Shown here piece by piece: positions 1 through 57,038 of a stretch of 57,038 nucleotides of DNA. The stretch is from an uncultured Verrucomicrobiota bacterium (lineage in GTDB: Bacteria; Verrucomicrobiota; Verrucomicrobiia; Opitutales; Intestinicryptomonadaceae): contig CASFWX010000035.1 of NCBI GenBank assembly GCA_949298545.1, positions 1 to 57,038 of the forward strand, read 5' to 3'. The translations under genes and the position numbers were made by a program. Position 1 is the stretch's first letter, and the number at the start of each line of letters is the position of its first letter. The notes below the pieces were generated by a model. The model did not search any database. It had not been told where the DNA came from and saw only the letters and a list, made by a program, of their open reading frames with translations.

Positions 1-305
1 AGGACAAAGCGGATAAAAAATCCGCTGAATCTCAAGACTCGAAAGAAAATGAAAAATCTCGCGAAGAATTAGCCAAAGCCCAACAGGATAAAGAATCGCC
101 TGAAAAAGAATCGCCCGCCCCCGCGCCCGCAGAAAATTCGGGCGGAGAAAAATCCGACGATAATTACAGAATGCACGAGGGGGCAATGACCCGGGAAGAG
201 GCGCGCCAACTGCTCGATTCGATGAAAGATTCCGAAAAAAGCCTTCCGCTTCGCGGATACGGAGAACAAAAAGACAGATTTGAAAAGAATTACAAGGACT
301 GGTAA
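1..305 (+). CDS. C-terminal end of a Bat-operon protein (BatB/BatC-like), partial
   Basis: Only the last 100 or so codons lie in the window; the reading frame is open from base 3 and stops at TAA 303-305, which shares bases with the ATG of the next gene (TAATG). The visible part is a hydrophilic linker rich in Lys, Glu and Ser, then a short Ala/Pro stretch, then a C-terminal segment containing MTREEARQLLDSMKDSEK and ending in KDW. A tail of this kind closes BatB/BatC-type proteins (von Willebrand A and TPR proteins of the Bat operon), and the next two genes are BatD and BatE, which supports the assignment. The domains that would prove it lie upstream, so the exact family is inferred from context. 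Confidence 0.6.
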   Translation, partial: DKADKKSAESQDSKENEKSREELAKAQQDKESPEKESPAPAPAENSGGEKSDDNYRMHEGAMTREEARQLLDSMKDSEKSLPLRGYGEQKDRFEKNYKDW

Positions 306-2191
306 TGAAAAAACTTCTAACAATATTGGCCTTTGCCGCATCTTCGGCGGCCGCCATTGCCCAATCAGTTGAATGCGGGGGATTCTCCCCGTCAGTAATA
401 CGCCCGAACGAAACTTCAAAATACGTCATCGTCCTGAAAGACATAAACGGAAGCATAGACGGAGCGTCGATTCCCATGCCCAAAGAGCTCCAGATATTCA
501 GCCAAGGGCGCGCTCAAAGTTTTACAATGGGCAGCGGAGGAAACTCAAGCTCCATTGAACTTACATACTTGGTTCGTCCGCTTTCTGAAGGCGAGTTTAC
601 AGTTCCAGAGTGGAAAGTATCATACGAAGGCAAGGAATACACCATAGCCGCAGCCACCCTCAAAGTCGATCCCAACGCCCCTGCTCAACCCGCGGACGAC
701 GACATGTTCGGCGCCTTTGGAGGAATGCCTTTCGGCTTCGGAAACGTCTTCGGAGGAGGAAGCGGAGGCATGTCAAATCAATCCGCGCGAAGGCAGATGC
801 AGTCCTACGAAGACAGCCTGCGAAGCAGCGCAAAGCTTCAAGTTTTCCTTCCCCGCGAAAAGATATACATAGGCGAAGCCGTTCCTTGCCGCCTCGTATT
901 TTCATGCGACAAATCCCTATTAGACAGAGGGTTCAAGCTCTCGCAGCTCATGCCTCAAATCCGCAATGCGGACGCCTTCGACTGCCCCGATTTCAAAGGC
1001 GATCCCGTCCTCGACACTTCCGATCCCAACGAAATCCGCCTGACATACAACACCGTCATCACTCCGCTCAAAGTTGGCACTTATGACCTCGACTTTTCAG
1101 CCCGTGGTTCTTTCACGCGCGAAATCGGATTGGAAGAGATGATGAACATGAGCCTTGCCGACCGCATGATGTCTATGGGACTCGGCAGGAGAATACCCTT
1201 CGAGATAGAAATGCCCGCTAAAAAAGTCGATGTCTCGCCCCTCCCCGAAGAAGGGAAACCCGCCGATTTCTGCGGGGCGATCGGAAATTTTGTGGTTGAA
1301 GGCGTCACGGTCGATCCCGACGCTCTCGTAGTTGGCGAACCCTGCACTATTACCGCAAGAATAATAGGAACGGGAAACTTTGGACGCATAAACGCTCCCG
1401 CTCTCGAAAAACTCCCCGATTGGAAAACCTACAAACCCAAAAGCTCGTTTGCCGACGAAAGCAACGGCATGGGAAACATCGGAATTAAAACATTTGAATA
1501 TACAGCAGTGCCTACAAAGGCGGACCTGGCATCCGCACCCAAATTCTCATTCACATTCTTTGATCCGAACTCGGCAAAGTACGTCAGTGCAAGCTCTCCG
1601 GACCTTCCCGTGAGCGTCGCGCCGACACGCCGTTCGCAGAGGGTGGAAGAACGCGCCGCGAATGAAAACCTCAAAGGCGACGAACCGACGTTTAAAAACA
1701 TCGTAGCGGACCAAGCCAAAGCTTCGGGATCTCCTATTACGTCCTCGCCGTATTTCTGGATAATTCAACTAATCATTATCTTCGCTCTTGCCGCATTTGT
1801 ATTAAAGCGCTCTAAAACCTTAAAATTACAAAGCGACCCGGCATACGCCAAGCGCATATCCTATAGAAAAAATGCAAAAGCTTTCTCAAACAAGGCCGCC
1901 GCCGCCGCCAAGGCCGGAAACGCCTCCGATTTCCTATCCCACGCGCGCAGCGCCCTGCAATTCGAGTTGGCTGCAAACTCCGAATACGAAGCCCATGCCC
2001 TCCTGCTCCGCGAGGCGGAAGACATCATGCGGAAAGCCGGATTTTCGGACGAGGACATGAAAACCGCCGCGCTTTTCTTCGACGGTAAAGACGCCATAGC
2101 TTTTGGCGGGCTCGACCCTTCCACACTGAACCTTGCAAATCTACAAAGCAAGCTGGCGAAACTGTCAACTGAAATAAGGGCGCGCATATGA
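305..2191 (+). CDS. batD: BatD-like membrane-anchored protein
   Basis: 628 residues with a signal peptide (about 1-20), a long periplasmic region made of repeated beta-sandwich-like segments, one transmembrane helix near 482-501 and a cytoplasmic tail of about 125 residues rich in Ala and charged residues. This is the BatD layout (oxygen tolerance protein BatD). A Gly/Phe/Met-rich low-complexity loop lies around residues 130-160. In Bacteroides and related groups the Bat (aerotolerance) operon encodes MoxR ATPase, DUF58, VWA and TPR proteins thought to form an envelope complex under stress; the exact role is not settled. The start overlaps the stop of the upstream gene, and the end overlaps the ATG of the next gene by four bases, so the three genes are translationally coupled. 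Confidence 0.85.
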   Translation: MKKLLTILAFAASSAAAIAQSVECGGFSPSVIRPNETSKYVIVLKDINGSIDGASIPMPKELQIFSQGRAQSFTMGSGGNSSSIELTYLVRPLSEGEFTVPEWKVSYEGKEYTIAAATLKVDPNAPAQPADDDMFGAFGGMPFGFGNVFGGGSGGMSNQSARRQMQSYEDSLRSSAKLQVFLPREKIYIGEAVPCRLVFSCDKSLLDRGFKLSQLMPQIRNADAFDCPDFKGDPVLDTSDPNEIRLTYNTVITPLKVGTYDLDFSARGSFTREIGLEEMMNMSLADRMMSMGLGRRIPFEIEMPAKKVDVSPLPEEGKPADFCGAIGNFVVEGVTVDPDALVVGEPCTITARIIGTGNFGRINAPALEKLPDWKTYKPKSSFADESNGMGNIGIKTFEYTAVPTKADLASAPKFSFTFFDPNSAKYVSASSPDLPVSVAPTRRSQRVEERAANENLKGDEPTFKNIVADQAKASGSPITSSPYFWIIQLIIIFALAAFVLKRSKTLKLQSDPAYAKRISYRKNAKAFSNKAAAAAKAGNASDFLSHARSALQFELAANSEYEAHALLLREAEDIMRKAGFSDEDMKTAALFFDGKDAIAFGGLDPSTLNLANLQSKLAKLSTEIRARI

Positions 2192-2940
2192 TAAGTAAAA
2201 TTCAACTTTTCCTCCGCCTCTCCATCGGCGCTCTGCTCCTAACGCATGCATTCCCCGAACTCCAGGCGCAGACGGCGGACGAGTATTTCATGCTCGGCAA
2301 CAACGCCTACGCTTCGGGAGATTTCGCACGCGCAAAAGAGAATTACATGAGCGCCGACAAGGAAAAAAGCGCCGCAGAGATATCGTACAATCTCGCCAAT
2401 ACTTGCGCTAAGCTCGGGGACAAGGGTGAAGCCATGCTTCACTACATGCGCGCCCTATACCAGAATCCCCGCATGAGGGAGGCGGAGGCGAATATGAGCG
2501 TCTTTGCAAAGGACAACTCTTTGGAAACTCCTGATGGCATTTTTACGCTTCCTTTCTTTGCTGAGCTTTCACACTCCGAATGGGCGTATATCGCGTTCGC
2601 ACTCTTTTGGATTTTCATACTGCTCCTGGTCGTTCCGCCTCTCTACGGGGTGAAGGGAATGGCCACGACCTTCATGGCTATTTTATCCTTTGCATTTTTC
2701 GTCTTCGCCGTCGTGGCGGAAAGGGACTGGAACTCATATTCAAACCTCGCCGTGGCGATAAAAAACGACACAAAATTAAAAGTCTCTCCGGTGGACGATG
2801 CCCCCATCGCCTCCATACTCCAACAGGGACAAATTTCATCAATAGAAAAGAGATCCGGAAACCATATCAAGGTAAATACAAAATCTGGGAAGAGCGGCTG
2901 GGCAAGCCTGTCGGAAATGGCTCCTGTGTTTGCGAAATGA
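2188..2940 (+). CDS. batE: BatE-like TPR and SH3-type membrane protein
   Basis: 250 residues. A signal peptide or first membrane segment (about 1-28) is followed by TPR-like helices (about 30-100, with YFMLGNNAYASGDFARAKEN typical of a TPR start). Two membrane helices follow around 131-153 and 158-178, then a C-terminal bacterial SH3-like module (about 190-250) with the GKSGWASLSEM pattern. TPR, membrane hairpin and SH3b domain in this order match BatE at the end of Bat operons. The ATG overlaps the batD stop (ATGA), and a hairpin terminator follows 25 bases after the stop, so this is the last gene of the operon. The SH3b module may bind cell-wall material, which is inference. Confidence 0.75.
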   Translation: MISKIQLFLRLSIGALLLTHAFPELQAQTADEYFMLGNNAYASGDFARAKENYMSADKEKSAAEISYNLANTCAKLGDKGEAMLHYMRALYQNPRMREAEANMSVFAKDNSLETPDGIFTLPFFAELSHSEWAYIAFALFWIFILLLVVPPLYGVKGMATTFMAILSFAFFVFAVVAERDWNSYSNLAVAIKNDTKLKVSPVDDAPIASILQQGQISSIEKRSGNHIKVNTKSGKSGWASLSEMAPVFAK

Positions 2941-2964
2941 CAAATGGACAGGCTCGGAGCTTTT

Positions 2965-2999
2965 AAAAAACGCCTTCGGATATTCCGTGGGCGTTTCTC
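2965..2999 (+). terminator. Intrinsic terminator of the Bat operon
   Basis: An inverted repeat pairs AAACGCC (2968-2974) with GGCGTTT (2990-2996). An inner CGGA/TCCG pair (2977-2980 with 2984-2987) extends the stem. The descending arm runs into a pyrimidine- and T-containing tail. It lies about 25 bases after the batE stop codon. Confidence 0.7.
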
Positions 3000-3175
3000 T
3001 TTAAATAAAAAATATTCGTTTTATAAATCCCAAATTAAATGGTTGCAAAATTTTGCAAAAGTTCTTTCTTGTAGGCGCAGTAGAGTGACCGGTTTTTCCG
3101 ATTTCGCACCGCATTCAAAAGAATGCCGCCCAATTGGATAAAAATGAATCAAATTTACTCGCCCAAGGAGATAAT

Positions 3176-4546
3176 ATGGCCAAGAAATCGCTGCTGCTTA
3201 TAATAGTACTAATAGTATGGTTCGCGGGCTATTTTATAGTCGGCAACCATTCGAAAATCCCGGAGGGGACACCCGTCCAAAAAGCCAAATACGCCCTCGA
3301 TGAGGCCGGCTGCATAATGTGCCATTCCAAAGACGCAAAAATGCCTTTCTACGGCAATATCCCCATCGTCGGCAGCGTGGTAAAAGCCGACATCAAAAAG
3401 GGATTGCGCGCCTTTGATATGACAAACGTCGTAAAGGCGATGGATCAAAACCTTCCGGCAAATGAGACTGCCTTGGCAAAAATCGAATACGCCATCGAAT
3501 CAGGAACAATGCCTCCTTTCAGATTTAAAATATTCCATTGGTCCTCAAATATGTCGGCTCAAGAAAAATCCGCCGTTGCCGACTGGATAAAAATCGAGCG
3601 CCAAAAGCTCAACGCAAATTCCGGGGTCGCTCCAAAATTTGCGAACGAACCTGTATGGCCGATTCCGAGCGAATTGAACGTTGACGAAAAGAAAGTCGAG
3701 CTTGGCTCCATTCTTTACCACCATAAAGCGCTTTCAGGCGACGGAACGGTCTCGTGCGCCACATGCCACCCGCTCGACAAGGCCGGCGCCGACGCCATGC
3801 AAACCTCAACCGGAATACGCGACCAAAAAGGCGATGTAAACGCGCCTACAGTGTATAACGCGGTGTTCAACGCAAAACAATTCTGGGACGGCAGGGCTGA
3901 CGATCTTCAATCCCAGGCTGGAGGCCCTCCGATGAACCCGGTGGAAATGGACGGCGGCTCTTGGACTGCCGTGGCAAAACGACTTGAACAAGATGCCGAA
4001 TTCTCAAAGGAATTTAAGAAGGTTTATCCTGACGGATTTACCGAAGCGAACATCACAGATGCCATAGCGGCATTCGAAAGCACTCTAATTACCCCCGACA
4101 GCAATTTCGACCTCTACCTTAAGGGCGACGAAGAAGCTCTGACTCCTCAGCAAAAAGACGGCTATGCTGTCTTTAAAAAAGCCCGTTGCTATGTCTGCCA
4201 TTCAGGACAAAATCTCGGCGGACAAACCTTCGAATATATGGGATTAAACTCCAACTACTTTGAAGACAGGGGCGATGTCGGAAAAATCAACGACAAAGGA
4301 CGCGCTTCTTTTACCGGCGACGAACGCGATATGCACAAGTTTAAAACTCCGACCCTGAGAAACGTCGCCTTGACTGCCCCATACTTCCATGATGGCTCGG
4401 CAACCACATTGAAACAGGCAGTAGAAGTCATGGCGAAATACCAGAGGGGCATTGAGCTTGACGACTACGAAATTGATTCTCTCGTAAAATTCCTGGAATC
4501 GCTCACAGGCAAGCTCAAAGGCAAAAAACTGGAAGTAAAAGAGTAG
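3176..4546 (+). CDS. Tri-heme cytochrome c peroxidase, membrane anchored
   Basis: 456 residues from the ATG at 3176, chosen because AAGGAG lies five bases upstream; an in-frame start at 3134 would add 14 residues before the membrane anchor. An N-terminal transmembrane helix (about 5-23) anchors the protein with the rest in the periplasm. An N-terminal heme-binding domain carries CIMCH (Cys46-His50). The di-heme peroxidase (MauG/CcpA) part carries CATCH (from Cys194) and CYVCH (from Cys338). Three CxxCH motifs with a membrane anchor match the E. coli YhjA/Ccp architecture, in which electrons from the quinol pool reduce hydrogen peroxide during anoxic growth. The gene is flanked by terminators on both sides and so is probably transcribed alone. 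I infer a role in peroxide respiration or detoxification. Confidence 0.88.
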   Translation: MAKKSLLLIIVLIVWFAGYFIVGNHSKIPEGTPVQKAKYALDEAGCIMCHSKDAKMPFYGNIPIVGSVVKADIKKGLRAFDMTNVVKAMDQNLPANETALAKIEYAIESGTMPPFRFKIFHWSSNMSAQEKSAVADWIKIERQKLNANSGVAPKFANEPVWPIPSELNVDEKKVELGSILYHHKALSGDGTVSCATCHPLDKAGADAMQTSTGIRDQKGDVNAPTVYNAVFNAKQFWDGRADDLQSQAGGPPMNPVEMDGGSWTAVAKRLEQDAEFSKEFKKVYPDGFTEANITDAIAAFESTLITPDSNFDLYLKGDEEALTPQQKDGYAVFKKARCYVCHSGQNLGGQTFEYMGLNSNYFEDRGDVGKINDKGRASFTGDERDMHKFKTPTLRNVALTAPYFHDGSATTLKQAVEVMAKYQRGIELDDYEIDSLVKFLESLTGKLKGKKLEVKE

Positions 4547-4562
4547 TTTAAAATAACCGATT

Positions 4563-4600
4563 AAAATCCCCGCCCTTAGCCGCGGGGATTTTGTATTTTT
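4563..4600 (+). terminator. Intrinsic terminator after the cytochrome c peroxidase gene
   Basis: A perfect 10-bp stem pairs AAAATCCCCG (4563-4572) with CGGGGATTTT (4583-4592) around a 10-base loop. It is followed by GTATTTTT. The T-tail ends only eight bases before the ATG of the thioesterase gene at 4609. Confidence 0.85.
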
Positions 4601-4608
4601 ATAAAAAA

Positions 4609-5352
4609 ATGGACGCTATATATCAGGCAATTTACCGGGTCAGGATTTCCGACGCAGGCCCGGACGGGAAAATAAAGATGCGCTCCATCATGCAGCTGAT
4701 GCAGGAAATCGCCACTGAACACGCCGAAAAAATCGGCGTCGGGTTCAACGACCTATCACCGCGCAAGCTCGGGTGGGCTCTCTCAAAAGCCGTTGTAAAG
4801 ATCGAAAAGCTCCCTTCCTGGGGAGAAAAGATTAAGCTTGCAACATGGGCTTCCGACAGGGAAAGGATCGCGACATACAGGGAGTTTATAGGCGAATCTC
4901 AAGACGGAATCCCATTATTCTCGGCGCGCTCGCAGTGGATACTTTTCAACACGCAGAAACGCCGCATAGCGCGAATGGACGAACTTGAAGACTGGCCGCG
5001 GATCGCCGGCAAATTCGCAAACGATGAAAGTTTTGAGGCGCGCCTTGAAAAACCCGAATCGGAGGATTTTTATGCGGAATGCTCGGCGATGCGCGACGAC
5101 ATAGACCTCAACGGCCACGTAAACAATACCGTATTCATGGCGTGGACCGCCGAAGCACTGCCGCAAGAATTCTCCAAGGACAAAACTCCCTCCAAAGTTG
5201 CGATAAATTTTCTCGAGGAGATTGCTCCCAAAACAAAAGTGAGATCCGTATTTCAAGCCGTTTCAAACAAGTCTCTACACTCAATAATAAGAGAGAGCGA
5301 CCAAAGGGAATGCGCGCGGGTCAATATAGAATGGGAAAGCATATTGTCTTGA
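4609..5352 (+). CDS. Acyl-ACP thioesterase family protein
   Basis: 247 residues from the ATG at 4609; a TTG at 4591 in the same frame sits inside the preceding terminator and is unlikely to be used. The protein has the double hot-dog layout of acyl-ACP thioesterases. The first hot-dog begins with YRVRISDAGPDGK and contains a QEIATEHAEKIG helix. The second carries the catalytic motif DIDLNGHVNN (Asp164 to Asn173; DxNxHVNN in the family), followed by an MAW...E segment. It would release free fatty acids from acyl carrier protein in the cytoplasm. There is no clear ribosome binding site because the leader is occupied by the terminator tail of the previous gene. The next gene begins about 30 bases later on the same strand. 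Confidence 0.8.
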   Translation: MDAIYQAIYRVRISDAGPDGKIKMRSIMQLMQEIATEHAEKIGVGFNDLSPRKLGWALSKAVVKIEKLPSWGEKIKLATWASDRERIATYREFIGESQDGIPLFSARSQWILFNTQKRRIARMDELEDWPRIAGKFANDESFEARLEKPESEDFYAECSAMRDDIDLNGHVNNTVFMAWTAEALPQEFSKDKTPSKVAINFLEEIAPKTKVRSVFQAVSNKSLHSIIRESDQRECARVNIEWESILS

Positions 5353-5385
5353 TTTCCCCATCATACAATGCTCTATTGAAAAGAT

Positions 5386-5925
5386 ATGACACTCTATCAG
5401 GCAAGCTATCTCTTTGCGGCGCTCTTATTGGCGGCAGGCATTCCATTTGCCGCATTTGCGGATTCCTTCAAGAAAAGCGCATTCGCCTTTTTGCGCAGTA
5501 CAAAAGCTGCCGTGGTGTTTTTTGGTGGAAGCGGTTTATGGTTTCTCTACATTTTATCCCAACTTGGAGAATCCGACTTCGGAAACATAAAGGGAGTTCT
5601 CATAGCCGTATTCGGCATAGCCGGCATCCTCGCGTTCTTCTTCCTTGACGATTTCTTGTCTGTAAGGGGCTTGGCGATTCTCACCTTGCTGCTCTGCCGC
5701 GAATTTCTCGATGCCGCATTTATGCAGGAACCTCAATCGCGCCTGCTTATGGTTTCCTACTCCTACGCCTTTGTCGTGGCGGCACTTTATCTCGGCGCGT
5801 TGCCGTATAGAATGCGGGACTTCTTTGAATATCTCTACGCAAAACCGGTTCGCGCAAGAATATTTGGCGCCATTCTATGCGCAATGGCGGCAAGCATTGT
5901 CGCGGCAAGCTTGTTTTATTTATGA
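5386..5925 (+). CDS. Unrecognised polytopic membrane protein
   Basis: 179 residues, very hydrophobic, with about five predicted membrane helices (near 5-25, 42-60, 69-87, 93-112, 125-143 and a last one at 157-178; the fourth and fifth may be one hairpin). Short charged loops such as PYRMRDFFEYLYAKPVRAR separate the last two helices and are positively charged, so that loop is probably cytoplasmic. I do not recognise a family. Its stop codon overlaps the ATG of the guanylate kinase fusion gene (ATGA at 5922-5925), so the two are co-translated. It lies 33 bases after the thioesterase gene, suggesting a three-gene unit. Confidence 0.65.
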   Translation: MTLYQASYLFAALLLAAGIPFAAFADSFKKSAFAFLRSTKAAVVFFGGSGLWFLYILSQLGESDFGNIKGVLIAVFGIAGILAFFFLDDFLSVRGLAILTLLLCREFLDAAFMQEPQSRLLMVSYSYAFVVAALYLGALPYRMRDFFEYLYAKPVRARIFGAILCAMAASIVAASLFYL

Positions 5926-7196
5926 AAAACGTGCTTTTGATAATTAGCGGCCCGGCAGGCAGCGGAAAAAATACCGTCGCCGAAAGGCTTATGGCGGAAT
6001 TCCCCAATGTCAAAAGAGTGGTCACCACCACCACGCGCCCGCCCCGCGGGAACGAGCGCAACGGGGTGGACTACCATTTCGTATCTACCGAAGAATTTGA
6101 AAGCGACATCGCCCTCGGGGATTTTTACGAGTACGCAAAAGTCCACGGGCGATACTACGGCACTTCAAAAAAGTCCGTTCTGGGCGATATAGCCCAGGGA
6201 ACAGACCTGATCCTCATAATTGATGTTCAAGGAGCAAAGACATGGCGCTCCATCGCCGCCGCAGATACCAGCATAGGCGATATCATGACGAGCGTGTTCA
6301 TACGCCCGAATTCCATAGACGAATTGCGCAAACGCCTCAAAGGCCGCGCAACTGAAACCGAGGACGAAATAGACACTCGCATGCGAACTGCCGTCGACGA
6401 GCTGAAAGAGGCGAAACATTTTGATAAAATTATAGACTCCGGAAGCAGGGATGAAGACTACGCCGCGCTGCGCAAAATATACCTCGAGGCAAAAAACAAT
6501 CCCGCAAGACAAGAATTGGCCCCAAGTCGAAACAGTCCAGTTGATGCGTGCATGCAAAAAGCGCGGGACGATATAAACATCCGCCCCGGGACTCCGGAGG
6601 ATTTTGAAGCGGTTTACCGAGACATGCTCTTTCAGTTTCCCGCCTCCGAATTGAAAGGCAAAGGCGATTTTATCCGGCTGTTCCGAGATGAAAAGTACAA
6701 TCTCGGAATAGCCTGCGATAAATCCGGGAACGCAAAGGCTTACTTTACGTGCTATGAAATTCCTCCCACTCAAACGGCCCTGCTCGACCATTTCGCGGTA
6801 TTTGGAAACTGCCAGGGCAAAGGCATCGGATCCGCCGTTTTGAAATGCATGAGAAAATATTTCTCAAATCTAAAGGGTCTAATACTTGAAGTGGAAAAGC
6901 CAAATCCCAAAGAGCCAAACACAATCCGCCGCATAGAGTTTTACAGAAGAAACGGCGCACAACTCTTAAATATCCCCTATCTCCTTCCGACTAAACACGA
7001 TTCCGCCCTGCCCATGGACATCATGTTCTTAAGCTGCGGAGACGAACTATCAAGCCTCCCTGAGCTACAAATAAAAAATTCCATAAAATATATTTTTGAA
7101 AACCTGCATGCCTCTTCTTTCGCGAATGCGAATGAAGTTTGGAAAGCGTTAAGAGACCTCTGGGGGGAAGAGCAAAAAATCTCCGCGCCTGATTAA
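5922..7196 (+). CDS. gmk: Guanylate kinase fused to a GNAT acetyltransferase
   Basis: 424 residues. The ATG at 5922 is chosen because it gives the ATGA overlap with the upstream gene and places the P-loop at the N-terminus. Residues 1 to about 190 are a guanylate kinase (GMP to GDP with ATP): a P-loop at 10-18 (GPAGSGKNT), TTTTRPPRGNERNGVDYHF for GMP binding, YYGTSK, LIIDVQGAK, and the C-terminal RxTETEDEIDTRM lid and helix region. The residue after the P-loop Lys is Asn rather than the usual Ser/Thr. Residues from about 210 to 400 form a GNAT N-acetyltransferase, with the acetyl-CoA pyrophosphate loop at QGKGIGSAV and an FYRRNGAQLL helix and strand. Guanylate kinase is normally a stand-alone enzyme of about 200 residues. 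The acetyltransferase substrate is unknown. Confidence 0.85.
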   Translation: MKNVLLIISGPAGSGKNTVAERLMAEFPNVKRVVTTTTRPPRGNERNGVDYHFVSTEEFESDIALGDFYEYAKVHGRYYGTSKKSVLGDIAQGTDLILIIDVQGAKTWRSIAAADTSIGDIMTSVFIRPNSIDELRKRLKGRATETEDEIDTRMRTAVDELKEAKHFDKIIDSGSRDEDYAALRKIYLEAKNNPARQELAPSRNSPVDACMQKARDDINIRPGTPEDFEAVYRDMLFQFPASELKGKGDFIRLFRDEKYNLGIACDKSGNAKAYFTCYEIPPTQTALLDHFAVFGNCQGKGIGSAVLKCMRKYFSNLKGLILEVEKPNPKEPNTIRRIEFYRRNGAQLLNIPYLLPTKHDSALPMDIMFLSCGDELSSLPELQIKNSIKYIFENLHASSFANANEVWKALRDLWGEEQKISAPD

Positions 7197-7210
7197 CCTT
7201 AAGCGCGGAG
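7174..7210 (-). terminator. Intrinsic terminator of the ABC-tatA operon
   Basis: An 8-bp perfect stem pairs CTCCGCGC (7181-7188) with GCGCGGAG (7203-7210). Read on the minus strand it is followed directly by ATTTTTT. It terminates transcription coming from tatA and overlaps the 3' end of the convergent kinase gene, whose stop codon lies in the loop. Confidence 0.75.
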
Positions 7211-7249
7211 ACGCGAAATAATAAGAGTTAACGCTCTGAACGGCCGGCG

Positions 7250-7513
7250 TTAAGAATTTGATGAACCGTCTTTCTTAGAGGTTTCAGAGGCAGAATCGAC
7301 CTTTGTCTCGGAAACTTTCTTTTCCTCGTCCTTCATAGCCTCCCGAATGTTTTCCTCAACTTCGTTAGTGGCCTTCTTAAATTCGCGTATGGATTTGCCT
7401 ACTCCGCGAGCGAGTTCAGGCAGGCGCTTGGCTCCAAACAGCAAAAGAACCACCAAAAGTATTACTATCCACTCCGATGTACCGGGCATTCCGAATGCAA
7501 AAATTTCGTTCAT
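7250..7513 (-). CDS. tatA: Sec-independent protein translocase TatA
   Basis: 87 residues with the TatA/E layout: a short periplasmic N-terminus, one transmembrane helix (about 14-25, WIVILLVVLLLFGAKRLPEL), the FGAKRLPELARGVGKSIREF hinge and amphipathic helix, and a charged C-terminal tail rich in Glu, Lys and Ser. TatA oligomers form the pore that moves folded proteins across the membrane when recruited by TatC. tatC is not adjacent here but lies at 43806-45218. tatA is the last gene of the minus-strand operon, 25 bases after the previous gene. A Tat substrate is encoded at 31555-32889. Confidence 0.9.
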   Translation of the reverse strand: MNEIFAFGMPGTSEWIVILLVVLLLFGAKRLPELARGVGKSIREFKKATNEVEENIREAMKDEEKKVSETKVDSASETSKKDGSSNS

Positions 7514-7538
7514 ATATCTTTAAGAGCTTATTTTGAGT

Positions 7539-9251
7539 CTATTGCGAGTCAAGAGTTTTATTTGTCTTGCTGCTGTCTGCTTTTGACATCTGCGCGCGCA
7601 CAAGTTCCGCAATTTCTCTTGCGGAACGATATTCTTTAATAAACTTTTCGTACAGCGCGTCAAAATCCGCCTTATCGCCATCTAGGGCGCATTCAAACAC
7701 CTCCCCGAGTGCAAGCATTGTATTATGATATATGGGATTGGTTCGCGGAAGCGCTATTTTTATCTCTATAAGGCGCAATTCAATCTCGCGCGATATGGCG
7801 TCGCGCTTTTCCCATATTTGCCTGTCGCTAAACCCTATTCTTCCGCCATCAGCCGTATCCGCCTGAACCACTGCAAGCCTCATTACCTCCTCCGCGGAAA
7901 ACTCCGGCGATGAAACTCCAGAATTTAGTCTCGACCATATTTCTCCCATTAACATGCAATTCCACGCCTCGTCGAAATTTCCACCAAAAGCCAGACGCGG
8001 AAAATGCGACTTCACATAATCCAATATCTGCTTTGGAGATTCCGCCAACGGCAAAGCATATAGAAACCGCCTGAACTCTTCCCTATTCGGAGAAGCGCGT
8101 TCGAGCGTTTTAAATGTCCAGAACGCCATACTTTCCGACGGCGCGCCGTTCCGCGAACGCGGGAGGGAAATAAGCTCCATAAAATCACCGGTATAATTTT
8201 CACGCGCGGTATGGGCGAGAATCGACGAGACTCCAAAACACATTCTCTGTTTGAGGCAAATCGACAATGCCAATTCAAGCCAATATGGATTCTCGCCGGC
8301 ATCTTCTCTTTGACCGCGCTCCTCCATGTAGATTTTTCTGAGTGTTGAACTCGCCAGCAGCTTGCAAAAATCCGAAACATTTAGGGATTCGTCCCATCGG
8401 GCCGATATCCTTGTGTCAACGCCGGAATTTGAAATTGAAAAACGCGACTTCATTTTCCCCGCGTCTGCGGATACGAGATAAAGCGTTATTCTGCGCACAA
8501 ACGACAAGGTTGAATCCCCGGCGGCGAAATAATAATTAAACAAATTTTCGCATTCGCGCACGAAAGGAATGGCGGAGCTCAGGGCGTCGTAATCGTCGCT
8601 CACTATGTAAAATAACGAACTGGTGTAATTAAAATATTTCTCGGATTCCGCCGCAGCTTTTTCCACAAATTCACGTTCCCGAATTTCCTCATCTGAAAGT
8701 TTTTTATTCTCCGAACCAAGTTTGCCGACAAAAAAACCGTTTATAAAATCGTCTCCCGTAGTATCGACGACGTATTTTGGTGGCTCTTTGCTTTGTTTCA
8801 TTTCCTTGGCAATGCCTCCCGCTTTTGTCTCCGCCGCCGGATTTTCGGGCCCCGCAGCCTTAGAACCGCCCCGTGGGAGCGGCTCTCCGCGAGGCGCTGC
8901 GTCAATTTTGGGCGCCCCGGGGCTTTGGGTAGGCATTATGGGAAATACCTCTTCATCTCCATCGTCGTCAATCTCCTCCATTTCAGGAACCGCCGTCATC
9001 GAACCGCTCTTCCCGGAGCCATATGTTTCCGGCTTCTCCGCTTGAGACTTTCTAAATTCCTCGACCGCATGCGCGAAATCGAAATCGCCGCTCACGACCC
9101 TTCCGACCTCCGCCCTGCCCTCGGCCGCCTCGTCCGCCATATGTTTTGCAAGCGCGATCTTCTCGGCAAGCGTCAATTTTGGAGTCGAACCTGCGCCGAA
9201 ACAAAGCGCGGGAATAAACGCCATCACAAATGCAATCCCGCTGAGTTTCAT
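7539..9251 (-). CDS. Unrecognised secreted protein (570 aa)
   Basis: 570 residues with a clear signal peptide (MKLSGIAFVMAFIPALCFGA, cleavage near 20). An acidic, Pro/Gly-rich segment follows (about 85-165, with EEIDDDGDEEVF). The remaining two thirds look helical and globular and contain repeated Tyr/Phe and Arg/Glu patterns. I recognise no family. The start overlaps the stop of the upstream gene by four bases (ATGA at 9248-9251), and tatA follows 25 bases after its stop, so it is translated from the same message. The signal peptide lacks a twin-Arg motif, so Sec export to the periplasm is likely. Its function is unknown; context suggests a partner of the other envelope proteins in the operon. 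Confidence 0.65.
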   Translation of the reverse strand: MKLSGIAFVMAFIPALCFGAGSTPKLTLAEKIALAKHMADEAAEGRAEVGRVVSGDFDFAHAVEEFRKSQAEKPETYGSGKSGSMTAVPEMEEIDDDGDEEVFPIMPTQSPGAPKIDAAPRGEPLPRGGSKAAGPENPAAETKAGGIAKEMKQSKEPPKYVVDTTGDDFINGFFVGKLGSENKKLSDEEIREREFVEKAAAESEKYFNYTSSLFYIVSDDYDALSSAIPFVRECENLFNYYFAAGDSTLSFVRRITLYLVSADAGKMKSRFSISNSGVDTRISARWDESLNVSDFCKLLASSTLRKIYMEERGQREDAGENPYWLELALSICLKQRMCFGVSSILAHTARENYTGDFMELISLPRSRNGAPSESMAFWTFKTLERASPNREEFRRFLYALPLAESPKQILDYVKSHFPRLAFGGNFDEAWNCMLMGEIWSRLNSGVSSPEFSAEEVMRLAVVQADTADGGRIGFSDRQIWEKRDAISREIELRLIEIKIALPRTNPIYHNTMLALGEVFECALDGDKADFDALYEKFIKEYRSAREIAELVRAQMSKADSSKTNKTLDSQ

Positions 9252-9844
9252 TTTGAGATAATGATTCTGTGCGGAGTTGCGTCGATGGCCTTTATTTTCG
9301 AAGCCGCCGCGATATACGCATCGAGCCCCGCGACCTCTGAATAGTGCGACAGCACAGCCTTCGCCAATTCGCTGGAAGCGAATGCCGGGACCTTCGCCCC
9401 GCCGATAAATGCCTCGGCAAGGCGCGGAGACCCGTCAAAAGCCAAATTGAACCTTGCGTCAAAGGAAAATCCAAAAAGTGGAGAAGTTCCCGATACAGGA
9501 ACAGATATGGACAGGAGATTTCCGCCTGCGCATGAAAAACGTGGAGCTGAAGGCATTGAAGGAGTGGCGCCATCTCTTGAAGCGGCCGACGCGCAATTGA
9601 GAATCACGCTAAAAACGCCCCCGTTGAGCTGGTCCCAAGTAAATTCCATTTTCTTTGGAGATTCCGCCGAAAGGAATTCCTGAACGGACGACGATTCAGA
9701 GAATCGAGCGCGTCCCGTATTTGAAGTGCTGCCGAACGCCAAAAACGCAAACGCGCACAGCCCTCCAAAAACCGCATAAATGACGAATTCGAGAATTATA
9801 ACGGGAATTCTGAAAATCCAATATTTCATTTTTTCATTCCGCAT
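9248..9844 (-). CDS. Unrecognised single-pass membrane protein (198 aa)
   Basis: 198 residues if it starts at 9844, or 193 if it starts at the second ATG (9829), which has GGAA nine bases upstream. One N-terminal membrane helix (about 14-36, VIILEFVIYAVFGGLCAFAF) is followed by a Ser-rich region and a soluble domain of about 150 residues that should face the periplasm. No family is recognised. It overlaps both neighbours: 11 bases with the gene before it (4 fewer if the shorter start is used) and four bases with the gene after it. This points to tight co-translation and possibly a stable complex with them. Confidence 0.6.
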   Translation of the reverse strand: MRNEKMKYWIFRIPVIILEFVIYAVFGGLCAFAFLAFGSTSNTGRARFSESSSVQEFLSAESPKKMEFTWDQLNGGVFSVILNCASAASRDGATPSMPSAPRFSCAGGNLLSISVPVSGTSPLFGFSFDARFNLAFDGSPRLAEAFIGGAKVPAFASSELAKAVLSHYSEVAGLDAYIAAASKIKAIDATPHRIIISK

Positions 9845-11762
9845 AACGAGGGGCGACCCTCTCTATGCCAGTCCTGCAAGCCTGCGATGCCGGGAAAATA
9901 TCCTGCGCGGACAGATACAGGTTTAAGGCTTCCGGATAGCGTCCCTCCGCCTCCGCGGATTTCGCCTTGCCGAGTATTTTGACATAATCGGAGACTTCGG
10001 GAGCCAGATGAGCAAAAGCCCTAGCAAGGTCGGGATCGTTTGGGTCAATTGCGCGCGCATTTTCAAGGACGTCCCAGGCGAAGTATGGATTCTTCTGCTT
10101 CTCGAATTCCGCCGCTTGGGCGAGCATAGCGTCGATCTGAGAAATCTTTAGCACAACTTCCTTCAGTTTGGAAGCGCGCGCAGTATCATTGCGGAACGCC
10201 AATCCGTACTCCGGAGCTTCGAGCGATATCGCGCGAAAATTGCCTTGAGAAAGCAATTCGTCGAATTTTCGCGAGAACTTCTCCATTCCCGCGGTAATAT
10301 CTACGAGATCTTCGTTAAATTCCTTTATGGCTGGATTCAGCGGCCAAATTTCCATAGCCGATATCAACGCTTTCTTCACATCGTCCGCTTTTCCGAGCGC
10401 CGCGGCCTGCTTTGCAGACATCAGGTGCATATCGCTGGCGCGCTGGGCCGTCTGAACTTTCGACAGGATCTCCCTATACGGGAAGTCCGAAGCGACTTTG
10501 CGGATATCGCCGAGCGTCTTTTCTATACCGCCCCAGTCCTTGGCGTCAGCAAGCGATTTTATGGCGGAAACATCGCGGTAAAGCCCGTGGAGAACTTTTT
10601 TCTTTTCATAGTCGAATGCCACCAAGGACGGCTCGTACTCGCCTATTATGAATGTTTCCATAAGCCTTTGCAAAGCTCCGTACAGCTCTCCGGAATTGTA
10701 AAGCGCCTCAACTGCCTTCATTCCGTCGGAAGCGTCCTTTCGCGCCTGCATTGCCACCATTTCAAGCGTATCAACCGACGGCGTGAATTGGGATATCTGA
10801 ATGAAATCCCCAAGCTGCTCCTTGCCGACCTGCAAATCTTGGGCGTTCCCGCGGTATATGTGTCTGTAAAACATGGAGGCTATTTGAGCCTGCTGGAAAT
10901 TGCGCCCCATCAGAAAGGAAACTATTTGGGACTGGAACTGAAGTATCGCCTTTAGAGCGGTAGCTTCGCGCGAAGTCTTAGACGCGGCGGTATCGGCCAC
11001 AGCCTTTTCCCACTCGAGAGTGCGCGCAGCCAGTTCGGCGGTACCTATTGAACGCGGATCGCCAGAATTTCCGCCGCTCCTTTGGCGCGACAAGGACATC
11101 TCCCTTTTTAACTTGTCGTTTGCATACTCCATGAACTCCGCGTGCATGACCATTCGGTTTCTCGAATCTTTTTCCGCGCGGAGCTTCTCGGATTCTTCCA
11201 TGCGCTTAATTTCATATTCGCTACGCATGCGCCACGACTGATACACTACATTGGCTATCATTATTGAAGCCGATCCGTCATAATCGTATTCTGCCGCATC
11301 AAAGAGCCTATCCCATGCCGCGCGTATCAATTCTTCGTCCAAATTGTCATTGCTGGGAGCCAGCTGCGATATTATCTCCGAAAGGATTGCCTGGTAGGAA
11401 TTAAATCCTGCGGAATCCACAGGGCGGGCGAGATATCTTTCAAAGCGCGCGCGAACGATCCGGGAATCCCCAATGGAAAATGTCTTTCCCTTCCACTTTA
11501 TGGAACCGTTTTCCGTTTCAAATGAATCCGAATTAACGTCGAAAACTTTGTCGATGGTGCGTTCCGCGGCTCCGCTTTCAAGCGATACAGGCTGGGCTGA
11601 TAAAGCCGGCGTTCCCGCGGGAGAAACGGGAGCTTGGGGAGACGGCTGGGGCGCCGCAGGGGCAGGAGACGAAGCCTGCGGAGGCGGGAATGACTCTAAA
11701 ATTTGAGCCGTAAGAGTCAATGCTTCCGCGGCAAGAAACAACACAAGCAATTTTTTTTTCAT
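9834..11762 (-). CDS. Unrecognised secreted protein with TPR-like C-terminus (642 aa)
   Basis: 642 residues with a signal peptide (about 1-19, MKKKLLVLFLAAEALTLTAQ). A Pro/Ala/Ser-rich linker (about 25-60) follows, then a region containing IKWKGKTFSIGDSRIVRARF and a long helical middle with charged coiled-coil-like segments (about 180-240). The C-terminal 200 residues are TPR-like helical pairs (for example ENARAIDPNDPDLARAFAHL and AEAEGRYPEALNLYLSA). I recognise no catalytic motif. A very strong ribosome binding site (AAAGGGGGGAAAC) precedes the ATG. TPR repeats suggest a scaffold or adaptor role in the periplasm. The neighbours on both sides are envelope proteins of unknown function in the same operon. 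Confidence 0.65.
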   Translation of the reverse strand: MKKKLLVLFLAAEALTLTAQILESFPPPQASSPAPAAPQPSPQAPVSPAGTPALSAQPVSLESGAAERTIDKVFDVNSDSFETENGSIKWKGKTFSIGDSRIVRARFERYLARPVDSAGFNSYQAILSEIISQLAPSNDNLDEELIRAAWDRLFDAAEYDYDGSASIMIANVVYQSWRMRSEYEIKRMEESEKLRAEKDSRNRMVMHAEFMEYANDKLKREMSLSRQRSGGNSGDPRSIGTAELAARTLEWEKAVADTAASKTSREATALKAILQFQSQIVSFLMGRNFQQAQIASMFYRHIYRGNAQDLQVGKEQLGDFIQISQFTPSVDTLEMVAMQARKDASDGMKAVEALYNSGELYGALQRLMETFIIGEYEPSLVAFDYEKKKVLHGLYRDVSAIKSLADAKDWGGIEKTLGDIRKVASDFPYREILSKVQTAQRASDMHLMSAKQAAALGKADDVKKALISAMEIWPLNPAIKEFNEDLVDITAGMEKFSRKFDELLSQGNFRAISLEAPEYGLAFRNDTARASKLKEVVLKISQIDAMLAQAAEFEKQKNPYFAWDVLENARAIDPNDPDLARAFAHLAPEVSDYVKILGKAKSAEAEGRYPEALNLYLSAQDIFPASQACRTGIERVAPRYAE

Positions 11763-11777
11763 TTCCGTTTCCCCCCT

Positions 11778-12152
11778 TTAATATTTGCCCATCGACTTTA
11801 CCGTTATTCTGCCGTTATCTCCCACCAAAACTTCCATTGCGTACCTTTGTTTTGTCACGATATTTCCCACAATGGACGCGGGAATTAAAACCGCCAGCTT
11901 ATCGCCCTTATCCGTTCTCACGGCAACAACTCTGCCCTTATCTCCGAGATTTACCAGCTGCAACTCTATCTCCGCGTTCAGCAAATATGAATTCCCTGAA
12001 AGGTTTTTAGGCGAACTTAAATATTCGGCATAGGAAAAATCCTCAAGGACAGACAAATTTTTCTTCTTAAAATAGACGAGCGTAAGGGCTATAAACACGG
12101 AAACAACGGGTATTATAACCGCTATTATAATTGGAGCAAGCTTAGTTTTCAT
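11778..12152 (-). CDS. Small membrane-anchored protein of unknown function
   Basis: 124 residues from the ATG at 12152, chosen because GAGG lies seven bases upstream and the first residues then lead straight into the membrane helix. A longer frame reaching 12272 would add 40 basic residues without a good start site. One N-terminal transmembrane helix (about 6-28, IIIAVIIPVVSVFIALTLVYF) is followed by a soluble domain of about 95 residues with beta-strand character (VVAVRTDKGDKLAVLI). I do not recognise it. It lies 15 bases upstream of the 642-residue secreted protein and about 140 bases after the ABC transporter. Confidence 0.6.
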   Translation of the reverse strand: MKTKLAPIIIAVIIPVVSVFIALTLVYFKKKNLSVLEDFSYAEYLSSPKNLSGNSYLLNAEIELQLVNLGDKGRVVAVRTDKGDKLAVLIPASIVGNIVTKQRYAMEVLVGDNGRITVKSMGKY

Positions 12153-12293
12153 ATTAAGGCCTCGCGCGCGCGGGTCTTCCGCACGACAGTAAATAGAATG
12201 CGAAAGACCAAGCCGATAGGCAAGTTTTTTTCTGGATTTGGCAAATTCAAACCGAGTTTTCCTTCTGCGCAAGAAAGCGCCAGCATTTCGGGC

Positions 12294-14051
12294 TCAATTC
12301 CAATTTTTCCTCGAACACCCGACATAGACAAAAATCAATGCGATTGCGGCCTGCAATATTAGAACCGACGCCGCAAGCGACGGAGACGGCATAAATTCCC
12401 AATCCGGGCGGGTGAGCACATAAGCATCGTAAAGGCGCGTATCTTTCATTGCTGTCATATAGCCCGCCCAACCCCAATATGCCGATATAAACGGCCTGCA
12501 AATCCACTTCAAAAATTCCGGAAGTGCGAGGACCACCCCCGAGAGCGGAAGCTGAAAACCCACCAGATAAATGGAAACGAGATTCGCCTTTTCGGGAGAT
12601 GAAAAAAGCGCGCTAAAGGCCAGGCAAACCGCCGTCATGCTGACGCTTACAAGGGAAAGCTCGAGCGCCTGCACCGCAAACGATCCCGGAAACCCGCAAA
12701 TGTACTTTACAAACCCGCACATCCACACCCCTTGAAATATGGCAAGCGCAAAGGTAAAGGCTATTTTTGAAGCGGCATACGCCGAAGGCCTCAATCCTAT
12801 CAGCCGCTCCTTTTCGTAAAGGGCGCGCTCGGAAGCTATCTCGCGCGCGGAGTTATTCGCACCCATAAGGGCGAGCAAAATCACCTGAAAGAGAATCAAT
12901 CCTGTCACTATCGTCGATGTGTTCGCCGCGCTTATCTGCATGTTTAAATTTACGCGCAATTCCTCAATTGCTCCAAGATTCCTATCCAACGCCAAACTTT
13001 CAATTTGCGGCAATCCGCCAAGTGCGAAAATTACAACCACCAAAGGGAAGCCGAAGCTTATCAGCATGGTGAGGAATAAATAAGAAGTATCCCTAAAGAA
13101 CAGCTTCACCCTCCTCAACAGCAGAGCCGAAAACTGCGAAAGCCACGTCGCCCTTTCCGCAGGTTCCGTGGAAGATCCGCACCCCGCACTGCCAGCCCTT
13201 AATCCGCTTTCCCGGCTTTCGGCGGCGCATTGCATGCCGACTGCGCCGCCCTCCCCGACAGAATTTTCATCGCCGCAATTTTCATCGCCGCGCGAAAGCT
13301 TCAATGCCGACCATTTATCGCGCCAATGGGCTATGCCGCACTCGTTTAACCTATCGTACAAGGAAAGCGGACTATCTATCCCGAAATAATCATTCAACTC
13401 CGGCGGCGTTCCCTGGAAAACCACCTCCGCATTATATACAACCGTCACGGTGTCGAACATGTCGAGCTTGGCGAGATTGTGAATTATGCATATGAAAGTC
13501 TTTCCGCGTTCGGCGCACAATTTGCGGAGAAGCTCAAGTATCGTATTCTCGGAGAGGGGGTCCAAACCCGAAGTCACCTCGTCGCAGCACAACGCGGGAG
13601 GATCGTTTGCCAGCTCCACCGCCAAGCCCATGCGCCGCAACTGCCCGCCCGAAAGCGATCCGACAAGCTTGTCGGCGTGCTCGTACAAGCCGGTTATTTT
13701 TAAGATCGAATCCACAGACGAAGAATCCGACGAGCCTTTGCGGGTTGCAATCGCTAAGGCATTCCTCATCGCTTCAAGAACTGTTAAGTGCGGGTGAACG
13801 CAGGTAAATTGGGGCGCGAACCCCAGCCTCCCAATTAAATCCTCGCTCTTAGAAATTCTGTCGCCGCAGATAAACGACTCGCCCTGCGATGGAATTATCT
13901 TCATCATCGCCTTTATGAGCGTTGTTTTCCCACAGCCGGACGGACCTATCACAGCGTTCATTGCTCCTTTGCGAAACGAAACTTCAGCGTCTTTCAATAT
14001 TGGCTCGGCGGAATTTGGAACGCGAACAGTCAGATTTCTACAGCTTAACAT
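12294..14051 (-). CDS. ABCG-like ABC transporter with fused ATPase and permease
   Basis: 585 residues. The N-terminal ATPase (about 1-225) has Walker A GPSGCGKTT, a Q-loop near GFAPQ, the signature LSGGQLRRMGLAVEL, Walker B ALCCDEVTSGLDP and the H-loop IIHNL. A Ser/Glu-rich linker (about 255-310) leads to a permease of the ABC-2 type with about six membrane helices (about 330-580). ATPase first, permease second is the ABCG half-transporter order, so it should act as a dimer. These transporters usually export lipids, polysaccharide or drugs; the substrate here cannot be read from sequence. It opens a minus-strand operon with four unknown envelope proteins and tatA, which may be its partners. 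Its start is 54 bases from the divergent gene at 14106. Confidence 0.85.
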   Translation of the reverse strand: MLSCRNLTVRVPNSAEPILKDAEVSFRKGAMNAVIGPSGCGKTTLIKAMMKIIPSQGESFICGDRISKSEDLIGRLGFAPQFTCVHPHLTVLEAMRNALAIATRKGSSDSSSVDSILKITGLYEHADKLVGSLSGGQLRRMGLAVELANDPPALCCDEVTSGLDPLSENTILELLRKLCAERGKTFICIIHNLAKLDMFDTVTVVYNAEVVFQGTPPELNDYFGIDSPLSLYDRLNECGIAHWRDKWSALKLSRGDENCGDENSVGEGGAVGMQCAAESRESGLRAGSAGCGSSTEPAERATWLSQFSALLLRRVKLFFRDTSYLFLTMLISFGFPLVVVIFALGGLPQIESLALDRNLGAIEELRVNLNMQISAANTSTIVTGLILFQVILLALMGANNSAREIASERALYEKERLIGLRPSAYAASKIAFTFALAIFQGVWMCGFVKYICGFPGSFAVQALELSLVSVSMTAVCLAFSALFSSPEKANLVSIYLVGFQLPLSGVVLALPEFLKWICRPFISAYWGWAGYMTAMKDTRLYDAYVLTRPDWEFMPSPSLAASVLILQAAIALIFVYVGCSRKNWN

Positions 14052-14105
14052 GTTTTATTTAAAATTAACGTTGCGATTTTTTTTAAAAGTAAAATAAATA
14101 TTGCC
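14052..14105. promoter_or_regulatory. Divergent promoter region between the ABC transporter operon and a secreted protein pair
   Basis: This 54-base A/T-rich gap separates two divergent start codons (ATG at 14051 on the minus strand and at 14106 on the plus strand). Promoters for both directions must lie in or beyond it, overlapping the neighbouring 5' ends. No consensus pair can be assigned with confidence; AAATAAAAC (minus) and TAAAATAAATATT (plus) are candidate -10 regions. Confidence 0.35.
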
Positions 14106-14729
14106 ATGAAGAAGTTCAAGTTTCTTGTTTGCTTGATTGCAACGCTTGCATGCCTATGCGCAAACGCGCTGTCTGTTAAAGAAGGCGACATAAAGGATAA
14201 AAAAATATTCGGGATTCTCTTTCCGGACGGGACTTCTTTCTTCGCAAACTCCAACTGTATAGTTTCAATATCAAAGCAGGAATATTTGATGAATTCCCTT
14301 TTGATTACGGAAATGTCGATAGACCTATTGGGAACAAACACACAACTTCGCATTTATAGCGGGCGCCCGATAGATTCGAAAACTCTGTCCGAAATATCCT
14401 CGGCAGTAAATTCCGACAAGCTTAAAAAAGCAAACACCATCCTCGATAAGGGCAATTTTTTAAATTCCGCCGTTCAAGACGTTAAAATTCCAAAGATACG
14501 CAAGGATTATCCCGCCACCACCCATTCCCACACTCTCGAATTTATTTGTCCTGACCACTCCGAGCTCGAAACTTTTTATAAGCGCTTCACGTCCGACTAC
14601 ATACTTTCCAAATTTTCGGAATCTAAGCCATCGGAAAAAGCTGAAGATTTGACGAATCCTGGCATTGCAGGCAAGATCTATATCTTGGAATTAAAAAAAG
14701 AAAAGCCATCAAATCCTTTGCTTCGCTAA
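14106..14729 (+). CDS. Unrecognised secreted protein (207 aa)
   Basis: 207 residues with a signal peptide (about 1-22, ending in ANA). The mature part begins with KEGDIKDKKIFGILFPDG and is rich in Lys and Ser. No family, metal site or catalytic motif is evident. The similar wording of the first mature residues (EGDIKDKK here, LGDIKNVG in the next protein) hints at a distant relationship to its neighbour but is too short to prove it. It is 25 bases upstream of the next gene on the same strand and divergent from the ABC transporter operon. It may be a periplasmic or surface protein; nothing more can be claimed. Confidence 0.55.
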   Translation: MKKFKFLVCLIATLACLCANALSVKEGDIKDKKIFGILFPDGTSFFANSNCIVSISKQEYLMNSLLITEMSIDLLGTNTQLRIYSGRPIDSKTLSEISSAVNSDKLKKANTILDKGNFLNSAVQDVKIPKIRKDYPATTHSHTLEFICPDHSELETFYKRFTSDYILSKFSESKPSEKAEDLTNPGIAGKIYILELKKEKPSNPLLR

Positions 14730-14754
14730 ACGCAAAAAATCAAAACCTACAATA

Positions 14755-15540
14755 ATGAAGAGATATTTTACAATCGCACTCGCCGCTGTGGCATGCCTTT
14801 TCCTACGCGCTGAGGAAAAGCTTGGAGATATAAAAAATGTGGGAGGTATGGATTTCCTATTGCTTAGAGAGTTCAATACTCCGGAAGAAAACTCGGCATT
14901 TCAGCGCAACGTTCAAATTATGCGCAGATACTCGCAGGTTATCGGAGCAATCAAGAAAAAGCTTGAAACCACAAGCGACGAAAAGGAAAAAGCCGCCCTT
15001 GAAGCAAAATTGAAACAGCTCCAGGACGAATTTAAAATAAATGAACAAACAATGCGCAAGGCCTATGCTTTCGCAACAAACCGCAATTATAGGCTGGTAA
15101 CGCTCGAATCGCACATCTGCACACACATATCCAAAGACGAATTGTCGTCCATGCGCTTCGCAGACGGATCGCCCATCGACCCGCTAAAAACTTTCGAGCG
15201 CAACGGCAACGTATTTTACCGCGGCATAAGCATATCCGGAGTCAAAGAGAACGAAGAATTCCAGAGAATACTCGGAAGCATGATAACCCGAAAAACCGAG
15301 AGCGACGAATTGCGCAAACAGCTCGCCTCTACGACCGATCCTACCAAACAGCTTGAAATCAGCAAAAATCTCTCCGCCATTGAAAAGGCGATTAAAGAAA
15401 CTGACTCGTCCATGCGAAAAAAATATTCGGTAAAAGAAAAGACCGATTATATTATAGAAGTAGCCAAGTCAAAGCTCTATCTGATGTTGACTCCAGAAGA
15501 AGCGGCGGATATTCAAAAGGAAAAAGCCTCAAAAAAATAA
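14755..15540 (+). CDS. Secreted coiled-coil protein with a tandem internal duplication
   Basis: 261 residues with a signal peptide (about 1-19). Two related segments follow one another, about 44-135 and 163-255. Each begins with an EN..FQR pattern (EENSAFQR and KENEEFQR). Each continues through a charged coiled coil containing L.TTSD and LASTTDP, then a SMRK/TMRKAY-like motif and a hydrophobic end carrying a D.LSS or TPEEAAD segment. This shows a duplication of one unit of about 95 residues. I recognise no family. High Lys and Glu content makes it a likely elongated periplasmic protein. It ends upstream of a strong bidirectional terminator and is probably co-transcribed with the gene 25 bases upstream. 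Confidence 0.55.
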   Translation: MKRYFTIALAAVACLFLRAEEKLGDIKNVGGMDFLLLREFNTPEENSAFQRNVQIMRRYSQVIGAIKKKLETTSDEKEKAALEAKLKQLQDEFKINEQTMRKAYAFATNRNYRLVTLESHICTHISKDELSSMRFADGSPIDPLKTFERNGNVFYRGISISGVKENEEFQRILGSMITRKTESDELRKQLASTTDPTKQLEISKNLSAIEKAIKETDSSMRKKYSVKEKTDYIIEVAKSKLYLMLTPEEAADIQKEKASKK

Positions 15541-15670
15541 TCCGGTTCCGGATTTCTTCCAAGCGGGATTTTCGCTTTGCATTCGCGCTGAAATTAGCTT
15601 TCGCGCTCAGCACCGCAAAGCCGCGCCAGCCTCATCTAAAAAAAAGCTAAAAATCTCGCCGCCGCAAATT

Positions 15671-15711
15671 AAAAAAAGGGATTCCGCTTTCAGGCGGAAT
15701 CCCTTTTAGTT
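15671..15711. terminator. Bidirectional intrinsic terminator
   Basis: A perfect 14-bp stem pairs 15674-15687 with 15694-15707 around a six-base loop (TTTCAG). An A-run precedes it and a T-rich tail follows it, so it can stop transcription from both converging genes (14755-15540 on the plus strand and 15730-16536 on the minus strand). Confidence 0.85.
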
Positions 15712-15729
15712 TTCTTATATCTATAAATT

Positions 15730-16536
15730 TTACTTTAACTCCTTAATAAATTTAGATGCCGTATCAGTTGTAATTCCGTCAACACCGATGGATTTTAACC
15801 TTTGGGCTTCGTCCAAATCGTTGACCGTCCAAACATAAAACTTCAATCCGGCTGCATGAATTTTGGAAACATATTCTGCATCTAAAAGTTTTGTGTTTGA
15901 TCCGAGATCTACGCCTTCCGCCCCTATTTCACGGCATTTTTCAATCATAGACTCCGCCGTTGGAATAGTTTTTCCGTCCTTAGACTTTAGAGAAGACAAT
16001 AGCAGTACTGCATAATCTTTAGAGCGCTTTTTTATATCCTTCAAGCAGTTGTGGTCGAACGATATGAAGATTATCTGGCTTTTATTTAAGCCATATTTTT
16101 TTACGAGCGCATCCGTCTTGGAAACGAAGTTTGGCGAATATTCTTTTATTTCAACCACCAATACTCCATCTTTAGGGACAGTCGCTACAATGTCTTCATA
16201 GGTCGGCAGCCGCACGCCCTTAAATTTCCCCCTCCATCTGGAATTGTTGGAAAGGTCGATGTTCGCCAAATCGTCGGCGGTAAGAGTCTTTATCGGCTTC
16301 TTTATCCCGCTCATACGCTCGAGGACTATTTCGCAATGGATACAGACGAACTCCCCGGAGTCTATCGCGTGAATGTCGCACTCCAAAGCTTTTGCACCGA
16401 GAGCCCAAGCTGCATTAGCGCTCTCAACGCTATTTTCTGGAGCAACTGTATTTTCCCCGCGATGGGCTATCATTTCAACTGCAAAAAGTCCAGGAAGGGA
16501 CATAAAAAACAATGCTATTGCTGTAGAATGCTTCAT
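15730..16536 (-). CDS. Secreted glycerophosphodiester phosphodiesterase family protein
   Basis: 268 residues from the ATG at 16536, chosen because it forms an ATGA overlap with the upstream gene and begins a signal peptide (about 1-18). The GDPD TIM-barrel motifs are present: HRGENTVAPENS near the N-terminus, the acidic ECDIH step, IHC in the place of the usual HD, VVEIKEY, and the C-terminal VWTVNDLDEAQRLKSIGVDG and TTD signature. The family hydrolyses glycerophosphodiesters or related phosphodiesters with a bound divalent metal. The signal peptide puts it in the periplasm or outside. It is co-translated with the DUF1080 protein, so a substrate other than phospholipid head groups is possible. 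Confidence 0.85.
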   Translation of the reverse strand: MKHSTAIALFFMSLPGLFAVEMIAHRGENTVAPENSVESANAAWALGAKALECDIHAIDSGEFVCIHCEIVLERMSGIKKPIKTLTADDLANIDLSNNSRWRGKFKGVRLPTYEDIVATVPKDGVLVVEIKEYSPNFVSKTDALVKKYGLNKSQIIFISFDHNCLKDIKKRSKDYAVLLLSSLKSKDGKTIPTAESMIEKCREIGAEGVDLGSNTKLLDAEYVSKIHAAGLKFYVWTVNDLDEAQRLKSIGVDGITTDTASKFIKELK

Positions 16537-17612
16537 AATGGCTGCACCCAAATGTTGCGGAATTTAACCGGATGAGAATGATCCTGAAGCCCGATTTTTA
16601 AATCGGAAACTGGATGTTTAAAATCCTTACGAAATTGCGGAAATTTTGAAGTATCCCCAAGTATCTCCTCGCCATTGTGAATGCGGACTCCGTTCTGCCA
16701 AACGGTTATCGTAGGATATTTTACGAGCTTGTCGCCCTCGTAGACAGCGGGATGAAATTCTATATCGTAGGTTTGCCATTCCTCGGGGGGGAGACAAGCA
16801 TTTACCTTGGGCGGGCTTTGGCGATAAATGGAACCGCACTGGTCAAACCATGCCGGCGCTCCGAAAGACTCGAGTATCTGCACTTCGTAGGGCCCTATAA
16901 AAAGCCCGGAATTTCCGCGCCCCTGCCCGACGGCAATATCGTATTCGGCGGGAATCTTAAATTCGCAATGCATGCGAAGCGCGCCGAAGCCGACTTCCGT
17001 CTTTACGGAAGAGCTAACGCCCTTTCCCTTTTCATTGCGCTCAAAGCAGCGCGTCGTCATTTCGCCGTCTTTCCATTCCCAGTTCGACGGCGATCCGTCC
17101 CTATTCATAAACCACTTCGATTTATCCAATACCACCGCATCCGAAGGGGCCTTGGCGCCCATTGTCGGGGATACTATAGTCAGTTTCCTCAGGGAAAGTT
17201 TTATCTTGTCATTTCTAAATGCGCCCTCCGCCTCTATAGAATCCGGCGTGATTTTCCCCTTCAAATTTAAGTTGCCTTCTCCGTTGAGATGTATGATTCC
17301 ATCATCGGCTTTGAGCCCGTCTACGACATTGTACTCGTCAGAACGGCTCATTATGTCCGAGAGAATTTTTATTCTATATCCGTTTTCCCCGCGAAAAACT
17401 TCCGCATATATATCCTTGAGATTGCCGAGCGGATATTTCTTTGTCCCGCTCATTTCGCCTTTATAAAACCCCACAAAGGGATCTTTAGGCATCGGATATT
17501 TTAAGGCGTACTTTTCGCCGGGCGAAAGTTTTTCTTCCGCAGAAACGGCATATTGTGCGACCGATGCGAACGTTAAGCTTATGACTAAAAAACCAAGAAG
17601 TGTCTTCTTCAT
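16533..17612 (-). CDS. Secreted DUF1080 (3-keto-disaccharide hydrolase family) protein
   Basis: 359 residues with a signal peptide (about 1-24). An N-terminal domain of about 110 residues (GFYKGEMSGTKKYP onward) precedes a DUF1080 domain (about 160-359). The family hallmarks are RGNSGLFIGPYEVQILESFG, the EWQTYDIEFHPAVYEGDK stretch, TVWQNGVRIHNGE and the C-terminal GLQDHSHPVKFRNIWVQPL. DUF1080 proteins have been shown in gut bacteria to act on 3-keto-glycosides; others are concanavalin-like lectins, and this one could be either. It is transcribed with the phosphodiesterase that follows. A promoter-like site lies just upstream. Confidence 0.85.
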   Translation of the reverse strand: MKKTLLGFLVISLTFASVAQYAVSAEEKLSPGEKYALKYPMPKDPFVGFYKGEMSGTKKYPLGNLKDIYAEVFRGENGYRIKILSDIMSRSDEYNVVDGLKADDGIIHLNGEGNLNLKGKITPDSIEAEGAFRNDKIKLSLRKLTIVSPTMGAKAPSDAVVLDKSKWFMNRDGSPSNWEWKDGEMTTRCFERNEKGKGVSSSVKTEVGFGALRMHCEFKIPAEYDIAVGQGRGNSGLFIGPYEVQILESFGAPAWFDQCGSIYRQSPPKVNACLPPEEWQTYDIEFHPAVYEGDKLVKYPTITVWQNGVRIHNGEEILGDTSKFPQFRKDFKHPVSDLKIGLQDHSHPVKFRNIWVQPL

Positions 17613-17621
17613 AATCTTTAT

Positions 17622-17650
17622 ATTTTCATATTTGGCGGATTCTGCGTCAA
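17622..17650 (-). promoter_or_regulatory. Candidate promoter for the DUF1080 gene
   Basis: On the minus strand TTGACG (17645-17650) is followed 17 bases later by GAAAAT (17622-17627), a reasonable -35/-10 pair. Only about 60 bases lie between this gene and the upstream terminator of hppA, so the promoter has to be here. The leader would be only a few bases long. Confidence 0.45.
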
Positions 17651-17673
17651 CAATTTTTTATTTTTGTGGATAT

Positions 17674-17702
17674 AAAAAAAGGGCGCGGCTTGCGCCGCGC
17701 CC
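17674..17702 (-). terminator. Intrinsic terminator of the membrane pyrophosphatase gene
   Basis: A 9-bp G/C-rich stem pairs GGGCGCGGC (17681-17689) with GCCGCGCCC (17694-17702) around a TTGC loop. On the minus strand it is followed by a run of seven T. Confidence 0.88.
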
Positions 17703-17719
17703 GGTCAAAGATGCTCCAA

Positions 17720-19999
17720 TTAAAAGAGGCTGTATGAAACGGTGAACCCCGCCATCACGATGGCGACCATGCTCATGAGTTTAATGAGAATGTTGAGAGA
17801 CGGCCCGGAAGTATCCTTAAATGGATCTCCAACGGTATCGCCTATTACTGCCGCCTTATGCGCATCGGACCCCTTGCCCCCGAAATTGCCCTGCTCTATG
17901 TATTTCTTGGCGTTGTCCCAGGCGCCGCCGCTGTTAGCCATAAATACCGCGAGCACAAACCCAGAAGCGAGTGCCCCGCCGAGCAATCCAAGCACTCCGG
18001 TCACCCCGAATACCAACCCCGTAAGCACAGGAGCGGCAACCGCTAAAAGCGCAGGGAAAAGCATTTCTTTTTGAGCCGCCTTGGTGGATATCGCCACGCA
18101 GCGAGCGTAGTCGGGATCCGATTTGCCTTCCATAATGCCTGAATTTTCACGGAATTGGCGGCGGACCTCGTTCACCATTTGATTTGCCGCCCTGCCGACT
18201 GCATTCATCGTGAGTCCGCAGAACAGGAAAGACATCATTGAGCCTATGAACATGCCGAGGAGAACTTTCGGGTTCATCATGTTCACCTGGTAGACGTTCA
18301 TAAAGTCAGCAAGAGATGCGCTTTCAACTCCTCCGGCGAGATTCCCAAACTTGTCTAGAGCGTCTTGGGCGTATTCGGTCAAATTTGCATTGTCTTTAAT
18401 TCTAATAAGGCCTATGCGAAGCTCTTCTACATACGAAGCCAAAAGCGCGAGAGCAGTCAGTGCAGCCGATCCTATTGCAAAACCCTTGCCCGTTGCAGCG
18501 GTGGTATTTCCGAGCGAGTCGAGCATGTCAGTGCGAAGGCGGACTTCCTTGCCGAGCCCGGACATTTCGGCGTTTCCGCCGGCATTATCGGCTATGGGGC
18601 CGTAGGCGTCGGTTGCAAGGGTTATGCCGAGGGTAGAAAGCATGCCGACTGCGGCGATGCCTATCCCGTACAGCCCCTGGCTGATGTTCGCCAAATCCCC
18701 TCCCGCGGAAAAGCCGTATGCGAGAGCTGTCCCCACCACGATTGCAATCACCGGATAGAACGTCGAAATCATGCCGGTTCCCATGCCGGCTATAATGACG
18801 GTCGCGGGGCCGGTTTTCGCCTGTTCGGAAATGTGGCGGGTGGGCTTATAAGCTTCTGAAGTGAAATACTCCGTAATCTTGCCTATAAATATTCCAGTGG
18901 CGAGCCCTACAATTATAGATCCCCAATTCCCAAGCCAATTGGGAGTATCGAGCAAATAGAGAATTAAGACGGAAACCACCGTTATGAGAACGGAGCTGAG
19001 ATTTACGCCCCTGCCGAGAGCCTTGAGAAGCTCCTTGCTGTCGGCTCCCTTTCTTACCCTGACAAAGTAAATACCTATTATGGAGAGGAGAACGCCTATC
19101 GCCCCTATTATCATAGGCGCGATAACGCACTTCATTTGGGTGACAGGATCGGTCATGTAGGCTGCCGCTCCGAGTGCTGCTGTGGCGAGAATAGAACCGC
19201 AATAGGATTCATACAAGTCGGCGCCCATGCCGGCTACGTCGCCGACGTTGTCGCCGACATTGTCCGCTATTGTCGCCGGATTGCGAGGATCGTCTTCTGG
19301 AATGCCTGCCTCCACTTTTCCGACGAGGTCGGCACCTACGTCAGCGGCTTTGGTGAATATGCCGCCTCCCACTCTGGCAAAGAGAGCCTGCAAGCTCGCT
19401 CCCATGCCGAAAGTCAGCATCGTAGTTGTAATGATAACCATTTTGTGCGACGGGCTGATGTCATCTATAAAAGCGTTTAAAATTAAGAACCAAACAGATA
19501 TGTCGAGTAGAGCCAAGCCGACCACTACCAAACCCATTACCGCGCCCGACCTGAATGCCACGCGAAGACCGTGATCGAGCGAGTTGTTCGCCGCCCATGC
19601 CGCGCGGTTCGAGGCGTAAGTTGCGGTTTTCATGCCGAAAAACCCCGCCAGCCCGGAGAAAAATCCGCCAGTTATAAATGCTAAGGGAACCCAATTATTC
19701 TGCACGTGCAAGACGTATGCCAAAACGGAAAAGAACAAAAACATTATTACAAAAACTATGCCCACCACCTTGTATTGCTGCCTCAAATAGGCTATGGCTC
19801 CATGCCTGACGTGCATGGCTATCTTTCGCATTATGTCCGTTCCCTCCTCTTCCTTTTTCATTCCTGAATAGAAATGCCACGCAAATAATAACGCGATTAC
19901 AGAAGCGACCGGCACGAGCCAGAAGACAGGGTTTATGGAGGAGACGGCGCACGACGATGCGTTTGCCGAGGCAAGAACACTTATAATAGTGCTACTCAT
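17720..19999 (-). CDS. hppA: Membrane pyrophosphatase, K+-dependent type
   Basis: 759 residues from the ATG at 19999, which puts the first helix near the N-terminus; a longer frame to 20068 adds 23 residues without membrane character. The protein has about 16 membrane helices. The active-site motifs are [30 protein letters not shown] and, near the C-terminus, [20 protein letters not shown]. It couples hydrolysis of pyrophosphate to pumping of H+ and possibly Na+ across the membrane. [10 protein letters not shown] carries Ala and Gly at the two positions that are Lys and Thr in K+-independent enzymes, so it is the K+-dependent type. It is transcribed alone between a long leader and its own terminator. 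Confidence 0.9.
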
Positions 20000-20147
20000 A
20001 TTGTTGCAGTTGTTAGTTTTTGTAAGTTTCAGAGCGGGACACCAAAATTGGCATTTGCCATTTTTCAATGCCCTTCAAGCGTAACAAGAGCACATTAGGC
20101 CTCCATGTAGAAACCAGCATGCAAAAATTACGCCATTGTTACAAAGT

Positions 20148-20182
20148 CTGGAATTTCTTTTTTAAAATTCCAGTTTTTTTTT
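20148..20182 (+). terminator. Orphan plus-strand intrinsic terminator
   Basis: A perfect 9-bp stem pairs CTGGAATTT (20148-20156) with AAATTCCAG (20165-20173). It is followed on the plus strand by nine T and a further T-rich stretch, which is the layout of a strong terminator. No plus-strand gene lies upstream for more than 4 kb; the neighbouring gene (hppA) is on the minus strand. It may end a small RNA or stop antisense transcription. Confidence 0.6.
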
Positions 20183-20300
20183 ATCTTTTTTCTTCTTGCA
20201 TCGCCAAAAGCCCTAAAAAAAACCAACTGCGTACAAAAATTTTTCAATAAAAGATAAAAAATATTTTTCGAAAATAACTCCCCGTTTTCATACTCCCCCC

Positions 20301-20331
20301 AAAAAAGCGGTTTCGACAAAGTCGAAACCGC
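20301..20331 (-). terminator. Intrinsic terminator of the first PEP-CTERM gene
   Basis: An 11-bp perfect stem pairs GCGGTTTCGAC (20307-20317) with GTCGAAACCGC (20321-20331) around an AAA loop. Read on the minus strand it is followed by six T. It lies about 50 bases after the stop of the PEP-CTERM gene. Confidence 0.85.
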
Positions 20332-20379
20332 AATACACAAAGGAAATAACTAGAAGCAAATGTTCTCTGCTTGCTGGCA

Positions 20380-22074
20380 TCAAGACTTACGGCGGCGCGC
20401 CGCAAACAAAGCTAATGCCCCGAAAACCAACCCCATAATCGCAGGTTCCGGAACTGCCACGTATTGGACATAAAGCCCGTCGGCGGCTACCCTAAAATGA
20501 GCTTCGTACTCTTCGCCCATTAACGGGTCCACAACATTGTTTGCAATAAATGAATCCTCCGTAATGCTTGAATCGATAGAGTCCCAAGAAATTATTTTCT
20601 TTTCTTCGTATAGCGTCGCCACCGAATTGCCTTGGAAGGTCAGTTTTATCAAATCGGTTTCTCCGTCTGCGTAGCCGAACATTCCTGTAAATACAAGCGT
20701 ATCGTAGGAATTGTTTTCATCGTAAACGTTGAGCAAAAGGTTCCCGCTCTTCCAGAACATTTCGTCAAAAGCCCATTCGCCGCCTTTGTTTGTATATATG
20801 AAGCCAAAAGTTCCGCCGTTCATGGTAAGGTTTCCATGTGTGCATTGGTAAGTGCGTGAACCATCGGATTCTGTTATATACGCCCCAGCCGCGCCAACAG
20901 CCGAAGAATCAAAAAGCAGGGTCCCGCGGTTTACCGTCACTCCCCCGGAGAACTTCATGCGAATCGTAGAAGAAAATATCTGCGTTCCCTCGCCGTTCAT
21001 TATTATTCCGACTTTAGAGCGGCTGTTAAATCCAAGAGCTTGGGCGCTTTCTGTACTCCCCTCAACCTTAAAACTGTTGCTATCGTCATAAACTATGCCG
21101 GTAGAAGTATAAGAAGTCCCCGCGGCGTTATTTAAAACCAGATAACTAAATACGTTTGTCGTAGTCGTAGCTGAGCTGTTCCTAAATATTGTTCTACCGT
21201 TGACCCCGCCGACAGCCATCGACGTAATATGTCCGGTATAAGCCCCCCTTTCGCTGATGTGAACTACTCCCAACCCAGTAACTAGACCGCTTACGATTAT
21301 GTCCGGATTATCGGGATCGACATATACGCTGCCGCCTGTTTCATAATTAGTTAGTCCAACATTAAATGTCACGCCGTAATAATGCGAATCGGAATGGAGA
21401 TCCCCGACAATATTCACGCTTGCCATAGGGCCGTTGTAACCATCGGTAACGCTAACTGGATCGCCTGCGTTGCCAAAATGCAAATAGGTATATGTCCCAG
21501 TGTCAGATGCCGCGCCGTAAATAAGGTCTCCCTTTATCAAAATCGAATTCGCATAGTATTTGCCGTTGCTTGCCATGCCTCGCGAAAGAACGGTCAAATC
21601 ACCTTTGCCGACTTTTGTAAAATCTCCGCTAACCGTAAACAAGCAATTATCCAGCAGAGGCGATGAAAAGCGGTTTACCGCATTGTCTTGAAAATACAAG
21701 CTTCCGACAGTCATAGTTTGCGGGTAATATATAATGAAGCTATCCGTTTTCAGGACCGCATCGGGAGTGAAAACAAGATTGTCAGTCTCGCTTGTTAAAT
21801 GGCTTCCGTCAGTCGTCCACGACGAAGTTTCTTCATCATAGCGCCACCACGTCGCCCACATGTTTTCATAGGTCGTATCACTTGTTTGCCAGGCAATCAT
21901 AACCTCTGATTTGCCGTCATTGCGCCCGTACAAATACACTTTTGAGGTATCCCAATCGGATTGGTCGGCATGCGCAAAAGGGACAAAGCTCAGGCATACC
22001 GCCAGTCCTTTTAATACGCCAATGGGGGACATGAATCCCGCCAACTTAGAAATGTTTTTTGCTCCATCTTTCAT
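20380..22074 (-). CDS. PEP-CTERM surface protein 1
   Basis: 564 residues from the ATG at 22074, which lies seven bases after AAAGGA; upstream in-frame ATGs at 22080 and beyond lack this spacing. A long basic N-region precedes a signal-like hydrophobic stretch (about 16-36, MSPIGVLKGLAVCLSFVPFAHA). The body is a series of beta-helix-like units rich in Gly, Ser, Thr and Asn, of the kind seen in autotransporter-like passenger domains. The last residues are VPEPAIMGLVFGALALFAAR plus an Arg/Lys tail, which is a complete PEP-CTERM sorting signal. Such proteins are processed by exosortase and delivered to the surface or an extracellular matrix. No exosortase is in this window. Confidence 0.8.
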   Translation of the reverse strand: MKDGAKNISKLAGFMSPIGVLKGLAVCLSFVPFAHADQSDWDTSKVYLYGRNDGKSEVMIAWQTSDTTYENMWATWWRYDEETSSWTTDGSHLTSETDNLVFTPDAVLKTDSFIIYYPQTMTVGSLYFQDNAVNRFSSPLLDNCLFTVSGDFTKVGKGDLTVLSRGMASNGKYYANSILIKGDLIYGAASDTGTYTYLHFGNAGDPVSVTDGYNGPMASVNIVGDLHSDSHYYGVTFNVGLTNYETGGSVYVDPDNPDIIVSGLVTGLGVVHISERGAYTGHITSMAVGGVNGRTIFRNSSATTTTNVFSYLVLNNAAGTSYTSTGIVYDDSNSFKVEGSTESAQALGFNSRSKVGIIMNGEGTQIFSSTIRMKFSGGVTVNRGTLLFDSSAVGAAGAYITESDGSRTYQCTHGNLTMNGGTFGFIYTNKGGEWAFDEMFWKSGNLLLNVYDENNSYDTLVFTGMFGYADGETDLIKLTFQGNSVATLYEEKKIISWDSIDSSITEDSFIANNVVDPLMGEEYEAHFRVAADGLYVQYVAVPEPAIMGLVFGALALFAARRRKS

Positions 22075-22108
22075 AGTCATATCCTTTGTTTTAACGTTAT
22101 AATAAATT

Positions 22109-22136
22109 TTTATAGGCAGTTTACTGGTGATTTCAA
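22109..22136 (-). promoter_or_regulatory. Candidate promoter of PEP-CTERM gene 1
   Basis: On the minus strand TTGAAA (22131-22136) is separated by 16 bases from TATAAA (22109-22114), close to a standard -35/-10 pair. The ATG at 22074 would then follow a leader of about 25-30 bases that contains the AAAGGA ribosome binding site. Confidence 0.5.
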
Positions 22137-22443
22137 GTTTTTTTTCCAAAATATTTTTTTGCGGTTTAAATGGAGCGTTTTTACATAAACGGTAAACCTG
22201 TATTGCAAATTTATTGTTTCGCAATAGCGATAAGTGCAATTTGTGAAAAAATGCCAAAAATTAAAAGATTCAGAACAGATATAAATGACTATTTAGTTTC
22301 ACTTGATAAATTCATTGCCATCTAACAAAGTACATTCTCTTTCAATGATGCCGAATTCTCAAAACCCGGCATGCTGCGAGCAAATTCAAAGACTTTTTTG
22401 TTATTTTATATATAAAAAGTAAATAATAATATGATTTATAGCG

Positions 22444-22457
22444 GCGATTTAAATCGC
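22444..22457. promoter_or_regulatory. Perfect 14-bp palindrome, candidate operator
   Basis: GCGATTTAAATCGC is a perfect palindrome in the divergent region, about 130 bases before the IclR start used here. IclR-family regulators bind palindromes of about this size and often control their own gene and the divergent one. That it is an operator is inference. Confidence 0.35.
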
Positions 22458-22587
22458 GAGGCAGACGATTGTATCCCTGTTAATACAAATTCATAGGGAT
22501 ATGAATATTAACTTATTATCACTCGAGGTGAAAAAATGGATTTATCTTGAAAAAATACACCCGCCATGTTTGCATGCGAAAAGAAAT

Positions 22588-23379
22588 ATGGATATAAAAA
22601 TCAGACCACTCCACGAGCGTTACCACATTCCAAACGTAAAAAAAACTCTTACCGTTCTGGAAATGCTCGCCAAACATCCCCGCGGCATGACGTTCGCACA
22701 GCTGATGGACGCAACCGGATACACTAAAACGACGGTGTTTCGCGTGCTATGCACATTGCTCGACCTCGGATACCTTCAAAAAAAATCGGACGACAGAACC
22801 ATATCGATATCGCGCAAACTTGTAGCTCTCGCCTACGCTTCGCTTTCGGAAAAGAATTTGTCGGAAATTTCATTGGACGTAATGCGTGAAATACGCGACT
22901 ATACTGGGGAAACAGTCATGCTGGGAGTCCTATTGGAGAGCGAGTGCATAATGATAGACCAGGTTGAGGGAACGCACTTTTTTATATTTTCCGGCAAACT
23001 CGGCATGAAATCCCCCCTTCACGCCTCCGCTCCCGGAAAGGCGATTCTCGCATTTGTCGGAGACGAAGAGCGCGAAAAGCTCCTGTCTTCTATAACGCTC
23101 AATAAAATTACCGCCAATACTTTTACTGACAGGGCAAAACTCGCCGATGAACTGAAAAGAATACGCGCACGCGGATATTCCACAGACGAAGGCGAAGTCA
23201 TATCCGGCGTAAACTGCGTCGGTGCGCCCATATTCGGCACAAACGGCAAATTTATCGCCGTAGTGTGGGTTACGGCAACTTCCGAAAGAATCCGGCCGGA
23301 AAAGTTTGCGGAAATCGGCGCTTTTATTAAGGAAAAAGCCGCCATTATATCGGGCAGAATGGGGCACGGTTTAATATAA
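22588..23379 (+). CDS. IclR-family transcriptional regulator
   Basis: 263 residues from the ATG at 22588. An earlier in-frame ATG at 22501 would add 29 residues that look unlike the family. A winged helix-turn-helix (about 15-75, with FAQLMDATGYTKTTVFRVLC as the recognition part) is followed by the IclR effector-binding domain. The domain includes GMKSPLHASAPGKAILAF, typical of the family, and ARGYSTDEGEVISGVNCVGAPIF near the ligand site. IclR regulators sense small carbon compounds and act on operons close by. It is divergent from PEP-CTERM gene 1 and sits at the edge of the sugar region, so control of some of these genes is likely but unproven. Confidence 0.88.
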   Translation: MDIKIRPLHERYHIPNVKKTLTVLEMLAKHPRGMTFAQLMDATGYTKTTVFRVLCTLLDLGYLQKKSDDRTISISRKLVALAYASLSEKNLSEISLDVMREIRDYTGETVMLGVLLESECIMIDQVEGTHFFIFSGKLGMKSPLHASAPGKAILAFVGDEEREKLLSSITLNKITANTFTDRAKLADELKRIRARGYSTDEGEVISGVNCVGAPIFGTNGKFIAVVWVTATSERIRPEKFAEIGAFIKEKAAIISGRMGHGLI

Positions 23380-23705
23380 TTCAAATCCCGTTTATAAGCA
23401 ATGGGCAATCCGCAATGGTGTGCGGAAGAAATTGTTATATTAAAAGCTTGCGCTTCGCCAAAGAGGATATTAAAAAAAACGCCCCAACCGGCAGGAAAAA
23501 ATATTTGGCATTCCACGCACCTTGAATCCATTCCAATTGCCCCGCCAAAAACGCGCCGTTAAACAGCATTTGCCAGGCAAAAAAATATTAAAATGCAAAA
23601 CGCGCGCATAATAATTTTAAATTATTTTTTATTCTACTGGCGATTGCAGCATGGTCACGGGATTGCGTTCAGCAGTTTATTTCAATAAAAATCCTGCGAA
23701 GCGAT
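23380..23705. other. Gap between convergent regulator and ogt genes
   Basis: About 325 bases between two converging genes. A short hairpin pairs TCCGCA (23409-23414) with TGCGGA (23421-23426) but has no T-tail. Nothing else recognisable is seen: no tRNA-like fold, repeat or frame with a start and ribosome binding site. Confidence 0.5.
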
Positions 23706-24269
23706 TCAGCCTAAATTTTGCTTGGAATGTTTTTCTCTTTTAGTCGTTTTTTTGCGGCTCGGCCGAAAAAACTTCTCCACATCGACACCCTCCAAGCTCA
23801 ACAAAAATTCTTTTTTTTCGATCCCCCCCGCATATCCGACCAAGTCTCCATTTGCGCCAACTACGCGATGGCAGGGAACAAAAATTGCAATGGGATTGCT
23901 CCCCACTGCCCCGCCGACAGCCTGCGCGGACATTTTTTCCATGCCCATGCACCGGGCTACGCGCCTTGCGATTTCTCCGTAAGTAGTCAATTCCCCGTAT
24001 GGTATTTCACAAAGCATATTCCAAACGGTTCTTCTGAAAATCCCTGCGGGGGGAAAATGCAGAGGGAGCTCAAAAGGCGAAATCTTTTCTCCGGCGAAGT
24101 ATCTATCCAAACATTTTTTTGCCGAATCGAACAAGCGCAGCGGAGCTCCAGTTGGCAAACCTTCCGGAAACACCGCATACAAATCCGTCGAAAGCCCCGT
24201 GATGTTTCGGCCATCGCTCGAGAGCAAAAATTCTCCGATAGGGGAAGGATATGCGGCAAAATATTCCAT
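23706..24269 (-). CDS. ogt: Methylated-DNA-protein cysteine methyltransferase
   Basis: 187 residues. An N-terminal domain (about 1-75) precedes the conserved C-terminal domain. This contains the helix-turn-helix segment around TVWNMLCEIPYGELTTYGEI, the active-site IFVPCHRVVGANGDLVGYAG with acceptor Cys133, and the following GGIEKKEFLL. It repairs O6-methylguanine and O4-methylthymine in DNA by moving the alkyl group to Cys133 in a single-use reaction. A basic C-terminal tail of about 20 residues (RKKTTKREKHSK) is longer than usual. The start used matches the family start near MEYFAAYPSPIGEFLL. No partner gene is evident and it looks like a stand-alone gene. Confidence 0.9.
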   Translation of the reverse strand: MEYFAAYPSPIGEFLLSSDGRNITGLSTDLYAVFPEGLPTGAPLRLFDSAKKCLDRYFAGEKISPFELPLHFPPAGIFRRTVWNMLCEIPYGELTTYGEIARRVARCMGMEKMSAQAVGGAVGSNPIAIFVPCHRVVGANGDLVGYAGGIEKKEFLLSLEGVDVEKFFRPSRKKTTKREKHSKQNLG

Positions 24270-24418
24270 GCAGAATGAATCTTATAATGGGAAGTGAAAG
24301 CAGGTTTTAATGAGCGAAATGTGCTACCGCCCTTCTTAGAGCAAGAAATTTCTCAAAACGCCGCCTGTTTATCAAGCAGTTTCGCAAAAAGCGCCCCACG
24401 GGCGAAGCAAGAGGATAC

Positions 24419-24443
24419 TAAAGCGACAGGCATTACCTGTCGC
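24419..24443 (-). terminator. Probable terminator of the glycosidase and FG-GAP operon
   Basis: An 8-bp perfect stem pairs GCGACAGG (24423-24430) with CCTGTCGC (24436-24443) around a five-base loop. On the minus strand the tail is TTTAGTATCC, a weak U-tract. It lies 20 bases after the stop of the FG-GAP gene. Confidence 0.55.
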
Positions 24444-24462
24444 ACACAGGAGCACAATATCG

Positions 24463-26628
24463 CTATCTTCGTTCGAGAGAATCGTAATCCTCCCAGAGAA
24501 TATCTGAAAATCTGAAGAAGTATATCTCTCCCTCCTCCGAACCGACAAGTATTCCCTTTTGGCGCCCGCCGAAATCGGCTACCGAAGCGGAGCAGGAATG
24601 CCAGCCGAAACTTGTGAATAAGCCCTGTTGCTTATGCTGCTTCATGCGCATAAGGCGCGGATATTCAAATACTGGATTGTCGTCGTCGCCAACGTTTTTA
24701 AGCCACAATACGCCGGTCTTTCTGGCGTCGCCCTTTAAGTTGCGGGGGATGCCCCTTTTGGGTTCGGGCATTGCGCACGAGGCTATGGCGCCTACGAGGA
24801 TGTCCGTCTTTCCGTCTCCATCTACATCCGCAAGCATGAATTTCAATCTGCCGGTTTCGCCGCTGCGGACTTCATACGAGCCTATGGGCGATCCGTCGAC
24901 AAGTTTGAGTTTTCCCCTGTCCTCAAGATTGCGGGAATCCATTTTCCAATACATGCGCAACTGGTTGTCGTCGTCGAGAATTACATATCCGACTTTCCCG
25001 TTTGAAAGTTTTGCAACTCCCGGGCGCTGGCGCCACGCCCCATGCAAATCAACCCCGTTGCAATACAAAGGCTTCCTGGCGCGGAAATTTTCCGATCTGC
25101 GGTCGCCCTTATTAAAATACACCCCGAACCTGGAGGAATTGTCGCCTGTAATCAAATCGTAAAGCCCGTCGCCGTCCCAGTCATAGACAGTCGGGCAGAC
25201 ATACCCGAAATGCGCTTCGCCGGGTCCCTGCAAGTTGAGATATCCGCCCTTTTCCGAAAAGGGCTCGCCGTCGAGAAGCATGCGCTTCGGCTCGGTAAAC
25301 GCCGGCATTCCCCTGCGCCCGACATTCTTAAACCAGACGACTTCTCCGAGCGAATTGCCCGCGACAATATCCGCCAAACCGTCGCCGTCCCAATCTGCGC
25401 AGCTGACAACCGGAAGGGTGCCGCAGTAAATGCGGCCCCCATTCTGCCTGACGGGAATGGGCGGGTCGAATTCCGGAATGCCGTCTTTGGAGTAGGAGCG
25501 AAACTTGTAATAGTATATGCCGCACTCTCCCCCGATTAGCAGATTCGGCTTGCCGTCACCGGCATACACTGCGCATGAAGTCGCTATTGCGGGAGTCCTC
25601 AGAGCTATTCCGCCTTGCCGGCACAAGCCGCTTCTATCCAAAGTTCCGTCGGGACGAATTGTATAATGAATAATATTTCCGCTGTCCGTTCCGACAAATA
25701 TGGATCTTTTCGATTCTGCATCTTTTGAAGGCGTTTGGCAGGCAAGATTTTTGTTTGCATCTTCCATTTCCTCGTGAGTCATCTCAGCCTTTTTCCCAGT
25801 CCCGCCGGAAAGTCCTGATTCCGCATCGGAATTCGAAGTTTTGCCAATGAGAGATTGAGCATCTTCAAAATGGGGTGAAACCCTGTTGAGAATAATTCCC
25901 TCCTCTTTCGAGGGAGTCGCCTGGAGCGGTTTGGAAAGCGAATCTCCCGTAAGCGAATCGAGCTTCTGAACAAATAGGAACTGCCGCCTTTCTCCGCCGC
26001 GCCACGCGCCCATTCCGTCGAAAGGATAATAAGGAACGCCGCGTTTGACGCTCGTCCAAGTATCGAGCCAACCCTCCGCCGGAGGCCTAATCTGGACGGA
26101 TCCGCGCGAGTATATCAGAAAGGATCCGTCCCCGCACTCCACAATTCCCCTAAACCCCGGAACTTTTAAGGGCTTCCCTATGGAGATAAATTTCATCGTT
26201 GGAATATCCAATTTCGAGCGATGCAGCTCGTCCCCGACATTCCAAAATCCGAGTATACTGCCGTCGGAGCTCTTAAAAACCGCGCAATTTCTGGAAAGCA
26301 TGCGCTTTCCAGAAAGCTCCAATTCCGGAGGAAGCGAAAAGAAGTCGACCTTCTTAAATACGGGCCCGCCGTCGTCCGCCTCGCCGTCGGGCAGATAAAA
26401 CCAGACCCTGTTCTTATCGCGCGCTATGCCGGTGACGAGCATGGCAAACCCTTTTTTGCCGTCTCCGAGATCGAAAACGCCCAGCGGGACGTTATTCATG
26501 CCCTCCGCTATCTGCGACATTCCCGAGCTTTCTATAGGAGAGCCGTCGCAAGGCAATTGGACAAGCGCCTGCGCGAAGCTATGCGCACAGGCAAAGCACA
26601 CAATAAGAAGAGTCCTCTTAAAAAGCAT
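24463..26628 (-). CDS. Secreted FG-GAP/VCBS repeat protein
   Basis: 721 residues with a signal peptide (about 1-21). The second half carries at least three FG-GAP/VCBS-like units: CADWDGDGLADIVAG, YDWDGDGLYDLITG and ADVDGDGKTDILVGA. Each contains a DxDxDG calcium-binding loop followed by a beta strand and a W/F-N-G segment. Such repeats form a beta-propeller and are found on secreted proteins that bind glycans or other surface structures. The first half also looks like beta-sheet and has no recognised catalytic site. It follows the family 2 glycosidase gene by two bases on the same strand, so it is probably its partner in polysaccharide use. Terminator-like hairpin follows. Confidence 0.8.
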   Translation of the reverse strand: MLFKRTLLIVCFACAHSFAQALVQLPCDGSPIESSGMSQIAEGMNNVPLGVFDLGDGKKGFAMLVTGIARDKNRVWFYLPDGEADDGGPVFKKVDFFSLPPELELSGKRMLSRNCAVFKSSDGSILGFWNVGDELHRSKLDIPTMKFISIGKPLKVPGFRGIVECGDGSFLIYSRGSVQIRPPAEGWLDTWTSVKRGVPYYPFDGMGAWRGGERRQFLFVQKLDSLTGDSLSKPLQATPSKEEGIILNRVSPHFEDAQSLIGKTSNSDAESGLSGGTGKKAEMTHEEMEDANKNLACQTPSKDAESKRSIFVGTDSGNIIHYTIRPDGTLDRSGLCRQGGIALRTPAIATSCAVYAGDGKPNLLIGGECGIYYYKFRSYSKDGIPEFDPPIPVRQNGGRIYCGTLPVVSCADWDGDGLADIVAGNSLGEVVWFKNVGRRGMPAFTEPKRMLLDGEPFSEKGGYLNLQGPGEAHFGYVCPTVYDWDGDGLYDLITGDNSSRFGVYFNKGDRRSENFRARKPLYCNGVDLHGAWRQRPGVAKLSNGKVGYVILDDDNQLRMYWKMDSRNLEDRGKLKLVDGSPIGSYEVRSGETGRLKFMLADVDGDGKTDILVGAIASCAMPEPKRGIPRNLKGDARKTGVLWLKNVGDDDNPVFEYPRLMRMKQHKQQGLFTSFGWHSCSASVADFGGRQKGILVGSEEGEIYFFRFSDILWEDYDSLERR

Positions 26629-26630
26629 CG

Positions 26631-28481
26631 TTATTTAAGCGAATTTATTAGCGACTGATTTATTTCCTTAAGCTGCTTCTCATTAAATTTTACAACTTTA
26701 CGGTCGTAAGTCATGATGCCGTTTATTTCGCCCTCCACATCAGTTGTCTGGGTGTAAATCGCCGCCGACACTCCGAACTTAATAAGCGACTTCAGGTCTT
26801 CGACGTATTCGGCATACCTGTTCAAGACTTCGCCGGGATTTTTAAATTCGACATAGCCCCAAGCCTTATCCATCTTCCAAGAATTTTCAGGTATTCTGTA
26901 GCCGATGCCGCCGTATTCGCCTATTACATTTACCATTTTCCGGATAAAGACATTGACTATGGGGTTGGGATAATTGTGCGAGTCGAGAATATCCCCGCAA
27001 TCCACATAGAAGTTGCCGCCGCTGGCAGCGTTTACGAGGCGCGTAGGGTCATACTGTTTTGTCCACTTCACGACATTGACAGTGTCGAACTGCCCCCAAC
27101 GCTCGTTGAAGGGAACCCAAACTCCTATGCAGGGATACGAGTAAAGCTCGTCCATAATTTCCTTCCATTCTGCCATATGGAGTTTCTTGCGCTCCTCACA
27201 AGCCCAATCCTTATCGGAAACGGACATGAATGTCGTAAATATCCATTTGTCCTCCGAATAGCTCTTTCTGCCGGGATGGTCGGGCAAGTTGCTTCCGGAC
27301 GGCATATCCTGCCATACAAAGATTCCGAGCCTGTCGCAATGCATATACCAGCGGGCGGGTTCAACCTTTATATGTTTTCTTATGGTATTGAATCCCCAAT
27401 CTTTTGTCTTTTGAATGTCGAATTTTAGAGCTTCGTCGGTCGGAGCCGTATATAAGCCGTCGGGCCACCAACCCTGGTCGAGCAAGCCAAATGAATAGAA
27501 TGGCTCATTATTCAAGTATATTCTCTTAAATGCGTCACGTTTGCGCTCGTTCTTTTCCGTCACTACAGAAATCTTGCGCAGAGCCGCATAGCTCTTAGCT
27601 TCGTCTATTTTTTTGCCGTCCTTAAAAAGCGATACGGAAACGTCGTATATGAACGGAGAAGCAGGTGACCACGCCTTGGGATTTGCAAGCGCCGCTACTG
27701 CGCTTTCGCCGGGTTTTGCCTCAGCGGAGGCTACTTTATCCGCGCCGTCAAAGACATCCACTACAAACTTGTCTGCGCCGCACGCCTCAACTTCAAATGC
27801 GAAGCGAGACCTGTCAAAATCGGGAGTAGTTCTTATTTTCTTTATATATGTTTCCGGAACAGGTTCGAGCCATACGGTCTGCCAAATTCCGCTCATAGCC
27901 GTATAAAAGCAGCCATAGGGCTTCATTACCTGTTTGCCGCGCGGTTGAACACCGTAGTCTGTCGGATCCTCGACCCTAACCCTGATAGTGTTCTTTCCGC
28001 CTTCTTTGAGAGCTTTGCTTATGTCAAACGAGAACGGCGCATGACCGCCGACATGACCGCCAACTTTCACCCCGTTGACCCATACTTCGCACTTCCAATC
28101 CACTGCGCCAAAATGGAGAAGGATTTTTTTGCCCGCCCACTTTTCGGGGATCTCAAATTCGCGCTCATACCAGAGCGCATCGTCTTTTGTAAAAGTTCTC
28201 CCCACCCCGGAAAGCGACGACTCGACCGCAAAGGGAACAAGTATTTTACCGTCGGGCTTTGAATAATCCTTGTCTATGGCGGTTATGGAATAATCCCAGA
28301 GACCGTTGAGGTTCAACCAATCGGGACGTTCCAAAAGCGGGCGCGGATATTCAGGCAGAACATTTTCAACATCGATTTTCTTTGCCCAATCAGTCATTAT
28401 CTGACCTTCGACAGGTTTCCATTGCGCAGTCGCAGCTTGTACAAACGCGCAGGCGAGAATTAAGGATAGAATGGATTTCAT
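26631..28481 (-). CDS. Secreted glycoside hydrolase family 2 protein
   Basis: 616 residues from the ATG at 28481, the start of a standard signal peptide (about 1-19); an in-frame ATG at 28493 would add four residues. The order is GH2 jelly-roll sugar-binding domain (about 60-210, including WVNGVKVGGHVGGHAPFSFD), immunoglobulin-like domain (about 215-300) and TIM barrel (about 310-600). The acid/base Glu460 lies in VPFNERWGQ and the nucleophile Glu522 in VIGEYGGIG. Family members hydrolyse beta-galactosides, beta-glucuronides, beta-mannosides or related bonds; the exact substrate cannot be read here. It is translated with the FG-GAP protein, two bases away. The signal peptide points to the periplasm or outside. 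Confidence 0.88.
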   Translation of the reverse strand: MKSILSLILACAFVQAATAQWKPVEGQIMTDWAKKIDVENVLPEYPRPLLERPDWLNLNGLWDYSITAIDKDYSKPDGKILVPFAVESSLSGVGRTFTKDDALWYEREFEIPEKWAGKKILLHFGAVDWKCEVWVNGVKVGGHVGGHAPFSFDISKALKEGGKNTIRVRVEDPTDYGVQPRGKQVMKPYGCFYTAMSGIWQTVWLEPVPETYIKKIRTTPDFDRSRFAFEVEACGADKFVVDVFDGADKVASAEAKPGESAVAALANPKAWSPASPFIYDVSVSLFKDGKKIDEAKSYAALRKISVVTEKNERKRDAFKRIYLNNEPFYSFGLLDQGWWPDGLYTAPTDEALKFDIQKTKDWGFNTIRKHIKVEPARWYMHCDRLGIFVWQDMPSGSNLPDHPGRKSYSEDKWIFTTFMSVSDKDWACEERKKLHMAEWKEIMDELYSYPCIGVWVPFNERWGQFDTVNVVKWTKQYDPTRLVNAASGGNFYVDCGDILDSHNYPNPIVNVFIRKMVNVIGEYGGIGYRIPENSWKMDKAWGYVEFKNPGEVLNRYAEYVEDLKSLIKFGVSAAIYTQTTDVEGEINGIMTYDRKVVKFNEKQLKEINQSLINSLK

Positions 28482-28716
28482 ATATAGTTTCATAAATTAA
28501 TATTAGGTTTACAAAATGAATCTAATGCGGTCAAGTTTTTTAAAGCTAAAAAAAATTACTTTTAGCAGGCCCTGTGAACAAGCATACCCTCCGCAGGCGA
28601 GGACAAACCTCCCCAAAACGCCGCGCAAAAAAGAATTTACGCGCGCGTTTCCGGGGGATAAATCTCGCCTCAAAAAGCTTTGCAAGCAAGATTATCTTTT
28701 AGGCACTTGCGCAATA
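28482..28716. other. Intergenic region between glycosidase and PEP-CTERM gene 2
   Basis: About 235 bases. An imperfect hairpin spans 28611-28657: outer CCCC/GGGG, then AAACGC/GCGTTT and inner GCGC/GCGC. On the minus strand it is not followed by a T-run, so it may be a weak terminator or an RNA-stability structure after PEP-CTERM gene 2. The upstream promoter of the glycosidase operon must also be here, but no clear pair is seen. Confidence 0.4.
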
Positions 28717-30294
28717 TTAGCGGCGGCGGCGCAAATAGGCAAAGAGCAAAGCGCCCACTCCGAAAATCGCCGCATAAGTGGAAGGCTCTGGAACAAAAGC
28801 AAAACTTATCCAAAGTCCGTCGTCGCGTATCGAGAAATTGTGGTTGTACATTCCGCGGATATCGTTAATAAGGGTGCCTGTTGCCGTAAAATCAGAAGCC
28901 GAAAGTGTAGTTTGATTTGTGACGTTGTCCCACGATACAAGATGGAACTCAGAATCCCCGTCGAGAGCAAACAGGTCGGAATTGAATTCAAAGCACAAGC
29001 CGCCATCGACAATTCCGTCATCATACATTCCGCCGTTGAGAGTAATCATAGAGCTGCCCGCCGAAGTGTTTTCAACCACTATGGTCCCGGATTTCCAATA
29101 AATGCTTTCCGCCTTCAATACGGGAACGTCGTTTCTGGCGCTTTTTGTAATCCATAGTTTGCCCGTATTCGACCCGTCTCCAGAAGTATCGGAATACATC
29201 AAGATATCGCCGGAGTTAACCGTGTTATAAACTGCGAGCGTACCGCTTATAATTTCTATTCCAGCGCTGAATGAATTCGTATAGCCCGTCAGCTTCTGCA
29301 CCGATCCAGCTGTTCCCATCATAACTAAATACATCGACATATTTGCCGAGTCCCCGTCCTGAACCGCGCCTGTAAAAGTCTGAAGTGGAGTATCGTTTCG
29401 AAATACGAGAGCGGTTGTTCCGGCATCGTTTCTAGCGCCTGCCTTAAGCGTGCCTGAAACTCCGCTGATCCCTCCGACGCTCGTTATTGAAGTGGCGTAA
29501 ACCGAATAATTCCTGCGGCTCAATACCAGCATTGGAACACCGCCGTCAACAACCGACATGCTTATAATGCCGTCTATTACCGTAGTCGGGCTGAGATAAT
29601 TTTCCCTCGTAAACGTCTGACCAGAGCAAGTCTTATCGAGAGTATTGATGAATACAAAAGTTCTTCCCGACAATTCCAAGTCGCCTCCTATGTGAAGCGA
29701 TCTAAGCCCTTTGCTAGTAGGAACATCACTTCCGGAACTAATCGACACTTGTCCGCCGAGGGAAAAATTTAAAAGCTGCGCACTGGTATTCCCGCCAGTT
29801 ACGCTCAAATTGCCCTTCACGTCCAAAGCAAGTCCGCCGTAATCGCTCCCTTGGTCAAATTGAATTGTAGCTACGGCCGGATTGTTCACCGTCAGCGAAT
29901 TCATAGTCCACACTCCGGATCCGCTTCCGCCGTGAAATTGGAAGTTGACGCTAAAATCCTCAAAAAGCACATCGCCCGAAGTTATTACTGCCGAAGTATT
30001 GATGTAATTATTCTTAGTCCCGGCTTTGACGTAGGACTGATTGAATACGAGATTTGTGGAGGAATTTATTGTCGTTCCGCTTGGAACGGTCGCATCATAA
30101 GGCTTCCCCGCGGAGGAATCCCAATATGAGAACGCCTTATAGTCGTCTGCCCCGTTGGTTATTGCGCCATTAGATCCGGCATTTATTCCGTAGTTTGTCC
30201 AGTATAAGGCACTTGTCCAATCTACAGCCATAACACTTTGGAGGAACGCCGCCGAAAATACGGCAACCGGTATTATTTTCTTATATGCCTTCAT
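28717..30294 (-). CDS. PEP-CTERM surface protein 2
   Basis: 525 residues with a signal peptide (about 1-23, ending in SVMA). The body has repeated beta-strand units with Ser, Thr, Gly and Asn, several containing GGVPMLVLSRRNYS-like or SGTLKAGARND-like edges, as in autotransporter passenger domains. The C-terminus is VPEPSTYAAIFGVGALLFAY followed by five residues with four Arg, a full PEP-CTERM signal. The ribosome binding site is AAAGGAG in an AACAAAGGA context, like PEP-CTERM gene 1. The two proteins have the same layout but no strong stretch in common. Exosortase processing is expected, but no exosortase gene is in the window. Confidence 0.8.
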   Translation of the reverse strand: MKAYKKIIPVAVFSAAFLQSVMAVDWTSALYWTNYGINAGSNGAITNGADDYKAFSYWDSSAGKPYDATVPSGTTINSSTNLVFNQSYVKAGTKNNYINTSAVITSGDVLFEDFSVNFQFHGGSGSGVWTMNSLTVNNPAVATIQFDQGSDYGGLALDVKGNLSVTGGNTSAQLLNFSLGGQVSISSGSDVPTSKGLRSLHIGGDLELSGRTFVFINTLDKTCSGQTFTRENYLSPTTVIDGIISMSVVDGGVPMLVLSRRNYSVYATSITSVGGISGVSGTLKAGARNDAGTTALVFRNDTPLQTFTGAVQDGDSANMSMYLVMMGTAGSVQKLTGYTNSFSAGIEIISGTLAVYNTVNSGDILMYSDTSGDGSNTGKLWITKSARNDVPVLKAESIYWKSGTIVVENTSAGSSMITLNGGMYDDGIVDGGLCFEFNSDLFALDGDSEFHLVSWDNVTNQTTLSASDFTATGTLINDIRGMYNHNFSIRDDGLWISFAFVPEPSTYAAIFGVGALLFAYLRRRR

Positions 30295-30892
30295 CTTTAT
30301 CTCCTTTGTTGTTCAGAATATTCTTTTATTTTGAGATTAATTTTCTTTATAAAAACACGCGCGCCTGCTCCCCAAATCAGCGCGCCCAATGTAGGGAAAC
30401 AACCTATAAACCTTGTATTCATCTGAAATAATAAAAGCTTTGCATAAATCGTTTCTTTATTTAAACTCAGTTTTATTTTTAGCGGAATATATGTCAAGCT
30501 TTTTTAAAAAAAGTTTTTTATTTTAAACGAAATGGCCAATCTGGCCTACAGCTACTCTATTGCACGAATGGAAATTGCTTTATCCGCAAGCAAAATAATA
30601 TAAATAAAGATTTTTTATTTTTTTTAATTAATAAATATTAGAGACTTGATCACCATCAGCCTATGCGCCTATTAGACGAACCTTTTCCCTCCCCGCAAAT
30701 TGGCACAGAAATTTTCATCTTAAAACAATGCAAAAAGTTATACCGAAGACAATGCGCTTTTGTTCCCCCCCCAACAAAAAAAAGAAAATAAAAAAGCGGC
30801 TCTCGCGAGCCGCCTTAAAGAAAGTTTAAATATCGAATAGATGCCTCAAATGGAAAAATCCGACATTATATTCTTCCCTAAAATGAATCTTT
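30295..30892. other. Intergenic region before PEP-CTERM gene 2
   Basis: About 600 bases, very A/T-rich. It contains the leader and promoter region of PEP-CTERM gene 2 at the left and the terminator at 30791-30813 at the right. Homopolymer A and T stretches near 30500-30530 and 30600-30640 could affect DNA shape or transcription. No protein or RNA gene is seen. Confidence 0.5.
30786..30813 (-). terminator. Intrinsic terminator of the oxidoreductase operon
   Basis: A 7-bp stem pairs GCGGCTC (30796-30802) with GAGCCGC (30807-30813) around a four-base loop. On the minus strand it is followed by TTTTTATTTTC. It lies about 80 bases after the stop of the discoidin-like gene. Confidence 0.8.
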
Positions 30893-31531
30893 TTACTTTC
30901 CGTAAACTTCAACTTCTACGTAATTGTTATCCGCAGTGGCGGTATTGCCGTTTGAATAGAAGCGGACATAGCGCGCTTTTACGGGCGGATTAATTACAAA
31001 AAGTTTGCCGTAATGTGAATCGACATAGTGTTTATCGGTGCCTTTGCCGAGTTTTGCGGAATTATCGTGGTCGTTATTGAATATGGTGGTGACACCTTTT
31101 TTAAATTCGGGGTCATCGGAAACCTGCACAATTACGTCTTTGTATGCGCGCTTCTGAACGTGATAGTGCCAGAGAGCTATCGCATAGAGCTCGGCTGACT
31201 TTTCGAGATCTATCTGAACCCACTGAAGGCCGTCGGCAATAATGACATAATAGCCTTCCGAACTGTCTTTTTCGCCGTCAGTAATGAGCTCGAGCTCGCC
31301 TATCAAGGGGAAGTCGTCCGAACTGGTGACTTTCTTTCCTTTTGCCAAGTTGGTCACGCCGTCCGGAACTTCTATTTCCGGAGGAGGAGCTTCGCGCTCG
31401 AGATTCTCAATTTTTATCGGAACTTCAGTCCCGACCAATTGAGCCTCTGGAAGCTTTATCTTGAGCTTTGCCGCCGAAGCCGAAAGAGCGACGCAAGCGA
31501 ATGCGCAGAATAACAGTATAATTTTCTTCAT
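30893..31531 (-). CDS. Secreted discoidin (F5/8 type C)-like protein
   Basis: 212 residues with a signal peptide (about 1-20). The mature part opens with a short beta-rich segment. It then has a galactose-binding-like domain (about 58-212) with TNLAKGKKVTSSD, the LITDG turn, WVQIDLEKSAELYAIALWHY, VIVQVSDDPEFKKGVTTIF and VKARYVRFYSNG...NYVEVEVYG, all hallmark strands of F5/8 type C domains. It binds carbohydrate or another surface ligand in most relatives; no enzyme motif is seen. It is the last gene of the operon with the Tat-exported oxidoreductase 23 bases upstream. The leader carries the shared AACAAAGGA ribosome binding site. A role in bringing the oxidoreductase to glycans is inference. 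Confidence 0.75.
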   Translation of the reverse strand: MKKIILLFCAFACVALSASAAKLKIKLPEAQLVGTEVPIKIENLEREAPPPEIEVPDGVTNLAKGKKVTSSDDFPLIGELELITDGEKDSSEGYYVIIADGLQWVQIDLEKSAELYAIALWHYHVQKRAYKDVIVQVSDDPEFKKGVTTIFNNDHDNSAKLGKGTDKHYVDSHYGKLFVINPPVKARYVRFYSNGNTATADNNYVEVEVYGK

Positions 31532-31554
31532 TTCTTTTCCTTTGTTTAAAAAAT

Positions 31555-32889
31555 TTAATCGCTGACTACGAAATCGGCATCTTCAAAGTCCAAGGGTCCC
31601 TTCTCTATCGCCTCGCGAGCCTTAAACACGGCAGCTTCCGCTTCAAAAGCGTGTTCGCCATCGCAATTCAAGGCTTCCTTGCCCAAAACGGCGTTTATAA
31701 AGTTTTCAAGGTGGTACATGTGTATTGGCTTATTCTTCTCAAATCCGGGAATATTTTCCGGGAAATCGTAGCTGGCAAGCGCAGCAGACTCCCTCACATC
31801 TACAGCCGCCACAGCGTCGGAGGCATTGCTTTTACCAATTATTCCTTGGTTTACAAGCGGTTCCCATTTCGGGGCTTCCGCCTCGCGGAACAATTTGGAA
31901 ATGCCGGGATTTTCCGACATTTTAAGAGTTCCTTTGTCGCCCATAAACGTTTCGAAATATCCGCCGCCGGAGGAGGTCGTCGTCAATACCTGATAAAACA
32001 CCTGAGCTTTTCTGCCCTGGAAGGTTTTATCGAAGTCGAAAATGCACATTACGTTGTCGTCCCAATCCTTTTTGTAATAGTCTTTATTTCCCGAAGCCAT
32101 TACGCGAGTGGGACGCGCACCCAGCATCCAGCCGAAAATGTCGATCTGGTGGGCGCCGAGGTCGGAAATTGCGCCGCCACCTAATCCTTTGTACCATCTC
32201 CAGTTGAGGAACTGGTGCATGTCTTTGTACCCGTACTTATTCAAAGTCTCCTGAGGAATCACAACTTTGGGAGCACAGGTTACGTCTTTTGTCACTGCCC
32301 TGTTCCACTGCCCGTTGCACGCCATTATATCTCCGCAAATGTTGTTCTTGTGGAGCAGAACATCGCGGGCATATATATAACGGGGGTTGCTCTTGCGCTG
32401 GTGTCCGATTTGCAGAAGCTTTTTACTTTCCCGCGCAGCGCGAACCATCGCTTTGGCACCTTCGACTGTGTCGGACATCATCTTTTCGCAATAGACGTTG
32501 ACGCCGGCCTTGAGGAAATCGACCGTCATTGGCGAATGCCAAAAATCGGGAGTCGCAATTACGACAGCGTCGAGATCTTTGGCATGTTTGGCTATGAGAT
32601 CCTTGTAATCTTCATACCTTGCAGCCTTCTGTTTCTTTTCGCGGAATATGCGCACAAAAGCCATTGTCAAACGGGGTTTCCATATGTCGCATACTGCCAC
32701 AAAGTTCAAATTCGGTATTTTGAGAAGGCTGTCCACGAGAACTTCACCTTCTTTCCCGTAGCCAACAATGGCTATATTAACTTTATCCTTGGGATTGCCC
32801 TGCGCATGCAAAAGCCCTGATGATAGCACCAAACCGCCGCAAGCCACTCCGGATGTTTTTAAAAAATCTCTTCTTGAATAATTTTTCAT
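31555..32889 (-). CDS. Tat-exported Gfo/Idh/MocA family oxidoreductase
   Basis: 444 residues from the ATG at 32889; an ATG at 32904 would add five. The N-terminus has a twin-arginine signal, NYSRRDFLKTSGVACGGLVL, ending near HAQG, so the enzyme is folded with its cofactor before export. The Rossmann domain starts at NIAIVGYGKEGEVL. It continues with the VCDIW and VVIATPDFWHSP strands and the CEKMMSD motif in the place of the usual EKP. The C-terminal substrate domain has GGGAISDLGAHQIDIFGWML with the expected catalytic Asp/His pair. The family oxidises or reduces sugars with NAD(P). Secreted members include sugar 3-dehydrogenases and glycosidases. It is in an operon with a DoxX-like and a discoidin-like protein. 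Confidence 0.88.
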   Translation of the reverse strand: MKNYSRRDFLKTSGVACGGLVLSSGLLHAQGNPKDKVNIAIVGYGKEGEVLVDSLLKIPNLNFVAVCDIWKPRLTMAFVRIFREKKQKAARYEDYKDLIAKHAKDLDAVVIATPDFWHSPMTVDFLKAGVNVYCEKMMSDTVEGAKAMVRAARESKKLLQIGHQRKSNPRYIYARDVLLHKNNICGDIMACNGQWNRAVTKDVTCAPKVVIPQETLNKYGYKDMHQFLNWRWYKGLGGGAISDLGAHQIDIFGWMLGARPTRVMASGNKDYYKKDWDDNVMCIFDFDKTFQGRKAQVFYQVLTTTSSGGGYFETFMGDKGTLKMSENPGISKLFREAEAPKWEPLVNQGIIGKSNASDAVAAVDVRESAALASYDFPENIPGFEKNKPIHMYHLENFINAVLGKEALNCDGEHAFEAEAAVFKAREAIEKGPLDFEDADFVVSD

Positions 32890-32910
32890 ATTACAATTTG
32901 ACATTAAAAT

Positions 32911-33528
32911 TTACTTATTGTTGCAACATTTGCAAAAGCCGAAACTTCCGCACTTAACCAATTCAAGCCTGTTGTGGTCGGCCAAAATCAGCGCCATGAC
33001 AATCAGGACCATATGGACTCCCAAATAAGCGATTCCCGCCGCGGCGCTCGGTCCCATTGAAGGCTCGAGAATTATGAACCCCCAAGTGAGCGATATGTAC
33101 AGCAGCCCCATCAGGAAAAGCGTCAGGCGCGTACAAATACCAAGCAACAGAGTCACCCCGAGGCCAATCAGAGCGAAGCCGAGTATGAATGCGTACGGCT
33201 CGACAGCAAAAGCCGGCATCAGCGGGCTTGCGGTAAAAGTCTCGACGGTCATCGGCCCCTTCTCCGGAAGCCCGTGGTAGGCGCTGAAACTGAGCGTATC
33301 GACTATCTTTTCGACGGTGTCGGGCAAATCCGCGACCGACTCGACCGCCTCTTGTTTGCTCATTCCCGCGGCTACAAGCTCCTCTATCGACTTTGCCTTT
33401 TCGGGATTGGCGACCTCGGCAGGCGCCTTAGTTATAAACTTTGTCAGCCCCGTTCCTATCGCGCGGGCGGCGAGCCAGAAACGAAGAAGCCAAAATGCCA
33501 TAGTATATGTTAGGTTTGATGCTTTCAT
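32911..33528 (-). CDS. DoxX-like membrane protein with a Cys-rich tail
   Basis: 205 residues with about four membrane helices: about 10-28, 113-131, 136-155 and 163-183. A loop of about 80 residues between the first and second (about 30-110) contains an EEL...GMSKQEAVESV helix and is larger than in small DoxX proteins. The C-terminal tail holds CGSFGFCKCCNNK with four Cys in ten residues, a possible metal or thiol site. Similarity to the DoxX family rests on the helix pattern and an FGFALIGLGVTLLLGI-like core, so the assignment is tentative. It is co-transcribed with the Tat-exported oxidoreductase, whose gene begins 21 bases downstream. A role as its membrane redox partner is inference. Confidence 0.55.
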   Translation of the reverse strand: MKASNLTYTMAFWLLRFWLAARAIGTGLTKFITKAPAEVANPEKAKSIEELVAAGMSKQEAVESVADLPDTVEKIVDTLSFSAYHGLPEKGPMTVETFTASPLMPAFAVEPYAFILGFALIGLGVTLLLGICTRLTLFLMGLLYISLTWGFIILEPSMGPSAAAGIAYLGVHMVLIVMALILADHNRLELVKCGSFGFCKCCNNK

Positions 33529-33659
33529 TTATTTAATATATATAGATAGTTTCTAAAAAAATAATTAGCGACAAGAGCGCTTTTGTAAAGCATTTTTAAA
33601 GGAAATAGCCATTTAGTAAAATATTATTAAAAACTAAGCGCTTTTTTATAAAAACGCAC

Positions 33660-33689
33660 TCCGGCGCTTGCTTCTAAACAAACGCCGGA
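33660..33689 (-). terminator. Probable terminator of the sugar isomerase gene
   Basis: A 7-bp stem pairs TCCGGCG (33660-33666) with CGCCGGA (33683-33689), extended by TTG/CAA after a mismatch. On the minus strand a TTTTT tract follows after six other bases. It lies 20 bases after the stop of the isomerase gene. Confidence 0.45.
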
Positions 33690-33709
33690 AACCGCGCGCA
33701 AGATTCCCG

Positions 33710-34750
33710 CTATTGGTTCGACCTGTCGAAAGCCGAATCAAACGCTATTGCCGACGGCGGAAAATCGTAGGATTTCACGAACTGCAAAGACTCGCTTGCC
33801 CCGTGTATCCTGTCCATTCTTCCGTCCTCCCATTCCACCGACAATGGCCCCTTGTAGGATATGTCGTTCAAAGCCACTATGATTTCCTCGAAGTTTATGT
33901 CTCCGTGCCCTATGGAGCGGAAATCCCAATAGCGGCGGGAATCGCAAAAATCGGTGTGCCCGCCGAAAACTCCAGCCTCGCCGGTGCCGTGCCCCCACCA
34001 CACGTCCTTCATGTGGACGTGGTATATTCTGCCGGAGAACTTGCGAATGAACTTGACGTAATCCACCCCTTGGTATCCGAAGTGCGACGGGTCGAAATTG
34101 AACCCAAAGCGCGGATGTTTTTTCACCGCGGCGAGAGCGCGCTCGGCGCTGGCAATATCGAATGCTATTTCGGTCGGATGGACCTCCAAGGCGAAATTGA
34201 CTCCCTCCTTGTCAAACTCGTCGAGAATGGGAATCCATCTCTTGGCAAAGTCCTTGTAGCCGTTTTCTATCGTTCCAGGCAAAACGGGAGGGAAGGAATA
34301 AAGGTACTTCCAAATCGACGAACCAGTAAACCCGGTGACCGTCGGAGGAATGGGAGAAGCTGCCAGACCTTTTGGCCGCATCGACATAAATTTCTTGCAT
34401 ACTTTTGCCGTGCGCACCATTTCCTCTGCGGCGCGGCGGCGGACGCCTTCGGGCTTTCCGTCTCCCCAAATTGAATCGGGCAGCATTGCTTTGTGGCGGG
34501 CGTCTATCTCGTCGCATACGCACTGCCCCACCAAATGGTTTGAAAGCGCGTAGCAATTCAAACCGTTCTTTTTAAGAATATCCCATCTGCTCTTGAGATA
34601 CGCTTGATTATCCATTTTTGCGGGATCGAAGTGGTTTTGGGTAATCGCTATCTCGAGCCCTTCGTAGCCCATTTTCTTGGCGATGGGCGCGAGCTTTTCA
34701 AGCTTCATATCCGCCCATTGTCCGGTAAACAATGTAATTGGTCTTGCCAT
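33710..34750 (-). CDS. Sugar phosphate isomerase/epimerase family protein
   Basis: 346 residues in the xylose-isomerase-like TIM barrel family (AP endonuclease 2 fold). No signal peptide is seen, so it acts in the cytoplasm. The metal-binding residues can be placed in [10 protein letters not shown] (Glu), [10 protein letters not shown] (Asp and His), HVHMKDVWW (His) and LSVEWEDGR (Glu), a full set for a divalent metal. The N-terminal GYEGLEIAI is typical of the fold. Family members isomerise or epimerise free or 3-keto sugars, inositols or sugar phosphates. It is close to the oxidoreductase operon but has its own promoter region and terminator. Substrate is unknown. Confidence 0.82.
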
Positions 34751-34913
34751 AATTTCCTACTTTCTTCTGATATTCTATTTTTATAGAAAAACTTGGCGGC
34801 CGGCAAAAATGGCCGTCTCCCCTTTGCTTTTAAGAGGTTTAGCCGCATACCGCCCAGCTTTCAAGTTTTTTTTTCGGGCTGCGCGGACAGATTGCTTTAC
34901 ATTTAAGTTGCAA

Positions 34914-34940
34914 AATTAAAAAGGCCCGCAGAAACGGGCC
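34914..34940 (-). terminator. Intrinsic terminator of the STAS gene
   Basis: A 6-bp stem pairs GGCCCG (34923-34928) with CGGGCC (34935-34940) around a six-base loop. On the minus strand it is followed by TTTTTAATTTT. It lies about 25 bases after the STAS stop codon. Confidence 0.75.
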
Positions 34941-34963
34941 AAATAGACGGTGCACAAACTCAA

Positions 34964-35296
34964 TTAGAGGCTTTTAAGCGCCTCGTCGCGGGTTGCGTAT
35001 ATTGGGAAAATCGAAGTGAATCCCGATATTTCAAACACCTGCTTTACGTTCTGGCTGAGCCCTGATAGAGCTATCTCACCGGAAACTTTTTTAAACTGTT
35101 TTGCCGCGCTCAAAAGCGCCCTCAGCCCCGCGCTGCTGATATATTCAAGCTCGCGGCACTCGACGAGGACTTTCGTTTCGCCATCTTCAAAGAGCTTGTC
35201 AAAGACCTTCTCCAATTCGGCGGTCGTGGTGACATTCAACCTGCCCTTGAGGGTTATAACTGCGACGTCGTTTGATTTTTCCTGCGAAATTTCCAT
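34964..35296 (-). CDS. STAS-domain anti-sigma factor antagonist
   Basis: 110 residues forming a single STAS domain. The fold can be followed: strand DVAVITLKGRLNV, helix around TTTAELEKVFDKL, strand ETKVLVECRELEYIS and the phosphorylation segment YISSAGLRALL with Ser54/Ser55, where a serine kinase usually acts. In SpoIIAA-type regulators the unphosphorylated form binds an anti-sigma factor kinase and releases a sigma factor. No partner kinase or phosphatase is encoded nearby, so the partner must lie elsewhere. It sits alone between two terminators. It could also act in a stress or exopolysaccharide switch, since the target is not visible here. Confidence 0.82.
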   Translation of the reverse strand: MEISQEKSNDVAVITLKGRLNVTTTAELEKVFDKLFEDGETKVLVECRELEYISSAGLRALLSAAKQFKKVSGEIALSGLSQNVKQVFEISGFTSIFPIYATRDEALKSL

Positions 35297-35385
35297 GTTG
35301 TTTTTTATTATTTGATTGTTTCAGATCCTGTAATTCCCGGAGACAAATGCAACCCTTTTTTGGCTCCTCCGGCAAAACCGGCATT

Positions 35386-35420
35386 AAAAGAAAGCGGGAA
35401 ACGCGCAAAGCGTTTCCCGC
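35386..35420 (-). terminator. Intrinsic terminator of the PPDK gene
   Basis: An 11-bp perfect stem pairs GCGGGAAACGC (35394-35404) with GCGTTTCCCGC (35410-35420) around a GCAAA loop. On the minus strand it is followed by TTTCTTTTAATG. It lies 14 bases after the PPDK stop codon. Confidence 0.85.
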
Positions 35421-35433
35421 AAAGGTAAAACTG

Positions 35434-38184
35434 CTATTTTCTGAGAGCCGCCTGGGCCGCCGCAAGGCGCGCCACCGGAACTCTCGGCGGAGAGCAGCTG
35501 ACATAATTCAAACCGACGTCGTTGAAGAAGTTTATCGAGTCGGGATCACCGCCGTGCTCGCCGCATATGCCGAGTTTCAAATCGGCGCGCACCGACCTTC
35601 CCTTTTGGGCGCCTATGCGGACGAGTTGCCCTACGCCCTCCACGTCTATGGAAGCGAAGGGGTTTTTCGGAAGTATGTCGAGCTCCTTGTAGCGTCCGAG
35701 GAAGCTCCCCGAATCGTCGCGGCTCATTCCGAGGCCGGTCTGGGTGAGGTCGTTGGTTCCGAATGAGAAGAACTGCGCCACTTCCGCTATCTGGTCGGCT
35801 GTGAGCGCTCCGCGCGGAACTTCAATCATGGTTCCGAGCATATAGTCTATCTTGACTTTTTTCTCCTTCATCACCTGGTCGGCAACGGCTCTAATCTGCT
35901 CGGCCTGGAACTTGAGCTCCTGCACAAAGCCGACGAGCGGAACCATGATTTCAACCTTAACTTTGCGCCCCTTCTTAGACTTCATCACGTTTGCGGCGGC
36001 CTCGAATATCGCGCGCGCCTGCATTCTGGTGATTTCGGGATAGCTGTTGCCCAAGCGGCAGCCGCGGTGCCCGAGCATGGGATTTTGCTCCTCGAGAGCC
36101 TTGCACCTTTCGGAAACTATCTCGGAGGAGACGTTCATCTTTTCGGCGAGGGCGTTTCTCTGGGCGCTCTCGTGGGGGAGGAACTCGTGCAAGGGAGGGT
36201 CGAGAAGCCTGACCGTCACAGGCAAGCCGTCCATCGCCTTGAATATTCCCTCAAAGTCCTTGCGCTGGTACGGCAAAAGCTTGTCCAAAGCCTTTTGGCG
36301 CTCATTTTCATCGCCGGCGAGTATCATTTCGCGCACGGAATCTATTCTGTCGCCCTCGAAGAACATGTGTTCGGTTCTGCAGAGCCCTATGCCTTCCGCA
36401 CCGAGCTCCACGGCCATCTTCGCCTGGGCTGGCGTATCGGCGTTTGTGCGTATGCCGAGCTTGCGGTATTTATCCGCCCATTTCATGACCGTGTCGAACA
36501 ATTTGTACGTATAGCTCTTTGAAGGTTTCATCTTGCCGGAGAGGACGCGTATAACCTCGCTCGGGGCAGTCGCTATTTCGCCGAGGAAGACCTCGCCTGT
36601 CGTTCCGTCTATAGAGATGTAGTCGCCCTCCTTCACAACGGCGCCGTTTATGGACATCAGGTGTTTCCCGTAATCCATCGAGATTTCCGAAGCGGCGCAA
36701 ATGCACACTTTTCCCATCTGCCTCGCGACCAGAGCCGCGTGAGAGCTGACTCCGCCGCGCGAAGTCAAAATGCCTTCGGCTGCAATCATGCCCCTCAAGT
36801 CCTCGGGAGAGGTCTCCTCGCGGCAAAGGATCGCCTTTCTGCCTTTTGCATTCACCAGTTCCGCCTGGGCTGCGGTAAACACCACTTCGCCGGACGCCGC
36901 GCCCGGACCTGCGGGAAGCCCCTTTGTCAAAACTTTCGCCTTCTTTACGGCGGCGGTGTCGAATACAGGAACCAGAAGGCTCGAAATGGAGTCGGCGGGA
37001 ATTTTCAAGACCGCCGTCTTTTCGTCCATAAAGCCCTCTTTATTCATCTCGACTGCTATGCGGACGGCTGAAAGCCCGGTGCGCTTGCCGTTGCGGGTCT
37101 GGAGCATGTAGAGCTTGTTCTCCTCTATGGTGAACTCGAAATCCTGCATGTCCTTAAAATGCTTTTCGAGCTTATTGCGAATGTTCAAAAGCTCTTTATA
37201 GGCTTTGGGCATCTCTTTCTCAAGCTGGGATATCTTATGCGGAGTCCGAACCCCGGCGACGACGTCCTCGCCCTGCGCGTTTATGAGATATTCGCCGTAA
37301 AAGCGGTTTTCGCCGTTTGCGGGATCGCGGGTGAAGGCGACGCCCGTGGCGCTCGTATCGCCCTTATTTCCAAATACCATAGTCTGAACGTTGACGGCCG
37401 TTCCCCATGAGGCGGGTATGTTGTACTTTTGGCGGTACAATATTGCGCGCTCGTTCATCCACGAGTCGAATACCGCGCCTATCGCGCCCCACAGCTGCTC
37501 GTAGACATCCTGGGGGAAGTTCTTGCCGGCGCGCACTTTTATCAATGCCTTGTAGCGCTTGACAAGCTCCTGGAGATCTTCGACCGACAGCTCAGTGTCG
37601 AGCTCTTTACCCTTTTCGGCCTTGAGGGTTTCCATAACCTCATGGAATGGTTCCGCTTCAGCCTCGTTGCGGGCCTGGACGCACATGACGACGTCCCCGT
37701 ACATTTGAATAAAGCGGCGATAGCAATCCCAGGCGAAACGGGGATTTCCGGTTTTTTCTGCCAACCCGAGAACGGTTTTATCGTTGAGGCCGAGGTTGAG
37801 TATCGTATCCATCATTCCCGGCATGGACTCGCGCGCGCCGGAGCGGACTGAAAACAGCAGGGGATCTTTTTCGTCTCCAAATTTCTTGCCCATCTGCTTC
37901 TCGACGGACGCGACGCCCGCCAGAACCTGATCTTTGAGCGCTGCGGGATATTTTTTCCCGTTTTGATAGAAATACGTGCAAACTTCCGTCGTTATGGTAA
38001 AGCCGGGAGGAACCGGCAGACCGATGCGCGCCATTTCCGCGAGATTGGCGCCCTTTCCTCCGAGGAGATTTCTCATTTTTGCGTCTCCGTCGGTCTTAAC
38101 GCCGAACAAATAAGTGTATTTTTGCCTTTTCGGCGACGCGCTCTTTTTTGCGGCGGACGCCTTTTTCTTAGCAAGCTTTTGCAT
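35434..38184 (-). CDS. ppdK: Pyruvate, phosphate dikinase
   Basis: 916 residues. A Lys/Ala/Ser-rich N-terminal extension of about 20 residues precedes the nucleotide-binding domain ([15 protein letters not shown], then [20 protein letters not shown]). The phosphohistidine domain has [16 protein letters not shown], with Ser in the place of the usual Thr before SHA. The C-terminal TIM barrel has [10 protein letters not shown] with the catalytic Cys. The enzyme interconverts pyruvate, ATP and phosphate with PEP, AMP and pyrophosphate. With the pyrophosphatase at 17720-19999 it could let the cell use pyrophosphate as an energy donor in glycolysis. It is transcribed alone and ends at a strong terminator. 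Confidence 0.92.
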
Positions 38185-38593
38185 ATTTATTAATTTGATT
38201 TTATTTTTATTGTTACTATTCGCTTACAGCGTATCGTACAAGATGCGCAAATTCGAAAAAAGCCACCGCAACCGCCAGATTTCAACCCGACGGAACGGCA
38301 GAGAAAATGCGCCCTTATCCGGATATTTCGACCCGCCCCTTCGCTTCCGAGCGGAGTGCGGGAGAAAAAACAGTGCATTCCCAAGAAAGGCTTAGAGAGC
38401 GCCGATGCGAGATCATAAACCGAAAACAGAACATGCCTGTATTAAACGGCGTATTTTTTCGGACGCGCCTTTTGAGTCAAGATTTTTTTGAGCAAATATT
38501 TATCATTGCTTTTGGCGGGCGCCAAAATTTGCGAAGCGTTAAAATCGGAAAATAACGTTGCGCCGGAAGGCGAAATCCGTTTTTACTGAATGT
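38185..38593. other. Intergenic region between PPDK and the zinc ribbon gene
   Basis: About 410 bases between divergent genes. It must contain the promoters of both, but no consensus pair stands out. Short frames on both strands lack ribosome binding sites and conserved features. No RNA gene is recognised. Confidence 0.45.
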
Positions 38594-39298
38594 GTGAAAG
38601 GAACAATATCATCACTTTTAAAGCTTCAGGAAAAAGATATCGCCCTAGCCTCTCTCCGTGGCAAACTCTCCGCCATACCCGCTGGGATAGCCGCCCTCAA
38701 GAGGGAAGCTGACGAGGCGGAAGGCCGCCTGAATGCGGAGCGCGAAGCTTTCGCCCAGCTCGAAAAGAAACGCGCGCAAATGAGGGCGGAACGGCGCGCC
38801 GTCGAAGAAAAAATCTCAAAATACAAGTCCCAGCTTCCGGAAGTAAAAAAGAACGACGATTACTCCGCCCTGTCCGCGGAAATAGACCGCATGCTCTCAG
38901 CGGTGTCCGCCATGGAGGAGGAGGAACTGAAAGTCCTGTTTGACATCGACTCAAAGCGCGAATCCCTCAAAAGCATGGAGGAGGCTGCGGAAAATTTAAA
39001 AGAATCCATAAAGGGCAAAATGGAGTCTGTCGCCCAAAGCGGGCGCGAACTTGAACTGCGCGTTGCCGACGCATTAGCAGAGAGGGATTCGGCAGCCTCG
39101 GAAGTTCCGCCTGACATGCTTGCAGCTTATGAGAAACTCCGCGATAGCGGCAAGAAGCAGCCTCTTGTCGTCCCGTTGAAAGGGGATTTGTGCGGGGGCT
39201 GCTTTCTAAAGGTTTCCGGCGAAGTTGAATCCAAGCTGAAAGAGCCGGGCGCCACCGCCATTTGCGAACAATGCGGAAGAATTATTTATCTTGACTGA
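38594..39298 (+). CDS. C4-type zinc ribbon domain protein
   Basis: About 234 residues from a GTG at 38594. The start is uncertain, since no in-frame ATG is well placed: a TTG at 38558 would extend it, and AAAGGA lies just inside this start. A long helical hairpin or coiled coil (about 15-170, beginning LLKLQEKDIALASLRGKL) is followed by a zinc ribbon with CGGC and CEQCG near the end. This is the C4-type zinc ribbon (PF02591) family, found across many bacteria. Members are thought to act in RNA or nucleotide-related processes, but the role is poorly defined. It is followed by a hairpin and then the ribosomal protein genes. Confidence 0.8.
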   Translation: MKGTISSLLKLQEKDIALASLRGKLSAIPAGIAALKREADEAEGRLNAEREAFAQLEKKRAQMRAERRAVEEKISKYKSQLPEVKKNDDYSALSAEIDRMLSAVSAMEEEELKVLFDIDSKRESLKSMEEAAENLKESIKGKMESVAQSGRELELRVADALAERDSAASEVPPDMLAAYEKLRDSGKKQPLVVPLKGDLCGGCFLKVSGEVESKLKEPGATAICEQCGRIIYLD

Positions 39299-39328
39299 CC
39301 CGCTTATTTCGCGCCGCGGGTTATTTTT
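39298..39328 (+). terminator. Possible terminator after the zinc ribbon gene
   Basis: A 6-bp stem pairs ACCCGC (39298-39303) with GCGGGT (39316-39321) around a 12-base loop, followed by TATTTTTAC. The last base of the stop codon forms part of the stem. A second hairpin, CGGGGAA (39335-39341) with TTCCCCG (39350-39356), lies downstream but is followed by A, not T. Confidence 0.5.
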
Positions 39329-39412
39329 ACCATGCGGGGAAATTCGCTCTTCCCCGAAAAAAGCCCGTATTGAAAGATTGGCAAAAGCCCAAGGAAAAAA
39401 TTAAAAATTTCC

Positions 39413-39441
39413 TTTACATGAGCGGACAAAAAAATTTAATA
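39413..39441 (+). promoter_or_regulatory. Candidate promoter for rpmI-rplT
   Basis: TTTACA (39413-39418) is separated by 16-17 bases from TTTAAT/TTAATA (39435-39441), a reasonable -35/-10 pair. rpmI starts 25 bases later, leaving a short leader. The hairpins upstream of it, at 39298-39356, would lie outside the transcript. Confidence 0.4.
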
Positions 39442-39465
39442 AGCCGCTTTCTTAATCAAACAACA

Positions 39466-39657
39466 ATGCAAAAGACTAAGAAATCAATAGCAAAACGCTT
39501 CAAGATTACCGCTACGGGCAAAGTGCTCCGCAGGAGTCCCGGCAAACGCCACCTTCTGTCTGCAAAGTCCGTCAAGCAGAAGCGCTCGATGGGACAAGAC
39601 AAGCCGGTAACCCCCGGAGTTGCCTCGTTCGTCAAGAGGGCGCTTCCCTTCGCATAG
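39466..39657 (+). CDS. rpmI: 50S ribosomal protein L35
   Basis: 63 residues from the ATG at 39466. A longer in-frame start at 39370 would add 32 residues that do not match the family. The sequence shows the L35 pattern: a basic N-terminus with KKSIAKRFKITATGKVLRR, RSPGKRHLLSAKS and KQKRSMGQD near the end. It binds 23S rRNA in the large subunit. rplT follows 87 bases later. In many bacteria infC precedes rpmI; here the gene before it is the zinc ribbon protein and infC is not in the window. Confidence 0.93.
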   Translation: MQKTKKSIAKRFKITATGKVLRRSPGKRHLLSAKSVKQKRSMGQDKPVTPGVASFVKRALPFA

Positions 39658-39744
39658 CAGGCAATCTAAAAGCACCAACAAGTACAGCTTCGAAAGGGTG
39701 AAGGCGACCCCCAGGGGCAAGAAACAGAAAACAGGAGAAAAAAC

Positions 39745-40104
39745 ATGCCAAAAGTAAAAACTTCAGTGGCGTCCCGCAAACGCAGGCTGCGGACGCTGAA
39801 AAACGCAAGGGGCTATTTCGGCAATAAGTCGCGCCTCTTCCGCTATGCAAAGGATGCCGTACAGCGCGCGGGAAAATACGCATACCGCGACCGCAGGGTC
39901 CGCCGCCGCGAATTCCGCCGCCTCTGGATAACCCGCATAAACGCAGCATGCAGAGCGGCAGGCTGCAAATACAGCAGTTTCATGGCGGGTCTCAAAAAGC
40001 TGAATGTCGAACTCGACAGAAAACAGCTTTCGGAACTTGCCATTCACGACGAAGCGGCCTTCTCCGCCCTCGTGAAGAAAGTTATCGACTCTCTCGCAAA
40101 ATAG
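39745..40104 (+). CDS. rplT: 50S ribosomal protein L20
   Basis: 119 residues with the L20 signature. The basic N-terminal extension is VKTSVASRKRRLRTLKNARG, then RDRRVRRREFRRLWITRINA, with AGCKYSSFMAGLKKLNVELD and LSELAIHDEAAF in the globular part. It is an early assembly protein of the large subunit and represses its own operon in several bacteria by binding its mRNA. A good ribosome binding site (CAGGAG) precedes the ATG. It is followed by a strong terminator-like structure before pheS. Confidence 0.95.
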   Translation: MPKVKTSVASRKRRLRTLKNARGYFGNKSRLFRYAKDAVQRAGKYAYRDRRVRRREFRRLWITRINAACRAAGCKYSSFMAGLKKLNVELDRKQLSELAIHDEAAFSALVKKVIDSLAK

Positions 40105-40125
40105 TTTTGACCGAGAGCAAAGCGG

Positions 40126-40159
40126 AAACGGCGCGCCCCATGGCCCGCCGTTTTTTTTT
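40126..40159 (+). terminator. Intrinsic terminator or attenuator between rplT and pheS
   Basis: An 8-bp stem pairs AAACGGCG (40126-40133) with CGCCGTTT (40146-40153). It is followed by a run of nine T (40151-40159, partly in the stem). pheS begins 110 bases later on the same strand, so partial read-through or a separate promoter must supply pheS. Confidence 0.85.
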
Positions 40160-40268
40160 GCCAGCGAGCTTTTGCCTGATTTTTGCTTGCGTATTTCCGG
40201 ACGGTGAATTTCCTAATAAAACTTATTTTGCGGGCCCTCTTTAGGCTCGAAGAAGGCATTTTCAGAAT

Positions 40269-41315
40269 ATGGAAGAAAAAATAAAGGAAATCCTGGCGAA
40301 GGCGAACGAATTGCTTCCCGCGGCAAGAACGAAGACGGAGATAGCCGAAATCGGCGCGTCAATCACCGGTCCCAACGGGGAATTGACCGCTTTAATGAAG
40401 ACGATCCCCACGCTCGACAAGTCGCAGCGCCCGATAGTCGGCAAACTAATCAACGCCGCAAAAAAGCAAATAGAACCCCTTATATCCGCCGCCTATGCGC
40501 GGGTCGAAAGCGAAGCGATGGCCTCCGCGCTCGGCCCCAAGCCTGATATCACGCTTCCGAACATAGATGCCCGGCGCGGGACCATACACCCATTGACGCT
40601 GACAATCCGGCGCATTTGCGATATTTTTAAACGCGCCGGATTCACTGTAGCTGAGGCGACCGATATGGAAACCGAATGGTTCTGTTTCGACGCCCTCAAC
40701 ACCCCCTCCGACCACCCCGCGCGCGACGCTCAAGACACGCTGTTCATGCCGCCTCAGACGCGGGTGTCAAACGTCTCGAAACATGCCGACGAACTTTACC
40801 TGCTCCGCTCACATACGTCTTCGGTGCAAATCCGCGCGATGCTAAAAGAGGGCGCTCCCATAAGAATCGTCGCCCCGGGGCGCGCATTCAGGCGCGATAC
40901 CGTAGACGCCACACATTCTGCGAACTTCCACCAGATAGAATGCCTATGCATAGACAAGGGGGTAAAACTAACCGATCTAAAAGCCGCCCTCGACTACCTT
41001 TTCCGAAGCCTTTTCGGAAAATCCTCCAAGTCTCGCCTGAGGCCGAGTTTCTTTCCGTTTACCGAACCGAGTTTTGAAGTTGACTTCATGAGCGCCGACA
41101 TCGGAAGGCTCAGCAACCGCTGGATTGAAATAATGGGCTGCGGCATGGTCGACCCCGAAGTCATCAAAAATGTCGGTCTCGATCCCGAAATTTGGTCGGG
41201 GTACGCATTCGGCTTGGGAGTGGAGCGGGTAGCCATGCTCACCCACTCCATAGACGACATTCGCAACTTTTACGCAAACGACGCGCGCTTCCTGCGCCAG
41301 TTCTCGAACAGATAA
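40269..41315 (+). CDS. pheS: Phenylalanine-tRNA ligase alpha subunit
   Basis: 348 residues. An N-terminal coiled-coil domain (about 1-90) is followed by the class II catalytic core. The motifs are TDMETEWFCFDALNTPSDHP and ARDAQDTLFM (motif 1 and entry to the site), HTSSVQIRAM, GRAFRRDTVDATHSANFHQI (motif 2) and GCGMVDPEVIKNVG with YAFGLGVERVAML (motif 3). It activates Phe and transfers it to tRNA-Phe as a heterotetramer with PheT, encoded 15 bases downstream. The ATG at 40269 has no strong ribosome binding site but gives the family start. Read-through from rplT or a promoter within 40160-40268 is needed. Confidence 0.96.
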   Translation: MEEKIKEILAKANELLPAARTKTEIAEIGASITGPNGELTALMKTIPTLDKSQRPIVGKLINAAKKQIEPLISAAYARVESEAMASALGPKPDITLPNIDARRGTIHPLTLTIRRICDIFKRAGFTVAEATDMETEWFCFDALNTPSDHPARDAQDTLFMPPQTRVSNVSKHADELYLLRSHTSSVQIRAMLKEGAPIRIVAPGRAFRRDTVDATHSANFHQIECLCIDKGVKLTDLKAALDYLFRSLFGKSSKSRLRPSFFPFTEPSFEVDFMSADIGRLSNRWIEIMGCGMVDPEVIKNVGLDPEIWSGYAFGLGVERVAMLTHSIDDIRNFYANDARFLRQFSNR

Positions 41316-41330
41316 TAAATTTTTATTCCC

Positions 41331-43775
41331 ATGAAAGTAAGTCTAAATTGGTTAAAAGAGTATGTGGACCTGGAGGGAGTGGAAGCCGAAGAGATAGCGG
41401 AAGCCCTCCCGATGCTCGGCCTCGAGGTTGAGAGCGTCGAATCGCTCGGTTTGAAGAAGCTGGACAATGTTGTCGTCGGCGAAATACTCAGCCGCATTCC
41501 CCATCCAGACTCGGACCATCTCGGGATATGCTCCGTAAAAGTGTCCGAAGGCGGCGAGCCGCTCCAGATAGTCTGCGGGGCGTCGAACTACAAGGTCGGA
41601 GACAGGGTTCCCGTCGCCCTCCCGGGTGCGGTTCTGCCCACTCCCGACGGGAAGGGCTTTGCCATATCTGTTTCAAAACTGCGCGGAGTTGAAAGCGCTG
41701 GAATGATGTGCTCTGCCCGCGAACTCGGCTTGGGTGAAGACCACAGCGGGCTTCTAATACTTTCCGGACGCCCAAAAATCGGAACGCCGATAAACGATGT
41801 ATTCCCAGACACTGACACGGTTTTTGAAATAGAGTTGACTGCAAACCGCGGCGACTGCCTCAGCCATATAGGTGTGGCGAGAGAACTCGCAGCGCGCTTT
41901 GGCAAGGAGCTGAAAAAACCCGCATTAAAGTATTCCCCGGAATACTCAGGCGAGGCGGACGGCGAAATTCTAAAATCCGTCGAGCTAAAAACTCCCGACT
42001 GCCCGCTCTACCTTGCCGTGTCGATAAAAGGGGTAAAGATAAAAGAGAGCCCGGATTGGATGAAAAGGCGGCTCGAAGCAGTCGGGCTGCGCCCGATAAA
42101 CAACGTGGTGGACGTCACAAACTTCGTCCTGATGGAGTACGGTCAGCCCCTGCACTCATTCGACGCCGACAAGATACGCGGTAAAAAAATAATAGTGCGC
42201 AAAGCCTTTGAAGGCGAACATATCCGCACTCTGGACGACAAGGAATATTCCCTCTCCCCGCAAACCACCCTCATATGCGACGCCGAGTGGGGAGTAGCCA
42301 TGGCAGGCGTAATGGGAGGGTTAAATTCCGAAGTAGAAGATTCGACAAAAAATCTCGTGATAGAATCTGCATGGTTCAATCCCGGAAACACGCGTGCAAC
42401 GAGCAGAAGATATGGAATAAATACGGACTCCTCCTACCGCTTTGCGCGCGACGTGGATCCGCAATCGACTTTTGACGCCTCGAGGCGCGCTGTAGATTTA
42501 ATACTCGAGCTCGCCGGCGGCGAAGTATTGGGAAAGACCTGTTTGAAAGGTGAAGCTCCGCGCGGAACAAAAGAAATAAAAATAGATAGAGATTTCATTG
42601 TAGGCGCCCTCGGTTTTGATGTGCCGCCGGAATCAATATCGGACATATTTAAAAGGCTCGGTTTCGGAGTGGAGGAGACGGGCGAATCAAAATGGACAGT
42701 CTCCGTGCCGTCTTTCAGGTGCGATGTCTACAGGCCCATAGATCTCGTCGAAGAATTTGTGCGCCTATGGGGAACGGATAAAATTCCCGAAACTCCCTTC
42801 GTATCCCCCGCCTCGCTGCGCGACGACGACCCCCTTTTCAAATACGAAAAGCGCGCCGCCGACTACCTTTCATCGATAGGCTTTAACGAATGCGTGAATT
42901 ATACCTTGCGCGACAGTTCAAAACAATCCGGACACCATGCGCGAATCGACTTTTTAAAGCTTGCCAACCCATTGACTTCCGACCAGGACAGCTTGAGGGC
43001 CTCCCTGCTCGACGGCCTGTTCGACAATCTGCTTTTGAATATTTCCAACGGCAATGAAATAACAGGCGTTTTCGAAAATGGCAAAATTTTCCGCCCCGAT
43101 GAAAACGGGGAAATATGCGAACTCGCATCGACCGCATTCGCGTTCTTCGGAGATTCGGACGAGCGTTCATGGAAAAAGCGTGAATCTCCAGACTTCTTTA
43201 CGGCAAAGAAAATCGCCTTTGATGTTTTGGGAATACTCGGAGTGGACGCTTCGCGTTTAAATTTCGCACCTTCTGGCGAGCTCGTGTGGCAGCCCGGATA
43301 CTCCGCTACATGCGGATCGGAACGGCGCGAGGGATTCTCTGTAAGTTTTGGAGCCTCAAACATAGGCGTGATGCGCAAACTTGGCATAAGCAAGCCAATT
43401 TTCGCCGGTGAGATATGTTTCAAACAGGAGGTTGCCGGACGCAAGAAGGCTTCGGAAAAGTTTGCGCCCTTCAGCTCCTTCCCAGCAGCATCGAGAGACA
43501 TCGCCCTGATAGTTCCAAAAGCCGCTAAAGCCTCCGACGTCGAAAGCGATATATTAAAAATAGCCAAGCAAAAGACGAAGGGCTCTGGATTCTCCCTTGA
43601 ATCTGCCAAGCTGTTCGACCTGTATGAGGGGAAAGGAATCGAAGACGGGTTCAAAAGCCTCGCCTATGCATTGTCTTTCCGCTCCGCTGATAGGACCCTC
43701 CTGACCGACGAGGTAAACAAGGTTTTCGACGCCGTCTGCGAAGAACTTTCCAAAAAATACAAGCTCCGCGCATAG
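41331..43775 (+). CDS. pheT: Phenylalanine-tRNA ligase beta subunit
   Basis: 814 residues. The tRNA-binding EMAP-like domain (about 40-150) holds IPHPDSDHLGICSVKV. The B3/B4 domain follows (about 210-400, including VVDVTNFVLMEYGQPLHSFD), then the B5 domain (about 405-480), the class II-like core and a C-terminal anticodon-binding FDX-ACB domain (about 720-814, with SSFPAASRDIALIVPK). This is the full-length bacterial form. Together with PheS it makes the heterotetramer that charges tRNA-Phe; the beta chain edits Tyr-tRNA-Phe. It follows pheS by 15 bases and precedes tatC by 30 bases, so all three are probably one operon. Confidence 0.96.
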   Translation: MKVSLNWLKEYVDLEGVEAEEIAEALPMLGLEVESVESLGLKKLDNVVVGEILSRIPHPDSDHLGICSVKVSEGGEPLQIVCGASNYKVGDRVPVALPGAVLPTPDGKGFAISVSKLRGVESAGMMCSARELGLGEDHSGLLILSGRPKIGTPINDVFPDTDTVFEIELTANRGDCLSHIGVARELAARFGKELKKPALKYSPEYSGEADGEILKSVELKTPDCPLYLAVSIKGVKIKESPDWMKRRLEAVGLRPINNVVDVTNFVLMEYGQPLHSFDADKIRGKKIIVRKAFEGEHIRTLDDKEYSLSPQTTLICDAEWGVAMAGVMGGLNSEVEDSTKNLVIESAWFNPGNTRATSRRYGINTDSSYRFARDVDPQSTFDASRRAVDLILELAGGEVLGKTCLKGEAPRGTKEIKIDRDFIVGALGFDVPPESISDIFKRLGFGVEETGESKWTVSVPSFRCDVYRPIDLVEEFVRLWGTDKIPETPFVSPASLRDDDPLFKYEKRAADYLSSIGFNECVNYTLRDSSKQSGHHARIDFLKLANPLTSDQDSLRASLLDGLFDNLLLNISNGNEITGVFENGKIFRPDENGEICELASTAFAFFGDSDERSWKKRESPDFFTAKKIAFDVLGILGVDASRLNFAPSGELVWQPGYSATCGSERREGFSVSFGASNIGVMRKLGISKPIFAGEICFKQEVAGRKKASEKFAPFSSFPAASRDIALIVPKAAKASDVESDILKIAKQKTKGSGFSLESAKLFDLYEGKGIEDGFKSLAYALSFRSADRTLLTDEVNKVFDAVCEELSKKYKLRA

Positions 43776-43805
43776 TCCCACCGGTCATACCAAACAAAAC
43801 GCAAA

Positions 43806-45218
43806 ATGAAAAAAGGTCAGGCGAAAGACCCCAACGATATGACTTTCCTCGAGCACCTCGAGGATTTTCGCGGCGTCATAATAAAAAGCCTGCTCGTTTT
43901 CATTCTGGCGTTGATAGGCGTGTTGGCAGCCTTTAGCTATTTCAACCAGCTGATGCTTTACCCATTGAATGCGGCAAAGCACATTCTCGCCGTGTACTAC
44001 GGCAAGGGTGTTCCGGCTGCGGCAGAAAGCGCATCGGAACCCGAAAAGCTCGGGCCAGTATGGCTCGTTGACGAAAATGGACAAAATAAAAGCGGCCCTT
44101 ATTTCATACTCGCAAAAGATACTTCCGTAAAGCTCGCGCCAGCGCCGGCTCCAGCAGAAAATCGCGGCTGGTACGCCGATATAAAGCTGCGCTCCATGAG
44201 CTTTACAACGCCCATAATAGTATATTTCTATGTTGGGTTTCTCGGAGCTTTGGGAATAACCCTGCCCGCGCTCGCGTATTTTGCGGCGCAATTTATCGCC
44301 CCCGGCTTGACGAGAGAGGAAAAAAAACTGCTCAAGCCAGGCGCTATAATAGCGGTATTGCTCTTCTGCACCGGAGCTGCTTTCGCTTTCTTTTTCATGC
44401 TTCCAATGGGCATCGCATTCATGTCTTGGATGTCTCAGGAAATGAGCATGGAAATGTTCCCCGACGCGCAGTCGTATTACAGCATGGTCATTTTTCTGAC
44501 GATGGCCACCGGCGCGACTTTCGAACTTCCGCTCCTGGAAATAATATTGATATATCTCGGAGTCCTCAACGTTGAATGGCTAAAGAAAAATAGGCGCATA
44601 GTTTTCATAGCTATCCTTATATTCTCTGCAATCGTCACGCCTCCCGATGCTATAACTCAAGTATCCCTTACAATACCCCTCTACCTGCTCTATGAAGTGG
44701 CATTGAGAGTCGGAGAGAAAATGCGCGCGAAAAAGTTGCAAAAAGAAGCTGCTCAGGAAGCCGAAGAAGCCAAGCGCGACGCCGAAGAAGAAGCGGAATA
44801 CATAAGGAGCGAAGCCAAAAAGCGCCTTGCCGAAGAAAAGGCCGAAAAAGAAAGCAACGAATTCGAAGAAATAGACAAGAGCCATTACGGCGAACCCTCC
44901 GAGCTCCCAGACGACTACGATCCGAATGTCGTCGAAAGCGACGACTACATGTACGACGAAGTTTACGGCAATTTTTATTCCGACTCTAGCGAGGACGGCT
45001 TGGTCTACCCCGACGACCGCCCCGAACCGCAGCTCGGCCCCGATTGGAATCTCAACAGGCCAGACACGAGTTTCTTTACTCCCGATTGGACTCTCAACGA
45101 GCCTCCGAATCAAAATTTAAAATCGGAGTTCCCCGAAGAAACGGACACAGCCGCTAACGGAGAAAATTCCACAGAGCTTAACGGCAATGGTGAAGAAGGC
45201 CCCAAGGAGAAATCTTAA
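43806..45218 (+). CDS. tatC: Sec-independent protein translocase TatC, extended
   Basis: 470 residues, far longer than the usual 240-260. The N-terminal FLEHLEDFR matches the TatC signature, and six membrane helices can be placed (about 23-50, 128-150, 165-190, 195-215, 225-250 and 275-300). A first periplasmic loop of about 80 residues (about 55-133) is much larger than in E. coli TatC and contains an APAPAPAEN stretch. The C-terminal tail (about 303-470) begins with a charged coiled coil (KRDAEEEAEYIRSEAKKRLA) and ends in an acidic region with two PDWxLN units (PDWNLN and PDWTLN). TatC recognises the twin-arginine signal. The core is convincing; the extensions are unusual. Confidence 0.88.
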   Translation: MKKGQAKDPNDMTFLEHLEDFRGVIIKSLLVFILALIGVLAAFSYFNQLMLYPLNAAKHILAVYYGKGVPAAAESASEPEKLGPVWLVDENGQNKSGPYFILAKDTSVKLAPAPAPAENRGWYADIKLRSMSFTTPIIVYFYVGFLGALGITLPALAYFAAQFIAPGLTREEKKLLKPGAIIAVLLFCTGAAFAFFFMLPMGIAFMSWMSQEMSMEMFPDAQSYYSMVIFLTMATGATFELPLLEIILIYLGVLNVEWLKKNRRIVFIAILIFSAIVTPPDAITQVSLTIPLYLLYEVALRVGEKMRAKKLQKEAAQEAEEAKRDAEEEAEYIRSEAKKRLAEEKAEKESNEFEEIDKSHYGEPSELPDDYDPNVVESDDYMYDEVYGNFYSDSSEDGLVYPDDRPEPQLGPDWNLNRPDTSFFTPDWTLNEPPNQNLKSEFPEETDTAANGENSTELNGNGEEGPKEKS

Positions 45219-45221
45219 TAA

Positions 45222-47066
45222 ATGAATCGCAAACGCCTCAAAGCGCTATTTGCAGCGGCGGCGGCGATTTGCGCCTGCTTCGTCTTTACTTCCTGCACTC
45301 GCGCTCCGAGCGTCGTTCGCGGGCAATACCCCCTTCCGGAGGATGCGGAAACGGCAAAGTGCGCGGTGGGCAAATACGGCGGCATATTTGTCCTCGCCGC
45401 CGCGCAGGAACCCAAAACTTTCAACCCGCTGATGAGTTCCGACGTCTATTCTTCGACAATAATATCCATGATACTTTCGCCGCTAATCTCCTACGACCCG
45501 TTTACGGACGAACCTATACCAGCCCTTGCAAAATCTTGGGAAGTGTCCGACGAAGGCAAAACCTACACATTCCATCTGCGCGAGGGCGTAAAATTTAGCG
45601 ACGGAGTAGAAATAACCGCCGATGATGTCGTATTCACATTCGATGCTATATTCGCCCCCCAACTCGACGAAAGCGGCAATCCCAAACTCGATCCACAAAC
45701 TGGCAAACCCCTACTATTAAATCCTTCGCGCTACGCTGGCCAATACACCATAGGGGGCGAACCTATAAAATACAGGAAAATAGATAAATACACTGTGGAA
45801 TTCCGCACAAAAAAGACGTACGCTCCATTCTTAATTGATATAGGCTTCATAGAGATACTGCCTTCGCACAAATTGCGACCGATTCTTGAAAAAGGCGAAT
45901 TGAGCCAGGCGTGGACAACGCAAACTGCGATACTTTCGCCGGAAGAAATGGTTTCGTCTGGCCCGTTTAAAATTTTTTCATACAAGCCAGGCGAAAGGCT
46001 CGTCCTCGAACCGAACCCCCACTATTGGCGCGCGGATTCCGCCGGGAACCGCCTACCCTATATAGACTTTTTAATCTACAAATTCGTAGCCGACGCGAAC
46101 ACTTCAACCATACTTTTCGCCACCGGGCAATGCGACGCTGCCTCGGTGTCTGCCAATGACTACGCATGGGTGAAAGAATACGCCGAAACCTATCACTTTA
46201 AAATTATCGAGCGCGGCCCGGATTCCGGAATTTTCTTTATGTGGTTCAATCAAAACCCCGGCAAGAACGAAAAGGGGGAGCCGTTTATCGGTCCGCACAA
46301 GCTCAAATGGTTTTCCAACAAAAAATTCCGCCAGGCGGTAATGTGCGCAATAGACCGCGGAGGGCTTATAAAAAGCGTATGGTTCGGACGCGCGGCAAAG
46401 CTCAACAGCATAATAAGCCCTGCCAACAAGAAATGGCACAATCCGGACGTAAAGAAGTACGAATATTCGCCTGATTCCTCCAGAAAGCTCTTTAAAGAGG
46501 CAGGTTTCCACTACGGTTCTAACGGCCGCCTTTACGACGCGGAAAATAATCCAGTGGAATTTGAACTTATCGTCGCCGACGGATCGCAAAACTCGACGGC
46601 GATGTCGACGACTTTCGTCGAGAATATGCGCGCAGTCGGAATAAGCGTGAAAATGAAGTTTATGGACTTCGGGGCGCTCGTGTCGAAGATAGACAACAGT
46701 TTCGACTACGACGCATCGATGATGGGGTTTACCGGCGGCGGGGATCCCTCCGGAGGCAAGGCGATATACCGCTCCGACGGATTTCTGCACATTTGGAATC
46801 CGCGCCAAAAAAAACCCGCCACCGAATGGGAAAGAAGGGTGGACGAGATTATGGACGCCCAAGAAATAGAAATGGATCCTGCAGCGCGAAAAAAACTGAT
46901 ATTTGAGATGCAGAAAATTTTTGCGGAGGAGCTTCCAATGCTCTATCTTGTGACTCCCCTCAGCTATTCCGGAATAGCTGAAAAGTGGAAGAATGTCCGG
47001 GTTCCGCCAACAGGATCGGTTATATGGAACATAGACGAGCTTTTTACTGAGGATCCAGAAAACTGA
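45222..47066 (+). CDS. Oligopeptide ABC transporter substrate-binding lipoprotein
   Basis: 614 residues. The N-terminal signal ends in a lipobox (VFTSC), so it is anchored to the membrane by lipidation at Cys25. The remainder is a family 5 solute-binding protein of the Opp/Dpp type. It has the early EPKTFNPLMSSDVYS, the YTFHLREGVKFSDGVEITADDVVFTFD signature, SGPFKIFSYKPGERLVLEPN and the C-terminal PMLYLVTPLSYSG. It captures peptides or other small solutes in the periplasm for the permease encoded 23 bases downstream. It lies three bases after tatC on the same strand. Substrate is not deducible. Confidence 0.9.
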   Translation: MNRKRLKALFAAAAAICACFVFTSCTRAPSVVRGQYPLPEDAETAKCAVGKYGGIFVLAAAQEPKTFNPLMSSDVYSSTIISMILSPLISYDPFTDEPIPALAKSWEVSDEGKTYTFHLREGVKFSDGVEITADDVVFTFDAIFAPQLDESGNPKLDPQTGKPLLLNPSRYAGQYTIGGEPIKYRKIDKYTVEFRTKKTYAPFLIDIGFIEILPSHKLRPILEKGELSQAWTTQTAILSPEEMVSSGPFKIFSYKPGERLVLEPNPHYWRADSAGNRLPYIDFLIYKFVADANTSTILFATGQCDAASVSANDYAWVKEYAETYHFKIIERGPDSGIFFMWFNQNPGKNEKGEPFIGPHKLKWFSNKKFRQAVMCAIDRGGLIKSVWFGRAAKLNSIISPANKKWHNPDVKKYEYSPDSSRKLFKEAGFHYGSNGRLYDAENNPVEFELIVADGSQNSTAMSTTFVENMRAVGISVKMKFMDFGALVSKIDNSFDYDASMMGFTGGGDPSGGKAIYRSDGFLHIWNPRQKKPATEWERRVDEIMDAQEIEMDPAARKKLIFEMQKIFAEELPMLYLVTPLSYSGIAEKWKNVRVPPTGSVIWNIDELFTEDPEN

Positions 47067-47089
47067 TTATCCAACGGGCGCAAATCAAC

Positions 47090-49375
47090 ATGCTGAAATT
47101 TATCGCAAGAAGAACGCTGTCGCTAATACCGCTTTTGCTCGGGATCAGTATGCTTGTGTTTCTTCTGATGTATCTGGCTCCAGGAGATTTCTTGAGCGAA
47201 GCAAGGAACTCCAAAGACATATCGCCTGAAATTGTAAAACAAGAAGAAATAAGGCTCGGACTCGACAAGCCATGGTATATACAATATGGACGATGGCTCA
47301 ACGGGGTATCCCCGATCAAGACCCGTTATCTCCTCCCCGATAGCGCCGCGAAAGACAAGCCGGTAATATATTTTGGCGCTCCAGATTTCGGCTATTCCTG
47401 GAGCTATAAAATCGCCGTGACAGACCTCATATGGCAAAGGTTTCTGCCTACTCTGGGCCTGGCGCTGGCAAGCACCTTGCTGATTTACGCGGCGGCGATA
47501 CCCTTGGGAGTTATCGCGGCCGTCAGGCGAAACTCCTTGTTCGACAGGCTGTCCGGCTTTTTGGGGTATGCTGCAATAAGCATACCGTATTTCTTTCTCG
47601 CGCTTCTTGCGGTGCTTTTCGCGGCGGTGTCGGGCTGGTTTCCGACGGGCGGGCAGGTCTCAATACTGCACGACTTCATGCCATTTCCAGCGCAAGTTGC
47701 AGACTACCTTAAGCATTTATTTCTTCCAACCCTCGTTTTATCCATCGGCGGGATCGCATCAATGATGCGGGTTATGAGGGCGAATTTCCTGGATTTTTCC
47801 GCACAGGAATTTGTGACGACAGCCCGCGCAAAAGGCGTGTCGGAGCGCTCGATAATGTTCAAGCACGTCTTGAGAAACGCCCTCAATCCCATTGTCACAT
47901 CGTTCGGATTCGCATTCGCCGGCCTGCTCTCGGGAGCGCTTCTGGTCGAAAACGTCATGAACTATCCTGGACTCGGGCAGCTCATTTATTCGGCAATCGT
48001 CAAGCAAGACCAATATGTGGTAATGGCTGGGGTCGTGATGGGCTGTGTAATGCTTGTCGGCGGACAGCTGCTGGCAGATATTCTGCTTGCGCTCGTGGAT
48101 CCTCGCATACGCCTCGACAAAGAACGCGTGCCATATGGCAAAGCCGCGGCGATTTTGATTTTGTGTTTGGCGATAGTCGCAGCCATGACATGGATATGCG
48201 AAAGTTTCCCAAGCTTCTTTGAAGCACTTAAAACATCTGCTTTATATGCCGGGACAATATGCCTGGGCATTCTTGCAATTCTGCTCGCAGCAGGACTTGT
48301 TTGGGCGGCTGTATTCTTCAAAAAGAATTTTTTAAGGCAAACCCTCCGAACCCCCCGCGGCGCGATAGCCCTTGCCCTCTTGTCAGCGTTTTACGCCGCA
48401 GCCCTTCTTGCACCCTTTATAGCCCCATACTCCCCGACTGAACAGTGCCTCGATAAGTCCTTCCACCCGCCGACAGCGATATTTTTCAAGGATTGGCAGT
48501 TGCGGGTAAAAACCTACCAAAATGTCGATCCGAGCATAGCAAAATACGAGCCTGTCGAAAACGAGTCGCTAAAGATAAGTTTCTTCGTGCGCGATGAAAA
48601 GAGCGACTATAAAATCTTCGGCTTAATTCCATTCAAAGTGCGCCTGTTCGGCATTGAGGGCGGCCCGCCAGATTCTCGCGTATATTTGCTGGGTTCGGAC
48701 GCGACAGGGCGGGACGTGTTCTCGCGCCTGCTTTACGGAGCGAGGGTCTCCCTAAGCATCGGCTTTGTGGGCATAGCCATAACTATGGTCATAGGGTTTC
48801 TCGTCGGAGGATTGTCCGGATATTTTGGCGGCGCGTTCGATTTCGCTTCAATGCGCATCGTAGAATTTCTAATGGCAATCCCATCTTTATACCTCTTGCT
48901 CGCCATGCGTTCGGCGCTCGCGCCGCATTTTGACAGCGCGCAAATGTACCTTATGATAGTGATGATCCTGTCGCTTCTCGGGTGGGCGGGAACAGCGAGG
49001 GTAATCAGGGGAATGTCCCTTTCGCTCTCGGGAAGCCAGTATGTGCAGGCGGCAAAAGCGCTCGGTGAATCGCCTGTAAAAATAATCGTAAAGCATTTTC
49101 TGCCAAACGTGCTGAGCTATCTAATTGTCAGCGCGACTTTGTCAATACCGGGGTACATTTTGGGCGAGGCGGCTCTCTCTTTCCTTGGACTTGGGATACA
49201 AGAGCCTTCAGCCTCTTGGGGATTAATGCTTGCGCAGGCCCAAAACGACACTAAAGTATTAATGCTCGGCTTCTGGTGGCTCTTGAGTCCGGGCGTTGCA
49301 ATTTTTGCATCAGTTCTCGTTTTCAACATGCTTGGCGATGTCTTGCGCGACATAGCCGATCCTAAAAAAGACTAA
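47090..49375 (+). CDS. Fused oligopeptide ABC permease (OppB-OppC-like)
   Basis: 761 residues containing two complete permease units. The first (about 1-345) is OppB/DppB-like: it opens with a membrane helix, carries a long periplasmic loop, and has the EAA loop EFVTTARAKGVSERSIMFKH followed by LRNALNPI. A linker with two or three helices (about 345-420) joins it to an OppC/DppC-like unit (about 420-761) with GSDATGRDVFSRLLYGARVS and the EAA loop QYVQAAKALGESPVKIIVKH followed by FLPNVL. The two units normally come from separate genes. Each EAA loop docks to an ATPase subunit, but no oppD/oppF gene is in the window, so these must be elsewhere. Confidence 0.88.
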   Translation: MLKFIARRTLSLIPLLLGISMLVFLLMYLAPGDFLSEARNSKDISPEIVKQEEIRLGLDKPWYIQYGRWLNGVSPIKTRYLLPDSAAKDKPVIYFGAPDFGYSWSYKIAVTDLIWQRFLPTLGLALASTLLIYAAAIPLGVIAAVRRNSLFDRLSGFLGYAAISIPYFFLALLAVLFAAVSGWFPTGGQVSILHDFMPFPAQVADYLKHLFLPTLVLSIGGIASMMRVMRANFLDFSAQEFVTTARAKGVSERSIMFKHVLRNALNPIVTSFGFAFAGLLSGALLVENVMNYPGLGQLIYSAIVKQDQYVVMAGVVMGCVMLVGGQLLADILLALVDPRIRLDKERVPYGKAAAILILCLAIVAAMTWICESFPSFFEALKTSALYAGTICLGILAILLAAGLVWAAVFFKKNFLRQTLRTPRGAIALALLSAFYAAALLAPFIAPYSPTEQCLDKSFHPPTAIFFKDWQLRVKTYQNVDPSIAKYEPVENESLKISFFVRDEKSDYKIFGLIPFKVRLFGIEGGPPDSRVYLLGSDATGRDVFSRLLYGARVSLSIGFVGIAITMVIGFLVGGLSGYFGGAFDFASMRIVEFLMAIPSLYLLLAMRSALAPHFDSAQMYLMIVMILSLLGWAGTARVIRGMSLSLSGSQYVQAAKALGESPVKIIVKHFLPNVLSYLIVSATLSIPGYILGEAALSFLGLGIQEPSASWGLMLAQAQNDTKVLMLGFWWLLSPGVAIFASVLVFNMLGDVLRDIADPKKD

Positions 49376-49379
49376 ACAT

Positions 49380-50855
49380 ATGAAAAAAAATACAATAGCC
49401 GCCTTGCTCATCTCATTAATCTTTGTCTGGTTCACTGCGTATCCCGAAGTGACCGCAGGCGCCTCTCAAAGCGGCGCTCCATGCGCGACCATGGTATGCA
49501 AAAACCCCAAGGAGGCATTTCAGACTTTGTTTGCAATAATCAGAAAACTGAGCGACGACTCGCGCTTTGAAATGACTGCCACATTGTCTGCCGCCTCATT
49601 TGGATATCCGGAATTTGCGGGAGTATCGCGCTCCGAAAATGTTTCTATCTTGTTTTACGACAATTTTAAATCCGGCGTAGCCGCGGTTTGCGCCGACGAA
49701 AAATCGTCCATAGTAAACTTCTTGAAAAGCTCCAACATACCCTTTGAAAGATCTGACAAGTGGATAACAATTCCTTTTGGCGACCATGCAAATAAGGAAC
49801 TCTCACAAGAGCGCGCCAGAGACGCAATATCCGCGACGTCGAAAAAATTGCGCGGTGAAGTATACGCGGAAATTACCCCCGATGTTTTATTATCAAGCTT
49901 CAAAAATATCCCCGACGATTTTCCCCATAAGCAAACCTTAAATCCATTTTTAGAATTATTCAGCGAGATCGAAAAACTGGAACTGTCTTTAAAGCTACGC
50001 GGAGATGAAATTTTATATAATCTTACTTTCCGCGCCAAAAGCGGAAGCGATATCGCCGCAATATTTAATTCCGCATCCGCGCGCGGCGAGGTTAAAAGCC
50101 TGGCATACCTGCCTCAAGATGCGATTTACACGAGTATCTTCACATGCGACAGCGCTAAACTTTCCGCCCCTATATCAAAAGTATTAGATCGGATATTAAA
50201 GCCTATAAATCCCGATATAGATGTCGAAACGCTCGTAAAGCTCTTTGCGCAAAGCGGCAATAACAACGTTCAAACAATAGAGTTTTCCGACCGCTACGGA
50301 TCTAATCCATTCTCCGGGCAACAGATATCTTATCCTGCCTCTTCCATAAATATCAATGATTACGCCGACAGCATAGCCAAATACTTCAAATCCTCCTTAG
50401 GCATTAAAAATCCGTCTTTAAAGACAGAAATAAACACTGGCGAAATCGACGGCGTTAAAACAGTTTCCATGTCGCTAAAATTGGACGATGCCGAACTCTC
50501 CACAATGTATATTGCATTAGTCGGAGAGTTTTTTCTAAACGCGTCGTCGGAAGATGAATTACGCGGGCTGATAAAACGGGTAAAATCGCCCGTTCCGGAA
50601 GATTATCCCCTTAAAAAATACGCCAAGCGAGACGCCGATATAACTGCTATAATCAGATTTGATAAGCTTCTTAAGCTTATAAATCCCAAGCAGCCTGCAA
50701 GTGGTTTTCAAGACTTGATTATAAGCGGAAAGTTTATCCCCAACGCGCTGGAAGTTTCAAGCGCCATAAAACTTGACGCAATAAAGGCTCTCGCCAATTC
50801 TTCAGTTCAACTTCTCGATAAAAAAGATGCCGACGCAGTTCCAGACGAAAAATGA
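49380..50855 (+). CDS. Unrecognised secreted protein (491 aa)
   Basis: 491 residues with a signal peptide (about 1-27). The mature part is a mixture of strands and helices, rich in Ser, Lys, Asp and Ala, with no membrane helix or recognised catalytic motif. Segments such as VRTVSMSLKLDDAELSTMYIALVGEFFLNASSEDE recall periplasmic proteins of the DUF3352 kind, but I could not confirm a match. It begins four bases after the permease stop, and its stop overlaps the priA start (ATGA at 50852-50855), so it is co-translated with both neighbours. It may be a partner of the importer upstream; nothing links it to replication. Confidence 0.6.
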   Translation: MKKNTIAALLISLIFVWFTAYPEVTAGASQSGAPCATMVCKNPKEAFQTLFAIIRKLSDDSRFEMTATLSAASFGYPEFAGVSRSENVSILFYDNFKSGVAAVCADEKSSIVNFLKSSNIPFERSDKWITIPFGDHANKELSQERARDAISATSKKLRGEVYAEITPDVLLSSFKNIPDDFPHKQTLNPFLELFSEIEKLELSLKLRGDEILYNLTFRAKSGSDIAAIFNSASARGEVKSLAYLPQDAIYTSIFTCDSAKLSAPISKVLDRILKPINPDIDVETLVKLFAQSGNNNVQTIEFSDRYGSNPFSGQQISYPASSININDYADSIAKYFKSSLGIKNPSLKTEINTGEIDGVKTVSMSLKLDDAELSTMYIALVGEFFLNASSEDELRGLIKRVKSPVPEDYPLKKYAKRDADITAIIRFDKLLKLINPKQPASGFQDLIISGKFIPNALEVSSAIKLDAIKALANSSVQLLDKKDADAVPDEK

Positions 50856-53092
50856 CAAACGATGGCAAAAGAGTTGCGCAAGTCCTTTTATTTAGAGGGA
50901 TCGACAAACCTTTAAGCTACGTAATTCCGCAGCGCTTATCCGGCGAAATTGTTGAGGGCAGCATGGTGCGCGTCCCTCTGCGCGGCGGGGTGGCAAACGC
51001 GATAGTCATCGGCACGCTTGCCCTTTCAGAATTTGATGGCGGCGGAAAAATTCGCCTAAAGCCCCTATACTCGACAGTTCAAAGCGAGCGTGTTCTGACA
51101 CCGGACCTCATAGGGCTGTCCTATTGGATGAGAGACTACTACGCATGCGGAATGCAGCAGGTATTTGAATCCATGATTCCAGGGGTTGTGCGCGAGGGAA
51201 AAGGCGCTCTCGAAGTCAGGGAAATATCCATGCCACATTCCCTTTCAAACGCGGAAATTGAAAAGATTGCCCGCCGCGCGCCGCAGCAAGCCAAGATTTG
51301 CCGATTTCTCTCGGAATACAGCGAGCCCATCTTAAGACCTGCGTTGCTAAAGATGGCCGACGCTTCTGCAAGCGCCCTTGACGCCCTCATAAAAAAAGGG
51401 GTTCTCATGCAGACGGAGCTAGAAGCAGACCGACCTGCATTCGACGACGAGTTATCAAATGCCGAAATGATAAGCTCCGCTCCCCCCGCCCTCAATCCCG
51501 AACAAGAGAGCGCGCTAAACGACATATTAGGCGATTTGGATTCCGAAAAATTTTCCGCGAGGCTGCTGTACGGGGTGACGGGCTCCGGCAAAACTGAAGT
51601 CTACATGCGCGCCATGAAAAAAGTTCTCGATGCGGGCGGGTCGTGCATTTTTCTGGTTCCGGAGATTTCACTCACTCCGCAAACCGTAGGGCGCCTAAAG
51701 AGCCGGCTCGGCGATTGCGGGCTTGTCGTATGGCATAGCGGATTAAGCAACGGGCAGCGCCTCGACGCATGGCGCAAGCTTGCCCGCGGGCAAGCCCGCG
51801 TGGTTGTGGGAGCGCGCAGCTGCATATTCGCCCCCCTGGAAAACCTCAGGCTGGTAATCGTCGACGAGGAGCACGACACCGCCTACAAGCAGGACAAGGC
51901 TCCGCGCTACAACGGGCGGGACGTTGCCGTGCTCCGGGCAAAAATCTGCGGGTGCCCCTGCATACTCGGATCCGCTACGCCGTCGCTCGAAACGCTGTAC
52001 AATGCCAAGACAGGCAAGTATTCCGTATCGCGCATACGCAAACGCGTGGACGGGCGACGCATGCCGAAAGTCTTTATAGCAGATATGAAGCACGAAAAGC
52101 CCGGGGCGGTAATATCCGGAATGCTGGCGCAAAAGATAGGAGACAAACTAGACAAATCGGAACAATGCATACTGTTTCTAAACCGCCGCGGCTATTCCAA
52201 ACTCTTTGAATGTCCCGACTGCGGGCACGTCGAGGAATGCCCCCACTGCTCGGTGAGCATGACGTGGCACAAGCGCGACGGGCTCGTAAAATGCCATCTT
52301 TGCGGCTATACCGCAAAAGCTCCGAGATTCTGCCGCAAGTGCGGGTCTGACCAGGCAAAATGGAAGGGGCACGGCACGCAAAAGCTCGAAGACATAATAT
52401 CCTCCATGTATCCGCGCGCGCGCGTCGGCAGAATGGACAGGGACTCCATGAAGCGAAGGGACAATTACAGGCGCATACTCGGAGATTTCCGCGCAGGCAA
52501 GCTCGACATTCTAATAGGCACTCAAATGATAGCAAAGGGCCTTGATTTCCCGCGCGTCACGCTCGTCGGAATAATCGACGCAGACATTAGCCTGCACATG
52601 CAGGATTTTCGAGCCGCCGAAAAGACCTACCAGCTCATAGTGCAAGTGGCAGGGCGCGCGGGGCGCGGAGACGGCGCGGGCGAAGTTGTCATACAAACCC
52701 GCGAACCAGAATCCGCACCAATTCAATACGCAAAAAAAGACGACATGGAAGCCTTTCTTCAAGAGGAACTCTCCGCAAGAGAGGAATATTCATACCCCCC
52801 GACGACGCGCCTAATCCGCCACATATTCCGATCGCGCAACGGCGAAAAGCTGGCGCTGTACCTCGAAGAATGGGCTAGGCGCGCGGAAGATTCATTCGGG
52901 GAACTCTGCCAAATAAGGGGTCCCTCCCCCGCTCCGATAGAAAAGTCCGAAGACTATTACCGCTGGCACATATGGTATTTCTGCCGTGCGGTCAGGCCAA
53001 CTGTCGAGAAAATACTCTCCCTGCGAAAAGATTTTAAGCTTGGAGACGATATCGAGGACGCCATAGACGTGGATCCGATGTCAATGGCATAG
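50852..53092 (+). CDS. priA: Primosomal helicase PriA
   Basis: 746 residues. The N-terminal 3'-DNA-binding part (about 1-110) is followed by a superfamily 2 helicase. The motifs are LLYGVTGSGKTEVYMRAM (Walker A), VDEEHDTAYKQDKAPRYNGR (DEEH box), CPCILGSATPSLETLY, and IGTQMIAKGLDFPRV with VAGRAGRG. A zinc-binding insert carries CPDCGHVEECPHCSVSMTWH and CHLCGY...CRKCGSD, giving the eight Cys expected for two zinc sites. PriA restarts stalled replication forks. It is translationally coupled to the secreted protein upstream and is the last gene of the long plus-strand series starting at rpmI. The next gene is convergent after 21 bases. Confidence 0.95.
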   Translation: MTNDGKRVAQVLLFRGIDKPLSYVIPQRLSGEIVEGSMVRVPLRGGVANAIVIGTLALSEFDGGGKIRLKPLYSTVQSERVLTPDLIGLSYWMRDYYACGMQQVFESMIPGVVREGKGALEVREISMPHSLSNAEIEKIARRAPQQAKICRFLSEYSEPILRPALLKMADASASALDALIKKGVLMQTELEADRPAFDDELSNAEMISSAPPALNPEQESALNDILGDLDSEKFSARLLYGVTGSGKTEVYMRAMKKVLDAGGSCIFLVPEISLTPQTVGRLKSRLGDCGLVVWHSGLSNGQRLDAWRKLARGQARVVVGARSCIFAPLENLRLVIVDEEHDTAYKQDKAPRYNGRDVAVLRAKICGCPCILGSATPSLETLYNAKTGKYSVSRIRKRVDGRRMPKVFIADMKHEKPGAVISGMLAQKIGDKLDKSEQCILFLNRRGYSKLFECPDCGHVEECPHCSVSMTWHKRDGLVKCHLCGYTAKAPRFCRKCGSDQAKWKGHGTQKLEDIISSMYPRARVGRMDRDSMKRRDNYRRILGDFRAGKLDILIGTQMIAKGLDFPRVTLVGIIDADISLHMQDFRAAEKTYQLIVQVAGRAGRGDGAGEVVIQTREPESAPIQYAKKDDMEAFLQEELSAREEYSYPPTTRLIRHIFRSRNGEKLALYLEEWARRAEDSFGELCQIRGPSPAPIEKSEDYYRWHIWYFCRAVRPTVEKILSLRKDFKLGDDIEDAIDVDPMSMA

Positions 53093-53113
53093 CATGCAAT
53101 CGCCCGCAATCCC

Positions 53114-53881
53114 TTATTTTGTGTTTAAAACTTCCAGAACTTTTCTGTGGAGATCGGCGGTGCATGATGCGACGAGCCCTTTAGGGCCTATGTCATTTCC
53201 TCCGCACCAGTCGGAAAAAGATATTCCGCAGCCGCGCATGCACGGAATGAGCGCAGTGGCGTCCCACACTTCAAGAATGGCGTCGCACATGACGTGCGCA
53301 TACCCGCGGCACAAGAGCATATATCCGTAGCAGTCCCCCCATGTCCTGGCAATAGCCGCCCTCTTTTCAAGCTCACGCCACCCGCGTTCGGAACGCAAAT
53401 CAGCACAATAGCGCGAGTCGGAAGTCAATAGCGTCATGCCGTCGATGTCGCGCCTGGACGACGGAACGCTCGCTTTGCCGTTAAACAGGCATGTCTGGCA
53501 ATCTCCCAACATTCTCTGCCGCAAAACCGGCTGATTTATCAGCCCAAGAATGGGAGAACCGCGATACATCAAACCGACGAGCGTCCCAAAAAGTGGAACC
53601 GCGCTGATGAAAGACTTTGTCCCATCTATGGGATCGAGAACCCAAACAAATTCGGAATCCGGATTTTCCACCCCAAACTCTTCGCCAATTATTCCGTGTG
53701 TGGGATATTCCTTTTTTATTGCCTCGCGCATCATCATCTCGGAATTCTTATCCACCTCGGTTACGGGCGACTCGTCGCTTTTATAATCTACGTTTACGCG
53801 GCCCCCGAAGGATTTTGCGATATATTCCCCCGTCATATCCGCAAGTGAATTGATAAAAACCTTGAAACTTTCCGTATCCAT
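53114..53881 (-). CDS. Inositol monophosphatase / histidinol-phosphatase family protein
   Basis: 255 residues from the ATG at 53881, chosen because the family starts near MDTESFKVFINS. A longer frame reaching 54412 runs antisense over the next gene and is a shadow. The lithium-sensitive phosphatase motifs are all present: HGIIGEEFG, the WVLDPIDGTKSF metal-binding signature, and the C-terminal GDCYGYMLLCRG and LEVWDATALIPCM. GDCYGY and DAILEVWDA are the pattern of HisN-type histidinol-phosphatases rather than of inositol phosphatases, so histidine synthesis is the better guess. It is divergent from the exonuclease gene (37 bases apart). Confidence 0.85.
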   Translation of the reverse strand: MDTESFKVFINSLADMTGEYIAKSFGGRVNVDYKSDESPVTEVDKNSEMMMREAIKKEYPTHGIIGEEFGVENPDSEFVWVLDPIDGTKSFISAVPLFGTLVGLMYRGSPILGLINQPVLRQRMLGDCQTCLFNGKASVPSSRRDIDGMTLLTSDSRYCADLRSERGWRELEKRAAIARTWGDCYGYMLLCRGYAHVMCDAILEVWDATALIPCMRGCGISFSDWCGGNDIGPKGLVASCTADLHRKVLEVLNTK

Positions 53882-53918
53882 GCCCCTAATATTCCCAAAT
53901 AGCGCGCACATGGGCAAG

Positions 53919-54560
53919 ATGAAAAACATAAGCACGCCGATATTCATGATAGATTTTGAGGGCTCCAGAAAAATAGGGGTTGTCGAATACGGTGCCGTTA
54001 AAATATCCGGCGGAGAAATAGTTTCGGCCCGAACCGGCATCTGCCGTCCGCGCCTTCCGATACCCCCGCGCGACGCCCAATTTTTTGGAATAGACAACGC
54101 CAATACCCTCAACCGGCCCTCCTTCTCGCAGGAAGTTGAAATCTTTGCGCAAATGCGCCGGGACGGAATTTTAGCATCGCACAATTCCGCAGTAGAAGAC
54201 TCTCTATTGCGCGACGCCATGCCATCACCCGGAACGGTTCCGGACCATGTATCCGGCGGATACTCGTGCCAATGGGGGCCATGGCTCGACACATTGTCTC
54301 TCTGCAGAAGGATTTTCCCCGGCCTGCCATGCGGCAAACTCTCGGGCTTGACAGAGACATTAAACCTTTCCGCCGAGCTAGAAAATGCTGCAAAAAAACT
54401 GTGTCCGCCCAAGCGGAGAAAATGGCATTGCGCGCTTTACGACGCTCTCGCCGCAAGCCTCATTTTGATTTGGATTTGCTCGCGCGACGGATTCGGGGAA
54501 GTAAGCCTTCCGTGGCTTTTGAAACATTCTGGCAGCCTTGAAGAAAGCGAATTGTTTTAA
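53919..54560 (+). CDS. DnaQ-like DEDDh exonuclease family protein
   Basis: 213 residues from the ATG at 53919; an ATG at 53910 would add three. The exonuclease motifs can be followed: Exo I in FMIDFEGSRKIGVVEYGAV (Asp and Glu), Exo II around ASHNSAVEDSLLRD (Asn/Asp region) and Exo III in WHCALYDALAAS (His and Asp). This is the DEDDh pattern of DnaQ/epsilon-like 3'-5' exonucleases, as a stand-alone enzyme without a polymerase domain. The middle segment between Exo I and II is short. It could act in DNA or RNA trimming. It is followed by the next gene without a gap (one base). Confidence 0.75.
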   Translation: MKNISTPIFMIDFEGSRKIGVVEYGAVKISGGEIVSARTGICRPRLPIPPRDAQFFGIDNANTLNRPSFSQEVEIFAQMRRDGILASHNSAVEDSLLRDAMPSPGTVPDHVSGGYSCQWGPWLDTLSLCRRIFPGLPCGKLSGLTETLNLSAELENAAKKLCPPKRRKWHCALYDALAASLILIWICSRDGFGEVSLPWLLKHSGSLEESELF

Positions 54561-54561
54561 A

Positions 54562-54999
54562 ATGAAGCAAGAGCTAAGAATAAGGCTGATAAATGCAATT
54601 CTAGCCTCGGGTTCTCCGTCTGGTTCCGATATTTTTGCCTGCGCCTCAAAAGGCGTGGAAGCCGCTCTCGGAGAAAAATCCGAAAAGAAGAGCCCCGAGG
54701 AATTCGCGCGCGGGATACTTCGGCTATACGATCCCTTCGCTCAAATAGAGGTCTTGGATTTCACAGGAAAGGACTTCGACCCGCTATTTGCAATTCCGCT
54801 GATAAGTTCCGCCATCAGGCGGATATCGGGATTTCCGCGCGCGATACTGCTCGTAATCGGAATCAACGAAGGCGGCGGGCAAAGGCGCATAGCGGGCAAA
54901 AAGAAAAGATTGCTGGCAGCCGAGAATATAGAATTTCTCGAAGACAAGATTGAAAGCTACCGCAAAGCTTTTCCTAATTTGGAAATTATCATCGCCTGA
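54562..54999 (+). CDS. Unrecognised small cytoplasmic protein (145 aa)
   Basis: 145 residues from the ATG at 54562. A TTG at 54538 in frame would overlap the upstream gene. The protein is soluble with alternating helices and strands. It contains SPSGSDIFACASKGVEAALG near the start, an EFARGILRLYDPF segment, a hydrophobic strand ILLVIGINEGGG and a charged helix ending AFPNLEIIIA. No family is recognised. It lies one base after the DEDDh exonuclease gene and before hinT by about 110 bases. Its role may be linked to the exonuclease, but this is context only. Confidence 0.5.
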   Translation: MKQELRIRLINAILASGSPSGSDIFACASKGVEAALGEKSEKKSPEEFARGILRLYDPFAQIEVLDFTGKDFDPLFAIPLISSAIRRISGFPRAILLVIGINEGGGQRRIAGKKKRLLAAENIEFLEDKIESYRKAFPNLEIIIA

Positions 55000-55110
55000 C
55001 GAGAGCCTTTCAGGAAAAGGCGCCGAAAAATCCACAACTAAACCATGCGCCTCGCCGGCAGTCGAATTTTCTTTACAGGCAATCAAATTCTTCATATCCA
55101 AGTTGAGCGT

Positions 55111-55449
55111 ATGAAGACTCTTTTCCAAAAAATACTAGACGGAGAAATTCCATCGAAGATTCTCTACCGCGACGACCTCTGCGCCGCAATACCAGACATA
55201 AATCCCCAGGCGCCGACGCACATTCTGCTCTTCCCCACAAAACCCATAGCGCGCCTGGCGGAAGCTTCGCCGGAAGACGCCGCGACGCTTTCACACATGA
55301 TGCTTACCGTCCCAAAAATCGCCCAAAGTTCCGGGTTAAAAGACGGATTCCGCGTCGTAATAAATAACGGCCCCCTTGCCGGAGAGACAATTCCGCACAT
55401 GCACATACACATACTTGGAGGCAGGCAAATGCAATGGCCTCCGGGCTGA
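55111..55449 (+). CDS. hinT: HIT-family protein, HinT-like
   Basis: 112 residues from the ATG at 55111; an in-frame ATG at 55045 would add 22 residues not found in the family. The protein starts with TLFQKILDGEIPSKILYRDD, the standard HinT N-terminus. It continues with PTHILLFPTKPIARL and ends with the active-site triad ETIPHMHIHILGGRQMQWPP (His96, His98, His100). HinT hydrolyses purine nucleoside phosphoramidates and adenylated amines, releasing AMP. It is followed by a strong terminator and is convergent with psd. Confidence 0.92.
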   Translation: MKTLFQKILDGEIPSKILYRDDLCAAIPDINPQAPTHILLFPTKPIARLAEASPEDAATLSHMMLTVPKIAQSSGLKDGFRVVINNGPLAGETIPHMHIHILGGRQMQWPPG

Positions 55450-55475
55450 TACCCAAGCAAGTTCCTTTCCTACGG

Positions 55476-55501
55476 GCGCGCAGCAGATGCGCGCTTTTTT
55501 T
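55476..55501 (+). terminator. Intrinsic terminator after hinT
   Basis: A 6-bp G/C stem pairs GCGCGC (55476-55481) with GCGCGC (55489-55494) around an AGCAGAT loop. It is followed by seven T (55495-55501). It sits between the convergent hinT and psd genes. Confidence 0.85.
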
Positions 55502-55522
55502 CGCTCCTTTAACGCCAGTGAT

Positions 55523-56425
55523 TCAAGCTTCCCGCGAGATTGCAGCCAAAGTATTTGCCCGCGCATAACACTCTATGTTCTGCGATCCCATTTCAATTAG
55601 CCTGCTATTCCAATCCAATTTGAGCCCAGCGGGAAAAATTGTAGCCAAACAAGATGCGCCCAATTTAAAAAATCCAGCACATTCTCCCGCTGCGGCGGTT
55701 TCTCCAATCCCTTTCAAATTCACTATTGTCCCCACGTTTGTAGCGCCTATCTCCATAAAAACGCACATGCCGAAATCTTTAGAATCTATAATATTCAAAA
55801 CTCTCTTATTCTCCCAAAGCACCGAAAGGCGGGGAACGAGCGCTATCGGGCTAACTGAAAATAATTTCCCGTTTATGAGCCTCCTGGCGCAAATTTCTCC
55901 GTGAATGGGAAAATGGAAGCGATGGTAGTCGAGAGGGCTCAGCCGTGAAATCAGCATGTCGCCACCTTCAAACCTTCTGGCGAGTTTTTCGTCGCCGAGA
56001 AACTTTTTCAAATTAAAACTCTGACCTTTTGCATAAAATGAATCCGACGATGTGACGCCTCTGATTAAAAGATGCCTGCCGTCACAAGGGAAAAGCACGC
56101 TTGGAAGCCCGGATTTTGGAACCGGACGCGCCGATGGCTTCAAGCTCCTCGAAAAAAATTCGTTAAAAGTCGAATAATTTGAAATGTCACGTTCAGCCTC
56201 CTCGAGATTTATGCCGTTTTTCTCTGCAAACTTTTCTATCGCGCGCGCGCTAACCTTGGAATCCGCCCAAATCCCGCAGAGCCTGGAAAATAAAGGACGG
56301 GCGATAAATGCTCCCGCAAACAACCCTCCAGGCAAAGTTCCATACAAGAACCGCATTGCCTTCTCCGCACACACGCGTTCGGTCTCAAAATCTCCCTTTT
56401 CGATATTGTAAATCTTCAATCCCAT
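55523..56425 (-). CDS. psd: Phosphatidylserine decarboxylase
   Basis: 300 residues from the ATG at 56425, which gives the family start (GLKIYNIEKGDFETERV) and overlaps the recD2 stop by ten bases. A longer frame to 56497 adds 24 residues of no clear character. The conserved steps are FNEFFSRSLKPSARP, FPCDGRHLLIRG, LSPLDYHRFHFPIHGEI (with catalytic His) and the autocleavage region GFFKLGASCLATIF. The pyruvoyl-forming Ser is expected at about 258, in GASC where many family members have GGST or LGST. It makes phosphatidylethanolamine from phosphatidylserine in the membrane and is cleaved into alpha and beta chains. Confidence 0.88.
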   Translation of the reverse strand: MGLKIYNIEKGDFETERVCAEKAMRFLYGTLPGGLFAGAFIARPLFSRLCGIWADSKVSARAIEKFAEKNGINLEEAERDISNYSTFNEFFSRSLKPSARPVPKSGLPSVLFPCDGRHLLIRGVTSSDSFYAKGQSFNLKKFLGDEKLARRFEGGDMLISRLSPLDYHRFHFPIHGEICARRLINGKLFSVSPIALVPRLSVLWENKRVLNIIDSKDFGMCVFMEIGATNVGTIVNLKGIGETAAAGECAGFFKLGASCLATIFPAGLKLDWNSRLIEMGSQNIECYARANTLAAISREA

Positions 56426-57038
56426 AAAACCTCTATCCTGCGTTTTAAGAATGTCTGGCGCTTCGCGGCGCGAGAATTTTTTACGGCAATTTTCCAAGCG
56501 GTCTCGTCTCCAACGATAAAGACTTTTTTCCGCGCGCGGGTAATTGCCGTATAGAGAAGATTGCGCTGCAGCATCACAAAATGCTGACGCATCAGCGGTA
56601 TCACAACAACTGGAAATTCGCTCCCCTGGGATTTATGTATGCTAATTGCATATGCTGATTGAAAGTCCTGCAAATCTTCCCTTCCGACGCGCACCTTTCG
56701 CCCGTCGAAATCTGCCGTCACTGCGCTTCCGCTTTCTTCCACGGAAACGACGCGCCCAATGTCCCCATTGAAGACGTCCAAATCGTAATTGTTGCGGGTC
56801 TGCATAATTTTGTCGCCCGCCGAGAACCTTCCTGCAGCAAAGTTCGCGGATCCCGCGGCGGGATTGATGGCACTTTTAAGTTCGGCATTCAGAGCGGATA
56901 TTCCAGCGGTTCCCCTGTGCATCGGGGCGAGAACTTGAACATCGAATATCCTATCGCACCCATACCATGCGGGTATCTTGTCGCGCACAAGTTTGATGCA
57001 GGATCTAACGCATTCCTCCGGAGTGTCTGCCCGCACAA
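56416..57038 (-). CDS. recD2: C-terminal part of RecD2-like helicase, partial
   Basis: The last 206 codons of a gene that enters from beyond the right window edge. It carries helicase motifs of the RecD-like superfamily 1B: GDKIMQTRNNYDLDVFNGDIGRV, a beta-rich stretch with TADFDGRKVRVGREDL, SIHKSQGSEFPVVVIPL (motif V region) and LLYTAITRARKKVFIVGD (motif VI). RecD2 proteins are 5'-3' DNA helicases without the RecBC partners. The N-terminal helix-hairpin-helix part and Walker A lie outside the window. The stop overlaps the psd start, so the two genes are coupled. Confidence 0.85.
   Translation of the reverse strand, partial: VRADTPEECVRSCIKLVRDKIPAWYGCDRIFDVQVLAPMHRGTAGISALNAELKSAINPAAGSANFAAGRFSAGDKIMQTRNNYDLDVFNGDIGRVVSVEESGSAVTADFDGRKVRVGREDLQDFQSAYAISIHKSQGSEFPVVVIPLMRQHFVMLQRNLLYTAITRARKKVFIVGDETAWKIAVKNSRAAKRQTFLKRRIEVLWD

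Follow-up and report, generated by a model that had tools for sequence, protein, structure and literature searches.

Bacterial guanylate kinases (Gmk; TIGR03263/PF00625) are the closest described counterparts of the protein reported here. It shares with them the fold, the substrate-binding residues, the presence as a single copy and a score above the equivalog cut-off. It differs from them by an asparagine after the P-loop lysine, a trait of its clade, and by a C-terminal GNAT acetyltransferase domain, found in this genome only. It is usual to regard a serine or threonine at this P-loop position as required for Mg binding. The strict Walker A motif is not a defining feature of nucleoside-monophosphate (NMP) kinases. 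Adenylate kinase of E. coli (Adk), an active NMP kinase, likewise has a residue other than Ser/Thr after the lysine, followed by Thr (GKGT), but it belongs to another family and carries Gly, not Asn. For the C-terminal part, the nearest structure is that of a putative GNAT from Bacteroides thetaiotaomicron (3ey5).

The window, that is the whole stretch of 57,038 nucleotides analysed, contains at 5922-7196 (+ strand) a single open frame of 424 codons with no internal stop (Table 1). An in-frame ATG also lies upstream, at 5877; homologues begin at 5922, whose ATG shares bases with the TGA stop codon of the preceding gene (ATGA). The encoded protein has a guanylate kinase (GMK) domain, residues 1-190, followed by a GNAT acetyltransferase fold, at approximately 214-420. 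Both domains exceed curated cut-offs, and the one-frame fusion reported in the preliminary description is present in the assembly; its placing of the GNAT start near residue 210 and of the QGKGIGSAV loop was also correct.

Table 1. Coordinates of the fused gene and its syntenic flanks in the window.
Feature	Position	Strand	Basis
Acyl-ACP thioesterase gene, syntenic upstream flank	4591-5352	+	Pfam, synteny
Conserved gene for a membrane protein, immediately 5' of gmk in nearly all relatives, 4-base overlap with the gmk start	5386-5925	+	synteny
GMK domain, residues 1-190, P-loop GPAGSGKNT at 5949-5975	5922-6491	+	Pfam, NCBIfam, AF2
Linker, ~20-25 residues, A6 run 6491-6496 at its start	6492-6560	+	no counterpart in lone GMKs
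GNAT domain, with QGKGIG as its acetyl-CoA loop (Q/R-x-x-G-x-G) around residue 301	6561-7193	+	Pfam, AF2, Foldseek
TatA/B-family gene in convergent orientation; downstream flank, syntenic with relatives	7250-7513	-	Pfam, synteny

The kinase part is recognized by Pfam Guanylate_kin over residues 5-186 (131 bits) and by the NCBIfam guanylate kinase model TIGR03263, with 178.3 bits against an equivalog cut-off of 160.45. Its AF2 model has pLDDT block means of 86-98 across residues 1-190. We mapped the substrate residues onto the yeast GMK structure 1gky; their roles in GMP binding and in the LID are presumably those known from the yeast enzyme. R39, R42, Y51, E70, Y79, D101, R138, R142 and R153 are invariant in an alignment of 24 GMKs. 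Yeast Ser34 and Ser80 correspond to Thr35 and Thr81 in the window GMK, and both threonines are invariant in the same alignment. The host genome, a 112-contig assembly of 1.88 Mb that is 92% complete and free of contamination, was searched for a second gmk and none was found; the earlier supposition that this is the only copy is borne out at that completeness. The domain is very probably active, and would convert GMP and ATP to GDP and ADP.

In the P-loop of the window GMK, Asn17 directly follows Lys16, where the strict Walker A motif G-x4-GK-[ST] has Ser or Thr; the equivalent position in E. coli Adk is the Gly of GKGT. Asn17 is probably tolerated because the phosphate-binding Lys16 and the next residue, Thr18, are both kept. 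At the DNA level, a pattern encoding GP[STA]G-x-x-GKNT occurs in 16 of the 19 genomes of the family, and the motif is GPAGSGKNT in all 16 readable ones. As for the remaining three, gmk is cut at a contig end in one, the second (79% complete) yielded no gmk, and the third, G011, gave no candidate. The latter, a single contig of 2.3 Mb from the same genus, has no match to GMK, GNAT or the pattern, in contrast to the rest of the genus; this blank probably reflects unreadable sequence, not a true absence. In a 388-genome sample of the phylum that included no member of family f7, the pattern is confined to the genus of the window.

On this distribution, the asparagine is a clade trait, separate from the fusion and older than it, fixed in the lone GMKs of the family. 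Given that fixation, we reject the asparagine both as the mark of a dead kinase and as a fusion-linked neofunctionalisation. Its occurrence in a single-copy essential gene implies that the position tolerates change; with the residue fixed in the family's lone GMKs, the earlier proposal of an enzyme active despite its Asn gains support as probable.

Opitutales outside the family of the window have GKTT or GKST, with the exception of family f7. Its eleven single-copy GMKs carry Asp (5), Asn (4) or Thr (2) after the P-loop lysine, i.e. GKDT, GKNT or GKTT, and these enzymes pass the guanylate kinase cut-off. The set comprises loci L084-L092, L094 and L095, from genomes G024, G091, G101, G122, G134, G151, G159, G168, G176, G184 and G197. 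The position thus offers a natural series of Ser/Thr, Asn and Asp in single-copy, hence presumably active, kinases. We regard the P-loop variation as an independent finding, somewhat more general than the fusion. A tentative reading would unite the two: the sole GMK of two Opitutales families, with Asn or Asp for the Mg-binding Ser/Thr, might have a remodelled metal coordination, one member having become a stable bifunctional GNAT fusion.

The C-terminal domain matches Pfam Acetyltransf_1 (PF00583) over residues 232-342, with 26.6 bits against a cut-off of 20.7. Its QGKGIG conforms to the acetyl-CoA loop Q/R-x-x-G-x-G/A, and both glycines are invariant in GNAT homologues. The AF2 model of this part, built from its own alignment (pLDDT 89, pTM 0.87), adopts the GNAT fold, and 3ey5 is its best match both in Foldseek (E 2.8e-11) and in a sequence search of the PDB (E 0.003). 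The two have the fold and the acetyl-CoA loop in common; they differ in sequence (23% identity) and in the attachment of the window GNAT to a kinase. Its putative activity would be the transfer of an acetyl group to an amine.

This GNAT is present once in the host genome. Of the 18 other genomes of the family, 5 carry a relative of it as a lone gene; identity is 45-49% in four of them and 37% in the fifth. Outside the family such relatives are rare: apart from one alphaproteobacterium, the lone GNATs picked up by a contig scan were all from Opitutales. Several lone relatives adjoin dapA and the rest lie in different contexts; gmk was sought in their fetched flanks and not found. So scattered an occurrence marks the GNAT as an accessory gene.

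In relatives of the family, the gene order runs from the acyl-ACP thioesterase through the membrane-protein gene and gmk to the convergent tatA-like gene, and it is the same around the fused gene. Because this order holds on both sides, with both flanks colinear with relatives, a mis-joined, chimeric contig is very unlikely, and we rejected that explanation. Sixteen relatives of the same family have a lone GMK at this locus, of approximately 192 residues and with the C-terminal end KIYL-x-x-K. Queried with the whole protein, 54 relatives and a phylum-wide sample of 388 genomes yielded only one hit spanning both domains over the full length, in the window's own genome. Long frames in ten genomes had hinted at other GMK fusions, and were rejected as upstream out-of-gene read-through that adds no C-terminal domain. 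The fusion is known from one draft genome of 112 contigs, and a literature search for a GMK-GNAT fusion found no description.

With lone GMKs at the locus in relatives, GNATs separate elsewhere and no second two-domain match, the fusion looks recent and private, produced through loss of the gmk stop codon. Our preferred explanation, to which we assign a probability of roughly two thirds, is that a normal, active single-copy GMK gained a C-terminal GNAT in one lineage, the two domains being most likely independent. First, one of the family's accessory GNAT genes would have come to lie between gmk and convergent tatA; in-frame loss of the kinase's stop codon would have followed, leaving the spacer as a short linker. 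The GC3 of the linker, counted over 69 bases only, is 0.35, versus 0.61 in the kinase and 0.52 in the GNAT, and because of this low value we read it as probably the former spacer. An SD motif, looked at for a possible internal start at Met211, precedes only 11 of the 37 genes of the window. The domains would act independently of each other, with shared expression as the chief consequence. The locus would then be a clear recent snapshot of a gene fusion involving an essential enzyme.

Alternatively, gmk and the GNAT gene could be truly separate neighbours, joined by an assembly indel in the A6 run. The run sits exactly where the homology to lone GMKs ends, and the gain or loss of a single base there would separate the genes again. 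In the -1 frame the kinase would acquire the tail QSRKTRIGPKSKQSS and stop 15 codons on, at TGA 6542-6544, with a possible GNAT start at 6552; relatives, moreover, all have lone genes. Yet the GMK homology before the run and the GNAT homology after it share one frame. Short-read assemblies also seldom contain indels in A runs this short, an argument that bears on the window only if it was assembled from short reads. We consider an indel unlikely, but it is the chief weakness of the fusion reading.

The preliminary description had raised a tie between GTP supply and acetylation as one possibility, which is unsupported: the fusion occurs in one genome, and the GNAT is patchy and lone elsewhere. 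More broadly, a functional fusion would have the GNAT acetylate a target linked to guanine nucleotides, or acetylation regulate the kinase. Motif residues are indeed kept in both domains, but the GNAT is missing from most relatives, and where it does occur it adjoins dapA or other genes, never gmk, which makes a functional coupling quite improbable.

We find it hardly credible that one mRNA gives two products, the fusion and a GMK that ends, without the GNAT, in a basic tail of 15 residues, through a -1 frameshift at A AAA AAC (6491-6497) of the kind that dnaX undergoes at its own heptamer. The phase of the heptamer would suit such a shift, and the -1 frame does close after 15 codons, but in-phase slippery heptamers are common by chance in the window (3 AAAAAAC and 16 AAAAAAA in 17,246 codons) and no convincing stem lies immediately downstream.

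An Rfam scan of the whole window gave no match. At 3134-4546, the window encodes a di-haem cytochrome c peroxidase/MauG-like protein whose N-terminal domain is a haem-binding one; in some relatives, the position of this gene upstream of the thioesterase and gmk genes is conserved. Elsewhere in the same genome (G000, contig C67, locus L083, positions 145-2139, + strand), an AroA EPSP synthase (273 bits, Pfam) and Cmk (151 bits) share one frame; two nucleoside-monophosphate kinases of this genome, Gmk and Cmk, are thus found in fused genes.
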